Shown here piece after piece: positions 1 to 64,000 of a stretch of DNA of 64,000 nucleotides. Made by a program: the position numbers and the translations under genes. Numbering within the stretch: position 1 is the stretch's first letter; each line of letters opens with the position of its first letter. Under the pieces are notes generated by a model. That model did no database searches. It saw nothing but the letters and a program-made list of their open reading frames with translations, and was not told the origin of the DNA. Source of the stretch: Streptantibioticus parmotrematis (GTDB lineage: Bacteria; Actinomycetota; Actinomycetes; Streptomycetales; Streptomycetaceae); the NCBI RefSeq assembly GCF_019890615.1, contig NZ_JAINVZ010000016.1:62001-126000 (forward strand), given 5' to 3'.

Positions 1-314
1 TCCGCGCCCCGGCGCAGGTCGGCGAGCTGCTCGGGCAACGGGCGGGACGCGCCGTCCTCGATGTCCTTGTTCCTGGCCTCCTCGCTGACGTACATCGCGC
101 GTTCCTCGCCGGTACGCGCCCAGGTCAGCAGGTTGACCAGCGCGTCGGAGTTGCGCGCCAGGTGGGTCATGACGTGGCCGCGGGTCCAGCCCGGCAGCAG
201 CGAGGGGCCGGTGACGGCGTCCGGGGCGAGCGCGGACGCCGCCTCGAACAGCGCGGCGGTGGCGTCGCGCACCTCGGCCGCATCACTCACGGGATCGAGT
301 CGTTGGACGGACAA
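1..314 (-). CDS. Maleylpyruvate isomerase-like / DinB mycothiol-dependent enzyme (5' part only)
   Basis: The gene reads leftward and runs off the window edge, so about the first 104 residues are visible. They begin [20 protein letters not shown] and include [19 protein letters not shown], then an [10 protein letters not shown] segment, which is typical of the DinB-like mycothiol-dependent maleylpyruvate isomerase family of actinobacteria. The histidines of that segment are the usual metal ligands of the family. I chose the TTG at 312-314 because a GGAGG Shine-Dalgarno (321-325 on the complement) lies 6 nt upstream and the family similarity starts right after it. It is transcribed away from uvrA. 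The exact substrate cannot be inferred; many such genes act on unknown thiol-conjugated compounds. Confidence 0.75.
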
Positions 315-577
315 GGAGGGCCTCCTGGGGGTCGTCTCGTTGTCGATCACCTCTGACGCTAGCGCGGCTCACTCGGTCGGGTGAACATGGCCGCCGCCGA
401 CCGGGAATCGAATGTGCGTGCTATACGCTCGTAGAGAGACACCACCAGGCGTCACCAGACGTCAGCAGAGACATCACCGAGACTCCAAGGCATTCGGCAA
501 GAAGAGCGGAACGCGCCCCAGCTACGCTGAACGGGGGGTGCTTACCCCTTCGTTTCCACGAAAGGTACGGGACCGGC

Positions 578-3631
<3,054 letters not shown>

Positions 3632-3784
3632 GCGTGGCGCGGCGGCGGTGGGCAGGGGGCTGGCGGAGCGCCGGAATATTCGGGTCGTAAGGTACGGAGG
3701 CGGCGGTTCGCCGTCGCGTTCGGCACCTGCCGGTACGGCATGGCGCCGCCACGCCGTACCTCGTCCCGAGCGGAGAACAGCGCC

Positions 3785-4192
3785 ATGACCGACCAGCCCA
3801 CCGCCCGCCGCACCGTGCTCCAGGGCGCCGCCGTCGTCGGGGTCGCCGGCGTCGGCCTGGGCGTGGCGGGCTGCGCCGCCAAGCCCAAGCAGCCGACCGG
3901 GCCGGTCGACCTCGGCGCGGCCGACGAGGTGCCGGTCGGCGGCGCCAAGCTGTACCGCGACCAGAAGGTGGTCGTGGCGCAGCCGACCAAGGGCGCGTAC
4001 AAGGGCTTCAGCGCGGTCTGCACGCATCAGGGCTGCGTCGTCGCCTCGATCCAGAACAACGTCGTCACCTGCCCCTGCCACGGCAGCCAGTTCAACGCGC
4101 TGACAGGCGCGGTGGAGCAGGGCCCGGCGCCGACCCCGCTGCCCGCGGTCGGCGTCACGGTCCAGAACGGCAAGCTGGTCGCGGACTCCTGA
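3785..4192 (+). CDS. Tat-exported Rieske [2Fe-2S] lipoprotein
   Basis: The 135-residue product starts with a twin-arginine signal (ARRTVLQ, Arg8-Arg9), a short hydrophobic stretch and a lipobox ending VAGC with Cys30, so it should be exported folded and lipid-anchored outside the membrane. The C-terminal half carries both Rieske cluster motifs, CTHQGC and CPCHGSQF, which supply two Cys and two His ligands. It is therefore an extracytoplasmic electron-transfer protein of the ubiquinol-cytochrome-c-reductase iron-sulfur type, but too small to be the cytochrome bc1 subunit itself. The start is ATG 3785; an upstream in-frame ATG at 3740 would add a 15-residue arginine-rich leader that spoils the Tat n-region. 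The redox partner is unknown. Confidence 0.9.
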   Translation: MTDQPTARRTVLQGAAVVGVAGVGLGVAGCAAKPKQPTGPVDLGAADEVPVGGAKLYRDQKVVVAQPTKGAYKGFSAVCTHQGCVVASIQNNVVTCPCHGSQFNALTGAVEQGPAPTPLPAVGVTVQNGKLVADS

Positions 4193-4229
4193 GCGGCCGA
4201 CGGGAACGGGCGCCCGGACTGCCGGCCGC
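4193..4229. terminator. Weak hairpin between convergent genes
   Basis: GCGGCCG (4193-4199) can pair with CGGCCGC (4223-4229), and the loop holds the palindrome GGGCGCCC. It lies just after the Rieske gene, which converges on the XRE-type regulator gene. It has no T-run, so it is only a candidate terminator. Confidence 0.35.
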
Positions 4230-4287
4230 ATCGGGCACTCAGGCCGCCCGGACCGCGTCCGTCACGACGCCCGCCCAGGACCGCCCC

Positions 4288-5247
4288 CTAGTCCCACTCC
4301 CAGGTGATCCCCAGCACCCCCGGCCGTACCTCGGGCTGTACCAGGTGCACCGTGCCGTGGCCGTTGAGCGTCAGCTCGGCGACGTCGCGGCGCGGGCCGT
4401 CGGGGGAGGAGCGGGCGAAGCGGCGGCAGCGCACCGGCAGGGCAGCCGCGTCGAAGCCCACCTGGAGCACGTAACCGCCGCCGCCGAAGGTGAACCCGCG
4501 CACGTACTCGACGCTGGGTCCGGCGCTGCCGTCGTCCACCTCGTAGCCGAGCAGCGCGGTGTCGCCGCTGCGCAGCCGCCCGTCGAAGAGCAGCTCGGTG
4601 ACGACCACGCACGAGGCCGCGTGGCGGCGCACGCGGCCCACCCGGCAGTTGTCGGTGGCGCGCACCCGGACCCGCTCGACGTCGCCGCCGGGGTCGCCGA
4701 GGTGGATGGCCAGATAGCGGTCCACGCCGTCGCGGTGGGCGCGGACCACGTGCTGCGAGCGGCGGTGGCTCAGCTCCCGGGCGGCGCCGATGCGCACGTA
4801 CTCGTACTGCATGACGGTGTGCAGACCGCCGTCGGGCGGCGCCTCCAGTTCGGCCAGCAGCGACTCGACGACGGCCGCGGCCTCCAGGACCGCGCGGTAC
4901 GGGCGGGCCTGCGGCCGGGCGTCGGGGGTGCGCGGGCCCAGCAGCCGGGTCAAGGAGTGCGGCGGCAGGTCCAGGACCTCTTCCAGCGCGGTGACCGCGC
5001 GCAGTGACTCGGGCCGGTCGGGCCGGCGGACGCCGCGCTGCCAGTAGCTGAGGCTGGTCACGCCGACGTGGACACCGCGCAGCTCCAGCCGGTGCCTGAT
5101 CCGGTGCAGGGCCAGCCCCCGGGCGGCCAGCGCGGCCCGCAGGGCGACCGGGAACGGGCCGGTGCGGAGCGCGTCGGCGAGGCGGGCCTCGGCGGAGGCG
5201 GGGCGGTCGGTGCCCTGAGTGCCCTGGGCGTCGCCGATCGTGCTCAT
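4288..5247 (-). CDS. XRE-type helix-turn-helix regulator with unknown C-terminal domain
   Basis: The 319-residue protein has an N-terminal HTH region (about residues 45-105: LALHRIRHRLELRG, then SLSYWQRGVRRPDRPESL and a short helical segment). In Streptomyces such regions are annotated as XRE/Cro-like. The rest (about 125-319) is an uncharacterised domain rich in beta-type sequence and ending WEWD; it may sense a ligand, which is inference. The start ATG has a strong GGAAGGAG site. It is divergent from the secreted protease gene, and the spacer between them holds repeated GTTCAC boxes, including a perfect 12-bp palindrome 45 nt upstream of this start. Autoregulation and control of the protease pair are therefore plausible. 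Confidence 0.7.
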   Translation of the reverse strand: MSTIGDAQGTQGTDRPASAEARLADALRTGPFPVALRAALAARGLALHRIRHRLELRGVHVGVTSLSYWQRGVRRPDRPESLRAVTALEEVLDLPPHSLTRLLGPRTPDARPQARPYRAVLEAAAVVESLLAELEAPPDGGLHTVMQYEYVRIGAARELSHRRSQHVVRAHRDGVDRYLAIHLGDPGGDVERVRVRATDNCRVGRVRRHAASCVVVTELLFDGRLRSGDTALLGYEVDDGSAGPSVEYVRGFTFGGGGYVLQVGFDAAALPVRCRRFARSSPDGPRRDVAELTLNGHGTVHLVQPEVRPGVLGITWEWD

Positions 5248-5291
5248 CGTCGATCTCCTTCCGGCACGGGCGCGGACGCGGCCACCGCGGC

Positions 5292-5303
5292 GTGAACGTT
5301 CAC
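5292..5303. promoter_or_regulatory. GTGAACGTTCAC palindrome, candidate operator
   Basis: This is a perfect 12-bp palindrome between the divergent XRE regulator and secreted protease genes. GTTCAC recurs twice further right (5361-5390). A dimeric HTH regulator could bind here; the neighbouring XRE protein is the obvious candidate. Confidence 0.5.
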
Positions 5304-5360
5304 ATCGGTGCCCGTGCCGCGGTCCGGTGGGGGGCGAGGTTACCTGCGGCGGACGCCGTG

Positions 5361-5390
5361 CCGTTCACAACGGTATTTCGGCCGTTCACA
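5361..5390 (+). repeat. Direct repeat CCGTTCACA x2, 21-bp spacing
   Basis: CCGTTCACA occurs at 5361-5369 and 5382-5390. The copies start 21 bp apart, two helical turns, so both face the same side of the DNA. They share GTTCAC with the palindrome at 5292-5303 and lie upstream of the protease gene. A possible -35 (TTGACC, 5418-5423) with GATGCT (5441-5446) follows. Confidence 0.45.
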
Positions 5391-5515
5391 GACGCGCCAG
5401 GCCCATGACAACCCCCGTTGACCATGTTCTGTCACTGCCGGATGCTCGTCCACGAGCGTCCGGACGCGCTCCTTCCCCTGCCCCCACCAGGCCCTCACCA
5501 GGGAGGAACGCAGCC

Positions 5516-6214
5516 ATGTCCCCCATCGAGCAACCCCGCAGAGCCCGCACGGCCCGCGGGTCCCGCCGCTTCGGCCGCCGTGGACTCGCCACGGCCTGCC
5601 TCGTGATCGCCGCCGCCCTGTCGGCGACCGCGGCCTCGGCCACCACCGCGTCGGCGGCAGCCCCCGCCTCCGCGACAAGGACCGCCCCCGCCTCCGCGAC
5701 CACGCCCGCCTCCGCGAAGACGCCCGCCGCCAGCCCCGCGGCGCAGCTGAACATCAGCATGCAGGAGCAGCAGCAGACCAACTGGTGCTGGGCCGCCAGC
5801 GGCGACACCATCGCCTCCTGGTTCGGCTACAGCTACAGCCAGAACCAGTTCTGCGACGCCGCGTTCGGCTACAGCCAGAACTCCAGCTGCCCCAACGACC
5901 AGGCCACCCTCGCCGACGACCAGACCGCGTACAACTGGATGGGCCTCGACTCGGGCGACTACATCCAGGGCACCCTGAGCTACTCCGGCGTCCAGCGCGA
6001 GATCAACGCCAAGCGGCCGGTCCAGACCCGCATCCAGTGGAGCTCGGGCGGCGGCCACATGGAGGTGATCTACGGCTACGACACCTCCGACGGCTACGTC
6101 TACTGGGGCGACCCGTGGCCGGACGACAACCGCTACAACTGGGCGACGTACAACTACTACACCGACAACTCGGACTTCTCCTGGACCCACACGCTCTACG
6201 GAATCGGAGCGTGA
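5516..6214 (+). CDS. Secreted papain-like cysteine protease
   Basis: The 232-residue protein has an Arg-rich n-region, a hydrophobic segment and an Ala-rich signal-peptide end, then an Ala/Thr/Pro-rich linker to about residue 78. The catalytic domain opens with QQTNWCWAASGDTIASWFG, where Cys91 is the expected nucleophile, and carries GGGHMEVIYGYD with His181 as the expected general base, followed by YVYWGDPW. This pattern fits the papain-like C39/C70-type peptidases seen in many Streptomyces. The start is ATG 5516 with a GGGAGGA site upstream. The 3' end runs straight into the next gene, which suggests one transcript and a joint role. Its substrate is unknown; a secreted protein or peptide is likely. 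Confidence 0.82.
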   Translation: MSPIEQPRRARTARGSRRFGRRGLATACLVIAAALSATAASATTASAAAPASATRTAPASATTPASAKTPAASPAAQLNISMQEQQQTNWCWAASGDTIASWFGYSYSQNQFCDAAFGYSQNSSCPNDQATLADDQTAYNWMGLDSGDYIQGTLSYSGVQREINAKRPVQTRIQWSSGGGHMEVIYGYDTSDGYVYWGDPWPDDNRYNWATYNYYTDNSDFSWTHTLYGIGA

Positions 6215-6219
6215 CCGCC

Positions 6220-7197
6220 ATGAACGCCACCACCCCTCGCGCCACCGCCCTGCGCGTCCTGGGCGCCGCCGCGCTCGCCACCGCGGCCCTCGGCCTGGCG
6301 GGCGCGGGCACCGCCTCCGCCACCACCCCGGAAGCCGTCACCCCGGAAGCCGCCGCCCAGGCAGCCGCCACCCCGGCCGCCCCGCAGGCCCTGACCGCCT
6401 CGCAGGTGTCCGCCGGGCGCGCGGTGGCCGGCAACCAGGCCACCCTGGCCGTCCTGGGCAAGTTCTTCGCCGCCGACCCCGACCACGGCAGCGCGCGGGC
6501 CCGGGCCGCCGCGGGTACGGCCGCCGCGCCCCGCCTGTCCGGCGCCAGCGTCACCGTCTACACGCTCGACCCCGCCTTCGTCGCGGGCACGCCCGGCGCC
6601 GCCGTCGCCCAACCGTCCTACGTGGCCACCGACGCGGTCTCCGCCACCGGCCAGACCGCGTCGGTGTGGACCGCGAGGACCGCCAAGGGCTGGCAGGTCG
6701 TCAACATCGCCAGCGGCGACGACGAGACCGCGTACACCGCCAAGGCGCACGGCGACGGCACGGTCTTCCGCGAGCCGCAGATCAACGCCTGGTACGTGCT
6801 GCGGGGCGACCGCGTGCTGCCGCTCGACACCGAGGCCACGGCCGTGGTCGGCGCCCACGGCACGACCGTCGCCGCGTACCAGCGGCACGTGCGCACCGCG
6901 TACGGGCACATGCTGCCCGGCTCGGCGTACGACAAGCAGGGCTACGCGGGCGGCTTCGGCAACACGGCCCCCGACGCGGCGGCCCGCGCGGCCACCCGTT
7001 CGGCGGCAGGCGGCCAGGCCGGCGACCAGGCGGGCCACGGCACGGCCTCCCGCACGGCGGCCGCCTCGGCGGCCGGCCACGGCACGGCGGGAGTCGGCGC
7101 CACCGGTACCGCGGCCCTCGCGGGCGGCGGTGCGGTCCTGACCCTGGCCGCGGCTCTGGGCGGACGGGCGCTGCGCCGCAGGAGCGGCCGGGCCTGA
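6220..7197 (+). CDS. Secreted, C-terminally membrane-anchored protein, partner of the protease gene
   Basis: I do not recognise this family. The 325-residue product has a signal peptide (to about residue 33), an Ala-rich stretch, a central domain of roughly 170 residues with an aromatic segment (SVWTARTAKGWQVVNIA, INAWYVLRG), a Gly/His/Ala-rich linker and a C-terminal transmembrane helix followed by RRRSGRA. It is thus an outward-facing, membrane-tethered protein. ATG 6220 is preferred because GGAG (6206-6209) lies 10 nt upstream; a GTG at 6211 that overlaps the protease stop is the alternative. The tight coupling to a secreted cysteine protease suggests it is a substrate, inhibitor or receptor of that enzyme, which is inference. 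Confidence 0.7.
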   Translation: MNATTPRATALRVLGAAALATAALGLAGAGTASATTPEAVTPEAAAQAAATPAAPQALTASQVSAGRAVAGNQATLAVLGKFFAADPDHGSARARAAAGTAAAPRLSGASVTVYTLDPAFVAGTPGAAVAQPSYVATDAVSATGQTASVWTARTAKGWQVVNIASGDDETAYTAKAHGDGTVFREPQINAWYVLRGDRVLPLDTEATAVVGAHGTTVAAYQRHVRTAYGHMLPGSAYDKQGYAGGFGNTAPDAAARAATRSAAGGQAGDQAGHGTASRTAAASAAGHGTAGVGATGTAALAGGGAVLTLAAALGGRALRRRSGRA

Positions 7198-7205
7198 CCG
7201 ACGGA

Positions 7206-7236
7206 CCCGGGCCCGCAACACCCGTGCGGGCCCGGG
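7206..7236 (+). terminator. 12-bp hairpin before uvrC
   Basis: CCCGGGCCCGCA (7206-7217) pairs perfectly with TGCGGGCCCGGG (7225-7236) around a 7-nt loop. It follows the protease-partner gene and precedes uvrC, so it likely separates the two transcripts. No T-run follows. Confidence 0.65.
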
Positions 7237-7254
7237 ACTGTCGGTCGTCGCCAG

Positions 7255-7267
7255 TAGGGTGGTGACA
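7255..7267 (+). promoter_or_regulatory. Candidate -10 for a leaderless uvrC transcript
   Basis: TAGGGT (7255-7260) fits the Streptomyces HrdB -10 and ends 6 nt before the uvrC ATG. No Shine-Dalgarno is present, so transcription may start at the ATG itself. The -35 is not convincing. Confidence 0.45.
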
Positions 7268-9468
7268 TGGCCGACCCCTCCAGCTACCGCCCGAAGCCGG
7301 GGCAGATCCCCGACTCGCCGGGGGTCTACAAGTTCCGCGACGAACACCGCCGCGTCATCTACGTCGGCAAGGCCAAGAGCCTGCGCCAGCGGCTGTCTTC
7401 GTACTTCCAGGACCTGGCCAACCTGCACCCGCGCACCCGCACCATGGTGACCACCGCCGCGGCCGTCGAGTGGACGGTGGTGGCCACCGAGGTCGAGGCG
7501 CTCCAGCTGGAGTACTCCTGGATCAAGGAGTTCGATCCGCGCTTCAACGTCAAGTACCGCGACGACAAGAGCTATCCGTCGCTCGCCGTCACGCTGAACG
7601 AGGAGTTCCCGCGGGTCCAGGTGATGCGCGGTCCCAAGCGCAGGGGCGTGCGCTACTTCGGCCCGTACGCCCACGCCTGGGCGATCCGCGAGACCGTCGA
7701 CCTGCTGCTGCGGGTCTTCCCGGTGCGCACCTGCTCGGCGGGCGTCTTCAAGCGCTCCAGCCAGATCGGCCGCCCCTGCCTGCTGGGGTACATCGGCAAG
7801 TGCTCGGCGCCCTGCGTCGGCCGGGTCACCCCCGAGGAGCACCGCGAACTCGCCGAGGAGTTCTGCGACTTCATGGCCGGCCGCACCGGCACCTACCTGC
7901 GCCGCCTGGAGACCGCGATGCGCGAGGCGGCCGGCGAGATGGAGTACGAGAAGGCCGCCAGGCTGCGCGACGACATCGAGGCGCTCAGGCGCGCGATGGA
8001 GAAGAACGCGGTGGTGCTCACCGACGCCACCGACGCCGACCTGATCGCGGTCGCCGAGGACGAGCTGGAGGCGGCCGTCCAGATCTTCCACGTGCGCGGC
8101 GGCCGGGTGCGCGGCCAGCGCGGCTGGGTCACCGACAAGGTCGAGGCGGTCGACACCGCGGGCCTGGTCGAGCACGCCCTCCAGCAGCTGTACGGCGACG
8201 AGCGCGGTGACGCGGTGCCCAAGGAGGTGCTGGTCCCGGCGGTGCCGGAGCCCTCCGAGCCGGTCACCGAGTGGCTGTCGCACCGCCGGGGCTCCGCGGT
8301 CAGCCTGCGCATCCCGCAGCGCGGCGACAAGAAGGACCTGATGGCCACCGTCCAGCGCAACGCCCAGCAGGCGCTGGCGCTGCACAAGACCCGGCGCGCG
8401 TCCGACCTGACCACCCGCTCGCGCGCGCTGGAGGAGATCGCCGCGGCGCTGGACCTGGACACCGCGCCGCTGCGCATCGAGTGCTTCGACATCTCGCACC
8501 TCCAGGGCGACGACGTGGTGGCCTCCATGGTCGTCTTCGAGGACGGCCTCGCCCGCAAGAGCGAGTACCGCCGCTTCCAGATCAAGACCTTCGCGGGTCA
8601 GGACGACGTACGGTCCATGCACGAGGTCGTCTCCCGGCGCTTCCGCCGCTACCTGCGCGAGATGCAGCGCGCGGGCGAGTGGGAGGAGCAGGGCGACGGC
8701 GACCCGGCCGCCCCGCCCGCCGACGGTGCCCTGGCCGCGACGCCCGCCGACGGTGCCTCTGCCGCCCCTCAGCCCGCCGACGGCGACCCGGCCGTCCCCC
8801 GGTCCGCCGACAGCGACACGCCCGCCGCAACCGTCGCCACCGCTGATGACGACCTCGGCCGTGGTGGGCCCATCGACCCCGACACCGGCCGCCCGCGCAA
8901 GTTCGCGTACCCGCCGCAGCTGCTGGTCGTCGACGGTGGGAAGCCGCAGGTCGCGGCGGCCAAGCGGGCGCTGGACGAGCTGGGCGTCGAGGACGTCGCG
9001 GTGTGCGGCCTGGCCAAGCGGCTGGAGGAGGTCTGGCTGCCGGACGACGACGACCCGGTGATCCTCCCGCGTACCAGCGAGGGCCTCTACCTGCTGCAAC
9101 GCGTCCGCGACGAGGCGCACCGCTTCGCCATCGCCTACCAGCGCGGCAAGCGTGGCAAGGCGATGCGCGCCGGTGCGCTGGACTCCGTGCCGGGTCTGGG
9201 CGAGACCCGCAAGCAGGCGCTGCTCAAGCACTTCGGCTCGGTCAAGCGACTGCGCGCGGCGACCATCGAGCAACTGTGCGAGGTGCCCGGCATAGGCCGC
9301 AGGACGGCCGAGTCCCTGGCCGTCGCGCTCGCCCAGGCTTCACCCTCCGTTCCCGCTGTGAACACCGCCACCGGAGAGATCATTGAGGAGGAGGGGGCGG
9401 CCGACCGGAGCGCCGTCCCCGGCGGTTCCCCCGGCGACCCGGGGGAGGAACGGGGGCCGGAGGAATGA
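7267..9468 (+). CDS. uvrC: Excinuclease ABC subunit C
   Basis: UvrC makes the two incisions of nucleotide excision repair. The 733-residue protein shows the GIY-YIG nuclease ([23 protein letters not shown] near 18-42), a UVR helix pair that binds UvrB ([21 protein letters not shown], about 218-240), the RNase H-like nuclease ([11 protein letters not shown] near 405 onward) and a C-terminal double HhH ([27 protein letters not shown]). An Ala/Pro/Asp-rich insertion of about 60 residues with repeated PADG splits the RNase H-like domain near 477-535; standard UvrC proteins are shorter there. It heads the uvrC-rapZ-yvcK-whiA cluster, and its stop overlaps rapZ by 4 nt. Confidence 0.98.
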
Positions 9469-10415
9469 CCGGTATCGACACGCACAGCACGCACAGCAAG
9501 CACGACACAGACGGAGCACAGGTGAGTACGGGCGGAGCGGGCGAGGCCACGGAGGCCATCCCCGAACTGGTGATCATCTCCGGCATGTCCGGAGCGGGCC
9601 GCAGCACCGCGGCCAAGTGTCTTGAGGACCTCGGCTGGTTCGTCGTGGACAACCTGCCGCCCGCGCTGATCCCCACGATGGTGGACCTCGGCGCCCGCTC
9701 GCAGGGCAACGTGGCGCGCATCGCGGTCGTCGTGGACGTGCGCGGCCGGCGCTTCTTCGACAACCTGCGCGAGTCGCTCGCCGCCCTCGACACCAAGAAC
9801 GTCAAGCGGCGGGTGCTCTTCCTCGAGGCGTCCGACAACGCGCTGGTGCGCCGCTTCGAGTCGGTGCGCAGGCCGCACCCGCTCCAGGGCGACGGCCGCA
9901 TCGTGGACGGCATCGCCGCCGAACGCGACCTGCTGCGCGAGCTGCGCGGCGACGCCGACCTGGTGATCGACACCTCCAGCCTCAACGTGCACGAGCTGCG
10001 GGCCAAGATGGACGCCCAGTTCGCCGGTGAGGAGGAGCCGGAGCTGCGGGCCACGGTGATGTCCTTCGGCTTCAAGTACGGGTTGCCCGTCGACGCCGAC
10101 CTGGTGGTCGACTGCCGCTTCCTGCCCAACCCGCACTGGGTGCCCGAGCTGCGCCCGTACACCGGGCTCAACGACGAGGTGGCCACCTACGTCTTCAACC
10201 AGCCCGGCGCCAAGGAGTTCCTGGACGGCTACGCCGAGCTGCTGCGCATCGTCGCCTCCGGCTACCGCCGCGAGGGCAAGCGCTACGTGACGATCGCGGT
10301 CGGCTGCACCGGCGGCAAGCACCGCAGCGTCGCGATGTCCGAGCGGCTGGCGGGACGGCTGTCCTCCGACGGCGTCGAGACCGTGGTGGTCCACCGCGAC
10401 ATGGGGCGCGAGTGA
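9465..10415 (+). CDS. rapZ: RNase adapter / nucleotide-binding protein RapZ
   Basis: This is a 316-residue P-loop protein of the RapZ (YvcJ) family. Walker A is GMSGAGRST, with Arg where many homologues have Lys. The C-terminal domain has the conserved [20 protein letters not shown]. In enterobacteria RapZ steers RNase E to the GlmZ RNA; in actinobacteria the partner is unknown, though conserved linkage to yvcK and whiA suggests a role in cell-wall precursor or developmental control. The N-terminus (about 25 residues, T/H-rich) precedes the conserved [10 protein letters not shown], so an internal GTG at about 9521 is an alternative start. The annotated ATG overlaps the uvrC stop (ATGA), which favours translational coupling. 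Confidence 0.93.
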
Positions 10416-11425
10416 TCAGAACCCGCACCGCCCGGCGGTTGCTGCGCACCAATCGCCGCTCCGGCGTCACCCCCAAGGTGGTCGCCCTCGGCGGGGGACA
10501 CGGCCTGTCCGCGTCCCTCGCCGCCCTGCGCCGCATCACCCAGGACCTCACGGCCGTGGTCACCGTCGCCGACGACGGCGGCTCCAGCGGCCGGCTCCGC
10601 AGCGAGCTGGGCGTCCTGCCCCCCGGCGACCTGCGCAAGGCGCTCGCCGCGCTGTGCGGGGACGACGAGTGGGGGCGCACCTGGTCAAGGGTGATCCAGC
10701 ACCGGTTCACCAGTAAGGGTGAGATGCACGGCCACGCGGTCGGCAACCTGCTGATCGTCGCCCTCTGGGAACAGCTCGGCGACCCGGTCGCCGCCCTGGA
10801 GTGGGTCGGCAGGCTGCTCGGCGCGCACGGCAGGGTGCTGCCGATGTCCGCGGTGCCGCTCGACCTGGAGGCGATCGTCCGCGGCCACGACCCGGCCCGC
10901 CCGAACGACACCGACACCGTGCGGGGCCAGGCCACGGTGGCCCTCACCCCCGGCGAGGTGCTCCAGGTCCAGCTGGTGCCGAGCGACCCGCCGGCCGTCC
11001 CGGAGGCCGTCCAGGCGGTCATGGACGCCGACTGGGTGGTGCTGGGACCGGGCTCGTGGTTCTCCTCCGTCATACCGCACCTGCTGGTGCCGGAACTGGC
11101 CGAGGCGCTGACCCAGACCCGCGCACGCCGGGTGCTCACCCTCAACCTCGCACCCCAGCCGGGCGAGACCGAGGGATTTTCTCCGCAGCGTCACTTGGAG
11201 GTTTTGGCCCGACACGCCCCTAAACTCACCATCGACGTGGTGTTGGCCGACGAGGCCGCCGTGCCCGACCGCCAGAGCCTGAGCCTGGCCGCCGAGCGGC
11301 TGGCGGGCACGGTGGAGCTGGCCCCGGTCGCCGCTCCGGACGGGCCCCGGCACGACCCGGAGCGGCTGGCCGCCGCGTATGACCGGGTTTTTCGGATGTA
11401 TGGAAGGATCGGCCCATGGCGATGA
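10412..11425 (+). CDS. yvcK: Gluconeogenesis factor YvcK (UDP-GlcNAc-binding, CofD-like)
   Basis: The 337-residue product has the CofD/YvcK N-terminal nucleotide-binding pattern [19 protein letters not shown] followed by [15 protein letters not shown], and the later [19 protein letters not shown] segment. In Bacillus and mycobacteria YvcK binds UDP-GlcNAc and controls carbon allocation to peptidoglycan. It starts with GTG overlapping the rapZ stop (GTGA) and ends 10 nt inside whiA, so rapZ, yvcK and whiA are translated as one tightly coupled block. The N-terminal 20 residues are basic and variable. Confidence 0.93.
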
Positions 11426-12393
11426 CGGCAGCGGTGAAGGACGAGATCTCCCGGCTTCCCGTCACCCGGACCTGCTGCCGCAAGGCGGAGGTGTCGTCGA
11501 TCCTGCGGTTCGCGGGCGGGCTCCACCTGGTCAGCGGGCGCATCGTGATCGAGGCGGAGCTGGACACCGGCATCGCCGCGCGCCGGCTGCGCAAGGACAT
11601 CCTGGAGATCTTCGGCCACCCCTCCGACCTGGTCGTCATGGCCCCCGGCGGGCTGCGCAGAGGCAGCCGGTACGTCGTGCGGGTGGTCGCGGGCGGTGAC
11701 CAGCTGGCCCGGCAGACCGGCCTGGTCGACGGGCGCGGCAGGCCGATCCGCGGGCTGCCCCCGCAGGTCGTCTCCGGTGCCACCTGCGACGCCGAGGCCG
11801 CCTGGCGCGGCGCCTTCCTGGCCCACGGCTCGCTCACCGAGCCCGGCCGCTCCTCCTCGCTGGAGGTCACCTGCCCCGGCCCCGAGGCCGCGCTCGCCCT
11901 GGTCGGCGCCGCCCGCAGGCTGGGCATCCCGTCCAAGGCCCGCGAGGTGCGCGGGGTGGACCGGGTCGTGGTGCGCGACGGCGACGCGATCGGCGCGTTG
12001 CTGACCCGGCTGGGGGCGCACGAGTCGGTGCTCGCGTGGGAGGAGCGCCGGATGCGCCGCGAGGTGCGGGCCACCGCCAACCGGCTGGCCAACTTCGACG
12101 ACGCCAACCTGCGCCGCTCCGCCCGCGCCGCGGTCGCCGCCGGAGCCAGGGTGCAGCGGGCGCTGGAGATCCTCGGCGACGAGGTACCGGAACACCTCGC
12201 CGCGGCGGGCCGGCTGCGCATGGACCACAAGCAGGCGTCGCTGGAGGAGCTGGGATCGCTGGCCGACCCGCCGCTCACCAAGGACGCGGTCGCCGGCCGC
12301 ATCCGCCGCCTGCTGGCGATGGCCGACAAGCGCGCGTCGGACCTGGGCATCCCCGGCACGGAGTCCAACCTGACGGAGGAAATGGTCGGTTGA
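11416..12393 (+). CDS. whiA: Sporulation transcription factor WhiA
   Basis: WhiA works with WhiB to start sporulation septation in Streptomyces and is retained in most Gram-positives. The 325-residue product has a degenerate LAGLIDADG-type N-terminal region ([31 protein letters not shown]) and a C-terminal HTH (about residues 245-315, [30 protein letters not shown]). The start is ATG 11416, 10 nt inside the end of yvcK. A 10-bp GC hairpin follows the stop (12446-12478), so the uvrC-whiA block probably ends here. Synteny with S. coelicolor (whiA followed by the gap operon) is preserved. Confidence 0.97.
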
Positions 12394-12445
12394 CGCCCGG
12401 CGGGCCCCAACCGCCGTCATCCGTACGCGTCCCGTACGTCACACC

Positions 12446-12478
12446 CGCCCCGGCGGCGCCCTCGCGCGCGCCGGGGCG
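12446..12478 (+). terminator. Hairpin downstream of whiA
   Basis: CGCCCCGGCG (12446-12455) pairs with CGCCGGGGCG (12469-12478) around a 13-nt loop, 53 nt after the whiA stop. It probably ends the uvrC-whiA transcript. Confidence 0.55.
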
Positions 12479-12578
12479 TCGTGCTTCGCGGAGACGGACA
12501 CCCGCCGCGCGGAGACGGACATCTCCCGCCTTTTCCCGCCGTACTGACGTGCTCTCCTGTGCCGTCCTCCGCTCATAA

Positions 12579-13748
<1,170 letters not shown>

Positions 13749-13777
13749 CACGGAGCCGGTAGCACCGCGATGCACGA

Positions 13778-13819
13778 GGACGAGGCCCGTACGACGCCGC
13801 CGTCGTACGGGCCTCGTCC
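13778..13819 (+). terminator. Perfect 19-bp hairpin between gap and pgk
   Basis: Positions 13778-13796 pair perfectly with 13801-13819 around the 4-nt loop CCGC. The arms begin GGACGAGGCCC and end GGGCCTCGTCC. The pgk start lies 28 nt beyond. It can act as an attenuating terminator or an mRNA-stabilising 3' end for gap. Confidence 0.75.
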
Positions 13820-13846
13820 CTACTCCGGGTATTCCAGGAGCCACAC

Positions 13847-15049
13847 ATGAAGACGATCGACGATCTCGATGTCGCCGGACGGCGGGTGTTCGTCCGCGCC
13901 GACCTCAACGTCCCCCTCTCCGGGGACGGGATCACCGACGACGGCCGCATCCGTGCCGCCGTCCCGACCATCACCAAGCTCGCCGAACGCGGCGCCAAGG
14001 TGATCGTCGCCTCCCACCTCGGCCGCCCCAAGGGCGCGCCGGACCCGCAGTTCTCGCTCCGCCCGGTCGCCGCGCGCCTCGGTGAACTGCTGGGCAAGGA
14101 CGTCGCGTTCGCCACCGACACCGTGGGCGACAGCGCGAAGGCCACCGTCGCCGCCCTGGCCGACGGCGAGGTCACGCTGCTGGAGAACCTGCGGTTCAAC
14201 GCGGGCGAGACCGCCAAGGACGACGCCGAGCGCGGTGCCTTCGCCGACGCGCTGGCCGCGCTCGCCGACGCCTACGTGGGCGACGGCTTCGGCGCCGTGC
14301 ACCGCAAGCACGCCTCCGTCTACGACCTCCCGGCGCGCCTCCCGCACGCCGCCGGCGGCCTGATCGCCACCGAGGTCGGCGTCCTGAAGAAGCTCACCGA
14401 GGACGTGGCGCGCCCGTACGCCGTCGTGCTCGGCGGCGCCAAGGTCTCCGACAAGCTGGGCGTCATCGACCACCTGCTGGGCAAGGCCGACCGCCTGCTG
14501 ATCGGCGGCGGCATGGCCTACACCTTCCTGGCCGCCCAGGGCCACGAGGTGGGCAAGAGCCTGTTGCAGGAGGACCAGATCCCGGCGGTCAAGGAGTACC
14601 TGGCCCGCGCCGAGAAGCAGGGCGTGGAGTTCGTCCTGCCGGTCGACGTGGTGGCCGCGCCGGACTTCCCCGACCTGAAGGCGCAGGCCCCGACCCACCC
14701 CGTCGTGGTGCCCGCCGACGCCATCCCGGCCGACGTGCAGGGCCTGGACATCGGTCCGGAGACCCGCAAGCTGTTCGCCGCCAAGCTGGCGGACGCGGCC
14801 ACCGTGTTCTGGAACGGCCCGATGGGCGTCTTCGAGCACCCCGACTACGCGGACGGGACCCGCGCGGTCGCCCAGGCGCTCCTGGACAGCCCGGCCTTCA
14901 CCGTCGTCGGCGGCGGCGACTCGGCCGCGGCCGTACGCATCCTGGGCTTCGACGAGAACGCCTTCGGCCACATCTCGACCGGCGGCGGCGCCAGCCTCGA
15001 GTACCTCGAGGGCAAGACGCTGCCCGGCCTCGCCGCACTGGAGGACTGA
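13847..15049 (+). CDS. pgk: Phosphoglycerate kinase
   Basis: PGK transfers phosphate from 1,3-bisphosphoglycerate to ADP. The 400-residue protein has the N-domain signature [23 protein letters not shown], the hinge segment [17 protein letters not shown] and the C-terminal nucleotide site [15 protein letters not shown] followed by [15 protein letters not shown]. Length and motifs are those of a normal bacterial PGK. It is followed after 7 nt by tpiA, so the two are co-transcribed; gap is upstream behind a strong hairpin. Confidence 0.98.
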
Positions 15050-15056
15050 CCACCAC

Positions 15057-15845
15057 ATGAGCACCACCCGCACCCCGCTGATGGCGGGCAACTGGAAGAT
15101 GAACCTCAACCACCTCGAGGCCATCGCCCACGTCCAGAAGCTCGCCTTCGCGCTGACCGACAAGGACTACGCGGCCGTGGAGGTCGCCGTCCTGCCGCCC
15201 TTCACCGACCTGCGCTCGGTGCAGACCCTGGTCGACGGCGACAAGCTGAAGATCAAGTACGGCGCCCAGGACGTCTCGGCCTACGACTCCGGCGCGTACA
15301 CCGGCGAGATCTCCGGCCCGATGCTCGCCAAGCTCAAGTGCTCCTACGTGACGATCGGTCACAGCGAGCGACGCCAGTACCACGGTGAGGACGAGGCGAT
15401 CGTCAACGCCAAGGTCAAGGCCGCGTTCCGGCACGACCTGACCCCGATCCTGTGCGTCGGCGAGGGCCTGGACGTGCGCAGGGCCGGCAACCAGGTCGCG
15501 CACACCCTCGCCCAGGTCGACGGCGCCCTGGGGGACGTCCCGGCCGACCAGGCGCGCACGATCGTCATCGCCTACGAGCCCGTGTGGGCGATCGGCACCG
15601 GCGAGGTCGCCACGCCCCAGGACGCCCAGGAGGTCTGCGGCGCGATCCGCGGGCGGCTGGCCGAGCTGTACGACCAGGAGCTGGCCGACCAGGTCCGCAT
15701 CCAGTACGGCGGGTCGGTCAAGGCCGGCAACATCGCCGCGATCATGGTGCAGCCGGACGTCGACGGCGCGCTGGTCGGCGGTGCCTCGCTGGACGCCGAC
15801 GAGTTCGTCAGGATCGTCCGCTTCGCTGATCAGGCAGTAGGCTGA
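15057..15845 (+). CDS. tpiA: Triosephosphate isomerase
   Basis: TIM interconverts dihydroxyacetone phosphate and glyceraldehyde 3-phosphate. The 262-residue product has the N-terminal catalytic Asn-Lys segment ([11 protein letters not shown]), the catalytic His loop ([14 protein letters not shown]), the catalytic Glu in [11 protein letters not shown] and the phosphate-binding [11 protein letters not shown]. It follows pgk by 7 nt, and secG follows after 96 nt that contain a GC hairpin. Nothing unusual is seen in the protein. Confidence 0.98.
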
Positions 15846-15869
15846 CGGACTCGATCCGAAGTACCCTGT

Positions 15870-15905
15870 CGGGGACCGGGCGCGGACTGCCGCGGTCGGT
15901 CCCCG
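15870..15905 (+). terminator. Hairpin between tpiA and secG
   Basis: CGGGGACCG (15870-15878) pairs with CGGTCCCCG (15897-15905); the 18-nt loop can form a smaller GCGG/CCGC stem. It may partly terminate the glycolytic transcript before secG. Confidence 0.5.
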
Positions 15906-15941
15906 CGCCGTCGTAGGTTCCCCCAGAGAGTTGGTCCAGCC

Positions 15942-16178
15942 GTGGTCACCGGATTCTCCATCGCCCTCATCGTGTTCAGCCTGCTGCTGATGCTGCTCGT
16001 GCTGATGCACAAGGGGAAGGGCGGCGGTCTCTCGGACATGTTCGGCGGCGGCATGCAGTCCTCCGTCGGCGGCTCCTCGGTGGCCGAGCGCAACCTCGAC
16101 CGCATCACCGTCATCATCGGCCTGCTGTGGTTCGCGTGCGTCGTCGGCCTCGGTCTGGTGCTGAAGTTCCAGAAGTGA
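15942..16178 (+). CDS. secG: Preprotein translocase subunit SecG
   Basis: SecG is the small auxiliary subunit of the SecYEG channel. The 78-residue product has two hydrophobic helices (about 5-23 and 52-70) flanking a glycine-rich, basic loop (HKGKGGGLSDMFGGGMQSSVGGSS), the standard SecG pattern. The start is GTG 15942 with AGAG just upstream. Its place after gap-pgk-tpiA is the usual actinobacterial arrangement and may link export capacity to central carbon flow. Confidence 0.95.
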   Translation: MVTGFSIALIVFSLLLMLLVLMHKGKGGGLSDMFGGGMQSSVGGSSVAERNLDRITVIIGLLWFACVVGLGLVLKFQK

Positions 16179-16361
16179 CCCGGGCCCACCCTGCGGCCGT
16201 ACCGCGCCCGGTTCGGGCGTAACTGACGGCCCGTCGCCCCCGCGGCTTATCATGGGACGGCGTCCGCGAGGTGCCGGGCCGGTTGGCCTCCCGCTGGACG
16301 AGACGTAAGGTCTCCGTAAACTGGACGACCTCGCAGCACCATCACGCAGGGAGTTACGACC

Positions 16362-16697
16362 GTGGCAAGTGGCAACGCGATCCGTGGCAGTCGGGTCGGA
16401 GCGGGGCCGATGGGGGAGGCGGAGCGCGGCGAGTCCGCGCCGCGTCTTCGCATCTCCTTCTGGTGCTCGAACGGGCACGAGACGCAGCCGAGTTTCGCCA
16501 GTGACGCGCAGATCCCGGACACCTGGGACTGCCCCCGCTGCGGCTTCCCGGCCGGCCAGGACGAGAACAACCCGCCGGACCCGCCGCGCACCGAGCCCTA
16601 CAAGACGCACCTGGCGTACGTGCGGGAGCGCCGCAGCGACGCGGACGGCGAGGCGATCCTCGCCGAGGCGCTGGCGAAACTGCGCGGGGAGATCTGA
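16362..16697 (+). CDS. RNA polymerase-binding protein, RbpA family (probable paralogue)
   Basis: RbpA binds the RNA polymerase beta' subunit and group 1/2 sigma factors and stabilises the open complex. The 111-residue product keeps the family layout: an N-terminal RGSRVG tail, a zinc-binding core with Cys, His, Cys, Cys ligands (FWCSNGHETQP and WDCPRCGFPAG) and a C-terminal helix with the sigma-contact pattern (HLAYVRERRSDADGEAILAEALAKLR). The core sequence differs from the canonical S. coelicolor RbpA as I remember it, so this is probably the second copy that lies beside the gap operon in Streptomyces. Upstream, TATCAT (16249-16254) could be a -10. It converges on the pentose phosphate operon. 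Confidence 0.82.
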   Translation: MASGNAIRGSRVGAGPMGEAERGESAPRLRISFWCSNGHETQPSFASDAQIPDTWDCPRCGFPAGQDENNPPDPPRTEPYKTHLAYVRERRSDADGEAILAEALAKLRGEI

Positions 16698-16700
16698 CGA

Positions 16701-16740
16701 CGAGAGGGTGTGGGAGGCGACCGCCTCCCACACCCTCTCG
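16701..16740. terminator. Bidirectional terminator between the RbpA gene and pgl
   Basis: Positions 16701-16718 pair perfectly with 16723-16740 (18 bp) around a 4-nt loop, and CTTTCC follows on the plus strand. It lies 3 nt after the RbpA-family stop and 25 nt from the pgl stop, so it can end both convergent transcripts. Confidence 0.8.
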
Positions 16741-16764
16741 CTTTCCGCAGGCCTTCGTACCGGA

Positions 16765-17547
16765 TCAGGCCGAGGCCGGCGGGTACAGCTCCCGCGGCAG
16801 TTGGGCCGCCGCGGTGCGGTCCAGCAGCCACAGCGTGCGGCCCCGGCCGTACGCGCCCGCGGCCGGGGCCTGGATCTCGCCCGCCCCGGACAGCGCCATG
16901 GCCGCCGCGTTCGCCTTGTCCTCGCCCGCGGCCAGCAGCCACACCTCACGCGCCGCCCGGATCGCCGGCAGGGTCAGCGAGATCCGGGTGGGCGGCGGCT
17001 TGGGCGAGCCGTGCACACCGATGACGGTGCGCTCGGTCTCCCGTACCCCGGGGTGCTCGGGGAAGAGCGAGGCCACGTGCGCGTCCGGGCCGACGCCCAG
17101 CATCAGCACGTCGAACGACGGCACGCCCGCGTGGTCCTCGGGACCGGCCGCCTTCGCCAGCTCCGCCGCATAACCCTCGGCCGCCGCGTCCGCGTCCGAG
17201 CCGTGACCGCCGTCGGAGGCGGGCATCGGGTGCACCCGCGCCGGATCGACCGGCACGGCGTCCAGCAGCGCCTGGCGGGCCTGCGTGACGTTGCGCTCCG
17301 GGTCGCCCTCGGGCAGGTAGCGCTCGTCGCCCCACCACAGGTCGAGGCGGCCCCAGTCCACCGCGTCCCGGGCGGGCGCCTCGGCGAGCGCCGCGAGCAG
17401 CGCGTTGCCGTTGCGCCCGCCGGTGAGCACCACCGACGCGGAACCGCGGGCGGCCTGGGCGTCGACGATCCGGGTGATCAGCCGGGCCGCCGCCGCCTTC
17501 GCCATCAGTTCCTTGTCGCGGTGCACCACGACCTGGGGGGCCGTCAC
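16765..17547 (-). CDS. pgl: 6-phosphogluconolactonase
   Basis: Pgl hydrolyses 6-phosphogluconolactone, the second oxidative step of the pentose phosphate pathway. The 260-residue product has the family segments VVLTGGRNGNALLAALAE, RLDLWWGDERYLPEGDPERN and MLGVGPDAHVASLFPEHPGV (DevB/SOL type). Its start overlaps the opcA stop by 4 nt, and it is the last gene of tkt-tal-zwf-opcA-pgl. In S. coelicolor I recall a glucose-6-phosphate isomerase gene between this operon and the RbpA gene; here only the terminator lies there. Confidence 0.96.
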   Translation of the reverse strand: MTAPQVVVHRDKELMAKAAAARLITRIVDAQAARGSASVVLTGGRNGNALLAALAEAPARDAVDWGRLDLWWGDERYLPEGDPERNVTQARQALLDAVPVDPARVHPMPASDGGHGSDADAAAEGYAAELAKAAGPEDHAGVPSFDVLMLGVGPDAHVASLFPEHPGVRETERTVIGVHGSPKPPPTRISLTLPAIRAAREVWLLAAGEDKANAAAMALSGAGEIQAPAAGAYGRGRTLWLLDRTAAAQLPRELYPPASA

Positions 17548-18608
17548 TTCGACTTCCCCGTACGGGAGTTGCCCGACGCTGCGGTCTTGCGCGCGGTGGT
17601 CTTGCGCGCCGCGGGCGCGGTGTCGGCCACCTCGGGCGCCTGGCCCGCGGCGACCTCCGGGCCGTCACCCGCCGGGTGGTCGTGGCCGGTGAGCCGCTTG
17701 ACGCCGACCCGGACCGTCTCGCGGTAGATGTCGTCCGGATCCAGCCGACGCAACTCCTCCGCGATCAGCTCGGCGGTGTCACGCCGCTTGAGGGCGACGT
17801 GCCGGTCCGGCTGGCCGGGCATCGCCAGCTCCGCCAGCGCCCCGTCCGCGCGGTCCAGGCAGATCTCGCCGTCCGCGGTCGACAGCCGCACCGCGGTCAG
17901 CCCCGGCCCGTCCGACACCCTGCGCTCGACCGGCACCTCCAGGCGGTCGGCCAGCCACATCCCCAGCAGCTCGGTGCTCGGGTTGTACGGCTCGCCCTCC
18001 ACGATCGCGGCGGTGACGGCCGAGTGCTTCTGGTCCAGCGCCGCGGCCAGCATGCTGCGCCACGGGGTGATCCGGGTCCACGCCAGGTCGGTGTCGCCGG
18101 GGGAGTAGGTGTCCGCCCGCACCCGCAGCGCCGCCACCGGATCCTCGGCCGCCGCCGCGTCGGTGATCCGGCGCTGCGCCAGCTTGCCCAGCGGGTGTTC
18201 CGCCGGGTTCCCAGGGGCGTCCTCCGGCCACCAGACCACCACCGGCGCGTCCGGCAGCAGCAGCGGCAGGACGACCGACTCGGCGTGGTTGGCCAGCTCG
18301 CCGTGGAGCCGCAGCATCACGGTCTCGCCGGTGCCCGCGTCGGAACCGACGCGGATCTCGGCGTCGAGACGCGACTTGGCGCGGTCCCGGGGCGAGCGGC
18401 CCGGGCGCTTGATCACCGCGAGGATGCGGGACGGGTGCTCCCGGGAGGCGTCGCCGGCCGCCTTGAGGGCGTCGTACGCGTTGCCCTCGTCGGTGACGAT
18501 GACCAGGGTGAGGACCATGCCGACGGCCGGGGTGCCGCTGGCACGGCGGGCCTGGATGACGCCGGCGTTGATCTTCGACGATGTGGTGTCCGTGAGATCG
18601 ATCTTCAT
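17544..18608 (-). CDS. opcA: Glucose-6-phosphate dehydrogenase assembly protein OpcA
   Basis: OpcA is required for activity or assembly of G6PDH in actinobacteria and cyanobacteria. The 354-residue protein starts [21 protein letters not shown] and contains the conserved RNPSRILAVI-like and PVVVWWPEDAPGNPAEHPLG segments of the family. The last about 50 residues are Ala/Thr/Lys-rich and low-complexity. Overlaps of 4 nt with both zwf (upstream) and pgl (downstream) show strict translational coupling, as expected for an accessory subunit made in step with the enzyme. Confidence 0.95.
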   Translation of the reverse strand: MKIDLTDTTSSKINAGVIQARRASGTPAVGMVLTLVIVTDEGNAYDALKAAGDASREHPSRILAVIKRPGRSPRDRAKSRLDAEIRVGSDAGTGETVMLRLHGELANHAESVVLPLLLPDAPVVVWWPEDAPGNPAEHPLGKLAQRRITDAAAAEDPVAALRVRADTYSPGDTDLAWTRITPWRSMLAAALDQKHSAVTAAIVEGEPYNPSTELLGMWLADRLEVPVERRVSDGPGLTAVRLSTADGEICLDRADGALAELAMPGQPDRHVALKRRDTAELIAEELRRLDPDDIYRETVRVGVKRLTGHDHPAGDGPEVAAGQAPEVADTAPAARKTTARKTAASGNSRTGKSK

Positions 18609-20131
18609 GGCCGACGCCAGCTCCTGCCGTCTCGTGCGAGCATCTCGTCCGCCTCCGCGGGCCCCCAGGTCCCGGCGGCGTACTGGGCGGGCTTGCCGTG
18701 CTTGTCCCAGTACTCCTCGATCGGGTCGAGGATGGTCCAGGACAGCTCGACCTCCTGGTGCCGCGGGAAGAGGTTGGCGTCGCCCAGCAGCACGTCGAGC
18801 AGCAGCCGCTCGTACGCCTCGGGGCTGGACTCGGTGAAGGACTCGCCGTAGGCGAAGTCCATCGTGACGTCGCGGACCTCCATCGAGGTGCCCGGCACCT
18901 TGGAACCGAACCGCACGGTCACGCCCTCGTCCGGCTGCACCCGGATGACCAGCGCGTTCTGCCCCAGCTCCTCGGTGGCGCCGGACTCGAACGGCAGGTA
19001 CGGGGCGCGCTTGAAGACCACCGCGATCTCGGTGACCCGGCGGCCGAGCCGCTTGCCGGTGCGCAGGTAGAACGGCACGCCCGCCCAGCGGCGGTTGTTG
19101 ATGGTGAGCTTGATCGCGGCGTAGGTGTCGGTCTTGGACTTGGGGTCGATGCCCTCCTCCTCCAGGTAGCCGAGCACCTCCTCGCCGCCCTGCCAGGCGT
19201 GCGCGTACTGGCCGCGCACGGTGTGCCTGCCCAGGTCCTCGGGCAGCTCGACGGCGCCCAGCACCTTCAGCTTCTCGGCCACCAGCGCCTTGGGGTGGAA
19301 GGAGCCCGGCTCCTCCATCGCGGTCAGCGCCAGCAGCTGGAGCAGGTGGTTCTGGATGACGTCACGGGCCGCGCCGATGCCGTCGTAGTACCCCGCGCGA
19401 CCGCCGATGCCGATGTCCTCGGCCATGGTGATCTGCACGTGGTCGACGTAGGAGCGGTTCCAGATCGGCTCGAACATCGTGTTGGCGAAGCGCAGCGCCA
19501 GGATGTTCTGGACCGTCTCCTTGCCCAGGTAGTGGTCGATGCGGAAGACCTCGTTGGGGTCGAACACGCTGTGCACGACCTTGTTGAGCTCCTGCGCGCT
19601 CGCCAGGTTGTGGCCGAACGGCTTCTCGATGACGGCACGCCGCCAGGAGTCGCCGCGGCCCTCGGACAGCCCGTGCTTCTTGAGCTGCTCGACCACCTTG
19701 GGGAAGAACTTCGGCGGGACCGACAGGTAGAACGCGAAGTTGCCGCCGGTGCCGCGGGCCTTGTCCAGGTCGTCGATGGTGGTGCGCAGCGTCTCGAACG
19801 CCTGGTCGTCGTCGAACTCGCCGGGCACGAACCGGAAGCCCTCGGCGAGCTGGGTCCACACCTCCTCGCGGAACGGGGTCCGCGAGTGCTCCTTGACGGC
19901 GTCGTGCACGACCTGGGCGAAGTCCTCGTCCTCCCAGTCGCGCCGGGCGAAGCCGACGAGCGAGAAGCCCGGCGGCAGCAGCCCGCGGTTGGCGAGGTCG
20001 TAGACGGCGGGCATCAGCTTCTTGCGTGACAGGTCACCCGTGACGCCGAAGATGACCAGGCCGGACGGCCCCGCGATACGCGGGAGCCGCCGGTCCCTGG
20101 GGTCACGCAGCGGGTTGCTGCTGGTGGTCAC
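18605..20131 (-). CDS. zwf: Glucose-6-phosphate 1-dehydrogenase
   Basis: G6PDH performs the first, NADPH-producing step of the oxidative pentose phosphate pathway. The 508-residue enzyme has the coenzyme fingerprint [21 protein letters not shown], the substrate-binding signature [13 protein letters not shown] with the catalytic His, and the C-terminal [25 protein letters not shown]. The start is a GTG at 20131, 5 nt after the tal stop. It is followed by opcA with a 4-nt overlap. Length and motifs are normal. Confidence 0.98.
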
Positions 20132-20136
20132 TGTGG

Positions 20137-21255
20137 TCAGGCCTCCGAGGGAGCGAGGCGCTTGAGCTCGGCCTCGGTGGACTTGAGCAGGTCGTTCCAG
20201 GACGCCTCGAACTTCTCGACGCCCTCGTCCTCCAGCACCTTGACCACGTCGTCGTAGTCGACGCCCACGCCCGCGAGGGCGTCGAGGACGCCCTGGGCGT
20301 CGGCGTAGTTGCCGGTGATGGTGTCGCCGGTGACCTCACCGTGGTCGCCGGTGGCCTGGAGGGTGGCCTCCGGCATGGTGTTGACGGTGTTCGGCGCGAC
20401 CAGCTCGGTGACGTAGAGGGTGTCCGGGTAGGCCGGGTCCTTCACGCCGGTCGAGGCCCACAGCGGACGCTGCTTGCGGGCGCCGGCCTTCTCCAGGGCC
20501 GCCCAGCGGTCGGAGGAGAAGACCTCCTCGTACGCCTGGTAGGCGAGGCGGGCGTTGGCCACCGCGGCCTTGCCCTTGAGGCCCTTGGCCTGGTCGCCGC
20601 CGATCTTGTCCAGCCGCTTGTCGATCTCGGTGTCGACGCGCGAGACGAAGAAGGAGGCGACCGAACGGATCTGCGACAGGTCGAGCCCGGCGGCCTTCGC
20701 CTTCTCCAGGCCGGTCAGGTAGGCGTCCATCACGGCGCGGTACCGGTCGAGGGAGAAGATCAGCGTGACGTTGACGCTGATGCCCCGGCCGATGACGTCG
20801 GCGATGGCCGGCAGGCCCGCCTCGGTCGCCGGGATCTTGATGAAGGTGTTCGGCCGGTCCACCAGCCACGCCAGCTGCTTGGCCTCGGCGACGGTCGCCG
20901 CCGTGTTGTGCGCCAGACGCGGGTCGACCTCGATGGAGACCCGGCCGTCCTGGCCGTCGGTGGCGTCGAAGACCGGGCGCAGCACGTCGGCCGCGTCCCG
21001 CACGTCCGAGGTGGTGATCATGCGCAGCGCCTCCTCGACGGTGACCCTGCGCACCGCGAGGTCGGCGACCTGCTCGTCGTAGGCCGGGTCGCCGGAGATG
21101 GCCTTCTGGAAGATGGTCGGGTTGGTGGTGACACCGACCACGTGGCTGGAGTCGATCAGCTCGGCGAGGTTGCCGGAGGTGATCCGCTTGCGCGACAGGT
21201 CGTCGAGCCAGATCGCGACGCCTTCGTCGGAGAGGCGCTTGAGTGCGTCTGTCAT
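20137..21255 (-). CDS. tal: Transaldolase
   Basis: Transaldolase moves a dihydroxyacetone unit between sugar phosphates through a Schiff base. The 372-residue product is of the long actinobacterial type: [25 protein letters not shown] at the start, [13 protein letters not shown], then [17 protein letters not shown] with the catalytic Lys, and [20 protein letters not shown]. It lies between tkt (36-nt gap) and zwf (5-nt gap) in the operon. Confidence 0.97.
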
Positions 21256-21291
21256 GGGATGTACATCTCCTCGAAAGTTACGGTGAGCTGA

Positions 21292-23370
21292 TCAGCGGGA
21301 CGCGGCGGCGATCGAGTCGCGCGCGGCGCCCACGACGGCCTCGGGGGTCAGCCCGAACTCGCGGTAGAGCACCTTGTAGTCGGCGGAGGCGCCGAAGTGC
21401 TCCAGGCTCACGATGCGCCCCGAGTCGCCGACGAACCGGTACCAGGTCAGGCCGATGCCGGCCTCCACGGCGACCCGGGCCTTGACGTTGGGCGGCAGCA
21501 CGTGGTCGCGGTACGCCTGGTCCTGCTCCTCGAACCACTCCACGCACGGCATCGAGACCACGCGGGTCGGCACGCCGTCGGCCTGGAGGGCGTCGCGGGC
21601 GGCGAGGGCGATCTCGACCTCGGAACCGGTGGCGATGACGATCAGCTGCGGCTGGCCGCCCTCGGCCTCGGCCCGCACGTAACCGCCCTTGGCGGCCTGC
21701 GGGTCGGGCGCGTAGGTCGGCACGTTCTGCCGGGTGAGCGCCAGGCCGTGCGGGGCAGGCTTGGCGGTGTGGCGGCGCAGGATCTCGTGCCAGACGATCG
21801 CGGTCTCGTTGGCGTCGGCCGGACGCACCACGTTCAGGCCGGGGATGGCGCGCAGCGCGGACAGGTGCTCGACCGGCTGGTGCGTCGGGCCGTCCTCGCC
21901 CAGGCCGATGGAGTCGTGCGTCCACACGTAGGTGACCGGCAGCTGCATCAGCGCGGCCAGCCGCACCGCGGGGCGCATGTAGTCGGAGAAGACCAGGAAC
22001 GTGCCGCCGTAGATGCGGGTGTTGCCGTGCAGCGCGATGCCGTTCATGGTCGAGCCCATGGCGTGCTCGCGGATGCCCCAGTGCACCGTGCGGCCGTACG
22101 GGGAGGCGCCGGGCAGCGGGTTGCCCTCCGGCAGGAACGAGGAGTTCTTGTCGATCGTGGTGTTGTTGGAGCCGGCCAGGTCGGCCGAGCCGCCCCACAG
22201 CTCCGGCACGATCTCGCCGAGCGCGGCGAGCACCTCGCCGGAGGCCTTGCGGGTGGCGACCGCCTTGCCCTCCTCGAAGACCGGCAGCGCCTTCTCCCAG
22301 CCGTCCGGCAGCTCGCCGGAGTCGATCCGGTCGAAGTCGGCGGCGCGCCGCGGGTTGCTGGCCCGCCACTCCTCGAACTTCTTGGTCCACGTGGCGTGCG
22401 CCTCGCGGCCGCGGTCGGCGACCTCGCGGGCGTGCGCCAGCACCGCGTCCTCGACGGCGAAGTGCTTGTCCGGGTCGAAGCCCAGCACCTTCTTGGTGGC
22501 CGCGACCTCGTCCTCGCCCAGCGCGGCGCCGTGCGCGGCACCGGTGTTCTGGGCGTGCGGGGCGGGCCAGGCGATGATGGTGCGCGCGGCGATCAGCGAC
22601 GGGCGGGAGGTCTCGGCCTTGGCGGCCAGCAGCGCCTTGTGCAGGGCCTCGACGTCGAAGTCGCCGTCGGGCGCCTGGTCGATGCGCTGCACGTGCCAGC
22701 CGTACGCCTCGTAGCGCTTGACGACGTCCTCGCTCAGGGCGGTCTCGGTGTCGCCCTCGATGGAGATGTGGTTGTCGTCGTAGAGCGCGATGAGGTTGCC
22801 GAGCCTCTGGTGGCCGGCGAGGGAGGAGGCCTCGGCGGAGATGCCCTCCTCGATGTCGCCGTCGGAGACGATCGCCCAGATGGTGTGGTCGAACGGCGAG
22901 GTGCCCTCGGGCGCGTCCGGGTCGAACAGGCCGCGCTCGTAGCGGGAGGCCATCGCCATGCCGACCGCGTTGGCGATGCCCTGGCCGAGCGGCCCTGTCG
23001 TGGTCTCGACGCCGGTGGTGTGGCCGTGCTCCGGGTGGCCCGGGGTCCGCGAGCCCCAGGTGCGGAACGACTTGAGGTCGTCGAGTTCGAGCCCGTAGCC
23101 GGACAGGAAGAGCTGGATGTAGAGCGTCAGGCTGGTGTGACCGGGCGACAGGACGAACCGGTCACGGCCGGTCCAGTCCGGGTCGGAGGGGTCGTGGCGC
23201 ATCAGCTTCTGGAAGAGCAGGTAGGCGGCGGGCGCCAGGCTCATGGCCGTGCCCGGATGGCCGTTCCCGACCTTCTGGACAGAGTCCATGGCCAGAACCC
23301 GGACAGTATCCACGGCCCGCTTGTCCAGATCGGTCCACTCGAGATCTGTGGTGGTCGGCTTCGTGCTCAC
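21292..23370 (-). CDS. tkt: Transketolase
   Basis: Transketolase transfers two-carbon units with thiamine diphosphate. The 692-residue product has the TPP-binding motif (IVSDGDIEEGISAEASSLAG ending near the metal-ligand Asn of YDDNHISIEG), the N-terminal GHPGTAMSLAP with a catalytic His and the C-terminal pyrimidine domain (GSADLAGSNNT, then GIREHAMGS). A GTG at 23370 starts it, with GGAG upstream. It is the promoter-proximal gene of tkt-tal-zwf-opcA-pgl and is divergent from ctaB. Confidence 0.98.
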   Translation of the reverse strand: MSTKPTTTDLEWTDLDKRAVDTVRVLAMDSVQKVGNGHPGTAMSLAPAAYLLFQKLMRHDPSDPDWTGRDRFVLSPGHTSLTLYIQLFLSGYGLELDDLKSFRTWGSRTPGHPEHGHTTGVETTTGPLGQGIANAVGMAMASRYERGLFDPDAPEGTSPFDHTIWAIVSDGDIEEGISAEASSLAGHQRLGNLIALYDDNHISIEGDTETALSEDVVKRYEAYGWHVQRIDQAPDGDFDVEALHKALLAAKAETSRPSLIAARTIIAWPAPHAQNTGAAHGAALGEDEVAATKKVLGFDPDKHFAVEDAVLAHAREVADRGREAHATWTKKFEEWRASNPRRAADFDRIDSGELPDGWEKALPVFEEGKAVATRKASGEVLAALGEIVPELWGGSADLAGSNNTTIDKNSSFLPEGNPLPGASPYGRTVHWGIREHAMGSTMNGIALHGNTRIYGGTFLVFSDYMRPAVRLAALMQLPVTYVWTHDSIGLGEDGPTHQPVEHLSALRAIPGLNVVRPADANETAIVWHEILRRHTAKPAPHGLALTRQNVPTYAPDPQAAKGGYVRAEAEGGQPQLIVIATGSEVEIALAARDALQADGVPTRVVSMPCVEWFEEQDQAYRDHVLPPNVKARVAVEAGIGLTWYRFVGDSGRIVSLEHFGASADYKVLYREFGLTPEAVVGAARDSIAAASR

Positions 23371-23698
23371 CCTGGGTCAGGGCTCCTCTCCACAATGATC
23401 GAACGCCGGTCGGCCCTACGCCCACCGGGCGATTTCGAGCCTACCCTTGCGCGGGCAGGCGTTCGGCTACGTTCGGCGCAACACCGGAACGACTTTGTTC
23501 ATTCCTGGTACATATTCTGTTACCGCCTCCCCAAGCCTGAGTCATCGGGGGTCGCCCCGCCTGTCGGAGCCAACACGAGGGGCCCCCGCGACAGGCCACG
23601 GGATGGCAACGTCTACAGTGGCGTGGTACGCGCTGAGACTCACCCGGTCGTCGCAACTGGGATGGTCTCGCTGGTCTTTCTCCCTCCCAGAGGTGTTC
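23371..23698. other. 328-nt divergent spacer between tkt and ctaB
   Basis: No gene is visible. The spacer must carry both promoters. TACAGT (23614-23619) is a possible -10 toward ctaB, with a weak GACA-containing -35 and an 80-nt leader. A more AT-rich stretch around 23485-23525 is a likely promoter region toward tkt, but I cannot assign boxes with confidence. Confidence 0.4.
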
Positions 23699-24643
23699 GT
23701 GACGGCCGTCGAAACCCGCCCCTCGGGGGTCATCGGGGCGAGCCCGAAGCACCGGCCGTTCGGGGCCCGTGTGAAGGCGTTCGTGGCGCTGACCAAGCCG
23801 CGCATCATCGAACTGCTGCTGATCACCACGGTTCCGGTGATGTTCCTGGCCGCCAAGGGCGTACCCGACCTGTGGCTCGTCGTGGTCACCATGCTCGGCG
23901 GCTACATGTCGGCCGGTGGCGCCAACGCGCTCAACATGTACATCGACCGCGACATCGACGCGCTCATGCACCGCACCGAGCAGCGGCCGCTGGTCACCGG
24001 GATGGTCTCGCCCACCGAATGCCTCGTCTTCGGTATCACCCTGTCGGTGGTCTCGACGGTGTGGTTCGGACTGCTGGTCAACTGGCTGTCCGCCGCTCTG
24101 TCCCTGACGGCCATCCTCTATTACGTCTTCGTCTACACGCTGGGCCTCAAACGTCGCACCGCGCAGAACATCGTGTGGGGCGGCATCGCGGGCTGCATGC
24201 AGGTGCTCATCGGCTGGTCGGCCGTGCGCGACGACCTGGCGTGGGCGCCCTTCGTGCTCTTCCTGGTCCTCTTCTTCTGGACCCCGCCGCACTACTGGCC
24301 GCTGTCGATGAAGGTCAAGGACGACTACGAGCGGGTCGGCGTGCCGATGCTGCCGGTCGTCGCGGGCAACAAGGTCGTCGCCCGGCAGATCGTGCTCTAC
24401 AGCTGGGTGATGGTGCTGGTCTCGCTCACCCTGTGGTGGCCGCTGGGCGCCACCGGCTGGTTCTACCCGATGGTGGCGGTGCTCGCCGGGGCCTTCTGGC
24501 TCAAGGAGGCGCACGCGCTGCAGGCCCGGGCCAAGGCCGGGGTCGTCGGCGCCAAGCTCAAGGAGATGCGACTCTTCCACTGGTCGATCACCTACGCGAC
24601 GCTGCTGTTCGTCGCCGTCGCGGTCGACCCGTTCCTGCGCTGA
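23699..24643 (+). CDS. ctaB: Protoheme IX farnesyltransferase (haem O synthase)
   Basis: CtaB adds a farnesyl group to haem B to make haem O for cytochrome oxidases. The 314-residue integral membrane protein has the UbiA-type prenyl-diphosphate motif [20 protein letters not shown], a second Asp motif in [17 protein letters not shown] and about nine hydrophobic helices. GTG 23699 is chosen because AGAGG (23689-23693) lies 5 nt upstream. ctaA, which converts haem O to haem A, lies about 3 kb away on the other strand. Confidence 0.97.
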
Positions 24644-24729
24644 CGGCGCACTGCCCGCGACTCCCCGCTCCGACGGCGTACGGGAGCGTCGCCGGGCGGG
24701 CCGCCCTTCCGTGCGCCGTTACCCGCGAG

Positions 24730-24743
24730 TAGCATCGGGCTCA
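24730..24743 (+). promoter_or_regulatory. Candidate leaderless -10 for the small conserved gene
   Basis: TAGCAT (24730-24735) ends 7 nt before ATG 24743, and no Shine-Dalgarno is present. This is the layout of a leaderless HrdB transcript. The -35 (around 24707-24712, TTCCGT) is poor. Confidence 0.45.
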
Positions 24744-25114
24744 TGGCAGAGACCTCTCAGTCCCCCTCGCAGCCCGAGCAGGCCGACCAGCCCGCCGCGG
24801 ACGCCCGAGCCGAGCGTCACGTCGCCCGGCTCGCCAAGCGGATCGGCGCCTTCGCGGGCAGCCACGGCGGCAGCGCCGAAGGCCAGATCGCGTACGTCGG
24901 CGAGGTCGGTACCCGCATCCTCCTCGTCGGCTCCGACGGCACCTGGGGCGACCTGGTGGCCCCCTCGTACGAGATCGCCGAGCGGGCCGTCGAGGCCTCC
25001 GGGATCGCCCGCCAGGACAGCTTCGACGGCGAGATGGCCGCCAAGGTGCGCACCGGCCCGTACGAGTGGAAGAGGATGGCCGGAATTCAGGTGGGAGGAT
25101 CGCCCAACACCTGA
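24743..25114 (+). CDS. Conserved hypothetical protein, 123 aa
   Basis: I cannot name this family beyond saying it looks like a conserved actinobacterial protein. The first about 35 residues are polar and disordered-looking (Ser/Gln/Pro/Ala); the rest forms a compact domain (ERHVARLAKRIGAFAG, then IAYVGEVGTRILLVGSDGTWGDLVAP and YEIAERAVEASGI, ending with YEWKRMAG). There is no signal peptide or membrane helix. It may be transcribed from a leaderless promoter. The GS-like gene follows after 64 nt and could be on the same transcript. Confidence 0.75.
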   Translation: MAETSQSPSQPEQADQPAADARAERHVARLAKRIGAFAGSHGGSAEGQIAYVGEVGTRILLVGSDGTWGDLVAPSYEIAERAVEASGIARQDSFDGEMAAKVRTGPYEWKRMAGIQVGGSPNT

Positions 25115-25178
25115 CAGGCGTATCTCCCGTTAGCACCATGGACCACACAACCATGGACGGCTGGACGAGGAGATGCGC

Positions 25179-26552
25179 ATGGGCGCGGGGGCGGAAGAGC
25201 GTACGGCACGTGAGGAACTGCGGCGGCGGGCCCGCCAGGAGGCGGCCCGGCTGACCGCGGAGGGCGTGCACGCGGTCGCGCTCAGCTGGGTCGACACCTC
25301 GGGGGTGGCCCGGGTCAAGGCGGTGCCGACCGGCCGCCTGGCGCACGCCGCCCGGCACGGCGTCGGCGCCTCCCCGGTCTTCGACGTCTTCACCTCGGAC
25401 GACGCCATCACCGCCTCCCCGCTCAGCGGCGGACCCGACGGCGACCTGCGGCTCGTCCCCGACCTCGACCGCCTCACGGTGCTGGCCGCGCAGCCCGGCT
25501 GGGCCTGGGTCCCGGCCGACCGCCAGGACCAGTCCGGTGTCCCGCACCCCGGCTGCGCGCGGCACTTCCTGCGCCGGATGACCGCCGCCGCCCGCGACAG
25601 CGGTTTCGAGCCACGCATGGGCTACGAGACCGAATGGGTGGTCTGCCGCCCCGGCGACGACGAGCCCCCGGTCGCCGCGGGCGCGGGACCCGCCTACGGC
25701 ATGAGCCGGCTGGTGGAGATGTCCGACTACCTGCGCGACATCGTCACCGCGCTGCGCGACCAGGAACTGGAAGTGCTCCAGATCCACCCGGAGTACTCGC
25801 CCGGCCAGTTCGAGGTCTCCACCGCCCCCGCCGACCCCCTGCGCGCCGCCGACGAACTCCTCGTCGTCCGCGAGACCATCCGCGCCGTCACCCTGCGGCA
25901 CGGGCTGCGCGCCACCTTCGCGCCCACCGTGGTCGCCGGCGGCGTCGGCAACGGCTGCCACCTGCACCTGAGCCTGCGTCAGGACGACCAGGACCTCTTC
26001 CGCGGCGGCCCCGGGCCGCAGGGGCTTGACGAGACCGCGGAAGGGTTCCTCGCCGGGATCCTCGACGAACTGCCCGCGCTGCTGGCCGTGGGCGCCCCCT
26101 CGCCCGCCAGCTACCTGCGCCTGGCGCCGTCGGTGTGGGCGGGCGCGTACCACTGCTGGGGCCTCGAGAACCGGGAGGCCGCGCTGCGGCTGATCCCCGG
26201 GCCGCCCGACGAGTCCGGCAGCGCCAACGCCGAGGTCAAGTGCTTCGACGCGGCCGCCAACCCCTACCTGCTGGCCGGTGCCGTGCTCGCCGCCGGGCTC
26301 GCCGGGGCCGAGGCGAAGCGCAGCCTGCCCGCGCCGGTGCAGGGCGACCCGGCCGTGGTCGCGCCGGCCACCCCCCGGCTGCCGAGGTCGCTGACCCAGG
26401 CCGCCGACCGTTTCGCGGCCAGCGAGGTGCTGCGGGCGGCGCTCGGCGAGACGCTGCACGGCGCCGTGCTCGCGGTGCGCAGGGCCGAGGCGGAAAGCCT
26501 CGACGGACGCGACCCCGAGGCCGTGGCCGCCGCCACCCGGTGGCGCTACTGA
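25179..26552 (+). CDS. Glutamine synthetase-like ligase (GlnA-like, FluG C-domain type)
   Basis: The 457-residue protein has the GS fold: an N-terminal beta-grasp half and a catalytic half with GNGCHLHLSL (ATP/metal region), SYLRLAPSVWAGAYHCWGLENREAALRLIPG and NAEVKCFDAAANPYLLAGAV. Several consensus residues of true GS are altered: the Lys of the KP motif before GNGCHLHLSL is Ala, the DGSS-type N-terminal signature is absent, and the first Arg of the RRNRS segment is missing. It probably glutamylates an amine or other substrate instead of making glutamine. ATG 25179 is chosen because GAGGAG ends 6 nt upstream; the ATG at 25173 abuts that site. Its stop overlaps the amidohydrolase start by 1 nt (TGATG). 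Confidence 0.85.
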   Translation: MGAGAEERTAREELRRRARQEAARLTAEGVHAVALSWVDTSGVARVKAVPTGRLAHAARHGVGASPVFDVFTSDDAITASPLSGGPDGDLRLVPDLDRLTVLAAQPGWAWVPADRQDQSGVPHPGCARHFLRRMTAAARDSGFEPRMGYETEWVVCRPGDDEPPVAAGAGPAYGMSRLVEMSDYLRDIVTALRDQELEVLQIHPEYSPGQFEVSTAPADPLRAADELLVVRETIRAVTLRHGLRATFAPTVVAGGVGNGCHLHLSLRQDDQDLFRGGPGPQGLDETAEGFLAGILDELPALLAVGAPSPASYLRLAPSVWAGAYHCWGLENREAALRLIPGPPDESGSANAEVKCFDAAANPYLLAGAVLAAGLAGAEAKRSLPAPVQGDPAVVAPATPRLPRSLTQAADRFAASEVLRAALGETLHGAVLAVRRAEAESLDGRDPEAVAAATRWRY

Positions 26553-27694
26553 TGGCCGTCCCGCCCGCGGCGCCGCCGCTGCCACCGCTGGTCGACCACC
26601 ACTGCCACGGGGTCGTGACGGCGGAACTCGGGCTCGGCTCCTTCGAGCCGTACCTCACCGAGTCGCACGCGCCCGCCGCCGCGGGCACCACGTTCTTCGA
26701 CACCCAGACCGGGTTCGCGGTGCGCCGCTGGTGCCCGCCGCTGCTCGGCCTGGAACCGCACTGCCCGCCCGCCCACTACCTCGCCAGGCGCCGGGAGATC
26801 GGCGCGTACGAGAGCACCCGGCTGCTGCTGCGCGGCACCGGCATCGGCACCTACCTGGTCGACACCGGCATCCCCGGCGACCTGACCGGCCCGGCCGAAC
26901 TCGCCGCCTCCGCCGGGGCGATCGCGCACGAGGTCGTACGGCTGGAGACGCTGGCCGAAGGCGTCGCCGACACCTGCGGCACCCCCGAGGCCTTCGTCAC
27001 CGCGCTCGCGGAGGCGGTGCACGACGCGGCGAGAGCGGCGATCGGCTTCAAGTCGGTCGCCGCCTACCGCCACGGCCTCGCCCTGGAGCCCGAGCCGCCA
27101 GGACCGGCCGAGGTGCGACGCGCCGCCGCCGACTGGCTCGCCGCCCGCCAGAGCGGCGGCCGGCTCCACGACCCGGTGCTGCTGCGCCACCTCATGTGGT
27201 CGGCGGTCGCCACCGGGCTGCCGCTGCAACTGCACACCGGCTTCGGCGATCCCGACCTCAGACTTGACCGGGCCGACCCCGCGCTGCTCACCGACTTCGT
27301 CAAGGCCACCGACGGCCTCGGCTCCGCCCTCGTGCTCCTGCACGGCTACCCGTACCACCGCCAGGCCGCCTACCTGGCCAACGTCTTCCCGCACGTCTAC
27401 GCGGACGTCGGGCTCGCGATCGCCCACACCGGCGCCCGGGCCGCCGCCGTCCTCGCCGAGACGCTGGAACTGGCGCCCTTCGGCAAGCTGATGTTCTCCA
27501 CCGACGCCTACGGGCTGCCCGAGCTGTACGTGACCGGCGCCCGGCTGTTCACCGGCGCGCTGCGGCGGCTGCTGGGGGAGTGGGTCGCCGAGGGCGCCTG
27601 GTCCGCGCCGGACGCCCACCGGGTCGCGGCCCTGCTGGTCTCCGGCAACGCGCGGCGGGTCTACGGGCTGTCAGACCCCGGCGGCGACCGCTGA
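26552..27694 (+). CDS. Amidohydrolase family protein (FluG N-domain type)
   Basis: The 380-residue product is a TIM-barrel metal-dependent hydrolase of the amidohydrolase_2 group. It has an N-terminal HxH motif (VDHHCHGVV), a likely Lys ligand in AAIGFKSVAAYRHG, a His in LPLQLHTGFGDPDL and another in LLHGYPYHRQ, and an Asp in MFSTDAYGLPELY. It is coupled to the GS-like gene by a TGATG overlap. Fungal FluG joins the same two domains in one chain, amidohydrolase first. A pathway that first glutamylates and later hydrolyses an amine-containing compound is plausible, which is inference. The 3' end overlaps the convergent ctaA by 24 nt. Confidence 0.85.
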   Translation: MAVPPAAPPLPPLVDHHCHGVVTAELGLGSFEPYLTESHAPAAAGTTFFDTQTGFAVRRWCPPLLGLEPHCPPAHYLARRREIGAYESTRLLLRGTGIGTYLVDTGIPGDLTGPAELAASAGAIAHEVVRLETLAEGVADTCGTPEAFVTALAEAVHDAARAAIGFKSVAAYRHGLALEPEPPGPAEVRRAAADWLAARQSGGRLHDPVLLRHLMWSAVATGLPLQLHTGFGDPDLRLDRADPALLTDFVKATDGLGSALVLLHGYPYHRQAAYLANVFPHVYADVGLAIAHTGARAAAVLAETLELAPFGKLMFSTDAYGLPELYVTGARLFTGALRRLLGEWVAEGAWSAPDAHRVAALLVSGNARRVYGLSDPGGDR

Positions 27695-28645
27695 CTCCTG
27701 CGGCGGGACCGCGGCGGCGGCCGTCACCTCGGGGCGCTCGCGCATCGCCAGGACGACGCGGACCATCGCGATCCACACCAGGCACGCGCCCAGCATGTGC
27801 ACCTCGACCACGCCCACGGGCAGGTGCGTGAAATATTGGACATACCCCACGACGCCCTGACTCATCAGCACCGCGAACAGCTCGACCACCCGGCGGCGCA
27901 TCAGCGCGGGCGCTCCGATCGCGCGCAGCACGAACCACAGCGCCACCGTCAGGCCCACCACGATGTACACGAAGTCGACGTGCAGCTGGGTGATCTCACG
28001 CCAGTTCACCGGGATGCGGTGCACGTGCCGCGCGTCGCCCGCGTGCGGGCCCGCGCCGGTGGTCACCAGTCCGGCCAGCACCAGCGCACAGGTCGCCGCG
28101 GCCAGCACCCAGGTCAACTGCCGCACCGGGCGTGGCACCAGGTCACGGGCGGGCGCGTCGCTCTCCCGGGCGCGCTGCCACATCAGCAGCGCCACCGTCA
28201 GCAGCGCGAACGCCAGCACGTCGTGCGAGCCGACCAGGTACGGGTTCAGGCCGGTCAGCACCACGATGCCGCCGAGCACCGCGTTGCCCATGACCAGCCA
28301 GAACTGCCCCCAGCCCAGCCGGGTCAGGGAACGCCGCCACGGGGTGCGGGAGCGCGCGGTGAGGATCGCGGCGCCGACCACCACGCACAGCACGTCGGTG
28401 ATCATGCGGTTGGTGAACTCGATGACACCGTGGATGCCCATCGCCTTCGTGGGCGTCAGGCTCTGCGCGGTGCAGGTCGGCCAGGTCGGGCAGCCCAGGC
28501 CCGAGTCGGTGAGCCGGACCGCGCCCCCGCCCACCACGATGAGCACCGCCATCACGACGGTGGCCAGCGCGACCCGTTCCACCCACTTGGACGGCGGTTG
28601 CCAGCGGTCGGCGAGCAGCGCGAGGGGATTGAGCGATTTCGGCAC
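27671..28645 (-). CDS. ctaA: Haem A synthase (CtaA/COX15)
   Basis: CtaA oxidises the C8 methyl of haem O to a formyl group. The 324-residue membrane protein has about eight helices, paired conserved histidines (GIHGVIEFTNRM; HVHRIPVNWREITQLHVDFVY) and an N-terminal extracytoplasmic Cys pair in DSGLGCPTWPTC. The C-terminus is Ala/Val-rich and overlaps the 3' end of the opposite-strand amidohydrolase by 24 nt. The order ctaA, ABC permease, ABC ATPase, then divergent sufR matches the M. tuberculosis Rv1456c-Rv1460 region, where an extra membrane gene sits between the ATPase and sufR; that one is absent here. Confidence 0.95.
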   Translation of the reverse strand: MPKSLNPLALLADRWQPPSKWVERVALATVVMAVLIVVGGGAVRLTDSGLGCPTWPTCTAQSLTPTKAMGIHGVIEFTNRMITDVLCVVVGAAILTARSRTPWRRSLTRLGWGQFWLVMGNAVLGGIVVLTGLNPYLVGSHDVLAFALLTVALLMWQRARESDAPARDLVPRPVRQLTWVLAAATCALVLAGLVTTGAGPHAGDARHVHRIPVNWREITQLHVDFVYIVVGLTVALWFVLRAIGAPALMRRRVVELFAVLMSQGVVGYVQYFTHLPVGVVEVHMLGACLVWIAMVRVVLAMRERPEVTAAAAVPPQESAVAAGV

Positions 28646-28706
28646 CCGGTCATCGTAGGTCAGCGCTTGTGCACGGATTCACGAGGGGTCGCCCCAACGC
28701 GACGGC

Positions 28707-29498
28707 CTACTCCCAGCGAAACCAGCGCGCGGCCGCGCCCAGCCCCAGCACCGCCCAGACCGCCAGCACGCCCAGGTCGCCCCACGGCATCCCGGCGCCG
28801 TGCTGGAGCACCCCGCGCAGGCCGTCGGACAGGGCCGAGACGGGCAGCAGGTCCAGCACTTCGCGCGCCGCGTGCGGGAACCTGCTCAGCGGCACGATCA
28901 CCCCGCCGCCGACGAGCAGCAGCAGGAAGACCAGGTTGGCGGCGGCGAGCGTGGCCTCGGCCTTCAGCGTCCCCGCCATCAGCAGCCCCAGCCCGGAGAA
29001 CGCGGCGGTGCCCAGGACCAGCAGCACCACCACCCAGGCCGGATCGCCGTGCGGCGACCAGCCCATGGCGAGCGCGATCACCGCGAGCAGCGCGATCTGG
29101 AGGACCTCGGTGACCAGCACGGAGCAGGTCTTGGCGGTCATCAGCGCCCAGCGCGGCAGCGGCGAGGCGGCGAGCCGCTTGAGCACGCCGTAGCGGCGCT
29201 CGAAACCGGTGGCGATGGCCTGCCCGGTGAACGCGGTCGACATCACCGCGAGCGCCAGCAGGCCCGGCGCCAGGAAGTCCACCCGCTTGCCGCCGCCCAC
29301 GTCGACGATCGGGACGGCGCTGAAGAGCACCAGCAGCACGGTGGGGATGACGACGGTCAGCAGCAGTTGCTCGCCGTTGCGCAGCAGCATCCGCGTCTCC
29401 AGCGCGGCCTGCGCGCGGATCATGCGCGGCAGCGGCGCGGCGCCCGGCGCGGGCGTGAAGACGCCGGTGGTCGCATCGGTCCCGGTCGTCGCGCTCAT
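28707..29498 (-). CDS. ABC-2 type transporter permease
   Basis: The 263-residue protein has six hydrophobic segments and the ABC-2 family layout. The first helix follows RNGEQLLLTVVIPTVLLVLF, a cytoplasmic FERRYGVLKRLAASPLPRW coupling segment contacts the ATPase, and the last helix ends with RWFRWE. It overlaps the stop of the ATPase gene by 4 nt (ATGA). Together they form a DrrAB-like exporter. The substrate is unknown; in actinobacteria this pair is conserved next to ctaA and the suf operon, which hints at a link to haem or membrane redox biogenesis (inference). Confidence 0.92.
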   Translation of the reverse strand: MSATTGTDATTGVFTPAPGAAPLPRMIRAQAALETRMLLRNGEQLLLTVVIPTVLLVLFSAVPIVDVGGGKRVDFLAPGLLALAVMSTAFTGQAIATGFERRYGVLKRLAASPLPRWALMTAKTCSVLVTEVLQIALLAVIALAMGWSPHGDPAWVVVLLVLGTAAFSGLGLLMAGTLKAEATLAAANLVFLLLLVGGGVIVPLSRFPHAAREVLDLLPVSALSDGLRGVLQHGAGMPWGDLGVLAVWAVLGLGAAARWFRWE

Positions 29499-30421
29499 CC
29501 GCGCAGCTCCTTACCCGTGAGCTCCAAGAAGACGTCCTCCAGCGTGCGGCGCTCCACCGCGATGCGGTCGGGCATCACGCCGTGCTGGGCGCACCAGGAG
29601 GTGACGGTGGCCAGCAGTTGCGGGTCCACCTTGCCCTCGATGCGGTAGCTGCCCGGGGTCGGTTCGAGCGCGGCGCTGTCCGCGGGCAGCGCGTTGAGCA
29701 GCGACATCAGGTCCAGGCCCGGGCGGCCGGTGAAGCGCAGGGTGCCCTCGGCGCCGCCCCGGCACAGCTCGGTGGGCGTGCCGGAGGCGATGGCGCGGCC
29801 GCCGTCGACGATCACGACGTGGTCGGCGAGGTGCTCGGCCTCGTCCATGAAGTGCGTGGTGAGCACGGCGGTGACGCCGTCGGCGCGCAGCTCGGAGACG
29901 AGGTCCCAGGTCGCGCGGCGGGCCTGCGGGTCGAGGCCCGCGGTCGGCTCGTCGAGGAAGACCAGTTCGGGCCTGCCGACGACGGCCATGGCGAGCGCGA
30001 GCCGCTGCTGCTGGCCGCCGGACAGCCGCCGGTAGGGGGTGCGTCCGCAGGTGCCGAGGCCGAGGCGTTCGACGAGCATCGCGGGGTCGAGCGGGTCGCG
30101 GTGCAGCTTCGCGGTGTGCCGCAGCATCTCCTCGGCGCGGGCCCCCGGGTAGACGCCGCCGTTCTGGAGCATGACGCCGATGCGCGGGCGCAGCGCGCCG
30201 CCCTCGGTGACCGGGTCGAGGCCGAGGACCCGCACTGAGCCGCCGTCCGGCCTCCGGTAGCCCTCGCAGGTCTCGACGGTGGTGGTCTTGCCCGCTCCGT
30301 TGGGTCCCAGGACCGCGGTGACGGTGCCGCGCGGGACGGTGAGGTCGAGCCCGTCGACCGCGGTCTTCCCGCCGTACCGCTTGACCAGGCCGACGACCTC
30401 GACCGCGGGGGTGCTCTGCAT
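29495..30421 (-). CDS. ABC transporter ATP-binding protein
   Basis: The 308-residue ATPase has Walker A GPNGAGKTTT, signature LSGGQQQRLALAM and Walker B LVFLDEPTAGLDP, and a C-terminal extension ending LEDVFLELTGKELRG as in DrrA/CcmA-type exporters. I start it at MQSTPAVEVVGLVKRYGG (ATG, 30421). The frame stays open upstream for another 92 codons toward sufR, but that part has no domain and lies under the divergent promoter region. It partners the permease gene overlapping its 3' end. Confidence 0.93.
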   Translation of the reverse strand: MQSTPAVEVVGLVKRYGGKTAVDGLDLTVPRGTVTAVLGPNGAGKTTTVETCEGYRRPDGGSVRVLGLDPVTEGGALRPRIGVMLQNGGVYPGARAEEMLRHTAKLHRDPLDPAMLVERLGLGTCGRTPYRRLSGGQQQRLALAMAVVGRPELVFLDEPTAGLDPQARRATWDLVSELRADGVTAVLTTHFMDEAEHLADHVVIVDGGRAIASGTPTELCRGGAEGTLRFTGRPGLDLMSLLNALPADSAALEPTPGSYRIEGKVDPQLLATVTSWCAQHGVMPDRIAVERRTLEDVFLELTGKELRG

Positions 30422-30533
30422 GGGCCCGAGTCTAAGGAGCGCTCGCGGGGGCCCGGCAGGCGGCCCGGAATTCCCCTCGTCCCGGTGCCGCGCCGTGCTC
30501 GGGTGGCGCTGAAACGCCCTGTCCGGAGCGTCG

Positions 30534-30549
30534 GTAAGGGTGACCTTAC
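30534..30549. promoter_or_regulatory. Inverted repeat GTAAGG-N4-CCTTAC upstream of sufR
   Basis: The arms are perfect (30534-30539 and 30544-30549). The site sits in the 200-nt spacer between the divergent ABC transporter and suf operons, 73 nt before the sufR start. It is a candidate operator. Confidence 0.5.
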
Positions 30550-30574
30550 GTGATGGAAGCCACCGGAACGCGAT

Positions 30575-30588
30575 CAAGGTGTCACTTG
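30575..30588. promoter_or_regulatory. CAAG-N6-CTTG box overlapping the likely sufR -35
   Basis: CAAG (30575-30578) and CTTG (30585-30588) form a CAAG-N6-CTTG element, the same geometry as the cyanobacterial SufR site CAAC-N6-GTTG. It touches TTGTCG (30586-30591), a possible -35; AACAAT (30610-30615) would be the -10, 18 bp further, with transcription starting at or near the GTG at 30622. SufR autorepression is the obvious reading. Confidence 0.45.
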
Positions 30589-30621
30589 TCGCTTGCCGCG
30601 GAATTACGCAACAATGGTGTT

Positions 30622-31440
30622 GTGAAAAACGCGGGCGAGGGATCGCGGGAGACGACGGCCGGGTCGGCCGTCGCTTCGGGTCTGCCCGCCGAGGCACCCG
30701 TCGACGGGCAGACGGGCGAGGCCGAGGGGCACCGCGGCACCCGCAACCGGGTCGCCCGCTCCATCCTCGACCACGGCCCGTCCACCGCCGCCGACCTGGC
30801 GGAACGCCTGGAGCTGACCCCCGCCGCGGTGCGCAGGCACCTGGACGCGCTGGTCGCCGAGGGCATCGTCGAGCCGCGCGAGAAGCGGGTCTACGGATCC
30901 CGCTCCCGGGGCCGCCCCGCCAAGGCCTTCGCTCTCACCGACTGCGGTCGCGACGCCTTCTACCAGGCGTACGACCAGCTCGCCGAGGATGCGCTGCGCT
31001 GGATCGCGCAGGCCGCGGGCGGCGGCCGGATGGGTGACGCCGCGGTCGCCGCGTTCGCGCGGGCCCGGGTCGCCGCCCAGATGGAGAAGTACCGCCCGCG
31101 CATCGAGGCACTGCCGCCCGAGCAGCGCGCGAGGGCGCTCGCCGAGGCGTTGACCGAGGACGGGTACGCTGCTACCACGCGTGGCGCGCACGCCTCCTCC
31201 GCCGGGGAGCAGCTCTGCCAGCACCACTGCCCGGTGGCGCACACCGCCGAGCGGTTCCCGCAGCTGTGCGAGGCGGAGGCCGAGGTCTTCTCCCGCCTGC
31301 TCGGAACGCATGTACAGCGTCTGGCCACCATCGCCCACGGCGACGGGGTGTGCACGACGTTCGTACCGAGACCCACCCAGCAAGCCACCACAGCAGCCAC
31401 CACCGAAACCGCCGCGAAGTCCGGGAGGAACCCCGCATGA
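30622..31440 (+). CDS. sufR: Fe-S cluster-sensing repressor SufR
   Basis: SufR is the [4Fe-4S]-binding repressor of the actinobacterial suf operon. The 272-residue protein has a wHTH (about residues 38-100: [38 protein letters not shown], then a [18 protein letters not shown] wing) and a cysteine-rich C-terminal part ([28 protein letters not shown]) that supplies cluster ligands. GTG 30622 is chosen because the upstream codons are not conserved-looking and promoter-like boxes lie just before it; ATG 30550 would add 24 residues. The stop overlaps sufB by 4 nt. Confidence 0.93.
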
Positions 31441-32858
31441 CTGCTCCCACGGAGACCACTCACCCGGAGCTCGAAGGCCTGGGCACCTACGAGTACGGCT
31501 GGGCCGACTCCGACGCGGCCGGCGCGTCCGCCAAGCGCGGCCTGTCGGAGGACGTCGTCCGCGACATCTCCGCCAAGAAGTCCGAGCCGGAATGGATGCT
31601 GAACCTGCGTCTGAAGGGCCTGAAGCTCTTCGGCAAGAAGCCCATGCCGACCTGGGGCTCCGACCTCGGCGGCATCGACTTCGACAACATCAAGTACTTC
31701 GTGCGCTCCACCGAGAAGCAGGCGGAGTCCTGGGAGGACCTGCCCGAGGACATCAAGAACACCTACGACAAGCTGGGCATCCCGGAGGCGGAGAAGCAGC
31801 GCCTGGTCGCCGGTGTCGCCGCGCAGTACGAGTCGGAGGTCGTCTACCACCAGATCCGCGAGGACCTGGAGGAGCAGGGCGTCATCTTCCTGGACACCGA
31901 CACCGCTCTCAAGGAGCACCCGGAGCTGTTCAAGGAGTACTTCGGCACGGTCATCCCGGCCGGCGACAACAAGTTCGCCTCGCTGAACACCGCGGTGTGG
32001 TCCGGCGGTTCGTTCATCTACGTGCCGAAGGGCGTGCACGTCGAGATCCCGCTCCAGGCCTACTTCCGGATCAACACCGAGAACATGGGCCAGTTCGAGC
32101 GGACGCTGATCATCGTGGACGAGGACGCCTACGTCCACTACGTCGAGGGCTGTACGGCGCCGATCTACAAGTCCGACTCGCTGCACTCCGCGGTCGTCGA
32201 GATCATCGTCAAGAAGGGCGCCCGCTGCCGGTACACGACCATCCAGAACTGGTCGAACAACGTCTACAACCTGGTCACCAAGCGCGCCGTCGCCTACGAG
32301 GGCGCCACCATGGAGTGGGTCGACGGCAACATCGGCTCCAAGGTGACCATGAAGTACCCGGCCGTCTACCTGATGGGTGAGCACGCCAAGGGCGAGACGC
32401 TGTCCATCGCCTTCGCCGGCGAGGGCCAGCACCAGGACGCCGGCGCCAAGATGGTCCACATGGCGCCGAACACCTCCTCCAACATCGTCTCCAAGTCGGT
32501 GGCCCGGGGCGGCGGCCGCACCTCGTACCGCGGTCTGATCGAGATCGGCGAGGGCTCGCCCGGCTCCAAGTCCAACGTGCTGTGCGACGCGCTGCTGGTC
32601 GACACGATCTCCCGCTCCGACACCTACCCGTACGTGGACGTCCGCGAGGACGACGTGTCGATGGGCCACGAGGCGACCGTCTCCAAGGTCAGCGAGGACC
32701 AGCTCTTCTACCTGATGAGCCGCGGCATGACCGAGTTCGAGGCCATGGCGATGATCGTGCGCGGCTTCGTGGAGCCGATCGCCCGCGAGCTGCCGATGGA
32801 GTACGCGCTGGAGCTCAACCGGCTGATCGAGCTGCAGATGGAAGGCGCGGTCGGCTGA
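31437..32858 (+). CDS. sufB: Fe-S cluster assembly protein SufB
   Basis: SufB is the scaffold subunit of the SufBCD complex on which clusters are built. The 473-residue product starts [26 protein letters not shown] and contains the beta-helix core with [21 protein letters not shown] and, near the end, [51 protein letters not shown]. No intein is present, unlike some mycobacterial SufB proteins. The ATG overlaps the sufR stop (ATGA). Confidence 0.97.
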
Positions 32859-32942
32859 CCCGCCGCCCGCACCCTGGCGCGAGCGCGCACTCGCGACGAC
32901 GACCTTCGACGAGCCCCTCAGAAAGAGAGCTGTACGACAGCC

Positions 32943-34121
32943 ATGGCGACAAGCATTCCCGCCGGTAGCACCACCGACGGTGCCATCCAGGTAGGCCAGA
33001 GCGCGCAGCCCGCCGACGCGCGGGTGAGCGCCGCCGCGTCCTACGACGTGGCCGACTTCCCCGTGCCGCACGGGCGCGAGGAGGAGTGGCGGTTCACCCC
33101 GCTGGACCGGCTGCGCGGCCTGCACGACGGCACCGCCGAGGCCACCGGGGGCCTGCGGGTCGAGGTCGCCGCGCCCGAGGGCGTCACCGTCGAGACCGTC
33201 GACCGCGGCGACACGCGCCTGGGCCGGGCCGGCAAGCCGGTCGACCGGGTCGCGGCGCAGGCGTACAGCGCCTTCGAGAAGGCCTCGGTCGTCACCGTGC
33301 CCAAGGACGCGGTGCTGAGCGAGCCGGTGCGCATCACCGTGCACGGCGAGGGCGGCACGGTCTACGCCCACCAGCTGGTCGAGGTCGGCCGGTTCGCGGA
33401 GGCCGTCGTGGTCATCGACCACACCGGCGACGCGACGCTGGCGGCCAACGTCGAGTTCGTCGTCGGCGAGGGCGCCAAGCTCACCGTGGTCTCCGTCCAG
33501 GACTGGGACGACACCGCGGTGCACGTCGCCCAGCACACCGCACTGGTCGGCCGGGACGCCACCTTCAAGTCGGTGGTCGTCACCTTCGGCGGCGACCTGG
33601 TCCGGCTGCACCCGCGGGTCGTCTACGGCGGCACCGGCGGCGAGGCCGAGCTGTACGGCCTGTACTTCACCGACAACGGGCAGCACCAGGAGCACCGGCT
33701 CTTCATCGACCACGACACGCCGCACTGCCGCAGCAACGTCGCCTACAAGGGCGCGTTGCAGGGCCAGGACGCGCACGCGGTGTGGATCGGTGACGTGCTG
33801 ATCCGCGCGGTCGCCCAGGGCACCGACACCTACGAGCTCAACCGCAACCTGGTCCTCACCGACGGCGCCCGGGTCGACTCGGTGCCGAACCTGGAGATCG
33901 AGACCGGTGAGATCGTCGGCGCCGGACACGCCTCGGCGACCGGCCGGTTCGACGACGAGCAGCTGTTCTACCTGATGGCCCGCGGCATCCCGGCCGACGA
34001 GGCCCGCCGCCTGGTGGTGCGTGGCTTCTTCGCCGAACTCGTCCAGCAGATCGGCCTGGCCGACCTGGAGGAGCGCCTTCTCGCCAAGATCGAGCAGGAG
34101 CTGGAGGCTTCCGTCGGATGA
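32943..34121 (+). CDS. sufD: Fe-S cluster assembly protein SufD
   Basis: SufD pairs with SufB in the SufBC2D complex. The 392-residue protein has the SufB/D beta-helix core (IDHDTPHCRSNVAYKGAL; VWIGDVLIRA) and the shared C-terminal helix (DDEQLFYLMARGIPADEARRLVVRGFFAELVQQI). The N-terminal SufD-only helical part includes FPVPHGREEEWRFTPLDRLRGL. It lies 84 nt after sufB and overlaps the ferredoxin-like gene by 4 nt. Confidence 0.97.
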   Translation: MATSIPAGSTTDGAIQVGQSAQPADARVSAAASYDVADFPVPHGREEEWRFTPLDRLRGLHDGTAEATGGLRVEVAAPEGVTVETVDRGDTRLGRAGKPVDRVAAQAYSAFEKASVVTVPKDAVLSEPVRITVHGEGGTVYAHQLVEVGRFAEAVVVIDHTGDATLAANVEFVVGEGAKLTVVSVQDWDDTAVHVAQHTALVGRDATFKSVVVTFGGDLVRLHPRVVYGGTGGEAELYGLYFTDNGQHQEHRLFIDHDTPHCRSNVAYKGALQGQDAHAVWIGDVLIRAVAQGTDTYELNRNLVLTDGARVDSVPNLEIETGEIVGAGHASATGRFDDEQLFYLMARGIPADEARRLVVRGFFAELVQQIGLADLEERLLAKIEQELEASVG

Positions 34122-34456
34122 GCGCCCCCGGATTCGTCGCCGCCTGCACGCTGGGCGAGCTGGAGGACGACACCCCCAAGCGGGTGGAGATCGACGGCGT
34201 GCCCGTCTCGGTCGTGCGCACCGAGGGCGAGGTGTTCGCCATCAACGACACCTGTTCGCACGCCAACGTCTCGCTGTCCGAGGGCGAGGTGGAGGACTGC
34301 CAGATCGAGTGCTGGCTGCACGGCTCCAGCTTCGACCTGAGGACCGGCAAGCCGTCCGGGCTGCCCGCCACGCGGCCCGTCCCCGTATACCCCGTCAAGA
34401 TCGAAGGAGAGGGCGCGGACGCGACTGTGCTCATCTCCGTGACCCAGGAGTCCTGA
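34118..34456 (+). CDS. Rieske-type ferredoxin in the suf operon
   Basis: The 112-residue soluble protein carries the Rieske motifs CSHANVSLSEG (Cys, His) and CWLHGSSFDL (Cys, His), matching the ferredoxin components of non-haem-iron dioxygenases. No dioxygenase is nearby; the gene lies between sufD and sufC with a 4-nt overlap upstream and a 7-nt gap downstream. An electron-transfer role in Fe-S assembly, for example persulfide or Fe reduction, is therefore more likely than aromatic degradation (inference). This position is conserved in Streptomyces suf operons. Confidence 0.92.
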   Translation: MSAPGFVAACTLGELEDDTPKRVEIDGVPVSVVRTEGEVFAINDTCSHANVSLSEGEVEDCQIECWLHGSSFDLRTGKPSGLPATRPVPVYPVKIEGEGADATVLISVTQES

Positions 34457-34463
34457 GGCACCC

Positions 34464-35228
34464 ATGGCAACGCTTGAGATCCACGACCTGCATGTCTCCG
34501 TCGAGGCGGAGAACGGCCCCCGCGAGATCCTGCGCGGCGTCGACCTGACCGTGAAGCAGGGCGAGACCCACGCCATCATGGGCCCCAACGGCTCCGGCAA
34601 GTCCACCCTGGCCTACTCGCTGGCCGGCCACCCCAAGTACACCGTCACCGGCGGCACCGTCACCCTCGACGGTGAGGACGTGCTGGCCATGAGCGTGGAC
34701 GAGCGCGCCCGCGCCGGCGTCTTCCTCGCCATGCAGTACCCGGTCGAGGTGCCCGGCGTCTCGGTCTCCAACTTCCTGCGCACCTCCGCCACCGCCGTGC
34801 GCGGCGAGGCCCCCAAGCTGCGCACCTGGGTCAAGGAGGTCAAGGAGACGATGGAGGCGCTCCACATGGACGCCTCCTTCGCCGAGCGCAACGTCAACGA
34901 GGGCTTCTCCGGCGGTGAGAAGAAGCGCCACGAGATCCTCCAGCTGGAGCTGCTCAAGCCGAAGATCGCGATCCTCGACGAGACCGACTCCGGTCTGGAC
35001 GTCGACGCGCTGCGGATCGTCTCCGAGGGCGTCAACCGGGTCCGCGAGACCGGCACCGTCGGCACCCTGCTGATCACCCATTACACGCGCATCCTGCGCT
35101 ACATCAAGCCCGACTACGTCCACGTCTTCGCCGCGGGTCGCATCGCCGAGTCCGGTGGCGCGGAGCTGGCGGACAAGCTGGAGAACGAGGGCTACGAGGC
35201 GTACACGAAGGGCGGCGCATCCGAGTGA
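34464..35228 (+). CDS. sufC: Fe-S cluster assembly ATPase SufC
   Basis: SufC is the ABC-type ATPase that drives SufB-SufD rearrangement. The 254-residue product has Walker A GPNGSGKST (about residues 35-43), the SufC-specific signature FSGGEKKRHEILQ, Walker B KIAILDETDSGLD and the switch His in LLITHYTRIL. It is soluble and has no transporter partner. Its stop overlaps the sufS GTG by 4 nt. Confidence 0.98.
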   Translation: MATLEIHDLHVSVEAENGPREILRGVDLTVKQGETHAIMGPNGSGKSTLAYSLAGHPKYTVTGGTVTLDGEDVLAMSVDERARAGVFLAMQYPVEVPGVSVSNFLRTSATAVRGEAPKLRTWVKEVKETMEALHMDASFAERNVNEGFSGGEKKRHEILQLELLKPKIAILDETDSGLDVDALRIVSEGVNRVRETGTVGTLLITHYTRILRYIKPDYVHVFAAGRIAESGGAELADKLENEGYEAYTKGGASE

Positions 35229-36484
35229 GCCCGACGCTGCCGGGTCTTCTCGACACCGAGGCGATCCGCAAGGACTTCCCCGTGCTGGACCGGCTGGTCC
35301 ACGACGGGAAGAAGCTGGTGTACCTGGACAACGCGGCGACCTCGCAGAAGCCCCGCCAGGTGCTGGACGCCCTCACCGAGTACTACGAGAGCTACAACGC
35401 CAACGTCCACCGCGGCGTGCACGTTCTCGCCGAGGAGGCCACGGCAGCGTACGAGGGCGCCCGGGACAAGGTCGCGGCGTTCGTCAACGCGCCCAGCCGC
35501 GACGAGGTGATCTTCACCAAGAACGCCTCGGAGTCCCTCAACCTCGTCGCCAACATGCTCGGCTGGGCCGACGAGCCCTACCGGGTGGACAGCGACACCG
35601 AGATCGTCATCACGGAGATGGAGCACCACTCCAACATCGTGCCGTGGCAGCTGCTCGCGCAGCGCACCGGCGCGAAGCTCAAGTGGTTCGGCCTGACCGA
35701 CGACGGACGGCTCGACCTGTCCACCATCGACCAGGTCATCACCGAGAAGACCAAGGTCGTCTCGTTCGTGCTGGTCTCCAACATCCTCGGCACCGTCAAC
35801 CCGGTCGAGGCGATCGTGCGCCGGGCGCAGGAGGTCGGCGCGCTGGTCGTGGTCGACGCCTCGCAGGCCGCACCGCACATGCCGCTGGACGTGCAGGCGC
35901 TCCAAGCCGACTTCGTGGCTTTCACCGGCCACAAGATGTGCGGCCCGACCGGCATCGGCGTGCTGTGGGGCCGCCAGGAGCTGCTGGAGGACCTGCCGCC
36001 GTTCCTGGGCGGCGGCGAGATGATCGAGACCGTCTCGATGCACTCGTCCACCTACGCCCCGGCGCCGCACAAGTTCGAGGCCGGCACCCCGCCGATCGCC
36101 CAGGCGATCGGGCTCGGCGTGGCCGTGGACTACCTGACGTCGATCGGCCTGGACCGGATCGCCGAGCACGAGCACGCGCTGACCCGGTACGCGGTCGAGC
36201 GGCTGCGCGAGGTGCCCGACCTGCGCATCATCGGCCCCACCACGGCCGAGGACCGCGGCGCGGCGATCTCGTTCACCCTCGGTGACATCCACCCGCACGA
36301 CGTGGGCCAGGTGCTGGACGAGCAGGGCATCGCGGTGCGCGTCGGCCACCACTGCGCGCGGCCGGTCTGCCTGCGGTACGGAATTCCGGCGACCACGCGG
36401 GCGTCCTTCTATCTGTACTCCACGCCGGCCGAGGTGGACGCCTTGGTCGACGGACTGGAGCACGTCCGGAACTTCTTCGGATAG
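35225..36484 (+). CDS. sufS: Cysteine desulfurase SufS
   Basis: SufS takes sulfur from L-cysteine with PLP and passes it to SufU. The 419-residue enzyme has the class V aminotransferase fold with the PLP Lys in FTGHKMCGPTGIGVLWG, the early YLDNAATSQKP segment, the VDASQAAPHMPLDV Asp and the catalytic Cys loop in RVGHHCARPVCLRYGI (short-loop SufS type). The start is GTG 35225, overlapping the sufC stop. sufU follows after 11 nt. Confidence 0.98.
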   Translation: MSPTLPGLLDTEAIRKDFPVLDRLVHDGKKLVYLDNAATSQKPRQVLDALTEYYESYNANVHRGVHVLAEEATAAYEGARDKVAAFVNAPSRDEVIFTKNASESLNLVANMLGWADEPYRVDSDTEIVITEMEHHSNIVPWQLLAQRTGAKLKWFGLTDDGRLDLSTIDQVITEKTKVVSFVLVSNILGTVNPVEAIVRRAQEVGALVVVDASQAAPHMPLDVQALQADFVAFTGHKMCGPTGIGVLWGRQELLEDLPPFLGGGEMIETVSMHSSTYAPAPHKFEAGTPPIAQAIGLGVAVDYLTSIGLDRIAEHEHALTRYAVERLREVPDLRIIGPTTAEDRGAAISFTLGDIHPHDVGQVLDEQGIAVRVGHHCARPVCLRYGIPATTRASFYLYSTPAEVDALVDGLEHVRNFFG

Positions 36485-36495
36485 GGGCCGCACCT

Positions 36496-36960
36496 GTGAA
36501 GCTGGATTCGATGTACCAGGACGTCATCCTGGACCACTACAAGCACCCGCACGGCCGGGGCTTGCGGGACGGGGACGCCGAGGTGCACCACGTCAACCCG
36601 ACGTGTGGTGACGAGATCACCCTTCGGGTGAGGATCTCCGGCGACATCGTCGAGGACGTCTCGTACGAGGGCCAGGGCTGCTCCATCAGCCAGGCCAGCG
36701 CGTCGGTGCTCAACGATCTGCTGGTCGGCAAGGAACTCGCCGACGCCCGGCGGATCCAGGAGCAGTTCCTCGAACTGATGCAGTCCAAGGGCCGGATCGA
36801 GCCCGACGACGCGATGGAGGAGGTGCTGGAGGACGCGGTCGCGTTCGCCGGCGTCTCGAAGTACCCGGCGCGTGTGAAGTGCGCGCTGCTGAGCTGGATG
36901 GCGTGGAAGGACGCGACCGCGCAGGCGCTGTCAGCCAAGGAAGCCCAGGAGTCGGCATGA
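36496..36960 (+). CDS. sufU: Fe-S cluster assembly sulfurtransferase SufU
   Basis: SufU is a zinc-dependent sulfur acceptor for SufS. The 154-residue protein has the three Zn/sulfur cysteines in NPTCGDEITLRV, EGQGCSISQASAS and RVKCALLSW, and an Asp after the first Cys (CGDE), the SufU pattern. It starts with GTG and MYQDVILDHYKHPHGRG follows. The stop overlaps sufT by 4 nt. Confidence 0.97.
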   Translation: MKLDSMYQDVILDHYKHPHGRGLRDGDAEVHHVNPTCGDEITLRVRISGDIVEDVSYEGQGCSISQASASVLNDLLVGKELADARRIQEQFLELMQSKGRIEPDDAMEEVLEDAVAFAGVSKYPARVKCALLSWMAWKDATAQALSAKEAQESA

Positions 36961-37292
36961 GCGAGAACGTCACCACCACCACGCCCGCCTCCGAGGAGGA
37001 GATCCGCGAGGCGCTGTACGACGTCGTCGACCCCGAACTGGGCATCGACGTCGTCAACCTCGGGCTGATCTACGGCATCCACGTCGACGACTCCAACATC
37101 GCGACGCTCGACATGACGCTGACCTCGGCGGCCTGTCCGCTGACCGACGTCATCGAGGACCAGGCGAAGTCGGCGACGGAGGGCATCGTCAACGACCTGA
37201 AGATCAACTGGGTCTGGATGCCGCCGTGGGGCCCCGACAAGATCACGGACGAGGGCCGAGAGCAGCTACGCGCCCTGGGCTTCAACGTCTGA
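36957..37292 (+). CDS. sufT: MIP18/DUF59 metal-sulfur cluster assembly factor (SufT)
   Basis: The 111-residue protein is the DUF59 (FeS_assembly_P) type: EEIREALYDVVDPELGIDVVNLGLIYGI, then TLTSAACPLTDVIEDQ with the conserved Cys, and VWMPPWGPDKITDEGREQLRALGF. SufT-like proteins help cluster maturation or carrier steps. I start at ATG 36957, which overlaps the sufU stop; a frame extension further upstream lies within sufU and is not real. It ends the suf operon, and a long inverted repeat follows 14 nt later. Confidence 0.95.
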   Translation: MSENVTTTTPASEEEIREALYDVVDPELGIDVVNLGLIYGIHVDDSNIATLDMTLTSAACPLTDVIEDQAKSATEGIVNDLKINWVWMPPWGPDKITDEGREQLRALGFNV

Positions 37293-37305
37293 CGCGGATT
37301 TTCTA

Positions 37306-37427
37306 GGGGCGCGGGGAACTGCGCGACCAGGCACGGCGAAAGCTGTGGTGAGCCACCGGCCCGGGGTCCTACGGTCGTTCCTGGATCACCGGCCAGTGGG
37401 GGCTGAGCGCGCAGTTCCCCGCGCCCC
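37306..37427. repeat. REP-like inverted repeat, 20-bp arms, 82-nt spacer
   Basis: The 20-nt arms 37306-37325 and 37408-37427 are perfectly complementary; the left arm begins GGGGCGCGGGGAAC. A partial second copy of the right end, with the A-run and ACACAAC, follows at 37441-37466. This GC arm is a dispersed element that I recall from many Streptomyces intergenic regions. Here it lies directly after the suf operon and can fold into a long terminator-like stem. The rest of the 280-nt spacer (37293-37572) holds no gene. Confidence 0.8.
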
Positions 37428-37572
37428 CAAAAGACACAACCCCCCGCGCCCCCAAAAAAACACAACGTGCCGTAGTCACCAGTGTGTAGCGCTTCGTTCT
37501 CCCGTCGTACGTTCGTAGTTGGCGCGTTCGCGCCACTCTCTACGCGACGTGCCCGCCGACGAGAGGACCCTC

Positions 37573-38958
37573 GTGCCGCACAGCCCTGCCCGTATCGCCG
37601 TCGTGGCCGCCGCAGCCCTGGCGCTCGGCGTCGTCAACGCCCCCGCCCACGCGTCGAGTTACGGCACTCCGAGCATCGCGCTCTCCGACGCCTACCTGAG
37701 CGGCGCGGTCGGCGCCACCGGTGATCCGACCGTCACCGTGACCCTCGCCCAGAAGGGCGCGGACGCCAGCCAGTTGACGGTCGCCGCGACCAAGAGCAGC
37801 GACGCGTCGGTGGCCGCGGCCACCGACGTGACCGTCACCGGTACCGGCGCCACCCGTACCGTCGCCGTCGAGGCCGAAGGCGTCGGGTACGCCGACCTCA
37901 CCCTCAAGGTGACCGGCGCGGGCGGCAAGACGGCCACCACCACGCTGCACTACGCCGCCTCGCAGTCCGTCTCCGACTCCGCCGACACCCGCTACTTCAC
38001 CGGTGCCGCCGACGCGTCGGCCGCCGTCGACGTGGGCGGCGGCTACACGGTCGTGGCGGACGACGAGAGCAACACCCTGCGGCTGTACCGCGACGACACC
38101 TCCGGCGCGCCGGTCAGGACCTGGGACTTCGACGCCCAGTTGGGGAACCCGGACGAGATGGACCTGGAGGCCGCCGCGCGGGTCGGCGACACCGTCTACT
38201 GGACCGGCTCGATGGGCAACAACAAGGACGGCAAGCTGGAGCCGGACCGCTCCACGCTGTTCACCACGACCGTCAGCGGCTCCGGCGCCGACACCCAGCT
38301 GACCTTCGGCGGCTCCTACCAGGGCCTGCGCGACGACCTGATCGCCTGGGACCAGGCCAACGGCAACCGGCTCGGCTTCGCCGCCGGGGCCGCCAAGGGC
38401 CAGATCCCCAAGGAGGTCAACGGGTTCAACGTCGAGGGCCTGGAGTTCGCACCGGGCAGTTCGACCACCGCGTACCTCGGCTTCCGTGCTCCGCTGGTGC
38501 CCCCGCAGGACGGCGGCAAGGCGCTGCTGGTCCCGGTCACCAACATCGACCAGCTGGCCGCCTCCGGTCAGAACACCGCGACGCACGCCACCTTCGCCGA
38601 CCCGATCGAGCTGGACCTCGGCGGCCTGAGCGTCCGCGACATCCGCCGCAACGACGCCGGGCAGTACCTGATCGTCGCCGGGTCCTACGCGGCCGACGAC
38701 CCGAGCGAGCCGTACGTCCTGTACTCCTGGGACGGCGTCGCGGGCGACCAGCCGGTGAAGCTGATGACCGTGCCCACCGAGTACGGCGCCTGGGAGTCGG
38801 TCATCTCGGTGCCCGACCTGTCCGCGCCGGGCGCCCAGGTCCAGTTGATCCAGGACGACGGCTCCGCCGACCTGTACGGCGACGGCACCGAGGCCAAGGA
38901 CCTCGACCAGAGCGAGTGGCAGAAGTCCCGCACTACCTGGTTCACGCTGAACGGCTGA
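37573..38958 (+). CDS. Secreted DUF3616-like protein
   Basis: The 461-residue product has a signal peptide (SPARIAVVAAAALALGVVNAPAHAS). A roughly 110-residue beta-rich domain with BACON/Ig-like repeats of T, V and G follows. The rest is a propeller-like domain (YRDDTSGAPVRTWDFD, then DLEAAARVGDTVYWTGSMGNNKDGKL, and FNVEGLEFAPGSSTTAYLGFRAPLVPP). The DLEAA, WTGSMGNNK and EGL-LGFR segments resemble DUF3616, a family of unknown function. GTG 37573 is chosen for the GAGAGG site 6 nt upstream and the signal peptide right after it. The substrate is not known; an extracellular enzyme or binding role is possible. Confidence 0.7.
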   Translation: MPHSPARIAVVAAAALALGVVNAPAHASSYGTPSIALSDAYLSGAVGATGDPTVTVTLAQKGADASQLTVAATKSSDASVAAATDVTVTGTGATRTVAVEAEGVGYADLTLKVTGAGGKTATTTLHYAASQSVSDSADTRYFTGAADASAAVDVGGGYTVVADDESNTLRLYRDDTSGAPVRTWDFDAQLGNPDEMDLEAAARVGDTVYWTGSMGNNKDGKLEPDRSTLFTTTVSGSGADTQLTFGGSYQGLRDDLIAWDQANGNRLGFAAGAAKGQIPKEVNGFNVEGLEFAPGSSTTAYLGFRAPLVPPQDGGKALLVPVTNIDQLAASGQNTATHATFADPIELDLGGLSVRDIRRNDAGQYLIVAGSYAADDPSEPYVLYSWDGVAGDQPVKLMTVPTEYGAWESVISVPDLSAPGAQVQLIQDDGSADLYGDGTEAKDLDQSEWQKSRTTWFTLNG

Positions 38959-39010
38959 GCCGAACGAAGTGAGCCCGCACCAACCGGGTCTCCATGAATG
39001 TGAGGGAGGT

Positions 39011-39048
39011 GTGTACGAGCGTACGCATCGCTATGTACGCTCGTACAC
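39011..39048. promoter_or_regulatory. Twin-palindrome operator of the SMR/TetR pair
   Basis: Perfect 14-bp arms (39011-39024 and 39035-39048) flank a 10-bp spacer. Each arm itself contains a 12-bp palindrome, GTACGAGCGTAC (39013-39024) and GTACGCTCGTAC (39035-39046), whose centres are 22 bp apart. TACGCT (39036-39041) could be the -10, and the ATG of the SMR gene starts directly after the right arm, so no Shine-Dalgarno fits. The layout suits two TetR dimers that block the promoter and start. Confidence 0.75.
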
Positions 39049-39375
39049 ATGCCATACGTGACGCTGGCGGGCGCGATCCTCTCCGAGGTGCTGGCGACCA
39101 CGGCTCTGAAGTACACCGACGGGTTCTCGCGGTTGTGGCCGTCGACGGCGACCGCCGCCGGATACGTGCTGTCCTTCTACCTGTTGTCGGTCACCCTGCG
39201 CACCATGGAGATCGGCACCGTCTACGCGATATGGTCCGCGGTCGGCACCGCGGTGATCGCCGGGATCGGGATGGCGTTCCTCGGCGAGAGCGTCAGCGCC
39301 GTCAAACTCCTCGGGGTGGCCCTGGTGATCGCCGGGGTCGTCGTGCTCAATCTGGGCGGTGCGTCGCACGGATGA
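39049..39375 (+). CDS. Small multidrug resistance (SMR) efflux protein
   Basis: The 108-residue protein has four transmembrane helices and the EmrE/QacE pattern: the essential membrane Glu is Glu13 (LAGAILSEVLATTALK), and Trp in YAIWSAVGTAVIAG is conserved. It should exchange cationic lipophilic drugs for protons, with dual topology. Its stop overlaps the TetR gene (ATGA). The large operator abuts the ATG, which suggests a leaderless, drug-inducible mRNA. Its true substrates cannot be told from sequence. Confidence 0.93.
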   Translation: MPYVTLAGAILSEVLATTALKYTDGFSRLWPSTATAAGYVLSFYLLSVTLRTMEIGTVYAIWSAVGTAVIAGIGMAFLGESVSAVKLLGVALVIAGVVVLNLGGASHG

Positions 39376-39917
39376 CCCGCCGTCGCCACGATCCGGACCG
39401 CGCGCAGCGGATCATCGACGCCGCCCTGCGGGTCGTGGGCCGCGACGGCATCGCCGGGCTCAGCCACCGGGCCGTCGCCGCCGAGGCGGACGTGCCGCTG
39501 GGCTCCACCACGTACCACTTCGCCACGCTCGACGACCTGCTGGTGGCGGCGCTGCGGCAGTTGGACGAGCGGTTCATCGAGGACCTGCGGGCCCACCCGG
39601 GCCTCGCCGACCCGGACGCGGACCTCGCCACCGAAGTCGCCCGGCTGACGGGGGAGTTCCTGCGCGGCGAGCACTCCCGCGCGGTGCTGGAGTACGAGAT
39701 CTACCTGACCGCGCTGCGCCGCGAGGCGGTCCGGCCGGTGGCCGCCGAGTTCGTGGACGCCGCGGTGGAGGTGCTGGCCGTGCGGGTCGACCGGGAGACC
39801 GCCCGGGCGCTGGTCGCCCTGATCGACGGGCTGGCGCTCCAGAGCCTGCTCACGGGCCGCCCGTACGATGAGGACGAGGCGCGGGCGGTCTTCGCCCGGG
39901 TCATCGGCCCGCGCTGA
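39372..39917 (+). CDS. TetR-family repressor of the SMR pump
   Basis: The 181-residue protein has an N-terminal TetR HTH ([52 protein letters not shown], about residues 9-58) and an all-helical ligand domain. The STTYHF recognition helix is typical. It is co-transcribed with the pump (4-nt overlap) and is therefore under the same twin-palindrome operator, a simple negative feedback. ATG 39372 is used; the open frame upstream lies in the pump gene. Confidence 0.93.
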
Positions 39918-40032
39918 GCGCCTCGCGCCGAGCGGCCCGTGCCGACGCGCGTCCGGCGCCGATGCGTGCGACCTGCGGCGGAAGGCGGATTCCGGGATGC
40001 GGGCCGGTTGGGCATCCCGGCGGGCCAGCGAC

Positions 40033-40046
40033 TAGCGTTCGGTGCA
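40033..40046 (+). promoter_or_regulatory. Candidate leaderless dapD promoter
   Basis: TAGCGT (40033-40038) ends 7 nt before the dapD ATG, with TTGGGC (40008-40013) 19 bp upstream. No Shine-Dalgarno precedes the ATG. Confidence 0.5.
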
Positions 40047-41035
40047 TGACTGACACGACCACCCTGCGCCCCCTCGGCGCCGCCGCCACCGGCCTCGCCA
40101 CCGTCGCCGACGACGGCACCGTCCTCGACACCTGGTTCCCGGCGCCCGAACTGGTCGAGCAGCCGGGCCCGGCCGGCACCGAGCGGCTCACCGCCGAGCG
40201 CGCCGCCGAACTGCTGGGCGAGGCCGCGCCCCGGGCCCTCGGTCCCGACCCGCGGCGCGGCGTGGAGGTCGTCGCGGTCCGCACGGTCATCGGCTCGCTG
40301 GACGACAAGCCGCTCGACACCCACGACGTCTACCTGCGGCTGCACCTGCTCAGCCACCGCCTGGTGCGGCCCAACGGGCAGAGCCTGGACGGCATCTTCG
40401 GCCTGCTGGCCAACGTGGTGTGGACCTCGCTCGGCCCGGTGCCGGTGGACGGCGTGGAGCGCGCGCGTCTCGCCGCCCGCGCCGAGGGCCTGCACCTCGC
40501 GGTGTACGGCGTCGACAAGTTCCCGCGCATGACGGACTACGTGGTCCCGGCCGGTGTCCGCATCGCCGACGCCGACCGCGTCCGGCTCGGCGCCCACCTG
40601 GCCGCCGGGACCACCGTGATGCACGAGGGCTTCTGCAACTTCAACGCGGGCACCCTGGGGACCTCGATGGTCGAGGGCCGCATCAGCCAGGGTGTCATCG
40701 TCGGCGACGGCTCCGACATCGGCGGCGGCGCGTCGATCATGGGCACGCTCTCCGGCGGCGGCAAGGAGATCGTCTCCATCGGGCAGCGCTGCCTGCTCGG
40801 CGCCGAGGCGGGCATCGGTATCTCGCTCGGTGACGACTGCGTGGTCGAGGCCGGCCTCTACGTCACCGCCGGGACTCGGGTCACGCTGCCGGACGGCCAG
40901 GTCGTCAAGGCCAAGGACCTGTCCGGCGCCGACAACCTCCTCTTCCGCCGCAACTCCGTCACCGGCACGGTCGAGGTCCTCCAGCGCACCGGCTCCTGGG
41001 GCGGCCTGAACGCGGTGCTGCACAGCCACAACTAG
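40046..41035 (+). CDS. dapD: 2,3,4,5-tetrahydropyridine-2,6-dicarboxylate N-succinyltransferase
   Basis: DapD makes N-succinyl-2-amino-6-ketopimelate in the lysine/meso-diaminopimelate pathway. The 329-residue product is the actinobacterial DapD type. It has an N-terminal helical domain and a left-handed beta-helix of hexapeptide repeats (about 165-290: [37 protein letters not shown], then [27 protein letters not shown]) and a C-terminal [12 protein letters not shown] segment. The start is ATG 40046; the frame stays open 84 nt further upstream, without similarity. Confidence 0.95.
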
Positions 41036-41050
41036 CGCGCCCGCCGCGTG

Positions 41051-41099
41051 CGGTCCGGCGCGGGGCCGAGGGCGTCCCGCCCCGCCTCGTGCCGGACCG
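41051..41099. terminator. Bidirectional hairpin between dapD and the DinB gene
   Basis: CGGTCCGGC (41051-41059) pairs with GCCGGACCG (41091-41099), and GCGGGG (41060-41065) with CCCCGC (41080-41085). It lies between convergent stops. Confidence 0.7.
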
Positions 41100-41118
41100 T
41101 CACGCGGTCACCGCCCGC

Positions 41119-41691
41119 TCAACTCGTCGCGGCCTCCTGCTCGTCGCCCTCCCGCGCCTGCCGCTCCGCCGCGATCAGCGCGAAGGACGTGCCGCCGTCC
41201 AGGCTCTCGCGCAGGATGTCCGCGTGCCCCGCGTGGCGTCCGGCCTCCTGGATCAGATGGGCGAGGATCCAGCGCGCCGAGCGCTTGGCGCCCGGCGGGA
41301 ACCACGGCAGGTCCGGCAGCGCCACGGTCACCTCCAGATCGGGCAGCGCCCGCACCAGTTCCTCGGTCTCCCGCCCGGCCGCGCGGTACGCGGCGATCAG
41401 CCCGTCGAGCGTCTCGTCGCCGACCATCCGGAACGAGTCGTGCCAGTTGCTCTCGTCCCGCGGCACCAGGTCCTGCGGGCGGCCGCTCAGGATGCCGACG
41501 ATCCAGTGCCGTTCCACCTCGGTGCAGTGCTTGATCAGCCCGGCGACCGACAGCTCGCTCTTCGTGGGCCGCGCCGCCGCCTGCTCGTCGGTGAGGCCGA
41601 ACGCGGCCCTGATCACCGCGGCACGCTGCTCTGCCACGAACATCAGCAGCGTCTCCCGCTCGTCGTTGCCCTCGCCCACGAAGGTGACCAT
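41119..41691 (-). CDS. DinB-family (DUF664) protein
   Basis: The 190-residue protein is a DinB-fold helical bundle: LMFVAEQRAAVIRAAFGLTDEQAAARPTKSELSVAGLIKHCTEVERHWIVGIL, with His ligands in GLIKHCTEVERHW and later HLIQEAGRHAGHADILRE. Such proteins are metal-dependent and often use mycothiol or bacillithiol, but this one has no assigned reaction. ATG 41691 has AGGA about 5 nt upstream; a GTG 33 nt earlier is the alternative. It is a single gene, convergent with dapD. Confidence 0.88.
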   Translation of the reverse strand: MVTFVGEGNDERETLLMFVAEQRAAVIRAAFGLTDEQAAARPTKSELSVAGLIKHCTEVERHWIVGILSGRPQDLVPRDESNWHDSFRMVGDETLDGLIAAYRAAGRETEELVRALPDLEVTVALPDLPWFPPGAKRSARWILAHLIQEAGRHAGHADILRESLDGGTSFALIAAERQAREGDEQEAATS

Positions 41692-41769
41692 GACGTCCTC
41701 GCTTCCCCGCGCGGGCGTGCCCACGCCGTCGTTGCCATCGTTCTCGCCCTTTCGGACAACGACAACGCT

Positions 41770-41808
41770 AGGGGCCCTCGAGGACGGGTTCGGTCCTCAA
41801 GGGCCCCT
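41770..41808 (-). terminator. Terminator of the secreted nuclease gene
   Basis: AGGGGCCCT (41770-41778) pairs with AGGGCCCCT (41800-41808), and GAGGAC (41780-41785) with GTCCTC (41793-41798); one C/A mismatch lies between. It starts 20 nt after the nuclease stop on the minus strand. Confidence 0.7.
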
Positions 41809-41827
41809 GCTTTCGCGCGGGCCGCCG

Positions 41828-43660
41828 CTACGGCTTGACGCGGACCACCTGCGGGTCGTGGTCACTGGTCTGGTGGGCGAACTCGGCGTTGATGTGCACG
41901 ACGTCGTAGTCCGGGTTACGCAGCGCCGGGCTGGTCAGCGTGTGGTCCAGCACCTCGGAGTTGCCCTCGTAGTCGTAGGTGTAGCGCTCCTTGACCGGCA
42001 GCGTGGTGATCAGGTCCTTCAGCACGCCGCCCGAGGTCAGCGCCTTCAGCGCCGGGGAGAACTGGAAGTCGTTGAGGTCGCCCAGCGCGATCACGTCGGC
42101 GTGCTTGTCGACCGCGAGCAGCGACTTGACGAACGCGTTCTCGTCCTGCGCCTGCTGGATGCGCTGCACCTCGCTGGAGCGGGTCGGCGGCTGGAAGCGG
42201 CTATCGAGACCCTGGTCGCCCAGCTTGGCCACGAAGTGGTTGGCGATCACGAAGACCGTCCTGCCACGGAAGGTGAACTGCCCGACCAGCGGCTTGCGGC
42301 TGGCGTTCCAGGCGGAGTTCGACGGGTCGATGCGGCCCGGCGAAGCGGTCAGCTGCGCCTTGCCGTTCACCTTGGTGACGCCGACCGCGGAGGTGGAGGA
42401 GCCGCCGGGGATGTCGTCGAAGCTCACGCGGGCCGGGTTGAACAGGAAGACCTGGCGGATGTTGCCGCCGGGCTCGCCGCCGTCCTGGTCGTTGACCGGG
42501 TCGATGGAGCGCCAGTCGTAGGACGGGCCGCCGGCCGCCTTGATCGCGGCGATGAACTTGCCGACCGTCTGGTCGCAGTCCACCACGCCGTCGTCGGTGG
42601 CGCCGTCGTTGTCCTGGATCTCCTCCAGGGCGACGATGTCGGGGGAGGAGAGGTTGTGCACGACTCCGTTGGCCAGCGCGGTGAACTTGCTGTCCGGGTC
42701 GCTGGGCGCCAGGTTCTCCACGTTGTAGGTGGCGAGCGCGAGTTCGTCGTCGTGCTGCTTGCGGGTGACCTCGGGCTGGATGCCGCCGGACTTCAGCGCG
42801 CCGATCGCGTTGGCGACGATGGTGTAGCCGCCGAACTGGTTGTAGTCCAGCGGACCGCTGGTCGCCCCGGTCAGCTCGTCGCCGACGCTGGCCTGCGGGA
42901 AGGCGGCCTGCGTGGTCGGGATGAGCGACTGCACCTGGATGCGGCCGGAGTCGGGGTCGTTGTAGTTCTCGTAGATCGTGCCGCCGCGCTTCGTCGGGTT
43001 CTGGTCCGGCTTCGCGGTGACCCACAGCTCGCTGTAGGCGTCGGTCGGGCCGACCACCCGGGCGTTGTCGATCTCGACGTTCATGCCCTCCAGCGACTCG
43101 TACAGGTCGAGCGCGTACTTCTTCGGCTGGAGGGTGAGCGGCTCGATGTCGCCGCCGGCGGCCTGCGGCGCGTACGCGCTGGGGATGTCGCGGGGGCGCA
43201 GCACGACGGGGGCGGGCACTGCGTTGCCGGAGGAGACCACGGTGACGGTCGGCTTGGTCAGCTCGGTGACCGACTGCACGCCGGTGTCCGCGCCGCCCGG
43301 GTAGTACTCGGAGACGGTGGCGTCCACCGTGACGCTGTCGCCCACCTGCACCTTCGGGGTGGAGGAGGTGTAGACGAAGATCCCCTCGCTGGTGGCCGGG
43401 TTGTCGTCCGGGTTCGGGTCCTGGAACCAGAAGCCCTTGGACGAACCGTAGGTCCGTACGCCGGTGACGATGCCCGGTACACCGGTCACGGCCTGGCCGG
43501 CCAGCGGCGACACGCGGGTCGAGCCCTGGATGTCGTGGATGCGGATCTGCGCGGCCGACGCCTGCTGCGGCGCGACGAGCAGGCCCGCGGCCAGCGCGAC
43601 GACGCCGAGGGTTCCGACGGTGGCCGGTCTGCGCACGAAACGCTTGCGGCGAGGGGTCAC
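41828..43660 (-). CDS. Secreted endonuclease/exonuclease/phosphatase-family nuclease
   Basis: The 610-residue extracellular protein starts TPRRKRFVRRPATVGTLGVVAL with a signal peptide ending ASA. An OB-like/ESPR domain with DIQGSTRVSPLAGQAVTGVPGIVTGV comes first, as in ExeM/NucH extracellular nucleases. The C-terminal half is an EEP domain: LATYNVENLAPSD, IVALEEIQDNDG, NIRQVFLFN, FVIANHFVAKLGDQG, IALGDLNDFQ and SDHDPQVV provide the Asn, Glu, His, Asp-Asn and His-Asp catalytic set. GTG 43660 is chosen for its GGAGGA site. It probably degrades extracellular DNA and frees phosphate; PhoP control is possible but no box is evident. Confidence 0.9.
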   Translation of the reverse strand: MTPRRKRFVRRPATVGTLGVVALAAGLLVAPQQASAAQIRIHDIQGSTRVSPLAGQAVTGVPGIVTGVRTYGSSKGFWFQDPNPDDNPATSEGIFVYTSSTPKVQVGDSVTVDATVSEYYPGGADTGVQSVTELTKPTVTVVSSGNAVPAPVVLRPRDIPSAYAPQAAGGDIEPLTLQPKKYALDLYESLEGMNVEIDNARVVGPTDAYSELWVTAKPDQNPTKRGGTIYENYNDPDSGRIQVQSLIPTTQAAFPQASVGDELTGATSGPLDYNQFGGYTIVANAIGALKSGGIQPEVTRKQHDDELALATYNVENLAPSDPDSKFTALANGVVHNLSSPDIVALEEIQDNDGATDDGVVDCDQTVGKFIAAIKAAGGPSYDWRSIDPVNDQDGGEPGGNIRQVFLFNPARVSFDDIPGGSSTSAVGVTKVNGKAQLTASPGRIDPSNSAWNASRKPLVGQFTFRGRTVFVIANHFVAKLGDQGLDSRFQPPTRSSEVQRIQQAQDENAFVKSLLAVDKHADVIALGDLNDFQFSPALKALTSGGVLKDLITTLPVKERYTYDYEGNSEVLDHTLTSPALRNPDYDVVHINAEFAHQTSDHDPQVVRVKP

Positions 43661-44055
43661 TTGGGGTCCTCCGAGGACGGTGAGGGTTTCTTCTTCTTGC
43701 GGATTCGTACGGGTTCTTACGGGTGACGCGGCTTGCGGTGACGCGGTCGGCCCGCGCCGGGTCGGCGTGGCGGCGCGTCGGGCGGCGCTCGGTGGTACGC
43801 GGTCGTGCTCGCGGGATCCGGACGTGCGGGAGCCCCGGCCACCGTTGCGGGCGGCCGGTGGTCGTACCGGAAAAGTTGTCGCGGACACGACCTCTACGCG
43901 CGTAAATCTGCTGCCGGGGCGCGGGAGTTGTCAAGGGAACAGCCCGTAACTCCCGTTGACGCGAAGGTGAACCGGGCGGGTCCGCCCGTTATGCGTCTAC
44001 GCTGGGTGGGCGTGCCCTCGCGCGCCGGATGCGACTCGTACGAGGAGAACACCCC
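43661..44055. other. 395-nt divergent spacer
   Basis: No gene is visible. The inverted repeat CGGGAGTT (43922-43929) / AACTCCCG (43948-43955) with an 18-nt spacer is the clearest element. TACGCT (43998-44003) is a possible -10 toward the acidic protein gene, but no suitable -35 precedes it. Confidence 0.45.
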
Positions 44056-45621
44056 ATGGCCGCTGACAGCCGCGACATGCCCCCGGTTCGGCTGCTCCCG
44101 GACGCCGAACTCGCGCGGCTCGCGCTCACCGCACCGCTGCTCGACCACGCCGCGCGGCTGGCCCGCTGGACCGCGCCGCGCGTCGGGGTGAACGCCACCG
44201 CCGAGCTGGTCGAGGACGAACTCGCCCGTGCGACAGTCGAGTTGGGCTTCGGCGACGACCCGGAGGGCGCCGCGCACACCGCCGAGGCATGGGCGTTCGC
44301 GGTGGACACCGGACTGGTCGAGGTCGAACTCGACGAGGACGCGACCCGCGCGGAGGACCTGGACGCACCCGCGGGCACCGCGTCACCCGGCAAGGCGCTG
44401 GGCCTGCTGGACGGCGGCGACCCCCGCGAGGTCATCGAGGTGTGGCGCACCGGACTGGAGTCGGTACTCACCGAGACCGCCTCCGCGGGCCTCGCCGATC
44501 TCTTCGGTGATGCGGATGACCCGGACGCGGCGGGCGCCGCCGACGGCGCGGACGAGGACGCGTGGGACGAGGACGGCCCGGAGTGGGACCCGCGCGAGGA
44601 GGCCGCCTTCCTCGAAGGCGCGCTCGGCAACCTCTATCTGCTGACCGCGCTGGAGGAGACCGGCCCGGCGCAGGGCGCGTCGGCCGAAGCCGGCGCGGGG
44701 GGTGCGAAGCCCGTGCCGCTGCCGGTGCTGGCCGCCTCGATGGTCGTCCCCGACGACATGGACGTGCCGACCGACGCCGTACTGGAGGAGGTGTCGGAGG
44801 CGATGATGCGGCTGGACGACCACTTCCGGCTGCTCGCGCCCACCGGCCTGGTCGACTACCAGCCGGTCGACGACGCGCTGATCGCCGAGGAGGCTGCGGG
44901 CGAGGCGTCGGACGAGGAGCTTCCCGACGCGTCCGGCGAACTCGCCGCCGACGAGGTCTCCCGCTACGGCATGGTGCGGCTCACCCCGCTGGGCGTGCTC
45001 GGGGTGCGCGAGCGGCTGCTGGAGCGCGGGGTCCCCGCGCCCGTCGTCGGCGACCTGACCGACGCGAGCGCCGACCGGCTGCTGGACGCGCTGGTGTCCT
45101 ATCCGCAGGCGGCGGCGTACGAGGAGGGCGGCCGGTGGCTGGAGCGCCGCGAACCGGTGGACGCGGCCCGCGAACTGCTGGCTGCCGCGCGCGGTGACGG
45201 CCTCGACGCCCCGGCGCGCCGCCTCATCGGTCAGCAGACGCTCGGCAGGCTGGGTCCCGAGGCGGAACCGGCGCTGCGCGAGGTGCTGGACGACCGCGAG
45301 CTGGGCGGCCTGGCCCGGGTCTGGCTGGTCGAGCGCGGGGCGGCCGACGTGCCCGCGCCGGACGAGGCGATGGTCTTCTGGCTGACCGTCGACACCCTCG
45401 CCGCGCAGCTCGCCATGGACGACGACCCCGAACTGCTGGGGGAGCTGGTCCGCGACCTGGTCGCCCGCCACGAGGGCTTCTTCGACGCGGTCTGGCGGGT
45501 CGACCACCCGGCCACCGCCGAGGTGCTGGACGCGATGGGCCGGCTGCACCCGGACAAGCGCACCGCGAAGGAGGCCCGCAAGGCGGCCTTCAAGGCGCGG
45601 TCGAAGGCACCGCGCGGCTGA
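44056..45621 (+). CDS. Acidic conserved hypothetical protein
   Basis: I do not recognise a domain in this 521-residue protein. It is strongly acidic (EVELDEDATRAEDLDAPAG; GADEDAWDEDGPEWDPREE), helical-looking and lacks a signal peptide or membrane helix. Its C-terminal quarter turns basic (RTAKEARKAAFKARSKAPRG). The mid-region has winged-helix-like text near residues 295-345 (SRYGMVRLTPLGVLGVRERLLERGV), as seen in Streptomyces proteins of unknown function with a C-terminal regulator-like domain. ATG 44056 has GAGGAG about 8 nt upstream. It is convergent with the TerD gene. Confidence 0.7.
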   Translation: MAADSRDMPPVRLLPDAELARLALTAPLLDHAARLARWTAPRVGVNATAELVEDELARATVELGFGDDPEGAAHTAEAWAFAVDTGLVEVELDEDATRAEDLDAPAGTASPGKALGLLDGGDPREVIEVWRTGLESVLTETASAGLADLFGDADDPDAAGAADGADEDAWDEDGPEWDPREEAAFLEGALGNLYLLTALEETGPAQGASAEAGAGGAKPVPLPVLAASMVVPDDMDVPTDAVLEEVSEAMMRLDDHFRLLAPTGLVDYQPVDDALIAEEAAGEASDEELPDASGELAADEVSRYGMVRLTPLGVLGVRERLLERGVPAPVVGDLTDASADRLLDALVSYPQAAAYEEGGRWLERREPVDAARELLAAARGDGLDAPARRLIGQQTLGRLGPEAEPALREVLDDRELGGLARVWLVERGAADVPAPDEAMVFWLTVDTLAAQLAMDDDPELLGELVRDLVARHEGFFDAVWRVDHPATAEVLDAMGRLHPDKRTAKEARKAAFKARSKAPRG

Positions 45622-45672
45622 GCCCGGAGGGCGTGCCGGGGCGGGGTCGCGTCTTCCGCCCCGCCCTCGGGC
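45622..45672. terminator. Large hairpin between convergent genes
   Basis: The outer arms GCCCGGAGGGC and GCCCTCGGGC pair with one bulge, and an inner GGGGCGG/CCGCCCC stem lies between them. It begins right after the acidic-protein stop and faces the TerD stop. Confidence 0.6.
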
Positions 45673-45714
45673 CGCGGCGCCGTACCGGGAGCCGTGCCGT
45701 GCCGCGGCGTGCCC

Positions 45715-47124
45715 TCAGAGCGCGGCCGCTCCGTGGTCGACCATGCCGCGTACCGTGCGGGCCTTCACGTACTGGCCTATCGCGGTCATCTCCCATTCCC
45801 CGGTGGGTTGCCGGACCAGCTTGCACATCACGACGGCGGTCTGCGCCTCGGAGTTGGTCAGGTCGAACCGCACCAGCTCCTCGCCGCTCGCGTCGTCGAG
45901 CAACCGGCAGTAGGCCTTGGCGACCTGGGTGAACTTCTGCCCGGAGAAGGAGTTGACCGTGAAGACGAGGGAGGTGACGTCGGCGGGCAGCCCGCCGAGG
46001 TCGACCGTGATCGACTCGTCGTCCCCCGAACCGCGCCCGGTGAGGTTGTCACCCGCGTGCCGGACCGCGCCGCCGAGGATGGTCAGCTTCCCGAAGTAGC
46101 AGGAGTCGCGGTGGTCGCGGCGCGGCCCGTACGCGATGACCGAGGCGTCCAGGTCGATGCTGCGGCCGCGCCGGGCGGGCTCCCAGCCCAGGCCCATCCG
46201 CACCGTGGACAGCAGCGGGCGCCCGCCCTTGACCAGCGAGACGCTCTGGTTCTTCGTCAGGCTGACGCGGCCCTTGTCCAGGTTGATCCGTCCCGCGGCG
46301 GGCGCGGGCGCCGGCGGGGGCGGGAACGACGCGGCGGGCGGCGCGGCCGGTGCGGGAGCCGGGGTGCCGCTCGCCCACGGCGGAGGGAACCCGGCCGGAA
46401 CGGCCCCGGCGGGCGGCGGAGGCGGGGGCGGGGGAGCGGGGGGCGTGAAGGGCGCGGGGGGAGGCGGCGGCGCGGCCGGGGTGAAAGGTGCGGCGGGGGC
46501 GGCCGGGAACGGCGCGGGCGGCGGCGCGGCCACCGCGGGCTCGGACGCCGGAGCCGCGCTCACGGGAGGCGTGCTCACCGGAGGCGTCGGCGCCGCGGGC
46601 GCGCTCGCCGGAGCCGTCGCCGACCCGGCCTCCGCCGTCGGCTCCTCCACCGTGACGCCGAAGTCCGTGGCGATGCCCGCCAGTCCGTCCGCGTAGCCCT
46701 GCCCGACCGCGCGCACCTTCCAGGCGCCGCCGCGCCGGTAGACCTCGACGACCACCAGCGCGGTCTCGCTGCCCAGCGCGGGCGGGGTGAACGTCGCCAG
46801 CACGGCGCCGCCGTCGGCGTCACGTATCGTCGCGGTCGGCTCCGTGCCCGCGAAGCTGCGTCCCGCCTCGTCGGGGCTTGCGGTCACCACGACCTTCTCG
46901 ATGCCGTCCGGCACGGCGGCGGTGTCCACCTCGATCGCGCCCGCGCGGTGCGTGACGCCGGGGGCGGACGGCTGGTTGTAGAAGACGAAGTCGTCGTCCG
47001 AGCGGACCTTGCCGTCCGCGGTCAGCAGCAGACCGGAGACGTCCAGCGCGACGGGCGCGGTCACCTCGACGGTCACGCGAGCCGCGGGGAGCGGGATGTT
47101 GGAGCCGGGCGTCATAGCGGTCAT
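45715..47124 (-). CDS. Two-domain TerD/TerA-family protein
   Basis: The 469-residue protein has two calcium-binding TerD-like beta-sandwich domains. The first is about residues 1-165, with SDDDFVFYNQPSAPG, GIEKVVVTASPDEAGRSF and an EVYRRGGAWKVRAVGQGYADGLAGI end. The second is about 295-469, with SLVKGGRPLLSTVRMGLGWEPA, IDLDASVIAYG and FTQVAKAYCRLLDDASGEELVRFDLT. A roughly 125-residue Pro/Ala linker joins them. Such tellurium-resistance-type proteins act in stress and development in Streptomyces rather than only in tellurite resistance. An in-frame ATG at 47115 is an alternative start. No other ter gene is adjacent. Confidence 0.85.
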   Translation of the reverse strand: MTAMTPGSNIPLPAARVTVEVTAPVALDVSGLLLTADGKVRSDDDFVFYNQPSAPGVTHRAGAIEVDTAAVPDGIEKVVVTASPDEAGRSFAGTEPTATIRDADGGAVLATFTPPALGSETALVVVEVYRRGGAWKVRAVGQGYADGLAGIATDFGVTVEEPTAEAGSATAPASAPAAPTPPVSTPPVSAAPASEPAVAAPPPAPFPAAPAAPFTPAAPPPPPAPFTPPAPPPPPPPPAGAVPAGFPPPWASGTPAPAPAAPPAASFPPPPAPAPAAGRINLDKGRVSLTKNQSVSLVKGGRPLLSTVRMGLGWEPARRGRSIDLDASVIAYGPRRDHRDSCYFGKLTILGGAVRHAGDNLTGRGSGDDESITVDLGGLPADVTSLVFTVNSFSGQKFTQVAKAYCRLLDDASGEELVRFDLTNSEAQTAVVMCKLVRQPTGEWEMTAIGQYVKARTVRGMVDHGAAAL

Positions 47125-47195
47125 GCCCCTAGGAACGCCCGGCCGTCGCGCGCGGTTCCAGCCGTCAGCGCGCGATGCGCTCGATCACCCGTTCG

Positions 47196-48017
47196 TCATC
47201 GCGGCCAGATCGGCGGGTTGACGCAGAACGGGCCGCCCAGGTGGGTGTGTTCCGGGTCGTCCCGCGACAACTCGCCCTCTTCCGCGACGAGCCGGGCCGC
47301 GTACGGCTCGGAGTCGTCGCGTGGCGCGTAGCCGAGCGCCCGCGCGGAGGACAGGTCCCACCACGCCCGGGTGTTGGCCGAACTGCCGTACACCACGGTG
47401 TGGCCGACGTCCGGCGCGGTGAGCGCCGCGTCGAACAGCCGCGCCGCGTCGCCGGGGCTGAGCCAGAGCGACAGCATCCGCACGGTGGTCGGCTCGGGGT
47501 AGCAGGAGCCGATGCGGACCGAGACGGTCTCGACGCCGTGCTTGTGCCAGTAGAGGTCGGCCAGGTCCTCGCCGAAGCACTTGGACAGGCCGTAGAAGGT
47601 GTCCGGGCGGTGCGGAGTGTCGGCCGGGACCAGCGGCTCGCCCGGCTCCGGGCGCGGGGTGAAGCCCACGGCGTGGTTGCTGGAAGCGAACACGATCCGG
47701 CGCACGCCCTCCGCGCGGGCGGCCTCGTACAGGTGGTACGTGCCCTGCACGTTGGCGCGCAGGATCTTCTCGAACGTCGACTCCAGCGAGATCCCGGCCA
47801 GATGGAGGACGCCGTCCACCCCGCGCACGGCCTCGCGCAGCGCCGCGGCTCCCTCCGGATCGCCCAGGTCGAGGGTGATGGCGTCCGGTTCGCCCGGTAC
47901 CGGAACGACGTCGAGCAGCCGCAGGTCCCAGCCGTGCTCCGGCAGCAACTCCCGCATCATGCCGCCCACCGCGCCCGCGGCGCCGGTGAGCAGGAGCGTG
48001 CGGCGGGCGGCGGTCAT
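47196..48017 (-). CDS. udh: NAD-dependent uronate dehydrogenase-like SDR
   Basis: The 273-residue short-chain dehydrogenase has the NAD fingerprint LLLTGAAGAVGGMMRELLPEHGW, DGVLHLAGIS, the SSNHAVGF segment and the catalytic Tyr-Lys in DTFYGLSKCFGEDLADLYW, followed by VETVSVRIGSCYPEP. The SSNHAVGF, YGLSKxFGEDLA and RIGSCYPEP strings are those of uronate dehydrogenases, which oxidise galacturonate or glucuronate to the aldarolactone. It is divergent from kdgD, the dehydratase of the same pathway, and the spacer holds facing promoters and operator-like boxes. GGAGGAGAG precedes the ATG. Confidence 0.8.
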   Translation of the reverse strand: MTAARRTLLLTGAAGAVGGMMRELLPEHGWDLRLLDVVPVPGEPDAITLDLGDPEGAAALREAVRGVDGVLHLAGISLESTFEKILRANVQGTYHLYEAARAEGVRRIVFASSNHAVGFTPRPEPGEPLVPADTPHRPDTFYGLSKCFGEDLADLYWHKHGVETVSVRIGSCYPEPTTVRMLSLWLSPGDAARLFDAALTAPDVGHTVVYGSSANTRAWWDLSSARALGYAPRDDSEPYAARLVAEEGELSRDDPEHTHLGGPFCVNPPIWPR

Positions 48018-48061
48018 GGGCTCTCCTCCGGTCGGTCGCGCGGGTCAGTCACCCGGACGTG

Positions 48062-48077
48062 GTTCACGCATACGGAC
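48062..48077. promoter_or_regulatory. Operator-like box 1, GTTCACGCATACGGAC
   Basis: This 16-bp box follows GTTCA-N8-GAC and lies at the expected transcription start of udh. A second copy lies at 48156-48171 beside the kdgD start, and a related palindrome lies upstream of the semialdehyde dehydrogenase gene (53922-53947). Confidence 0.55.
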
Positions 48078-48081
48078 GGCC

Positions 48082-48110
48082 AGCGTAGGAAGCGCTCACA
48101 TCGCGGTCAA
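48082..48110 (-). promoter_or_regulatory. udh promoter
   Basis: On the minus strand TTGACC (48110-48105) and TACGCT (48087-48082) are 17 bp apart, close to the HrdB consensus. Transcription would begin near 48075, inside box 1. Confidence 0.65.
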
Positions 48111-48125
48111 GGTTCCCCTTGACCG
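48104..48125. promoter_or_regulatory. 22-bp palindrome carrying both divergent -35 elements
   Basis: CGGTCAAGG (48104-48112) and CCTTGACCG (48117-48125) are perfect inverted arms around TTCC. Each arm contains the TTGACC -35 for one direction. Confidence 0.7.
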
Positions 48126-48148
48126 GCGTCGTGGTGGCGGCCTAGCGT
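48119..48148 (+). promoter_or_regulatory. kdgD promoter
   Basis: TTGACC (48119-48124) and TAGCGT (48143-48148) are 18 bp apart. Transcription would begin near 48155, at the left edge of box 2. Confidence 0.7.
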
Positions 48149-48155
48149 GGTGTGC

Positions 48156-48171
48156 GTTCACAAGTATGGAC
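48156..48171. promoter_or_regulatory. Operator-like box 2, GTTCACAAGTATGGAC
   Basis: It matches box 1 at GTTCAC-N3-TA-N-GGAC and lies at the expected kdgD +1. A repressor bound here would block initiation. Confidence 0.55.
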
Positions 48172-48251
48172 GACGGTCATCATTTCGAACGACACGCGCC
48201 GATGCCCGAGGGGGTGGCGGCGACGAGGACCGTACGACGAAGGGGTTCCGC

Positions 48252-49211
48252 ATGACCGCACTCCCGCTGGCCCGGCGTCTGCGCGGCCCGCTGTTCTTCC
48301 CCGTCACCGCCTTCGCCCCCGACGGCGGCCTGGCCCTCGACGCGTTCCGCGCGCACGTGCGCGCCGGGATCGAGGCGGGCGCCGGCGCGGTCTTCGCCTG
48401 CTGCGGCACGGGGGAGTTCCACGCCCTGGCGCCCGAGGAGTTCCACGCCTGCGTGGCGGCGGCCGTCGAGGAGGCGGCCGGGCGCGTGCCGGTCGTCGCG
48501 GGCACCGGCTACGGCACCGCGCTCGCCCTGCACTACGCCGGACTCGCCGAACGCGCCGGCGCCGACGGCCTGCTGGCCCTGCCCCCGTACCTGGTCGCCG
48601 CCGACCAGCCCGGCCTGCTGCGCCACTACACGGCACTCGCCGAGGGCACCGCGCTCGACGTCATCGTCTACCAGCGGGCCAACGCCGTGCTGACCCCCGA
48701 GAGCGTCGTACGGCTGACCGAGGTCCCGGGCGTCATCGGGCTCAAGGACGGCGTCGGCGACCTCGACCTGATGCAGCGCGTCGTCTCCGCGGTCCGCTCC
48801 GCGCGCCCGGGCCGCGAGCCGCTGTACTTCAACGGGCTGCCCACCGCCGAACTGACCGGCCTGGCCTACCGGGGCATCGGGGTCCACCTCTACTCCTCGG
48901 CCGTCTTCTGCTTCGCCCCCGAGATCGCGCTCGCCTTCCACCGCGCGCTGCTCGGCGACGAGGGCGACGGCACCGGCGCCGACGACGCGGCCGTGAACCG
49001 GCTGCTCGACGTCTTCTACCGGCCGCTGGCCGAACTGCGCGACCAGGGCGCGGGATACGCGGTCTCCCTCGTGAAGGCGGGCGTGCGGCTGCGCGGCGGC
49101 GAGGTCGGGGAGGTCCGCTCCCCGCTGAGCGAGCCCGCCCCGCGGCACGTCGCCCGCCTCGCCGAACTCATCGACCAGGGGCTGACGTTGGTGGACGAGC
49201 TGAAGGGGTAG
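48252..49211 (+). CDS. kdgD: 5-dehydro-4-deoxyglucarate dehydratase
   Basis: KdgD dehydrates and decarboxylates 5-keto-4-deoxyglucarate to 2-oxoglutarate semialdehyde. The 319-residue protein is a DapA/NAL-superfamily TIM barrel. It has RGPLFFPVTAFAPDGGLAL, the GTGEFHAL phosphate-like loop, the Tyr in IVYQRANAVLTPE and the Schiff-base Lys in GVIGLKDGVGDLDLM, with the KdgD-type YFNGLPTAEL. ATG 48252 has GAAGGGG 6 nt upstream. It is divergent from udh; together they cover two steps of oxidative uronate catabolism. Confidence 0.9.
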   Translation: MTALPLARRLRGPLFFPVTAFAPDGGLALDAFRAHVRAGIEAGAGAVFACCGTGEFHALAPEEFHACVAAAVEEAAGRVPVVAGTGYGTALALHYAGLAERAGADGLLALPPYLVAADQPGLLRHYTALAEGTALDVIVYQRANAVLTPESVVRLTEVPGVIGLKDGVGDLDLMQRVVSAVRSARPGREPLYFNGLPTAELTGLAYRGIGVHLYSSAVFCFAPEIALAFHRALLGDEGDGTGADDAAVNRLLDVFYRPLAELRDQGAGYAVSLVKAGVRLRGGEVGEVRSPLSEPAPRHVARLAELIDQGLTLVDELKG

Positions 49212-49338
49212 GGGCTCCCGCGTCCCCGACCGACCGCCACGCCCCGACCGCCGACCGCGCCCGCCGCGCATCGCCCCGTCTGCCGCGCGCCGTCGCGGGC
49301 CGCGCCGCCCACGCCATGTCCCCGCCCCAGGAGCCCCG

Positions 49339-50568
49339 TTGAACGTCTCCGCCTTCCTCTACCCCTGGGACGTCGTCGGGGATCCGGACGCCCCGCGGCG
49401 GCTCGCCGACCTCGGGATCGGCCGGGTGACGCTGGCCTCCGCGTACCACTCGACGCGCGCGCTCACCCCGAGGCACCCGCACCGCAGGCTGGTCACCGCC
49501 GCGCACTCCGCCGTCCTGTATCCGCCCTCCCCGGAACACTGGCGGGACGTGCCCCTGCGACCGCGTGCGCAGCGCTGGCTGGAGTGCGCCGATCCGTGGG
49601 GCGAGGCGGCGGCGATGCTGGCGGACGCCGGGATCGAGGCGTCCACCTGGGTCGTGCTGACCCACAACTCCCTTCTGGGCGGCGAGCATCCCCGGGCCGC
49701 AGTGCGCAACGCCTACGGTGACTCCTACCCCTGGGCGCTCTGCGTCGCCCGGCCCGAGGTGCTGCGGTACGCGGTCGCCCTCGCGGCGGAGGCCGGGGCG
49801 CGGCCCGGGGCGCGCGGGGCCGAGCTGGAGGCGTGCGGCTGGTTCGGCGTGGAGCACGCGCACGCGCACGACAAGACCGCGGGCGTACCGCTCGGCGGGG
49901 CCGCGCGCTACCTGACGTCGCTCTGTTTCTGCGGCAGTTGCCGCCACGGCTACGCGGAGCTGGGCGCCGACCCCGACGAGCTGCGGGACGCGGTGCGCGC
50001 GGCGCTCGCCCCGGTGTGGTCGGGGGAGCGGGGGCCGGGCCCCGGGCCCGACGACCGCGAGGGGGAGTGGGCGGAGGTCGTCGCGTTGCTGGGCAGCGGG
50101 TTCGCCGCGTTGACGCTTGCCTGGCGCACCCGTGCGGCCCGCGCGTTCCAGCGGGCGACGGTGGCGGCGGTGCGCGAGCGCGCGGGGCGACCGGACTTCC
50201 CCGTCCTGCTGCACGCCGACCCCGCGCCGCACCGCAGCGGTTCCAACGCCGGGGTGGACGCGGCCGACGTCCTCACGCACGCGGACGGCGTGGTGCTGCC
50301 CTGCACCGGGCCCGAGGCGGTCCGCGAGGACGTGCTGCGGCCGTTCCGTACCGCTGTCGAGGGGCGCCGCCGCGATGGTGACGAGCCGGTGATCGCCGCC
50401 AACCTCACCGTCGTCTCCGGCATGGGCGGCAGCCCCGGCACGCTGGCCGACGACGCCGCCCACGCCGCCGCGCTCGGCGCCAGCCAACTGCGGCTCTACC
50501 ACGCGGGAGTGGCCGCCGACGCGGACCTCGCGCTCGCCGCCCGCGAGCTGGCCCGGCTGAGCGCGTGA
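49339..50568 (+). CDS. Uncharacterised TIM-barrel-like protein of the uronate region
   Basis: I cannot assign a family with confidence. The 409-residue cytosolic protein opens MNVSAFLYPWDVVGDPDAPRRLADLGIGRVTLAS, which looks like a glycosidase-type beta/alpha barrel strand. It has STWVVLTHNSLL, EACGWFGVEHAHAHDKTAGV and a CFCGSCRHGY motif with three cysteines that could bind a metal, and later VLLHADPAPHRSG, DGVVLPCTG and a C-terminal AAALGASQLRLYHAGV. The start is TTG 49339 with CAGGAG upstream. It lies 127 nt after kdgD on the same strand, so a role in uronate or uronoside processing is plausible (inference). Confidence 0.6.
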   Translation: MNVSAFLYPWDVVGDPDAPRRLADLGIGRVTLASAYHSTRALTPRHPHRRLVTAAHSAVLYPPSPEHWRDVPLRPRAQRWLECADPWGEAAAMLADAGIEASTWVVLTHNSLLGGEHPRAAVRNAYGDSYPWALCVARPEVLRYAVALAAEAGARPGARGAELEACGWFGVEHAHAHDKTAGVPLGGAARYLTSLCFCGSCRHGYAELGADPDELRDAVRAALAPVWSGERGPGPGPDDREGEWAEVVALLGSGFAALTLAWRTRAARAFQRATVAAVRERAGRPDFPVLLHADPAPHRSGSNAGVDAADVLTHADGVVLPCTGPEAVREDVLRPFRTAVEGRRRDGDEPVIAANLTVVSGMGGSPGTLADDAAHAAALGASQLRLYHAGVAADADLALAARELARLSA

Positions 50569-50644
50569 TCGCGCCGGGGCGCGGTCCGGGGGAGACTGGA
50601 GGCGGACCCGAAGGCATTCATGCATTCATGACTGAAGGGCACTC

Positions 50645-51616
50645 ATGGACTACGCAAAGCTCGGCACGACCGGCCTCGACGTGTCGCGGATCTGCCTCGG
50701 CTGCATGAGCTACGGCGATCCCAAGCGCGGCAACCACCCCTGGTCGCTGGACGAGGAGGCCAGCCGGCCGTTCATCCGCCGGGCCGTCGAGGCGGGGATC
50801 AACTTCTTCGACACCGCCAACGTCTACTCCGACGGCTCCAGCGAGGAGATCGTCGGCCGCGCGCTCGCCGAGTACGCGAACCGCGACGAGATCGTGCTCG
50901 CCACGAAGGTGCACGGGCGGATGCGGTCAGGACCCAACGGCGGCGGCCTGTCGCGCAAGGTGATCCTCAGCGAGATCGACCACAGCCTGCGCCGCCTGGG
51001 CACCGACTACGTCGACCTGTACCAGATCCACCGCTGGGACCCGGTGACGCCGATCGAGGAGACCCTGGAGGCGCTCGACGACGTCGTACGGGCGGGCAAG
51101 GCCCGTTACATCGGGGCGAGTTCGATGTACGCGTGGCAGTTCGCCAAGGCGCTGCACACCTCCGAACGGCACGGCTGGGCGCGGTTCGTCACCATGCAGG
51201 ACCACTACAACCTGCTGTACCGCGAGGAGGAGCGGGAGATGCTGCCGCTCTGCCGGGACGAGGGCGTCGGCGTCATCCCGTGGAGCCCGCTGGCCCGCGG
51301 CCGGCTCACCCGGGACTGGGACACGGGCAGCGCGCGCAGCGAGACCGACGAGTTCGGCAAGAGGCTCTACCGGGAGTCCGACCGGGCCATCGTGGACGCG
51401 GTCGCCGAGGTGGCGGCGGAGCGCGGGGTGCCGCGTGCGCGGGTGGCGCTCGCCTGGCTACTGCGGCAGCCGGGGGTCACGGCGCCCATCGTCGGCGCGA
51501 CGAAGCCCGAGCACCTGGACGACGCGGTGGCGTCCGTCGACCTGACGCTGACCGACGAGGAGTGCGCCCGCCTGGAGGCGCACTACACGGCCCGCGACAT
51601 CGCCGGCCACGCGTAA
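50645..51616 (+). CDS. Aldo/keto reductase
   Basis: The 323-residue protein is a beta-subunit-type AKR with the full tetrad Asp56 (NFFDTANVYSDG), Tyr61, Lys88 (VLATKVHG) and His129 (DLYQIHRWD), the IPWSPLARGRLTRDW NADPH loop and a C-terminal APIVGATKPEHLDDAVASVDLTLT. It reduces an unknown aldehyde or ketone with NADPH. It is 76 nt from the TIM-barrel-like gene and may belong to the same sugar catabolic set, but AKRs are common and the link is weak. The short repeat GCATTCATGCATTCATGA precedes the start. Confidence 0.93.
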   Translation: MDYAKLGTTGLDVSRICLGCMSYGDPKRGNHPWSLDEEASRPFIRRAVEAGINFFDTANVYSDGSSEEIVGRALAEYANRDEIVLATKVHGRMRSGPNGGGLSRKVILSEIDHSLRRLGTDYVDLYQIHRWDPVTPIEETLEALDDVVRAGKARYIGASSMYAWQFAKALHTSERHGWARFVTMQDHYNLLYREEEREMLPLCRDEGVGVIPWSPLARGRLTRDWDTGSARSETDEFGKRLYRESDRAIVDAVAEVAAERGVPRARVALAWLLRQPGVTAPIVGATKPEHLDDAVASVDLTLTDEECARLEAHYTARDIAGHA

Positions 51617-51687
51617 CCGCCCCCGGGAAGTCCTTGGGACCGCCGTCGCGCGGCGGCCCCAAGGCCCCAGGCCCCGGGCCCCAGCGG

Positions 51688-52116
51688 TCAGGCGCGTGGG
51701 GGCGGCAGGGTCAGGCCGGTGACCGTGTGGGCCTGGATCACCGTGCCGGTGACCCGGGCGTTGCCGCTGATCTCGTTGTGAACACCGCTGACGCGAGGGC
51801 CGAACTCCTCGACCAGCGCGCGCAGTTCGGCCACCGCTTCCGGTTCCCGGCGCACCAGGCGGCGCAGGTCCGCCTCCCACTCGCCGCGGATCGCGGCCAC
51901 CGCGTCGGCGTCCCCCGCGTCCCTCGCGACGGTCAACTCCGTCCGGGAACGCTCCAGTTCACCGGCGGCCCCCTCGGTACGGGCCGCGTCGCCCCGGCCG
52001 AACAGCGCCGCGATCCGGGTCCTGGCCTGCGACCAGCCGTCGCTGACCATCAGCCCCACCAGCGTGGTCGCCCCGGACGTCGCCAGCGCCGCCAACTCCG
52101 TTTCCATTCCGGCCAC
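51688..52116 (-). CDS. Small protein with N-terminal hydrophobic helix and amyloid-signalling-like C-terminus
   Basis: The 142-residue protein has no standard enzyme domain. Its N-terminus (METELAALATSGATTLVGLM, then VSDGWSQARTRIAALFGRGD) is a hydrophobic or amphipathic helix, followed by charged helices with heptad-like pattern (ELERSRTELTVARDAGD; EADLRRLVRREPEAVAELRALVEE). The C-terminus (NEISGNARVTGTVIQAHTVTGLTL) has the spaced Gly and V-I-Q pattern of bacterial amyloid signalling (BASS/RHIM-like) motifs. This order recalls Bell-domain cell-death effectors paired with NLR proteins. No NLR gene is adjacent. GTG 52116 or ATG 52107 may be the start. Function is inference. Confidence 0.6.
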   Translation of the reverse strand: MAGMETELAALATSGATTLVGLMVSDGWSQARTRIAALFGRGDAARTEGAAGELERSRTELTVARDAGDADAVAAIRGEWEADLRRLVRREPEAVAELRALVEEFGPRVSGVHNEISGNARVTGTVIQAHTVTGLTLPPPRA

Positions 52117-52181
52117 TTCCCGCCCCTTCCGCCCCTCGGCGCCCGCGCGGACGCCGCTTCGTCACCCTTCGTCCGCCGACC

Positions 52182-52985
52182 CTAGCCCTCGGTCCTGACG
52201 CCGCGCGCCGTGATGGTGACCAGGGGGAGGGTGAACTCGCCCTCGGCGGTCTCCGGGCGGGCGCCCAGGTACGCGCGGACCTTCTCCAGGGTCGCCGTCC
52301 GCTCGGCGTCGTCCATCACCAGCAGGTGGGAGTGGGTCGCGACGGTCGCGGTCAGGGACTCGACGGTGCGCGGCTGGCCGTGGGTGAACCTGCGCTCCTC
52401 GGTCGCGCCGAACGCCTCGTGCCCCATCAACGGCTTCGACCGGTCCCCGGAGCGGGACAGCGACGGCATGCTGACCAGCAGGTCCCGCAGTCCCGCCACC
52501 CACTCGACCCGGTCGTCGTCCGCGTTCCACAGCGCGCCGAGCACGCCGCCGGGCCGCAGCACCCGGGCGATCTCCGGCAGCGCGCGCTCCGGGTCGAACC
52601 AGTGGAAGGCCTGGCCCACCAGCACCGCGTCGAACGAGGCGTCCGGGGCCGGGATCGACTCGGCGGTGCCGGTCCGCGCGGGGACGCCGGGCAGGTCGCG
52701 CCGCAGCTGGTCGAGCATGCCCGCGTCCGGTTCCACGGCCTCGACCGCGTCGGAACCGAGGCCCATGCCCAGCAGGACAGCGGTGAGCTTGCCGGTGCCC
52801 GCCGCGAGGTCCAGCACCTTCAGGGCGGGCCTGGCGGCGACCGGCTCCAGCAGCCAGCTCACGGCCTCGCGCGGGTAGTCCGGCCGGTGCGCGGCGTACG
52901 CGCCCGCCTCCGCACCGAACGACGAGGCGCGGCGGGCGCGCTGTCCCGCGTCGGGGGCCGAGGGGTTCTGGGTGTCGTTGGTCAT
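52182..52985 (-). CDS. Class I SAM-dependent methyltransferase
   Basis: The 267-residue protein has the SAM-binding motif I VLDLAAGTGKLTAVLLGMG, an acidic motif II (VEAVEPDAGMLDQL), QAFHWFDPERALPEIARVLRPGG (post-motif) and a C-terminal substrate part. It resembles the YcgJ/UbiE-like group with an N-terminal RRASSFGAEAGAYAAHRPDYP. The substrate is unknown. On the minus strand TAAAGT (52998-52993) ends 7 nt before the ATG with no Shine-Dalgarno, so the transcript may be leaderless. Confidence 0.9.
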   Translation of the reverse strand: MTNDTQNPSAPDAGQRARRASSFGAEAGAYAAHRPDYPREAVSWLLEPVAARPALKVLDLAAGTGKLTAVLLGMGLGSDAVEAVEPDAGMLDQLRRDLPGVPARTGTAESIPAPDASFDAVLVGQAFHWFDPERALPEIARVLRPGGVLGALWNADDDRVEWVAGLRDLLVSMPSLSRSGDRSKPLMGHEAFGATEERRFTHGQPRTVESLTATVATHSHLLVMDDAERTATLEKVRAYLGARPETAEGEFTLPLVTITARGVRTEG

Positions 52986-53060
52986 ACCAAGGACTTTAGA
53001 CCGGCCGTTGCCCGCGTTCCGGTCGCTGCCCGCGTTGCGTGGCGAATGCGGACGCGGGGG

Positions 53061-53843
53061 TCACAGACGGCGGGTGGCCAGGGTCAGCCGGTCCCGGGCG
53101 TCCAGCAGCGCGTCCCTGATCATCTGCTCGTGCCCCGGGGTGAGCCGGGCCACCGGCACCGAGCAGCTGATCGCGTCGCGCGCCGGGGTGCGGTACGGGA
53201 TCGCCACGCCGAAGCAGCGCAGGCCGAGGGTGTTCTCCTCGCGGTCGACCGCCCAGCCGCGCTCGCGGATCGCGCGCAGTTCGTCGATGAGCCGCTCGCG
53301 GTCGGTGATCGTGTGCTCGGTCACCGCCTCCAGCGTCGCGGGCAGCAGCCGTCGCACCTGCTCGTCGTCGTGGGTGGCCAGCAGCGCCTTGCCCAGCGAG
53401 GTGGCGTGCGCGGGCAGCCTGCGGCCGACCCGGGTGAAGGGGCGCAGGTAGTGCTGGGACTGCCGGGTCGCGAGGTAGACCACGTCGGTGCCGTCGAGCC
53501 GGGCGAGGTGGATCGTCTCGGTGGTGTCCTCGGCCAGCCGGTCCAGGGTGGGCCGGGCGGCGGCCACCACCTCGTCGCCGTCGATGTAGGAGGTGCCGAC
53601 CAGCAGCGCGCGCACCCCGATCCCGTAACGGGTGCCGGTGGCGTCGGTCTCGATCCAGCCCAGGTCCACGAGCGTGCGCAGCAGCATGTAGAGGCTGGAC
53701 TTGGGGTAACCCACGGACTCCTGGACGGCGGCGAGCGTGTGCATGCCGGGCCGGCCCGCGAAGAACTCCAGCAACTCCACCGTGCGGACGGCGGACTTGA
53801 CCTGCGCCCCACCGTTCGCGGTGCCGCTCTCGACGCCGCCCAT
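53061..53843 (-). CDS. IclR-family regulator, probable controller of the aldarate genes
   Basis: The 260-residue protein has an N-terminal wHTH (SAVRTVELLEFFAGRPGMHTLAAVQESVGYPKSSLYMLLRTLVDLGW, about 17-63) and an IclR effector domain (TIHLARLDGTDVVYLATRQS; LPAHATSLGKALLATHDDEQV; ENTLGLRCFGVAIPYRTPA; GHEQMIRDALLDARDRL). AAGGAG precedes the ATG. It is divergent from the semialdehyde dehydrogenase gene, and a near-perfect 26-bp palindrome lies between them. Sugar-acid pathways are commonly IclR-controlled, so it likely senses an aldarate or keto-acid (inference). Confidence 0.92.
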   Translation of the reverse strand: MGGVESGTANGGAQVKSAVRTVELLEFFAGRPGMHTLAAVQESVGYPKSSLYMLLRTLVDLGWIETDATGTRYGIGVRALLVGTSYIDGDEVVAAARPTLDRLAEDTTETIHLARLDGTDVVYLATRQSQHYLRPFTRVGRRLPAHATSLGKALLATHDDEQVRRLLPATLEAVTEHTITDRERLIDELRAIRERGWAVDREENTLGLRCFGVAIPYRTPARDAISCSVPVARLTPGHEQMIRDALLDARDRLTLATRRL

Positions 53844-53921
53844 CGTTCGACTCCTTCGACCCCTCTTGTCCGCACGGTGCGCCGGACGTAGGCTCGCCGA
53901 CGACCATATTCACATTCACGG

Positions 53922-53947
53922 ATGCCGTTCAGTATACCGAACGGCAT
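53922..53947. promoter_or_regulatory. 26-bp near-perfect palindrome between the iclR-type and aldehyde dehydrogenase genes
   Basis: The arms ATGCCGTTC and GAACGGCAT are perfect, and the centre AGTATACC differs from symmetry at one pair. TATACC in the centre could be the -10 for the dehydrogenase gene. This is a strong operator candidate for the divergent IclR protein. Confidence 0.75.
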
Positions 53948-53960
53948 GGGAGGTCTCGCG

Positions 53961-55523
53961 GTGACAGCGGCAGCAGAACCAGTCTGGAGCGTCGACCCCA
54001 GGACCGGGAAGCGCCGCGAGCAGGTGACCGCCGAGGCCGCGCCCGCCGACGTCGACGCCGCGGTGACCGCCGCCGCCGGTGCGGCGAGCGCCCTGGCCGA
54101 CCTCGCCGCGCGCGCCGCCTTCCTGCGCACCGCCGCCGAACTGCTGGAGGGCGACGCCGAGCGGGTCATCGCCACCGCCGACGCGGAGACCGCCCTCGGC
54201 ACGCCCCGGCTGACCGGTGAACTCGCCCGTACCGCCCACCAGTTGAGGTCCTTCGCGGACGTGGTGGACGACGGCGCCTTCCTCGACGTCGTCATCGACC
54301 ACGCCGACCCGGCGGCGGCCCCCGCGCCCCGCCCCGACCTGCGCAGGACCAAGGTCCCGCTGGGCGTCGCGGCCGTCTACGCCGCCTCCAACTTCCCGCT
54401 CGCCTTCTCGGTGCCCGGCGGCGACACCGCCAGCGCGCTGGCCGCGGGCTGCCCGGTGGTGGTGAAGGCCCACCCGGGTCACCCGGCGACCAGTGAGCTG
54501 ACCGGTGCGCTGCTGCGCCGGGCGGCGGCCCGCGCCGGACTGCCGCAGGACGTGGTCCGCGTGGTGCACGGGTTCGACGCGGGTGTCGCGCTGATCCGGC
54601 ATCCGCTCGTCGCCGCCGCCGGGTTCACCGGTTCGGTGCGCGGCGGCCGGGCGCTGTACGACGCGGCGGCGACCCGGCCGCGGCCGATCCCGTTCCACGG
54701 CGAACTCGGCAGCCTCAACCCGGTGCTGGTCACCGAGGCCGCGGCGGCGGAGCGCGGGCAGGACATCGCCACCGGGCTCGCCGCCTCCTTCACCCTGGGC
54801 GCCGGGCAGTTCTGCACCAAGCCAGGTCTCGTCCTGGTCCCCGAGGGCACGGACGGCGACCGCCTGCTGATCACGCTCACCGACGCGGCCCGCGAGGTCC
54901 CGCCCCGTGTGCTGCTCGACAGCCGCATCCGCGAGGCCTTCCTCGCCGGGGTGCGCGAACGCCTCGCGCTGCCCGGCGTCACCGCCCCCGTGGAACCGGG
55001 CGAGGGCGAGGGACTGGACGTGCGCGCCGGTTTCCTCAGCGTCCCCGCGAGCCTGCTCGCCGCCGACAGCCACGCGGCGCTGACCCACGAGTGCTTCGGT
55101 CCCGTCACCGTGATCGCTCGCTACGGGTCACCCGATGAGGTGGAAGCCGTGCTCGCCGGATTGCCGGGCAACCTGACCGCGACCCTCCACCTGTCCACCG
55201 CGGAACGTGAAGGCGGGCACGGCGCCGCCGAGCTGGTCGCGCGGGTGTCGGCGCTGGCCGGACGCGTGCTGGTGGGCGGCTGGCCGACCGGCGTCGCGGT
55301 CACGCCCGCCCAGCACCACGGCGGGCCCTACCCGGCCACCACCTCGCCGTACACCTCGGTCGGCACCGCCGCGATCGAGCGCTGGCTGCGGCCGGTCGCC
55401 TACCAGGACACGCCCGCCGCGCTGCTCCCGCCCGAGCTGCGCGACGACAACCCGCTGGGCCTCGCGCGCCGCGTCGACGGCCGCCGGGAGGCCGGGAGCG
55501 GGGCGGCGGCGCGGCTAGGCTGA
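53961..55523 (+). CDS. NADP-type aldehyde dehydrogenase (2-oxoglutarate semialdehyde dehydrogenase-like)
   Basis: The 520-residue enzyme has the ALDH catalytic Cys in GAGQFCTKPGLVLVP, the catalytic Glu in FHGELGSLNPVLV and the VYAASNFPLAFSVPGGDTASALAAGCPVVVKAHPGHPATSE segment typical of the KGSADH group. In oxidative uronate catabolism this group oxidises 2-oxoglutarate semialdehyde, the KdgD product, to 2-oxoglutarate. GTG 53961 is chosen because GGGAGG (53948-53953) lies 7 nt upstream; earlier ATGs at 53922 and 53946 lie inside the palindrome. It is controlled by a divergent IclR protein. Confidence 0.88.
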   Translation: MTAAAEPVWSVDPRTGKRREQVTAEAAPADVDAAVTAAAGAASALADLAARAAFLRTAAELLEGDAERVIATADAETALGTPRLTGELARTAHQLRSFADVVDDGAFLDVVIDHADPAAAPAPRPDLRRTKVPLGVAAVYAASNFPLAFSVPGGDTASALAAGCPVVVKAHPGHPATSELTGALLRRAAARAGLPQDVVRVVHGFDAGVALIRHPLVAAAGFTGSVRGGRALYDAAATRPRPIPFHGELGSLNPVLVTEAAAAERGQDIATGLAASFTLGAGQFCTKPGLVLVPEGTDGDRLLITLTDAAREVPPRVLLDSRIREAFLAGVRERLALPGVTAPVEPGEGEGLDVRAGFLSVPASLLAADSHAALTHECFGPVTVIARYGSPDEVEAVLAGLPGNLTATLHLSTAEREGGHGAAELVARVSALAGRVLVGGWPTGVAVTPAQHHGGPYPATTSPYTSVGTAAIERWLRPVAYQDTPAALLPPELRDDNPLGLARRVDGRREAGSGAAARLG

Positions 55524-55592
55524 CGCCGCCGTACGGGCCGTCCGCACGGCACGCCCGTACCGCTCCCTTTCCGTACCGAAGGACCGCCCGCC

Positions 55593-56300
55593 GTGTCTCA
55601 GCGCACCCCCGCCACCCCCACGACATCGCGCCGACGCCGGACCGCGGGCCTGCTCGCCGCGCTGTCCGCGCTCGCCGGGCTCGGCCTGACCGCCTGCGGC
55701 GCGCACGACGGCGCGCCCGCCGCCCGGATCAGCGCGAGCAGCGTCGCCGACACCGCCTCGGGCCCCGCGTCCGCGCCCACCGCCGTGCCCACCGTGCCGC
55801 GCCGCACCGCCGAGGGGCGCACCACGACGCCGCCGTGGCCGGTGCCCGCCGACCCGGCGGCGCGGGTGGCGGCGGCGGGGCTGCCGATGATGGGCGCCGA
55901 GGGCCAGGTGATGCACATCCACGCCCACCTCGACGTGCTGGTGGACGGCAGGCCCGTGGTGGTGCCCGCGCTGATCGGCATCGACGAGCAGGCGCAGCGC
56001 ATCAGTCCGCTGCACACCCACGACACCTCCGGGGTGATCCACATCGAGTCCCCGGTCAAGGCGGTCTTCACCCTCGGCCAGTTCATGACCGAGTGGGACG
56101 TCGCGCTGGACGCCGGGCGGCTCGGCGGCCTGACGACCGGTCACGGAGACACCCTGCGCGCGTACGTCGACGGACACGAGACCAAGGGCGACCCCGCCGC
56201 GCTCACCCTCCACGCGCACGACGAGATCGCCCTTGTCTACGGACCGGCCGACACGCCGGTCAAGGTCCCGGGCTCCTACCCGTGGCCGCAGGGGCTGTAA
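55593..56300 (+). CDS. Lipoprotein with histidine-rich HIHAH/HTHD domain
   Basis: The 235-residue product has an Arg-rich n-region, hydrophobic core and lipobox LTAC (Cys about 35), so it is a lipid-anchored extracytoplasmic protein. A disordered Ala/Thr/Pro linker follows. The C-terminal domain has VMHIHAHLDVLVDG, SPLHTHDTSGVIHIESP and LTLHAHDEIALVYGP, with many His that could bind a metal such as copper or zinc. I do not recognise a named family. GTG 55593 has GAAGGA upstream. It is convergent with ectD, with 32 nt between the stops. Confidence 0.72.
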   Translation: MSQRTPATPTTSRRRRTAGLLAALSALAGLGLTACGAHDGAPAARISASSVADTASGPASAPTAVPTVPRRTAEGRTTTPPWPVPADPAARVAAAGLPMMGAEGQVMHIHAHLDVLVDGRPVVVPALIGIDEQAQRISPLHTHDTSGVIHIESPVKAVFTLGQFMTEWDVALDAGRLGGLTTGHGDTLRAYVDGHETKGDPAALTLHAHDEIALVYGPADTPVKVPGSYPWPQGL

Positions 56301-56332
56301 CGTCCCTGACCGGCACAGGAGCCGGGTGACCC

Positions 56333-57238
56333 TCAGCTCACCGGTGTGAAGTCCCGGGCCCCGATGAACTCGGGGCGCCGGGCCGGGGCCGCGAACGGCT
56401 CCACCGCGGTGTTCTCCACGCTGTTGAACACGATGAAGACGTTGCTGCGCGGGAACGGGGTGATGTTGTCCCCGCTGCCGTGCATGCAGTTGCAGTCGAA
56501 CCAGGTGGCCGACCCGGGCTTGCCGGTGAACAGCTTGATGCCGTGCTGGCCGGCCATCTCGGTCAGCGCCGCGTCGGACGGCGTGCCCGCGTCCTGCATC
56601 TGCAGCGAGCGCTTGTAGTTGTCCTTGGGCGTCACGCCCGCGCAGCCCAGGAACGTCCGGTGCGACCCCGGCATGATCATCAGGCCGCCGTTGGTGTCGT
56701 GGTTCTCGGTGAGCGCGATCGACACCGACACCGCGCGCATCCGCGGCAGTCCGTCCTCGGCGTGCCAGGTCTCGAAGTCGGAGTGCCAGTAGAAGCCGCT
56801 GGCGCCGAAGCCGGGCTTGACGTTGATGCGGCTCTGGTGCACGTAGACGTCGGAGCCCAGGATCTGCCGGGCGTGCTCCACCACCCGCGGGTCGCGCACG
56901 AGTTCGGCGAAGACGTCGCTGATGCGGTGCACCTCGAAGACCGACCGTACGTCCTTGGACTTCGGCTCGATGATCGCGCGCTCGTCCGCCCGCACCGCCG
57001 GGTCGGCGACCAGCCGGTCGAGTTCGGCGCGGTAGCGGTCCACTTCCTGCGGCGTGATCAGCTGGTCCACCGCCAGGAAGCCGTCGCGGTCGAAGTCGCG
57101 CAGCTCGGAGGGCTGGACCGGGCCGGGGGCGCCGGGCTTGGCCCACACCACCGGGTCCTGGCGGGGCGTGGTGACCTCGGCGGTGCCGCGGGTCGGGTAG
57201 AGGTCGGTGGTCTCGGGGGGCTTCGTCACCGTGGTCAT
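56333..57238 (-). CDS. ectD: Ectoine 5-hydroxylase
   Basis: EctD uses Fe(II) and 2-oxoglutarate to turn ectoine into 5-hydroxyectoine. The 301-residue protein contains the EctD signature FYWHSDFETWHAEDGLPRM (His and Asp iron ligands) followed by RAVSVSIALTENHDTNGGLMIMPGSH with the distal His. The start DLYPTRG lies in an N-terminal region of EctD type. It is the last gene of ectABCD and starts 3 nt after the ectC stop. No crotonase or transporter is attached. Confidence 0.97.
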   Translation of the reverse strand: MTTVTKPPETTDLYPTRGTAEVTTPRQDPVVWAKPGAPGPVQPSELRDFDRDGFLAVDQLITPQEVDRYRAELDRLVADPAVRADERAIIEPKSKDVRSVFEVHRISDVFAELVRDPRVVEHARQILGSDVYVHQSRINVKPGFGASGFYWHSDFETWHAEDGLPRMRAVSVSIALTENHDTNGGLMIMPGSHRTFLGCAGVTPKDNYKRSLQMQDAGTPSDAALTEMAGQHGIKLFTGKPGSATWFDCNCMHGSGDNITPFPRSNVFIVFNSVENTAVEPFAAPARRPEFIGARDFTPVS

Positions 57239-57241
57239 CTG

Positions 57242-57640
57242 TCAGGCCTCCTCGGTCAGCAGCGGATAGACGCCGTTCTCGTCGTGCTCCTCCCGTCCGG
57301 TGACCGGGGGGTTGAACACGCACACGCAGCGGAAGTCGGTCTTGGGTCGCATGGTGTGCCGCTCATGGCCGTTGAGCAGGTACATCGTGCCCGGCCTGAT
57401 CCAGTGGGTCTCGCCGGTCTCCTCATCGGTCAGCTCGGCCTCGCCCTCGACGCACAGGACGGCCTCGATGTGGTTGGCGTACCACATCGACGTCTCCGTG
57501 CCCGCGTACATCACGGTCTCGTGGAGGGAGAAGCCGACGCCTTCCTTGGCCAGCACGATGCGCTTGCTCTCCCAGGTGCCGGACGCGGCCTTGATGTGCC
57601 GGTCGGTGCCCTCGATGTCGTTCAGCGATCGGACGATCAC
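57242..57640 (-). CDS. ectC: L-ectoine synthase
   Basis: EctC cyclises N-gamma-acetyl-diaminobutyrate to ectoine. The 132-residue cupin has [64 protein letters not shown], with Trp and His in [11 protein letters not shown], and HERHTMRP as a metal-site His. Length is normal for EctC. It is 54 nt after ectB and 3 nt before ectD. Confidence 0.97.
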
Positions 57641-57694
57641 GTGGGTTGTGCCTTTCTGTGATGCGTGAGCGCGGCTGCGGCAGCGGCGCGGGGG

Positions 57695-58963
57695 TCAGGC
57701 GGTCTCGCGGACGGCGCGGGCCAGGGTGCGCAGGCCCTCGTCCAGTTCCTCGGGGGAGATGGTCAGGGCCGGCAGCAGCTTGACGACCTCGCTCTCCGGG
57801 CCCGAGGTCTCGATCAGCAGACCGAGTTCGAAGGCGCGGGCGCACACCCGCGAGGCGCGGGACTTGTCGGCGAACTCCATGCCCCACACCAGTCCGCGGC
57901 CGCGGAAGTCCACCCCGGCGTCCTGGTGTTCGCGGGCGATGTCGCGCAGCGCGGCCTCGACCTGGTCGCCGCGGGAGAGCGTCTGCTTCTCCATCTGCCC
58001 GTCGGCCCAGTAGGTGTCCAGGGCGGCGGTCGCGGTGACGAAGGACGGGTTGTGGCCGCGGAAGGTGCCGTTGTGCTCGCCGGGCTCCCACACGTCCAGC
58101 TCCGGCTTGAACAGCGTCAGCGACATCGGCATCCCGTAGCCGCCGATGGACTTCGAGAGGGTGACGATGTCCGGGGTGATGCCCGCCTCCTCGAAGGAGA
58201 AGAACGGCCCGGTGCGCCCGCAGCCCATCTGGATGTCGTCGACGATCAGCAGCATGTCGCGGCGCTTGCACAGCTCGGCCAGCGCGCGCAGCCATTCGGG
58301 ACGCGCGACGTTGATGCCGCCCTCGCCCTGGATGCTCTCCACGATCACGGCGGCGGGCCGGTTGAGCCCGGAGCCGGAGTCCTCCAGCAGGCGCTCGAAC
58401 CACAGGAAGTCCGGGACCTGGCCGTCGAGGTAGTGGTCGAAGGGCATCGGCGTGCCGTGCACCAGCGGGACGCCGGCGCCGGCCCGCTTGAAGGCGTTGC
58501 CGGTGACGGCGAGCGAGCCGAGCGACATGCCGTGGAAGGCGTTGGTGAAGGACACGATCGACTCGCGGCCCTTGACCTTGCGGGCCAGCTTCAGCGCGGC
58601 CTCCACCGCGTTGGTGCCGGTCGGGCCGGGGAACATGACCTTGTAGTCCAGGTCGCGCGGGCGCAGCACGACGTCCTGGAAGGTGCTCAGGAAGGCGCGC
58701 TTGGCCGTGGTCGACATGTCCAGGCCGTGCACGACGCCGTCGCGTTCCAGGTAGTCCAGGAGCGCCCGTTTGAGCACCGGATTGTTGTGGCCGTAGTTGA
58801 GCGCTCCGGCACCGGCGAAGAAGTCGAGGTAGGCATGGCCGTCCTCGTCGTGCATCCAGCTGCCCTGCGCGCGGTCGAACACGGCGGGCCAGCCGCGGCA
58901 GTAGCTGCGGACCTCGGACTCCAGGGACTCGAAGACGCTCAGTTCGGGCGGGGTGATGGTCAC
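57695..58963 (-). CDS. ectB: L-2,4-diaminobutyrate--2-oxoglutarate aminotransferase
   Basis: EctB makes L-2,4-diaminobutyrate from aspartate semialdehyde with glutamate as donor. The 422-residue class III aminotransferase has GAGALNYGHNNPVLK, the PLP-phosphate site GPTGTNAVEAALKLARKVKGRESI, the Asp in LLIVDDIQMGCGRTG and the PLP Lys in TLSKSIGGYGMPMS. It lies 58 nt after ectA and 54 nt before ectC. Confidence 0.97.
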   Translation of the reverse strand: MTITPPELSVFESLESEVRSYCRGWPAVFDRAQGSWMHDEDGHAYLDFFAGAGALNYGHNNPVLKRALLDYLERDGVVHGLDMSTTAKRAFLSTFQDVVLRPRDLDYKVMFPGPTGTNAVEAALKLARKVKGRESIVSFTNAFHGMSLGSLAVTGNAFKRAGAGVPLVHGTPMPFDHYLDGQVPDFLWFERLLEDSGSGLNRPAAVIVESIQGEGGINVARPEWLRALAELCKRRDMLLIVDDIQMGCGRTGPFFSFEEAGITPDIVTLSKSIGGYGMPMSLTLFKPELDVWEPGEHNGTFRGHNPSFVTATAALDTYWADGQMEKQTLSRGDQVEAALRDIAREHQDAGVDFRGRGLVWGMEFADKSRASRVCARAFELGLLIETSGPESEVVKLLPALTISPEELDEGLRTLARAVRETA

Positions 58964-59021
58964 CGTGGGCTCCTGTCGGGAGAAGTGGGCGGAGAGGGTT
59001 CGTCGTCGGCGGCGGGTCGCG

Positions 59022-59540
59022 TCAGCCGAGCGGGCCGATGCGGTACAGCACCTCGGGGTCGTGTCCGTCGGGGAACTGCACGCCGTGGAAGAGCACCTCG
59101 CGCTCCACGGTGGCCCCGTGCCGTTCCCCGTACGAGGTGAACAGCCGGTTGGAGGCGTCGTTGTCCGGAGTGATCGTGGTCTCGACGTGGCGTATGCCCT
59201 GGGCGGTCACCCGCTCGGTCAGCTCGTCGAGCATCGAGGCGGCCAGTCCGCGGCCGCGGTAGGCGTCGTCCACCGCGACCTGCCAGACGACCAGCGTCTC
59301 GGGCCGCTCGGGGCGCACGTACCCGGTGACGAAGCCCACCGGAGCGCCGTCGTCCGCGCGGGCCACGACCGAGGTGCGGGCGAAGTCGCGGCACCACAGC
59401 AGGTAGCTGTACGAGGAGTTCAGGTCGAGGGCCTTGGAGTCACGGGCTATGCGCCACAGGGCGGCTCCGTCGTCCACCGTAGGGGTGTCCAGACGGCAAT
59501 CGGTCGATCGTCGTGAATTCGCGGCTTGTGCGGCGGTCAT
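59022..59540 (-). CDS. ectA: L-2,4-diaminobutyrate N-gamma-acetyltransferase
   Basis: EctA acetylates diaminobutyrate with acetyl-CoA. The 172-residue GNAT protein has DLNSSYSYLLWCRDFARTSVVA, VWQVAVDDAYRGRGLAASMLDEL (acetyl-CoA motif RGRGLA) and HVETTITPDNDASNRLF, typical of EctA. It is promoter-proximal. No Shine-Dalgarno precedes the ATG; TAAATT on the minus strand lies 8 nt upstream, so the mRNA may be leaderless. A GlnR-like box lies about 170 nt upstream. Confidence 0.96.
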   Translation of the reverse strand: MTAAQAANSRRSTDCRLDTPTVDDGAALWRIARDSKALDLNSSYSYLLWCRDFARTSVVARADDGAPVGFVTGYVRPERPETLVVWQVAVDDAYRGRGLAASMLDELTERVTAQGIRHVETTITPDNDASNRLFTSYGERHGATVEREVLFHGVQFPDGHDPEVLYRIGPLG

Positions 59541-59951
59541 GGCAATTGAATTTACCGATATTGAATGGCTGATGCATCGCCGGAGGGGGTTACGCTGAGC
59601 CGGAGGATGTGTTATCGCGCGCGTGCGCAGGACCGGCAGATGCGCAAGTTATGGCGTTTTGCCTGGATAGAACCGGTGCAAAACGGGCGCGGTGTGGAGT
59701 CGGTCACACCTTCGTAACAGATCTGAGATCTCCCTGACTCGCGGCGCGAGCCGTTCGGGGAGGTTCGGAAAATTTTGCGTTTAGCCCCGGATCGACTGGG
59801 CAGAAGAGTCCGGGCGAATGCTGTCCCGGTAATTCTGTGGAGAATGTGAGGGCAAGCATAACGCGTTTATCATTCAATTGGCTTTCGGGGGTTTGTCCGC
59901 CCGGCCAGGGGGCAGATCGCGCGGAACGCCGCCTCTCGTAGAGTCTCGTCC
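59541..59951. other. 411-nt divergent spacer with ectA promoter region
   Basis: No gene is visible, and the stretch is AT-richer than its surroundings. It holds CAATTGAAT (59544-59552) and its inverted copy ATTCAATTG (59872-59880), ATTGAAT again (59560-59566), and AGATCT twice near 59719-59731. A candidate leaderless -10 TAGAGT (59939-59944) precedes the amidohydrolase ATG by 7 nt. Confidence 0.6.
59703..59718. promoter_or_regulatory. GlnR-box-like element GTCAC-N6-GTAAC
   Basis: The sequence fits the Streptomyces GlnR pattern GTnAC-n6-GaAAC with one mismatch. GlnR control of ectABCD has been reported in S. coelicolor. It lies about 163-178 nt upstream of the ectA start. Confidence 0.5.
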
Positions 59952-61043
59952 ATGACGGATGCCTCGGTGCTGCGCTTCAAGGGGCGGGTCCTGGCCGGAC
60001 CCGACGACGTACGCGACGGGTTGTGGGTGGTCGACGGGCGGGTGACGTACGAACGGCCCGCGGGGGCCGCCGACGCGCCGGTCCTGACGGGCTGGGCCCT
60101 GCCGGGACTGGTGGACGCCCACTGCCACGTCGGCCTCGACGCCCACGGCGCGGTCGACGAGGCCACCAGCGAGAAGCAGGCGCTGACCGACCGCTCGGCG
60201 GGCGCGCTGCTGCTGCGCGACGCCGGATCGCCCGCCGACACCCGCTGGATCGACGAGCGCGAGGACCTGCCGCGGATCATCAGGGCGGGCCGCCACATCG
60301 CCAGGACCCGCCGCTACATCCGCAACTACGCCCATGAGATCGAGCCCGGCGACCTGGCCGCCTACGTCCGCCGCGAGGCCCGGCGGGGCGACGGCTGGGT
60401 CAAGCTGGTCGGCGACTGGATCGACCGCCAGGCCGGCGACCTCACCCCCTGCTGGCCGCGCTGGGCGATCGACGAGGCGATCGCCGCCGCGCACGAGGAG
60501 GGCGCCCGGGTCACCGCGCACTGCTTCGCCGAGGACTCGCTGGCCGACCTGGTCGAGGCGGGCATCGACTGCGTCGAGCACGCGACCGGCCTGACCGAGG
60601 AGACCATCCCGCTGTTCGCCGAGCGCGGCGTCGCCATCGTCCCCACGCTGGTCAACATCGCGACCTTCCCCGACCTCGCGGCCGGTGGCGAGGCGAAGTT
60701 CCCCGCCTGGTCGGCGCACATGCGGCAGCTGCACGCCCGGCGCTACGAGACCGTGCGGGCCGCCTACGACGCGGGCATCCCCGTCTTCACCGGCACCGAC
60801 GCGGGCGGCTCCCTGCCGCACGGCCTGGTCGCCGACGAGGTCGCCGAACTGGTGACCGCGGGCATCCCCGCGCTGGACGCGCTGTCGGCCGCCACCTGGG
60901 GCGCCCGGCGCTGGCTGGGCCGCCCGCTGCTGGAGGAGGGCGACCCGGCCGACTTCGTCGTCCACGACACCGACCCCCGCGCCGACGTCCGGGTCCTCGC
61001 CGCGCCCCGCGCGATCGTGCTGCGGGGACGGGTGGTCGGCTAG
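59952..61043 (+). CDS. Amidohydrolase family metal-dependent hydrolase
   Basis: The 363-residue protein is an imidazolonepropionase/dihydroorotase-like amidohydrolase. It has an N-terminal beta-sandwich and LPGLVDAHCHVGLD (HxH), DGWVKLVGDWIDRQ with a Lys that may be carbamylated, ARVTAHCFAEDSL (His), CVEHATGLTEE (His), VFTGTDAGGSLPHGL (Asp) and a C-terminal DFVVHDTDPRAD. All metal ligands are present. The substrate is unknown; it lies beside ectABCD on the other strand, a position it keeps in Streptomyces as I recall. TAGAGT (59939-59944) suggests a leaderless mRNA. Confidence 0.92.
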   Translation: MTDASVLRFKGRVLAGPDDVRDGLWVVDGRVTYERPAGAADAPVLTGWALPGLVDAHCHVGLDAHGAVDEATSEKQALTDRSAGALLLRDAGSPADTRWIDEREDLPRIIRAGRHIARTRRYIRNYAHEIEPGDLAAYVRREARRGDGWVKLVGDWIDRQAGDLTPCWPRWAIDEAIAAAHEEGARVTAHCFAEDSLADLVEAGIDCVEHATGLTEETIPLFAERGVAIVPTLVNIATFPDLAAGGEAKFPAWSAHMRQLHARRYETVRAAYDAGIPVFTGTDAGGSLPHGLVADEVAELVTAGIPALDALSAATWGARRWLGRPLLEEGDPADFVVHDTDPRADVRVLAAPRAIVLRGRVVG

Positions 61044-61088
61044 CGGAGGCGGGCGGCCGGCGGGGTGGTGCGGGGGCGGGTGGTCCGT

Positions 61089-61109
61089 CGGTGGGGCGCG
61101 GCCCCACCG
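61089..61109. terminator. Bidirectional hairpin between amidohydrolase and Clp-N genes
   Basis: CGGTGGGGC (61089-61097) pairs with GCCCCACCG (61101-61109) around a 3-nt loop, in the gap between convergent stops. Confidence 0.7.
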
Positions 61110-61116
61110 GGAGCGC

Positions 61117-61872
61117 TCACTTCTGGTCGCGGAGCGCCTTCGTGTACCCCGCCAGGGCCTCGCGGGTCCACTCCTCGGTGCGCTGCCGGGTGATCCCGAA
61201 GCCGTTCAGCGTCCGGGCCGCCGGGTCCTTGTCGTTGCGCAGCAGGCCGAGCAGCAGGTGTTCGGTGCCGATGTAGTTGTGGCCCAGGTGGAGCGCCTCG
61301 CGCAGCGCCAGCTCCAGGGTCTTCTTCGCGTTGCGGCTGAAGCGCAGCCGTCCGGACTGCTTGCTGCCCGGGCCGAGCTGGGCGACGACCGCCTCGCGCA
61401 CCTCGGCCGAAGGGGCGCCGAGCGTCTCCATCGCGCGGGCCGCCAGCCCCTCGGGCTCGGCGAGCAGGCCGAGCACCAGGTGGCCGTTCTCCACGTGACC
61501 GTGGCCGAGCCGCTCCGCCTCGGCGCGGGCCTCGCTCACCGTGTGCCGGGCACGCTGGGTGAAGCGGGTGAACAGGCCGGGACCACGGCCGGGGCTGCTG
61601 ATGTCGTCGATCTCGTCCACCTCGCTCTCCCGGGGGACGAAGCGCTTCTGCGCGGCCTGCTTGCTGACCCCCATGTACTGGCCGATCTCGGTCCAGGAGG
61701 CGCCCGCGCGCCGCGCCTGGTCCACGAAGTGCCCTATGAGGTGGTCGGAGACCTCGCCGAGGTGGGCGGAGGTCTCCATGGCGTCGGACAGGTGCTGGAG
61801 CGCGTCGCCGTCCGGGTGCCGGCTGCGGACGTGCTCGATGAGGTCGTCGAGTCGTACGGGTTGCTGAGTCAT
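61117..61872 (-). CDS. HTH plus Clp N-terminal-domain protein
   Basis: The 251-residue protein lacks ATPase domains. The N-terminal 75 residues include SWTEIGQYMGVSKQAAQKRFVPRESE, a helix-turn-helix. The rest is a double Clp_N repeat (FTRFTQRARHTVSEARAEAERLGHGHVENGHLVLGLLAEPEG and NAKKTLELALREALHLGHNYIGTEHLLLGLLRNDKDPAARTL), as in ClpC N-domains. It may be a DNA-binding protein regulated by, or an adaptor of, ClpC-type proteases (inference). The promoter TTGACG-N18-TACGGT ends 6 nt before the ATG and there is no Shine-Dalgarno, so the mRNA is probably leaderless. Confidence 0.88.
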   Translation of the reverse strand: MTQQPVRLDDLIEHVRSRHPDGDALQHLSDAMETSAHLGEVSDHLIGHFVDQARRAGASWTEIGQYMGVSKQAAQKRFVPRESEVDEIDDISSPGRGPGLFTRFTQRARHTVSEARAEAERLGHGHVENGHLVLGLLAEPEGLAARAMETLGAPSAEVREAVVAQLGPGSKQSGRLRFSRNAKKTLELALREALHLGHNYIGTEHLLLGLLRNDKDPAARTLNGFGITRQRTEEWTREALAGYTKALRDQK

Positions 61873-61878
61873 ACGTCA

Positions 61879-61908
61879 ACCGTAGGTTGTCGAAGCGCTC
61901 ATCGTCAA
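61879..61908 (-). promoter_or_regulatory. Strong leaderless promoter of the Clp-N gene
   Basis: On the minus strand TTGACG (61908-61903) and TACGGT (61884-61879) are 18 bp apart, and the ATG (61872) starts 7 nt after the -10. The palindrome CAACC-GTA-GGTTG (61877-61889) overlaps the -10 and CGTCAA-N7-TTGACG (61903-61921) overlaps the -35. Confidence 0.75.
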
Positions 61909-62140
61909 CCATTAATTGACGGTGACAGGGTGACGTGTGTGCGTCTCTGAGGCGAAAGAATCGAAAACGAGGCCGGAAACCACCCTTTGGGGTGAAGTAG
62001 CGCCAGGTAGCTGTTCTGACACGGGCGGTGCGTAAATATTGCCGGGTCCCGAGGTCGTCGGCTGACGCGCTGTCCCCGCAGCGGCACCGGCGACCCCTGT
62101 CTTCGTGGGGGTTTTCCACTTGTACAGCTCTGTCCTCAGC

Positions 62141-63286
62141 ATGCCCACGCGCCGTTCCGCAGCCGCGATCGGCGCCGCGGTCGCCCTGGCGGCGACCACC
62201 CTCACCCTGGCCCCCGGTGCCCTGGCGGCCACTCCCGACCACCACGGCGGCGCGAACGGCGGCCGGGCCACCGCCGTGGTGCTGCGCGCCGGACTCGACG
62301 TGGCGCTGCTCGGCAGGACGGTCGACGTGCCGCTGAACGTCTCGCTCGACGACGTCCAGGCCCCCGCGGACGTCGCGCGGACCGCGCTGAGCGCCCGGCT
62401 CGGCGGCGTGAACGGCGGGAACCCCTTCGACGTGCTGCGGGCCGACGTCGCCACCTCCCGCGCCACCGCCGACGCCCACCAGGCGGAGGGCTACGTCAAC
62501 CTCGTCAACGCGAAGGTGTCCCTGCCCGGCCTGCTGCCGCCGCTGGCCACCGTGCACGCCGCCACCGCCCGCGCGACCTGCGTGGCCGGGCGGCACCCGC
62601 AGGCGTCGACCGACTTCGTGGGCACCGTCGACGTGCTGGGCAAGCCGGTCCAGGTCACCGTGGGCGGTCCGGTCGACGTGCGGGTGGCCGGGGTCGGCGA
62701 GGTGCGCCTGAGCCTGTCGCAGAGGCAGACCACCTCGCGCACCGCGGCGGCCACCGCGCTCGACCTCAAGGTCGACATCGACCCGCTGAAGCTGGGCATC
62801 GCCCACATCACCGGTGACGTCACCCTCGTCCAGGCCACCTGTGAGACGCCGAACGGCGGGGGCGGCTCGTCCTCCGGCGGCGCCTCGGGCGGGAACTCCG
62901 GCGGCAACTCCGCCGGTGCCAGCGGCGGTTCGTCCAGCGGGTCGTCCAACGGCGGTGCGAGCGGCGGCGGTTCGTCCAGCGGCGCCAGCGCCGGTACGAG
63001 CGGCGGCTCGACGTCCGGCAGCGGCTCGTCGGGCTCCACCGGCTCGTCCGGCGGCTCGACGTCCGGCGCGAGCGGTGGCAGCGGTTCGACCGCGGGCTCC
63101 GGCTCCTCCGGCGGCTCGGGCACCCACACCCAGACGGTCAGCGCGGCGGGCCAGAACCAGAACCTCGCCGAGACCGGCGCCGACTCCGACCTGCCCTATC
63201 TCGCGGGCGGCGCGGGCGCGCTGGTCGTGGCGGGCGGCCTCGGTGTCCTGGTGGCCCGGCGCCGCAAGTCCTCGACGGAGGGCTGA
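62141..63286 (+). CDS. LAETG sortase-anchored surface protein (SCO1860-like)
   Basis: The 381-residue protein has a signal peptide (MPTRRSAAAIGAAVALAATTLTLAPGALAA), a roughly 200-residue beta-rich domain of unknown function (VVLRAGLDVALLGRTVDVPLNVSLDDVQAP and later LGKPVQVTVGGPVDVRVAG), a Gly/Ser-rich stalk (about residues 240-330) and a C-terminal LAETG motif, a transmembrane helix and RRRK. LAxTG is the class E sortase signal of Streptomyces. NCBI names a 'SCO1860 family LAETG-anchored protein' of this form. A GTG at 62105 would add 12 residues, but neither start has a clear Shine-Dalgarno. Confidence 0.82.
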   Translation: MPTRRSAAAIGAAVALAATTLTLAPGALAATPDHHGGANGGRATAVVLRAGLDVALLGRTVDVPLNVSLDDVQAPADVARTALSARLGGVNGGNPFDVLRADVATSRATADAHQAEGYVNLVNAKVSLPGLLPPLATVHAATARATCVAGRHPQASTDFVGTVDVLGKPVQVTVGGPVDVRVAGVGEVRLSLSQRQTTSRTAAATALDLKVDIDPLKLGIAHITGDVTLVQATCETPNGGGGSSSGGASGGNSGGNSAGASGGSSSGSSNGGASGGGSSSGASAGTSGGSTSGSGSSGSTGSSGGSTSGASGGSGSTAGSGSSGGSGTHTQTVSAAGQNQNLAETGADSDLPYLAGGAGALVVAGGLGVLVARRRKSSTEG

Positions 63287-63291
63287 CCCCC

Positions 63292-63314
63292 GGCGGCCCC
63301 CGCGCGGGGCCGCC
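63292..63314 (+). terminator. Hairpin after the LAETG gene
   Basis: GGCGGCCCC (63292-63300) pairs with GGGGCCGCC (63306-63314) around a 5-nt loop, 5 nt after the stop. Confidence 0.7.
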
Positions 63315-63424
63315 TCCCGACCGCGGCGGGCGGTGACACGTCCGGCACCGCCCGCCGCACGGCCGTGACGCGTCCCCGCGCAGCGGCCGGGCCGTACGCC
63401 CCGGCCGGCCGCGGAGCCTCCAGG

Positions 63425-63476
63425 AACCCGGTCAGCCGGAGCGTGCGGTGAACCCGGTCAGCCGGAGCGTGCGGTG
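63425..63476 (+). repeat. 26-bp perfect tandem duplication across the cobC-like stop
   Basis: Positions 63425-63450 are repeated exactly at 63451-63476. The stop codon of the minus-strand gene (63458-63460) lies in the right copy, and the left copy is non-coding downstream sequence. Confidence 0.85.
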
Positions 63477-64000
63477 AGCGCCTCGCCCAGCGCCGTGACG
63501 AAGCGGTCGCCCGTGTCCCGGTCGCGCACCGCCACCCGCAGCCAGTCCGGCCCGAGGCCGGGGAACGTGTCGCCCCTGCGCACCGCGAACCCCAGCGCCC
63601 GCAGCCGCTCGCGCACCCCCAGCCCGTCCGTCACCCGCAGCAGGACGAACGGGCCGGCCGCCGGCCCCGCGACCCGTACGCCGCCCGCGTCCGCCGCCTC
63701 GGCGGTGTCGTTCAACCCGGCGATCCGGATGAGCAGATGGGCCCGGTCGGCGGCGATCCGGTGCGCGGCCGCCTCCGCGTGGGCCAGCGCCCGGGGCTCG
63801 CAGCAGGCCAGCGCGGCGGTCAGCGCCGGAGTGGAGACCGGCCACAGCGGCTGGGCCCGTTCCAGCGCGGCGACCGTCTCCGCCCCCGCGAGCGCGTAGC
63901 CGATCCGCAGGCCGGCCAGCCCCCAGGTCTTGGTCAGGCTGCGCAGCACCACCAGGCCCGGCAGGTCGCGCCGGGACGCCAGCGACTCGCGTTCGCCCGG
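63458..64000 (-). CDS. CobC-type PLP aminotransferase/decarboxylase (3' part)
   Basis: The gene enters from the right edge, so only the last 180 residues are seen. They include the PLP-Lys segment VVLRSLTKTWGLAGLRIGYAL, typical of fold-type I L-threonine-phosphate decarboxylase and histidinol-phosphate aminotransferase-like enzymes, and a C-terminal DRFVTALGEAL. The closest group is the Rv2231c-like CobC of actinobacteria, which is linked to cobalamin synthesis. The PLP Lys lies about 24 residues into the visible part. The N-terminal half and start cannot be judged. Confidence 0.8.
   Translation of the reverse strand, partial: PGERESLASRRDLPGLVVLRSLTKTWGLAGLRIGYALAGAETVAALERAQPLWPVSTPALTAALACCEPRALAHAEAAAHRIAADRAHLLIRIAGLNDTAEAADAGGVRVAGPAAGPFVLLRVTDGLGVRERLRALGFAVRRGDTFPGLGPDWLRVAVRDRDTGDRFVTALGEALTARSG

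Follow-up and report, generated by a model that had tools for sequence, protein, structure and literature searches.

A twin-palindrome site at the start codon of an SMR efflux pump gene, a probable operator-promoter of an EbrR-type operon

Background

Among described systems, the Streptomyces repressor EbrR ("EbrA repressor", PDB 3HTA, 3HTH, 3HTI and 3HTJ) comes closest to the locus reported here. The 3HTA protein is presumably EbrR from S. lividans, and its structures hold drugs. No title or abstract opening in the literature that we searched describes the present operator or that of EbrR; subscription papers were mostly out of reach, which makes this weak evidence of absence. A second studied system is mmr-Rv3066 of Mycobacterium tuberculosis, where a passage of PMC6300501 places the SMR pump gene immediately before the gene of its TetR repressor, and where repressor mutants raise mmr expression more than 100-fold, comparable with rv3066 deletion mutants (part of PMC11537118). 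Third, the QacR repressor binds as two cooperative dimers on one 28-bp site, and the sites of QacR, CgmR, MS6564 and CprB span 22-32 bp for both dimers (part of PMC4150764).

The locus lies in a 64-kb window, the whole stretch of DNA that we analyzed. It shares the gene order of pump followed by TetR with mmr-Rv3066 and, like QacR/qacA of Staphylococcus aureus, pairs a TetR-family repressor with the pump for cationic drugs that it would control, if the presumed drug response holds. The features that we consider are the following:

39010..39049, no strand assigned: whole inverted repeat, with 15-nt arms (100% complementary) and a 10-nt spacer; its last base is the A of the pump ATG
39013..39024, no strand assigned: distal putative operator palindrome, GTACGAGCGTAC; extended form TGTGTACGAGCGTACGCA, 39010-39027
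39035..39046, no strand assigned: proximal putative operator palindrome, GTACGCTCGTAC; extended form 39032-39049, which reaches the A of ATG
39036..39041, + strand: predicted -10 element TACGCT (TANNNT), inside the proximal palindrome and 7 nt before the start codon
39049..39051, + strand: start codon and predicted transcription start of a leaderless mRNA
39049..39375, + strand: SMR efflux pump, EmrE/Qac-like, 108 aa (PF00893, 3.6e-26; EmrE 3b5d, 3.1e-24)
39372..39917, + strand: TetR-family repressor, EbrR-like, 181 aa (PF00440, PF17940; 3HTA, 5.1e-68)

We read the site as the operator-promoter of an ebr-type operon that regulates itself and consists of an SMR pump gene and a TetR repressor gene, and from the sequence evidence given below we place the probability of this reading at about 0.8.

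Results

The site and its operon in the window

Direct reading of 39011-39048 gives GTGTACGAGCGTAC GCATCGCTAT GTACGCTCGTACAC, with the ATG at 39049, and confirms what an initial annotation of this DNA had reported, namely two 12-bp palindromes whose centres lie 22 bp apart in an inverted repeat that reaches the ATG. The arms of the repeat (39010-39024 and 39035-39049) take in the A of the ATG. Each 12-mer alone is an imperfect palindrome, with 5-bp arms GTACG and CGTAC around a non-symmetric centre, AG or CT. The pattern GTACGNNCGTAC occurs in the window at these two places only (0.03 expected from 30 Markov simulations), and TGYGTACNNNNGTACRCA, allowing up to two mismatches, also has two matches, both at this site, a number reached in 0 of 100 shuffles. 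The window has other perfect inverted repeats whose arms measure 12-15 nt or more, for example near 13778 and 16701; the bare inverted repeat is not unique, and this site stands out by the two conserved palindromes inside it.

The TetR ATG overlaps the TGA of the pump gene (ATGA) at 39372. Among solved structures, the TetR protein is matched best by 3IUV (E value 4e-68) and the "EbrA repressor" 3HTA, of which residues 23-197 align to query positions 4-178, nearly the whole length. These are followed by the more distant 3T6N (3e-28), which we take to be Rv3066, a choice that its name, "probably DeoR-family", would fit. No chain named QacR was found among 36 structure-sequence matches. The operon thus joins an SMR pump gene, an adjacent full-length EbrR homologue and a conserved palindromic site, as expected of an EbrR-type SMR-TetR operon. 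The gene upstream of the site (37519-38958) encodes a protein with an N terminus that looks signal-peptide-like by eye; its DUF3616 match is borderline, at the cut-off.

Conservation of the palindromes and dimer arrangement

We examined 108 relatives, comprising the best 80 of 155 loci from named genomes and 28 of 30 loci from 297 family genomes, all picked by TetR protein similarity among the matches listed. For thirteen loci (L085, L087-L098) the DNA covered, which at L088 was only ~130 nt before tetR, contained no SMR gene, and these were left out. Together with the window, 96 loci have an SMR gene; removal of 7 duplicate upstream regions left 89 unique ones, and removal of a further 6 that were near-identical (≥90% identity) left 83 non-redundant upstream regions, window included. 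In almost every SMR locus that we examined, the SMR gene is paired with a TetR gene that overlaps it or lies close by. An exception is L125, where the tetR match is not immediately preceded by the SMR match; we counted this locus as distal-only.

A palindrome was scored as present when at least 8 of its 10 fixed bases matched. Among the 83 non-redundant upstream regions, whose counts are not independent because the relatives were chosen by TetR similarity and are akin to each other, 55 carry both palindromes, 20 the proximal one only, 8 the distal one only and 0 neither, so that the proximal palindrome is present in 75 and the distal in 63. Where present, the proximal palindrome stands at a single fixed distance from the ATG; across the 89 unique upstream regions its centre lies 8.5 nt before the ATG in 81, and an ATG is found at the expected pump start in all 89. 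The spacing between centres in the 55 two-palindrome loci is 22 bp in 46, 21 bp in 6, 23 bp in 2 and 32 bp in 1 (L046, about one helical turn beyond the usual spacing).

The exact repeat seen in the window is much rarer. In only 1 of the 55 loci, the window's own (centres GAGC and GCTC), are the two 12-mers exact reverse complements, and in 1 they are identical; distal centres are most often GCCC or GGCC. We therefore rejected the exact repeat, a peculiarity of the window's genome, as the conserved unit, which is instead the two palindromes. Since 28 of 83 upstream regions have one palindrome only at our threshold, the pair is not obligatory either, and the proposal in the initial annotation that the 38-bp inverted repeat is the functional unit finds no support.

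The same annotation had likened the site to the two-dimer layout of QacR, an arrangement in which the whole 38-bp inverted repeat would be one cooperative unit that two dimers must bind together. A spacing that stays close to two helical turns, with one locus about a turn longer, would suit such a unit, as would the degenerate second copies, below threshold, that can be seen by eye at some single-site loci (the proximal copy at L033, the distal at L038) and that may allow weak second binding. However, a promoter could equally impose constant spacing, and the reverse-complement symmetry of the 12-mers is confined to a single locus. The known sites hold both dimers within 22-32 bp (part of PMC4150764), whereas here two complete palindromes stand side by side over 40 bp in extended form, compared with 28 bp for QacR, and their centres are 22 bp apart. 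Because either palindrome can occur alone in relatives, the proximal in 20/83 of these EbrR-type operons and the distal in 8/83, an obligatory pair of the QacR type is unlikely, and the analogy is weak. The near-constant 22-bp spacing together with the frequent single-palindrome relatives instead suggests adjacent dimer sites, each of which could be used alone.

A promoter within the operator and a leaderless start

When the proximal elements are aligned on the ATG, T at -13, A at -12 and T at -8 are present in 75/75. The T at -8 is found in only 8/63 at the matching distal column, and the difference between proximal and distal elements persists when the upstream regions are thinned to below 80% identity (53/53 vs 4/43), 70% (27/27 vs 1/20), 60% (12/12 vs 2/8) and 50% (4/4 vs 1/4, where only 6 upstream regions are left). 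TANNNT is also kept 6-7 nt before the ATG in all 8 distal-only loci, a count that never exceeded 3 of 8 in 5000 shuffles. In 7 of these 8 the distance from the distal centre to the hexamer centre is 20 bp, as in complete 22-bp sites (L045 has 19). No SD-like motif was found at -20 to -4 in any of the 83 upstream regions.

A TANNNT hexamer about 6-7 nt before the start codon and no SD motif is the pattern of Streptomyces leaderless promoters. In S. lividans, TAnnnT is present in 93.4% of leaderless promoters, and, taking all promoters together, a mean of 6.3 nt separates the hexamer from the transcription start (part of PMC8079986); leaderless mRNAs make up ~20% in S. lividans (part of PMC6742748) and 22.2% in S. 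avermitilis (part of PMC8780764). We found no convincing -35 element (TTGACn), the best hexamer at 15-20 bp spacing being TGTACG (18 bp), which agrees with TTGACA at 3/6 positions; a -35 motif is present in 63.7% of promoters (part of PMC8079986). An E. coli-type promoter scan and a terminator scan returned no promoter and no terminator-like site. Three lines of evidence, a TANNNT under constraint, upstream regions free of SD motifs and the maps from S. lividans and S. avermitilis, give good support to a leaderless pump mRNA with its predicted start at the ATG. The sequence likewise favors the earlier proposal that an operator of the adjoining TetR would cover the promoter and start codon of such an mRNA.

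The pump could alternatively be expressed from a leadered promoter farther upstream, with the palindromes serving only as a 5' UTR operator that blocks elongation. The sequence GGGAGGT at 39004-39010 has an SD-like appearance, but at ~40 nt from the ATG it is too far away, and this alternative is improbable when no relative has an SD-like motif in range and when the 8 loci with a decayed proximal palindrome still have TANNNT at the leaderless distance.

The regulator of the site

Of 297 family genomes, 93 contain the spaced GTAC twin pattern and 3 the reversed-pattern control. Among the 167 with a TetR match (E ≤ 1e-20) the twin pattern occurs in 82, compared with 11 of the 130 without one, an association for which any p value would be too small because of the kinship of the genomes, and the 82 include matches from acetyltransferase operons, described below, and at least one apparently unrelated match (G105). 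The 11 pattern genomes without a TetR match (L138-L148) all belong to one other genus of the family and have a different palindrome type, a spaced twin palindrome of the GTACCCCGGTACCCGAAAGGGGGTACCGGGGTAC type.

A different regulator, rather than the adjoining TetR, might own these sites: single GTACGNNCGTAC sites occur elsewhere, with 13 in the genome, this pair included, and 2 for the reversed-pattern control. The association of the twin pattern with TetR presence speaks against this, as do the operons with a paralogous TetR that bear the same kind of site, and we consider it highly improbable. The neighboring EbrR-like TetR is most likely the putative ligand, judging by these patterns. One single GTACGNNCGTAC site in the window's own genome (G000:C9:91092-91103) lies ~270 bp beyond the match to a TetR paralogue (90438-90818).

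Similar sites before other genes

The twin pattern led us to a second kind of operon, in which a maltose-O-acetyltransferase-like gene (PF12464 and PF00132; under the NCBIfam cut-off) is followed by the gene of a paralogous TetR (37% identical at L161). These loci (L161-L165, L167 and L171-L190) are found in Streptomyces and relatives. The acetyltransferase set of 30 loci comprises 19 unique upstream regions, 3 duplicates, 7 loci without such a gene and L183, which has no ATG nearby; at L183, TACCCT stands 7 nt ahead of a GTG, a candidate start. The twin pattern first led to six of the 19 (L161-L165 and L167) and the TetR protein to the other 13, in a search that matched 22 of 200 genomes and found 3 of those six again, which are the duplicates.

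Among the 19 upstream regions, the distal palindrome is present at about the same place in 17 and the proximal, at threshold, in 16 (by eye), and TANNNT stands 6-8 nt before the ATG in all 19 (by eye). The acetyltransferase operons thus resemble the pump site in having a twin palindrome with nearly the same spacing and distance to the ATG, and they differ from the pump operon in their cargo gene and in their paralogous TetR.

More distantly, in a class-level set of 13 actinobacterial loci (L208-L220), twin GTAC palindromes at 21 bp are present at L216, L217 and L220, and three loci (L215, L218 and L220) have a palindrome that continues into an ATG triplet, a candidate start codon. Only L209 of this set has an SMR gene, and this SMR-TetR locus has no GTAC palindrome and has a purine-rich AAGGGAG before its ATG; other loci of the set likewise lack such a site. 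We did not identify the mycobacterial mmr locus or its operator among the 13.

The inverted repeat as an RNA structure

A role of the inverted repeat as an RNA hairpin that hides the start codon or ends upstream transcription is hardly credible: the 121-nt stretch does fold strongly, into a structure whose 17-pair stem extends to the AUG (MFE -51.3 kcal/mol, z -2.37), and in the two-palindrome loci the outer two of four centre columns can pair in 49/55 and 40/55, but the innermost two can do so in only 34/55 and 14/55, the distal palindrome is missing at threshold from 20/83 upstream regions, the terminator scan was empty, and the stem would be absent from a leaderless mRNA. The hairpin, though strong in the window's genome, is not generally conserved, and we rejected it. 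A search of 38800-40100 against Rfam (E up to 1) found no riboswitch and one miRNA model at chance level (E 0.57, 22 bits against a gathering threshold of 90).

Discussion

In the arrangement that we favor, an operator-promoter under the adjoining repressor, one repressor dimer would most likely bind each GTACGNNCGTAC palindrome. The proximal dimer would mask both the -10 element TACGCT and the bases where transcription and translation start, and the distal dimer the place of the -35 region; sitting next to each other on roughly one face of the DNA, the two would block the polymerase. Transcription is predicted to start at the A of the ATG or within a nucleotide or two of it; with the start there, repressor and RNA polymerase would be unable to share it, and repression would be steric. 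Binding of a cationic drug by the repressor would then free both sites, and pump and repressor would be switched on together.

A broader proposal, which we regard as evenly balanced, is that the site is a portable control module. In it, a single 18-bp palindrome would combine the roles of operator, -10 element, transcription start and start codon, and a second would lie two turns farther upstream. In Streptomycetaceae and in other Actinomycetes, the whole would have been kept or rebuilt before unrelated cargo (the SMR pump, the maltose-O-acetyltransferase-like enzyme and possibly others) under EbrR-like repressors that are paralogues of one another.

The locus is probably one more example of the established class of efflux operons that regulate themselves, with operator, promoter and start codon fused unusually tightly. 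It offers a testable example of a probably leaderless gene in which these three elements share bases. The natural variants, with both palindromes, the proximal only or the distal only, help to separate the bases used by the polymerase from those used by the repressor. If the repressor answers to drugs as expected, the site may also provide a compact inducible promoter for Streptomyces.

Follow-up and report, generated by a model that had tools for sequence, protein, structure and literature searches.

A proposed IclR-type regulon for oxidative uronate catabolism in Streptomycetaceae, with tandem operators at the predicted transcription starts of udh and kdgD

IclR-family control of uronate-related catabolism is familiar from the KdgR protein of gammaproteobacteria, whose pectin and galacturonate regulon serves the isomerase pathway. 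The locus described here appears to share this type of control, but its operators differ from the KdgR motif, given as RWWGAAACGNCGTTTCAKKA by Suvorova and Gelfand 2021 (PMC8222616). In that work, IclR-family group 1 sites are described as palindromes GKTYCRYW3-4RYGRAMC, arranged in tandem with 18-22 nt between centres. The proteins are reported to bind as tetramers, with the dimers on one DNA face, and sugar-acid genes together with COG1012 aldehyde dehydrogenases are over-represented in the regulons of the subgroup with 12-nt spacing (PMC8222616). In Agrobacterium and Pseudomonas, hexuronates are broken down oxidatively by a pathway with Udh, KdgD and alpha-KGSA dehydrogenase (PMC6353982), and a uronate dehydrogenase from Streptomyces has been characterised biochemically (PMC4476818). 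A literature search found no account of the regulon proposed below, and the main text of PMC8222616 does not name it.

We analysed 64,000 nucleotides from the GC-rich (72%) genome of Streptantibioticus parmotrematis, a member of the Streptomycetaceae; this whole stretch is called the window. By kdgD, the closest named relative is Streptomyces sp. ICBB 8177 (96% identity). Two genes are divergently transcribed, an arrangement also found in 76 of 80 further loci: udh (47196-48017, minus strand), for a predicted uronate dehydrogenase (phmmer matches to the solved structures 6mfh, E 1e-73, and 3rft, E 4e-66), and kdgD (48252-49211, plus strand), for a predicted 5-dehydro-4-deoxyglucarate dehydratase (NF002958 over its cut-off, E 3e-120; solved structure 4ur7, E 2e-60). 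Further along lie iclR (53061-53843, minus strand), whose product carries HTH_IclR (PF09339) and IclR_C (PF01614) over the Pfam gathering scores, and aldh (53961-55523, plus strand; PF00171), a candidate gene for 2,5-dioxovalerate (alpha-ketoglutaric semialdehyde) dehydrogenase. The nearest solved structures of the aldh product, 1eyy and 3v4c, are NADP+ aldehyde dehydrogenases. The start of aldh was assigned to the GTG at 53961, a position kept in relatives, because the first in-frame ATG, upstream at 53922, overlaps the edge of an operator. The window lacks one step of the pathway, putatively that of gudD, an unlinked gene. Its product matches 3vdg (E 3e-147), a solved structure described as a "probable glucarate dehydratase", and also TIGR03247 (E 3e-77), though with a score lower than the curated cut-off. 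The activities of Udh, KdgD, the aldehyde dehydrogenase and GudD are thus predicted ones, assigned by sequence similarity. The set recalls the Agrobacterium and Pseudomonas pathway in its Udh, KdgD and aldehyde dehydrogenase, here as members of a regulon; it differs in that the co-regulated dehydratase is of the glucarate dehydratase type and the regulator of the IclR type.

A conserved gene 3' of kdgD (49339-50568, plus strand) is syntenic with kdgD in many loci across genera and may be co-expressed with it. Searches of its product against Pfam and NCBIfam gave no match. Its AlphaFold model (pLDDT 90.7) predicts a TIM-barrel, glycosidase-like protein, with GH42-type enzymes and PgaB as top Foldseek matches, and the protein is possibly an intracellular uronide hydrolase.

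The original prediction had assigned a promoter to each of the divergent genes. For udh these are a -35 element TTGACC (48105-48110, minus strand) and, at 17 bp, a -10 element TACGCT (48082-48087); for kdgD, TTGACC (48119-48124, plus strand) and, at 18 bp, TAGCGT (48143-48148). All four elements are present at these positions and are supported by conservation among orthologs, TTGACC-N17/18-TA(N)3T being conserved in the kdgD promoters of relatives. Several relatives are without a recognisable promoter or box on the udh side. The transcription starts are predicted at about 48075 for udh and 48155 for kdgD. A simple sigma-70 consensus scan called neither promoter, because TAGCGT and TACGCT score low against TATAAT, and we judge the scan uninformative in this GC-rich genome. 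For aldh, the predicted promoter is TTGTCC-N17-TAGGCT (53866-53894, plus strand).

At each of the two predicted starts lies a 16-bp box, GTTCACGCATACGGAC (48062-48077) at udh and GTTCACAAGTATGGAC (48156-48171) at kdgD. Both had been anticipated, and they are the sole zero-mismatch matches to the predicted box in the 64 kb. Of the formula given for them, the GTTCA...GRAC arms hold and the spacing is corrected from N8 to N7; the suggested search motif, GTTCA-N8-GRAC, has 68 matches in the genome, none of which is one of the boxes. What had been overlooked is that each box is half of a tandem operator, formed by two 16-bp imperfect palindromes of the type GTTCAY-N4-RTGRAC at a pitch of 19 bp, about two helix turns. 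The partners are GGTCAGTCACCCGGAC (48043-48058) at udh and GGTCATCATTTCGAAC (48175-48190) at kdgD, both weaker than the proximal boxes and both on the transcript side. The interval first proposed, 48062-48171, encloses the proximal boxes but is too narrow, since the tandem partners and a third operator fall outside it. This third operator, ATTCACATTCACGGAT-GCC-GTTCAGTATACCGAAC (53908-53942), lies between iclR and aldh and is conserved in relatives (L031-L045).

In their 16-bp length, GTYC...GRAC arms and 4-nt centre, the boxes are like group 1 (NGT-12-ACN) sites as characterised in PMC8222616. Their consensus GTTCAY-N4-RTGRAC agrees with GKTYCRYW3-4RYGRAMC, with some latitude at the outermost G and at the centre, which is not strictly W; the 19 bp found at all operators falls within the range of 18-22 nt between centres; and an IclR-family gene that could be the cognate one, 53061-53843, lies nearby. 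The subgroup consensus NGTYCRAW4TYGRACN, from the same work, has R-A at the inner half-site positions where the boxes have A-Y (GTTCAY). There the first position, A, fits R, and the second is C, T or G, not A, so that the boxes are closer to group 1 as a whole than to the strict subgroup consensus.

As a regulon probe, the single box GTTCAN7GRAC was discarded as unspecific, with 172 matches in the genome. The tandem pattern TCAN7GNAYN5TCAN7GNAY has exactly three exact matches in the 7.4-Mb genome, namely the udh, kdgD and aldh operators, a result that alone is not independent evidence because the pattern was derived from these three sites. One-mismatch matches number 33, one of them at the unlinked glucarate dehydratase-type gene. 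A position-specific 35-mer profile trained on other genera only and run on the window places the three operators at ranks 1-3 (36.8, 33.3 and 16.4 bits; next 9.9), with the iclR/aldh operator second and the udh pair (48043-48077) third; the udh pair alone is borderline, because the best score over 60 random 64-kb sequences was 17.0 bits. Among the 63,985 16-mers of the window, an other-genera profile ranks the kdgD proximal box first, its distal box fourth and the udh proximal box fifth, the weak distal box of udh alone being 36th. With a leave-genus-out sequence model, the kdgD and aldh operators are the sole genome matches at E<=10 (aldh, E 0.005); the udh operator was missed at this threshold because it is too weak.

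The tandem arrangement was recovered in held-out promoters. A box profile made from aldh and gudD boxes only, run blind on 14 kdgD promoters, gave positive scores at just two of the offsets from -30 to +40, namely 0 (+15.6) and +19 (+7.1), and negative scores at the rest. In the converse test, 15 aldh promoters were positive at 0 and -19 only. Moreover, in all 74 further udh-kdgD intergenic regions, outside the training set, there is a tandem site that scores 12 bits or more at pitch 19, although they do not count as 74 independent events because many of the source genomes are related. Other pitches, from 14 to 30, gave such sites in at most 13 of the 74, shuffles reach one in 0.14%, and 62 of the regions hold two separate operators. 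The boxes are thus conserved in orthologous intergenic regions, in line with the original prediction.

The gudD operator (G000:C23:388313-388345) stands directly after the -10 element, and the same promoter-operator layout precedes relatives of gudD from several genera and from one further family. At udh, kdgD, aldh and gudD alike, the order is TTGAC (or TTGTC)-N17/18-TAN3T, then 0 to 16 bp, then the operator. Since the genes for uronate dehydrogenase, the dehydratase, KdgD and dioxovalerate dehydrogenase all share the tandem operator, we regard them as one oxidative uronate-catabolism regulon.

We think that the IclR protein encoded at 53061-53843 is most likely the one that binds these operators. 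An operator lies upstream of iclR in every Streptomycetaceae relative examined and is near-invariant across genera. All 29 genomes that have a close kdgD also have the gene, against 1 of the 12 that do not (Fisher p 4e-9, uncorrected for phylogeny), the exception (G024) having iclR and the aldh operator and no close kdgD. In some other actinobacteria iclR lies between udh and kdgD, and in other families beside kdgD. That a single regulator, probably this one, shuts both genes by occupying their start sites had been proposed from the intergenic region; conservation, the operator at iclR itself, the genome-wide pattern search and the co-occurrence with kdgD support that part of the proposal well, and the role it gave to symmetry finds no support. 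The boxes might instead be operators of this regulon that are bound by another protein, an IclR paralog or a member of another family, with the linked IclR acting elsewhere. IclR-family genes are numerous in genomes, and a second close paralog of iclR exists in two relatives, one of which has it next to a paralog of kdgD. Against this stand the near-invariant operator at the linked iclR, the way iclR tracks and adjoins kdgD, and the recognition-helix columns, invariant in 17 orthologs, and we consider a different binder unlikely. Two named identities for the protein were rejected by their curated cut-offs, KdgR (NCBIfam NF011671; 120.3 against 275 bits) and BhcR (NF045644; 176.6 against 350 bits).

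We hypothesize that udh and kdgD each have a sigma-70-type promoter of their own, the two being independent and facing away from each other, with an IclR-family operator directly 3' of each. From the conserved layout of -35, -10 and operator, the operator would lie over the predicted start and extend about 35 bp into the transcript. An IclR tetramer, as two dimers on one DNA face of each operator, would cover the region from +1 to about +35 and block transcription initiation of both genes. The same protein would act at the iclR/aldh intergenic operator, controlling aldh and iclR itself, and on the unlinked gudD. A uronate- or aldarate-derived inducer would then release IclR and so turn on the entire pathway, in which Udh, GudD, KdgD and the aldehyde dehydrogenase lead to 2-oxoglutarate. 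On the minus strand, the strongest operator box (53927-53942) holds TATACT, a candidate -10 element of iclR that reads TATNCT in nearly all relatives; if it serves as such, iclR would repress itself. Placement downstream of the -10 suits a repressor that blocks initiation, and we assign this reading, with start-site occlusion repressing the whole regulon, a probability of roughly 0.83.

IclR could also be an activator or a dual regulator. PcaU and PobR are IclR-family members that activate. As the operators of four gene types all lie 3' of the -10 element, a position that suits blocking polymerase and not recruiting it, we hold activation to be somewhat less probable still than a different binder.

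Repression at each start site by IclR has no need of the mirror symmetry on which the original prediction centred. The 22-bp inverted repeat that it described, CGGTCAAGG-TTCC-CCTTGACCG (48104-48125), does carry both -35 elements, abutting, in 9-bp perfect arms around a 4-nt centre. It recurs with a 6-nt centre in a relative of the same genus, as might be expected if it were a regulatory site coupling the two promoters. Yet the distance between the -35 boxes is 8, 10, 15, 48 or 61 bp in relatives, and their abutting is seen only in this genus, the spacing being variable outside it; on this ground we reject the palindrome as a conserved operator. Inverted repeats this good, perfect over 9 bp or more and with 3-6-nt loops, number 12 in the window. 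Single promoters, those of aldh and gudD, carry the same promoter-operator unit, so each unit stands alone. Nor is the whole block nearly symmetric about 48115, as had been claimed: compared base by base, 48043-48190 is 40.5% self-complementary, whereas random stretches of 148 bp have a median of 42%, and the mirroring is confined to the order in which the elements stand. The inverted repeat is a local accident of spacing, and a coupling function for it is very improbable. That the boxes are chance similarities, as the 172 matches of the single pattern might suggest, is refuted by the offset test and the 74-region test together with pitch, position and conservation, and we give it next to no credence.

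Beyond the four core targets, the tandem pattern was also seen in other genera. It occurs upstream of a sodium:solute symporter gene (L094, L095, L097 and L098; PF00474 on L094), a candidate uronate transporter; a similar tandem site in L096 has no ORF called there. A search of the present genome for a homologue of the L094 symporter, run without a positive control, gave no match at E<=1e-30. The pattern also precedes polysaccharide lyase family 8 (PL8) genes (L100 and L101; Pfam on L100) and, in L102, the gene for a protein that combines an alginate-lyase domain and a ricin-type lectin. Such genes would fit a role in taking up or releasing uronates, the sites having been found by pattern alone, which is weaker evidence than that for the core targets. 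A near-perfect operator (L103, about 2192-2224, with a matching site in G019:C9), showing the pattern on both strands, lies shortly 5' of the start codon of a kdgD paralog. In one locus (L061, 317-2357), gudD lies near genes for gluconokinase and a GntP-type gluconate permease.

In summary, the regulon appears to be new, while the kind of switch is familiar and its mechanism known for the IclR family. It seems to us somewhat more probable than its opposite that an actinobacterial IclR repressor not described before controls the entire oxidative uronate/aldarate regulon by way of start-site operators of 19-bp pitch, and that in other genera this regulon takes in the sodium:solute symporter and secreted polysaccharide lyases (PL8 and alginate-lyase-like). 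The analysis suggests the likely role of an IclR regulator that had no name and draws attention to an uncharacterised gene syntenic with kdgD (49339-50568), and the operators could become parts of uronate- or aldarate-responsive biosensors. Operator, proposed repressor and targets together provide a testable regulon by which Streptomycetaceae and related actinobacteria may turn on the oxidation of uronic acids that derive from pectin and glucuronan.
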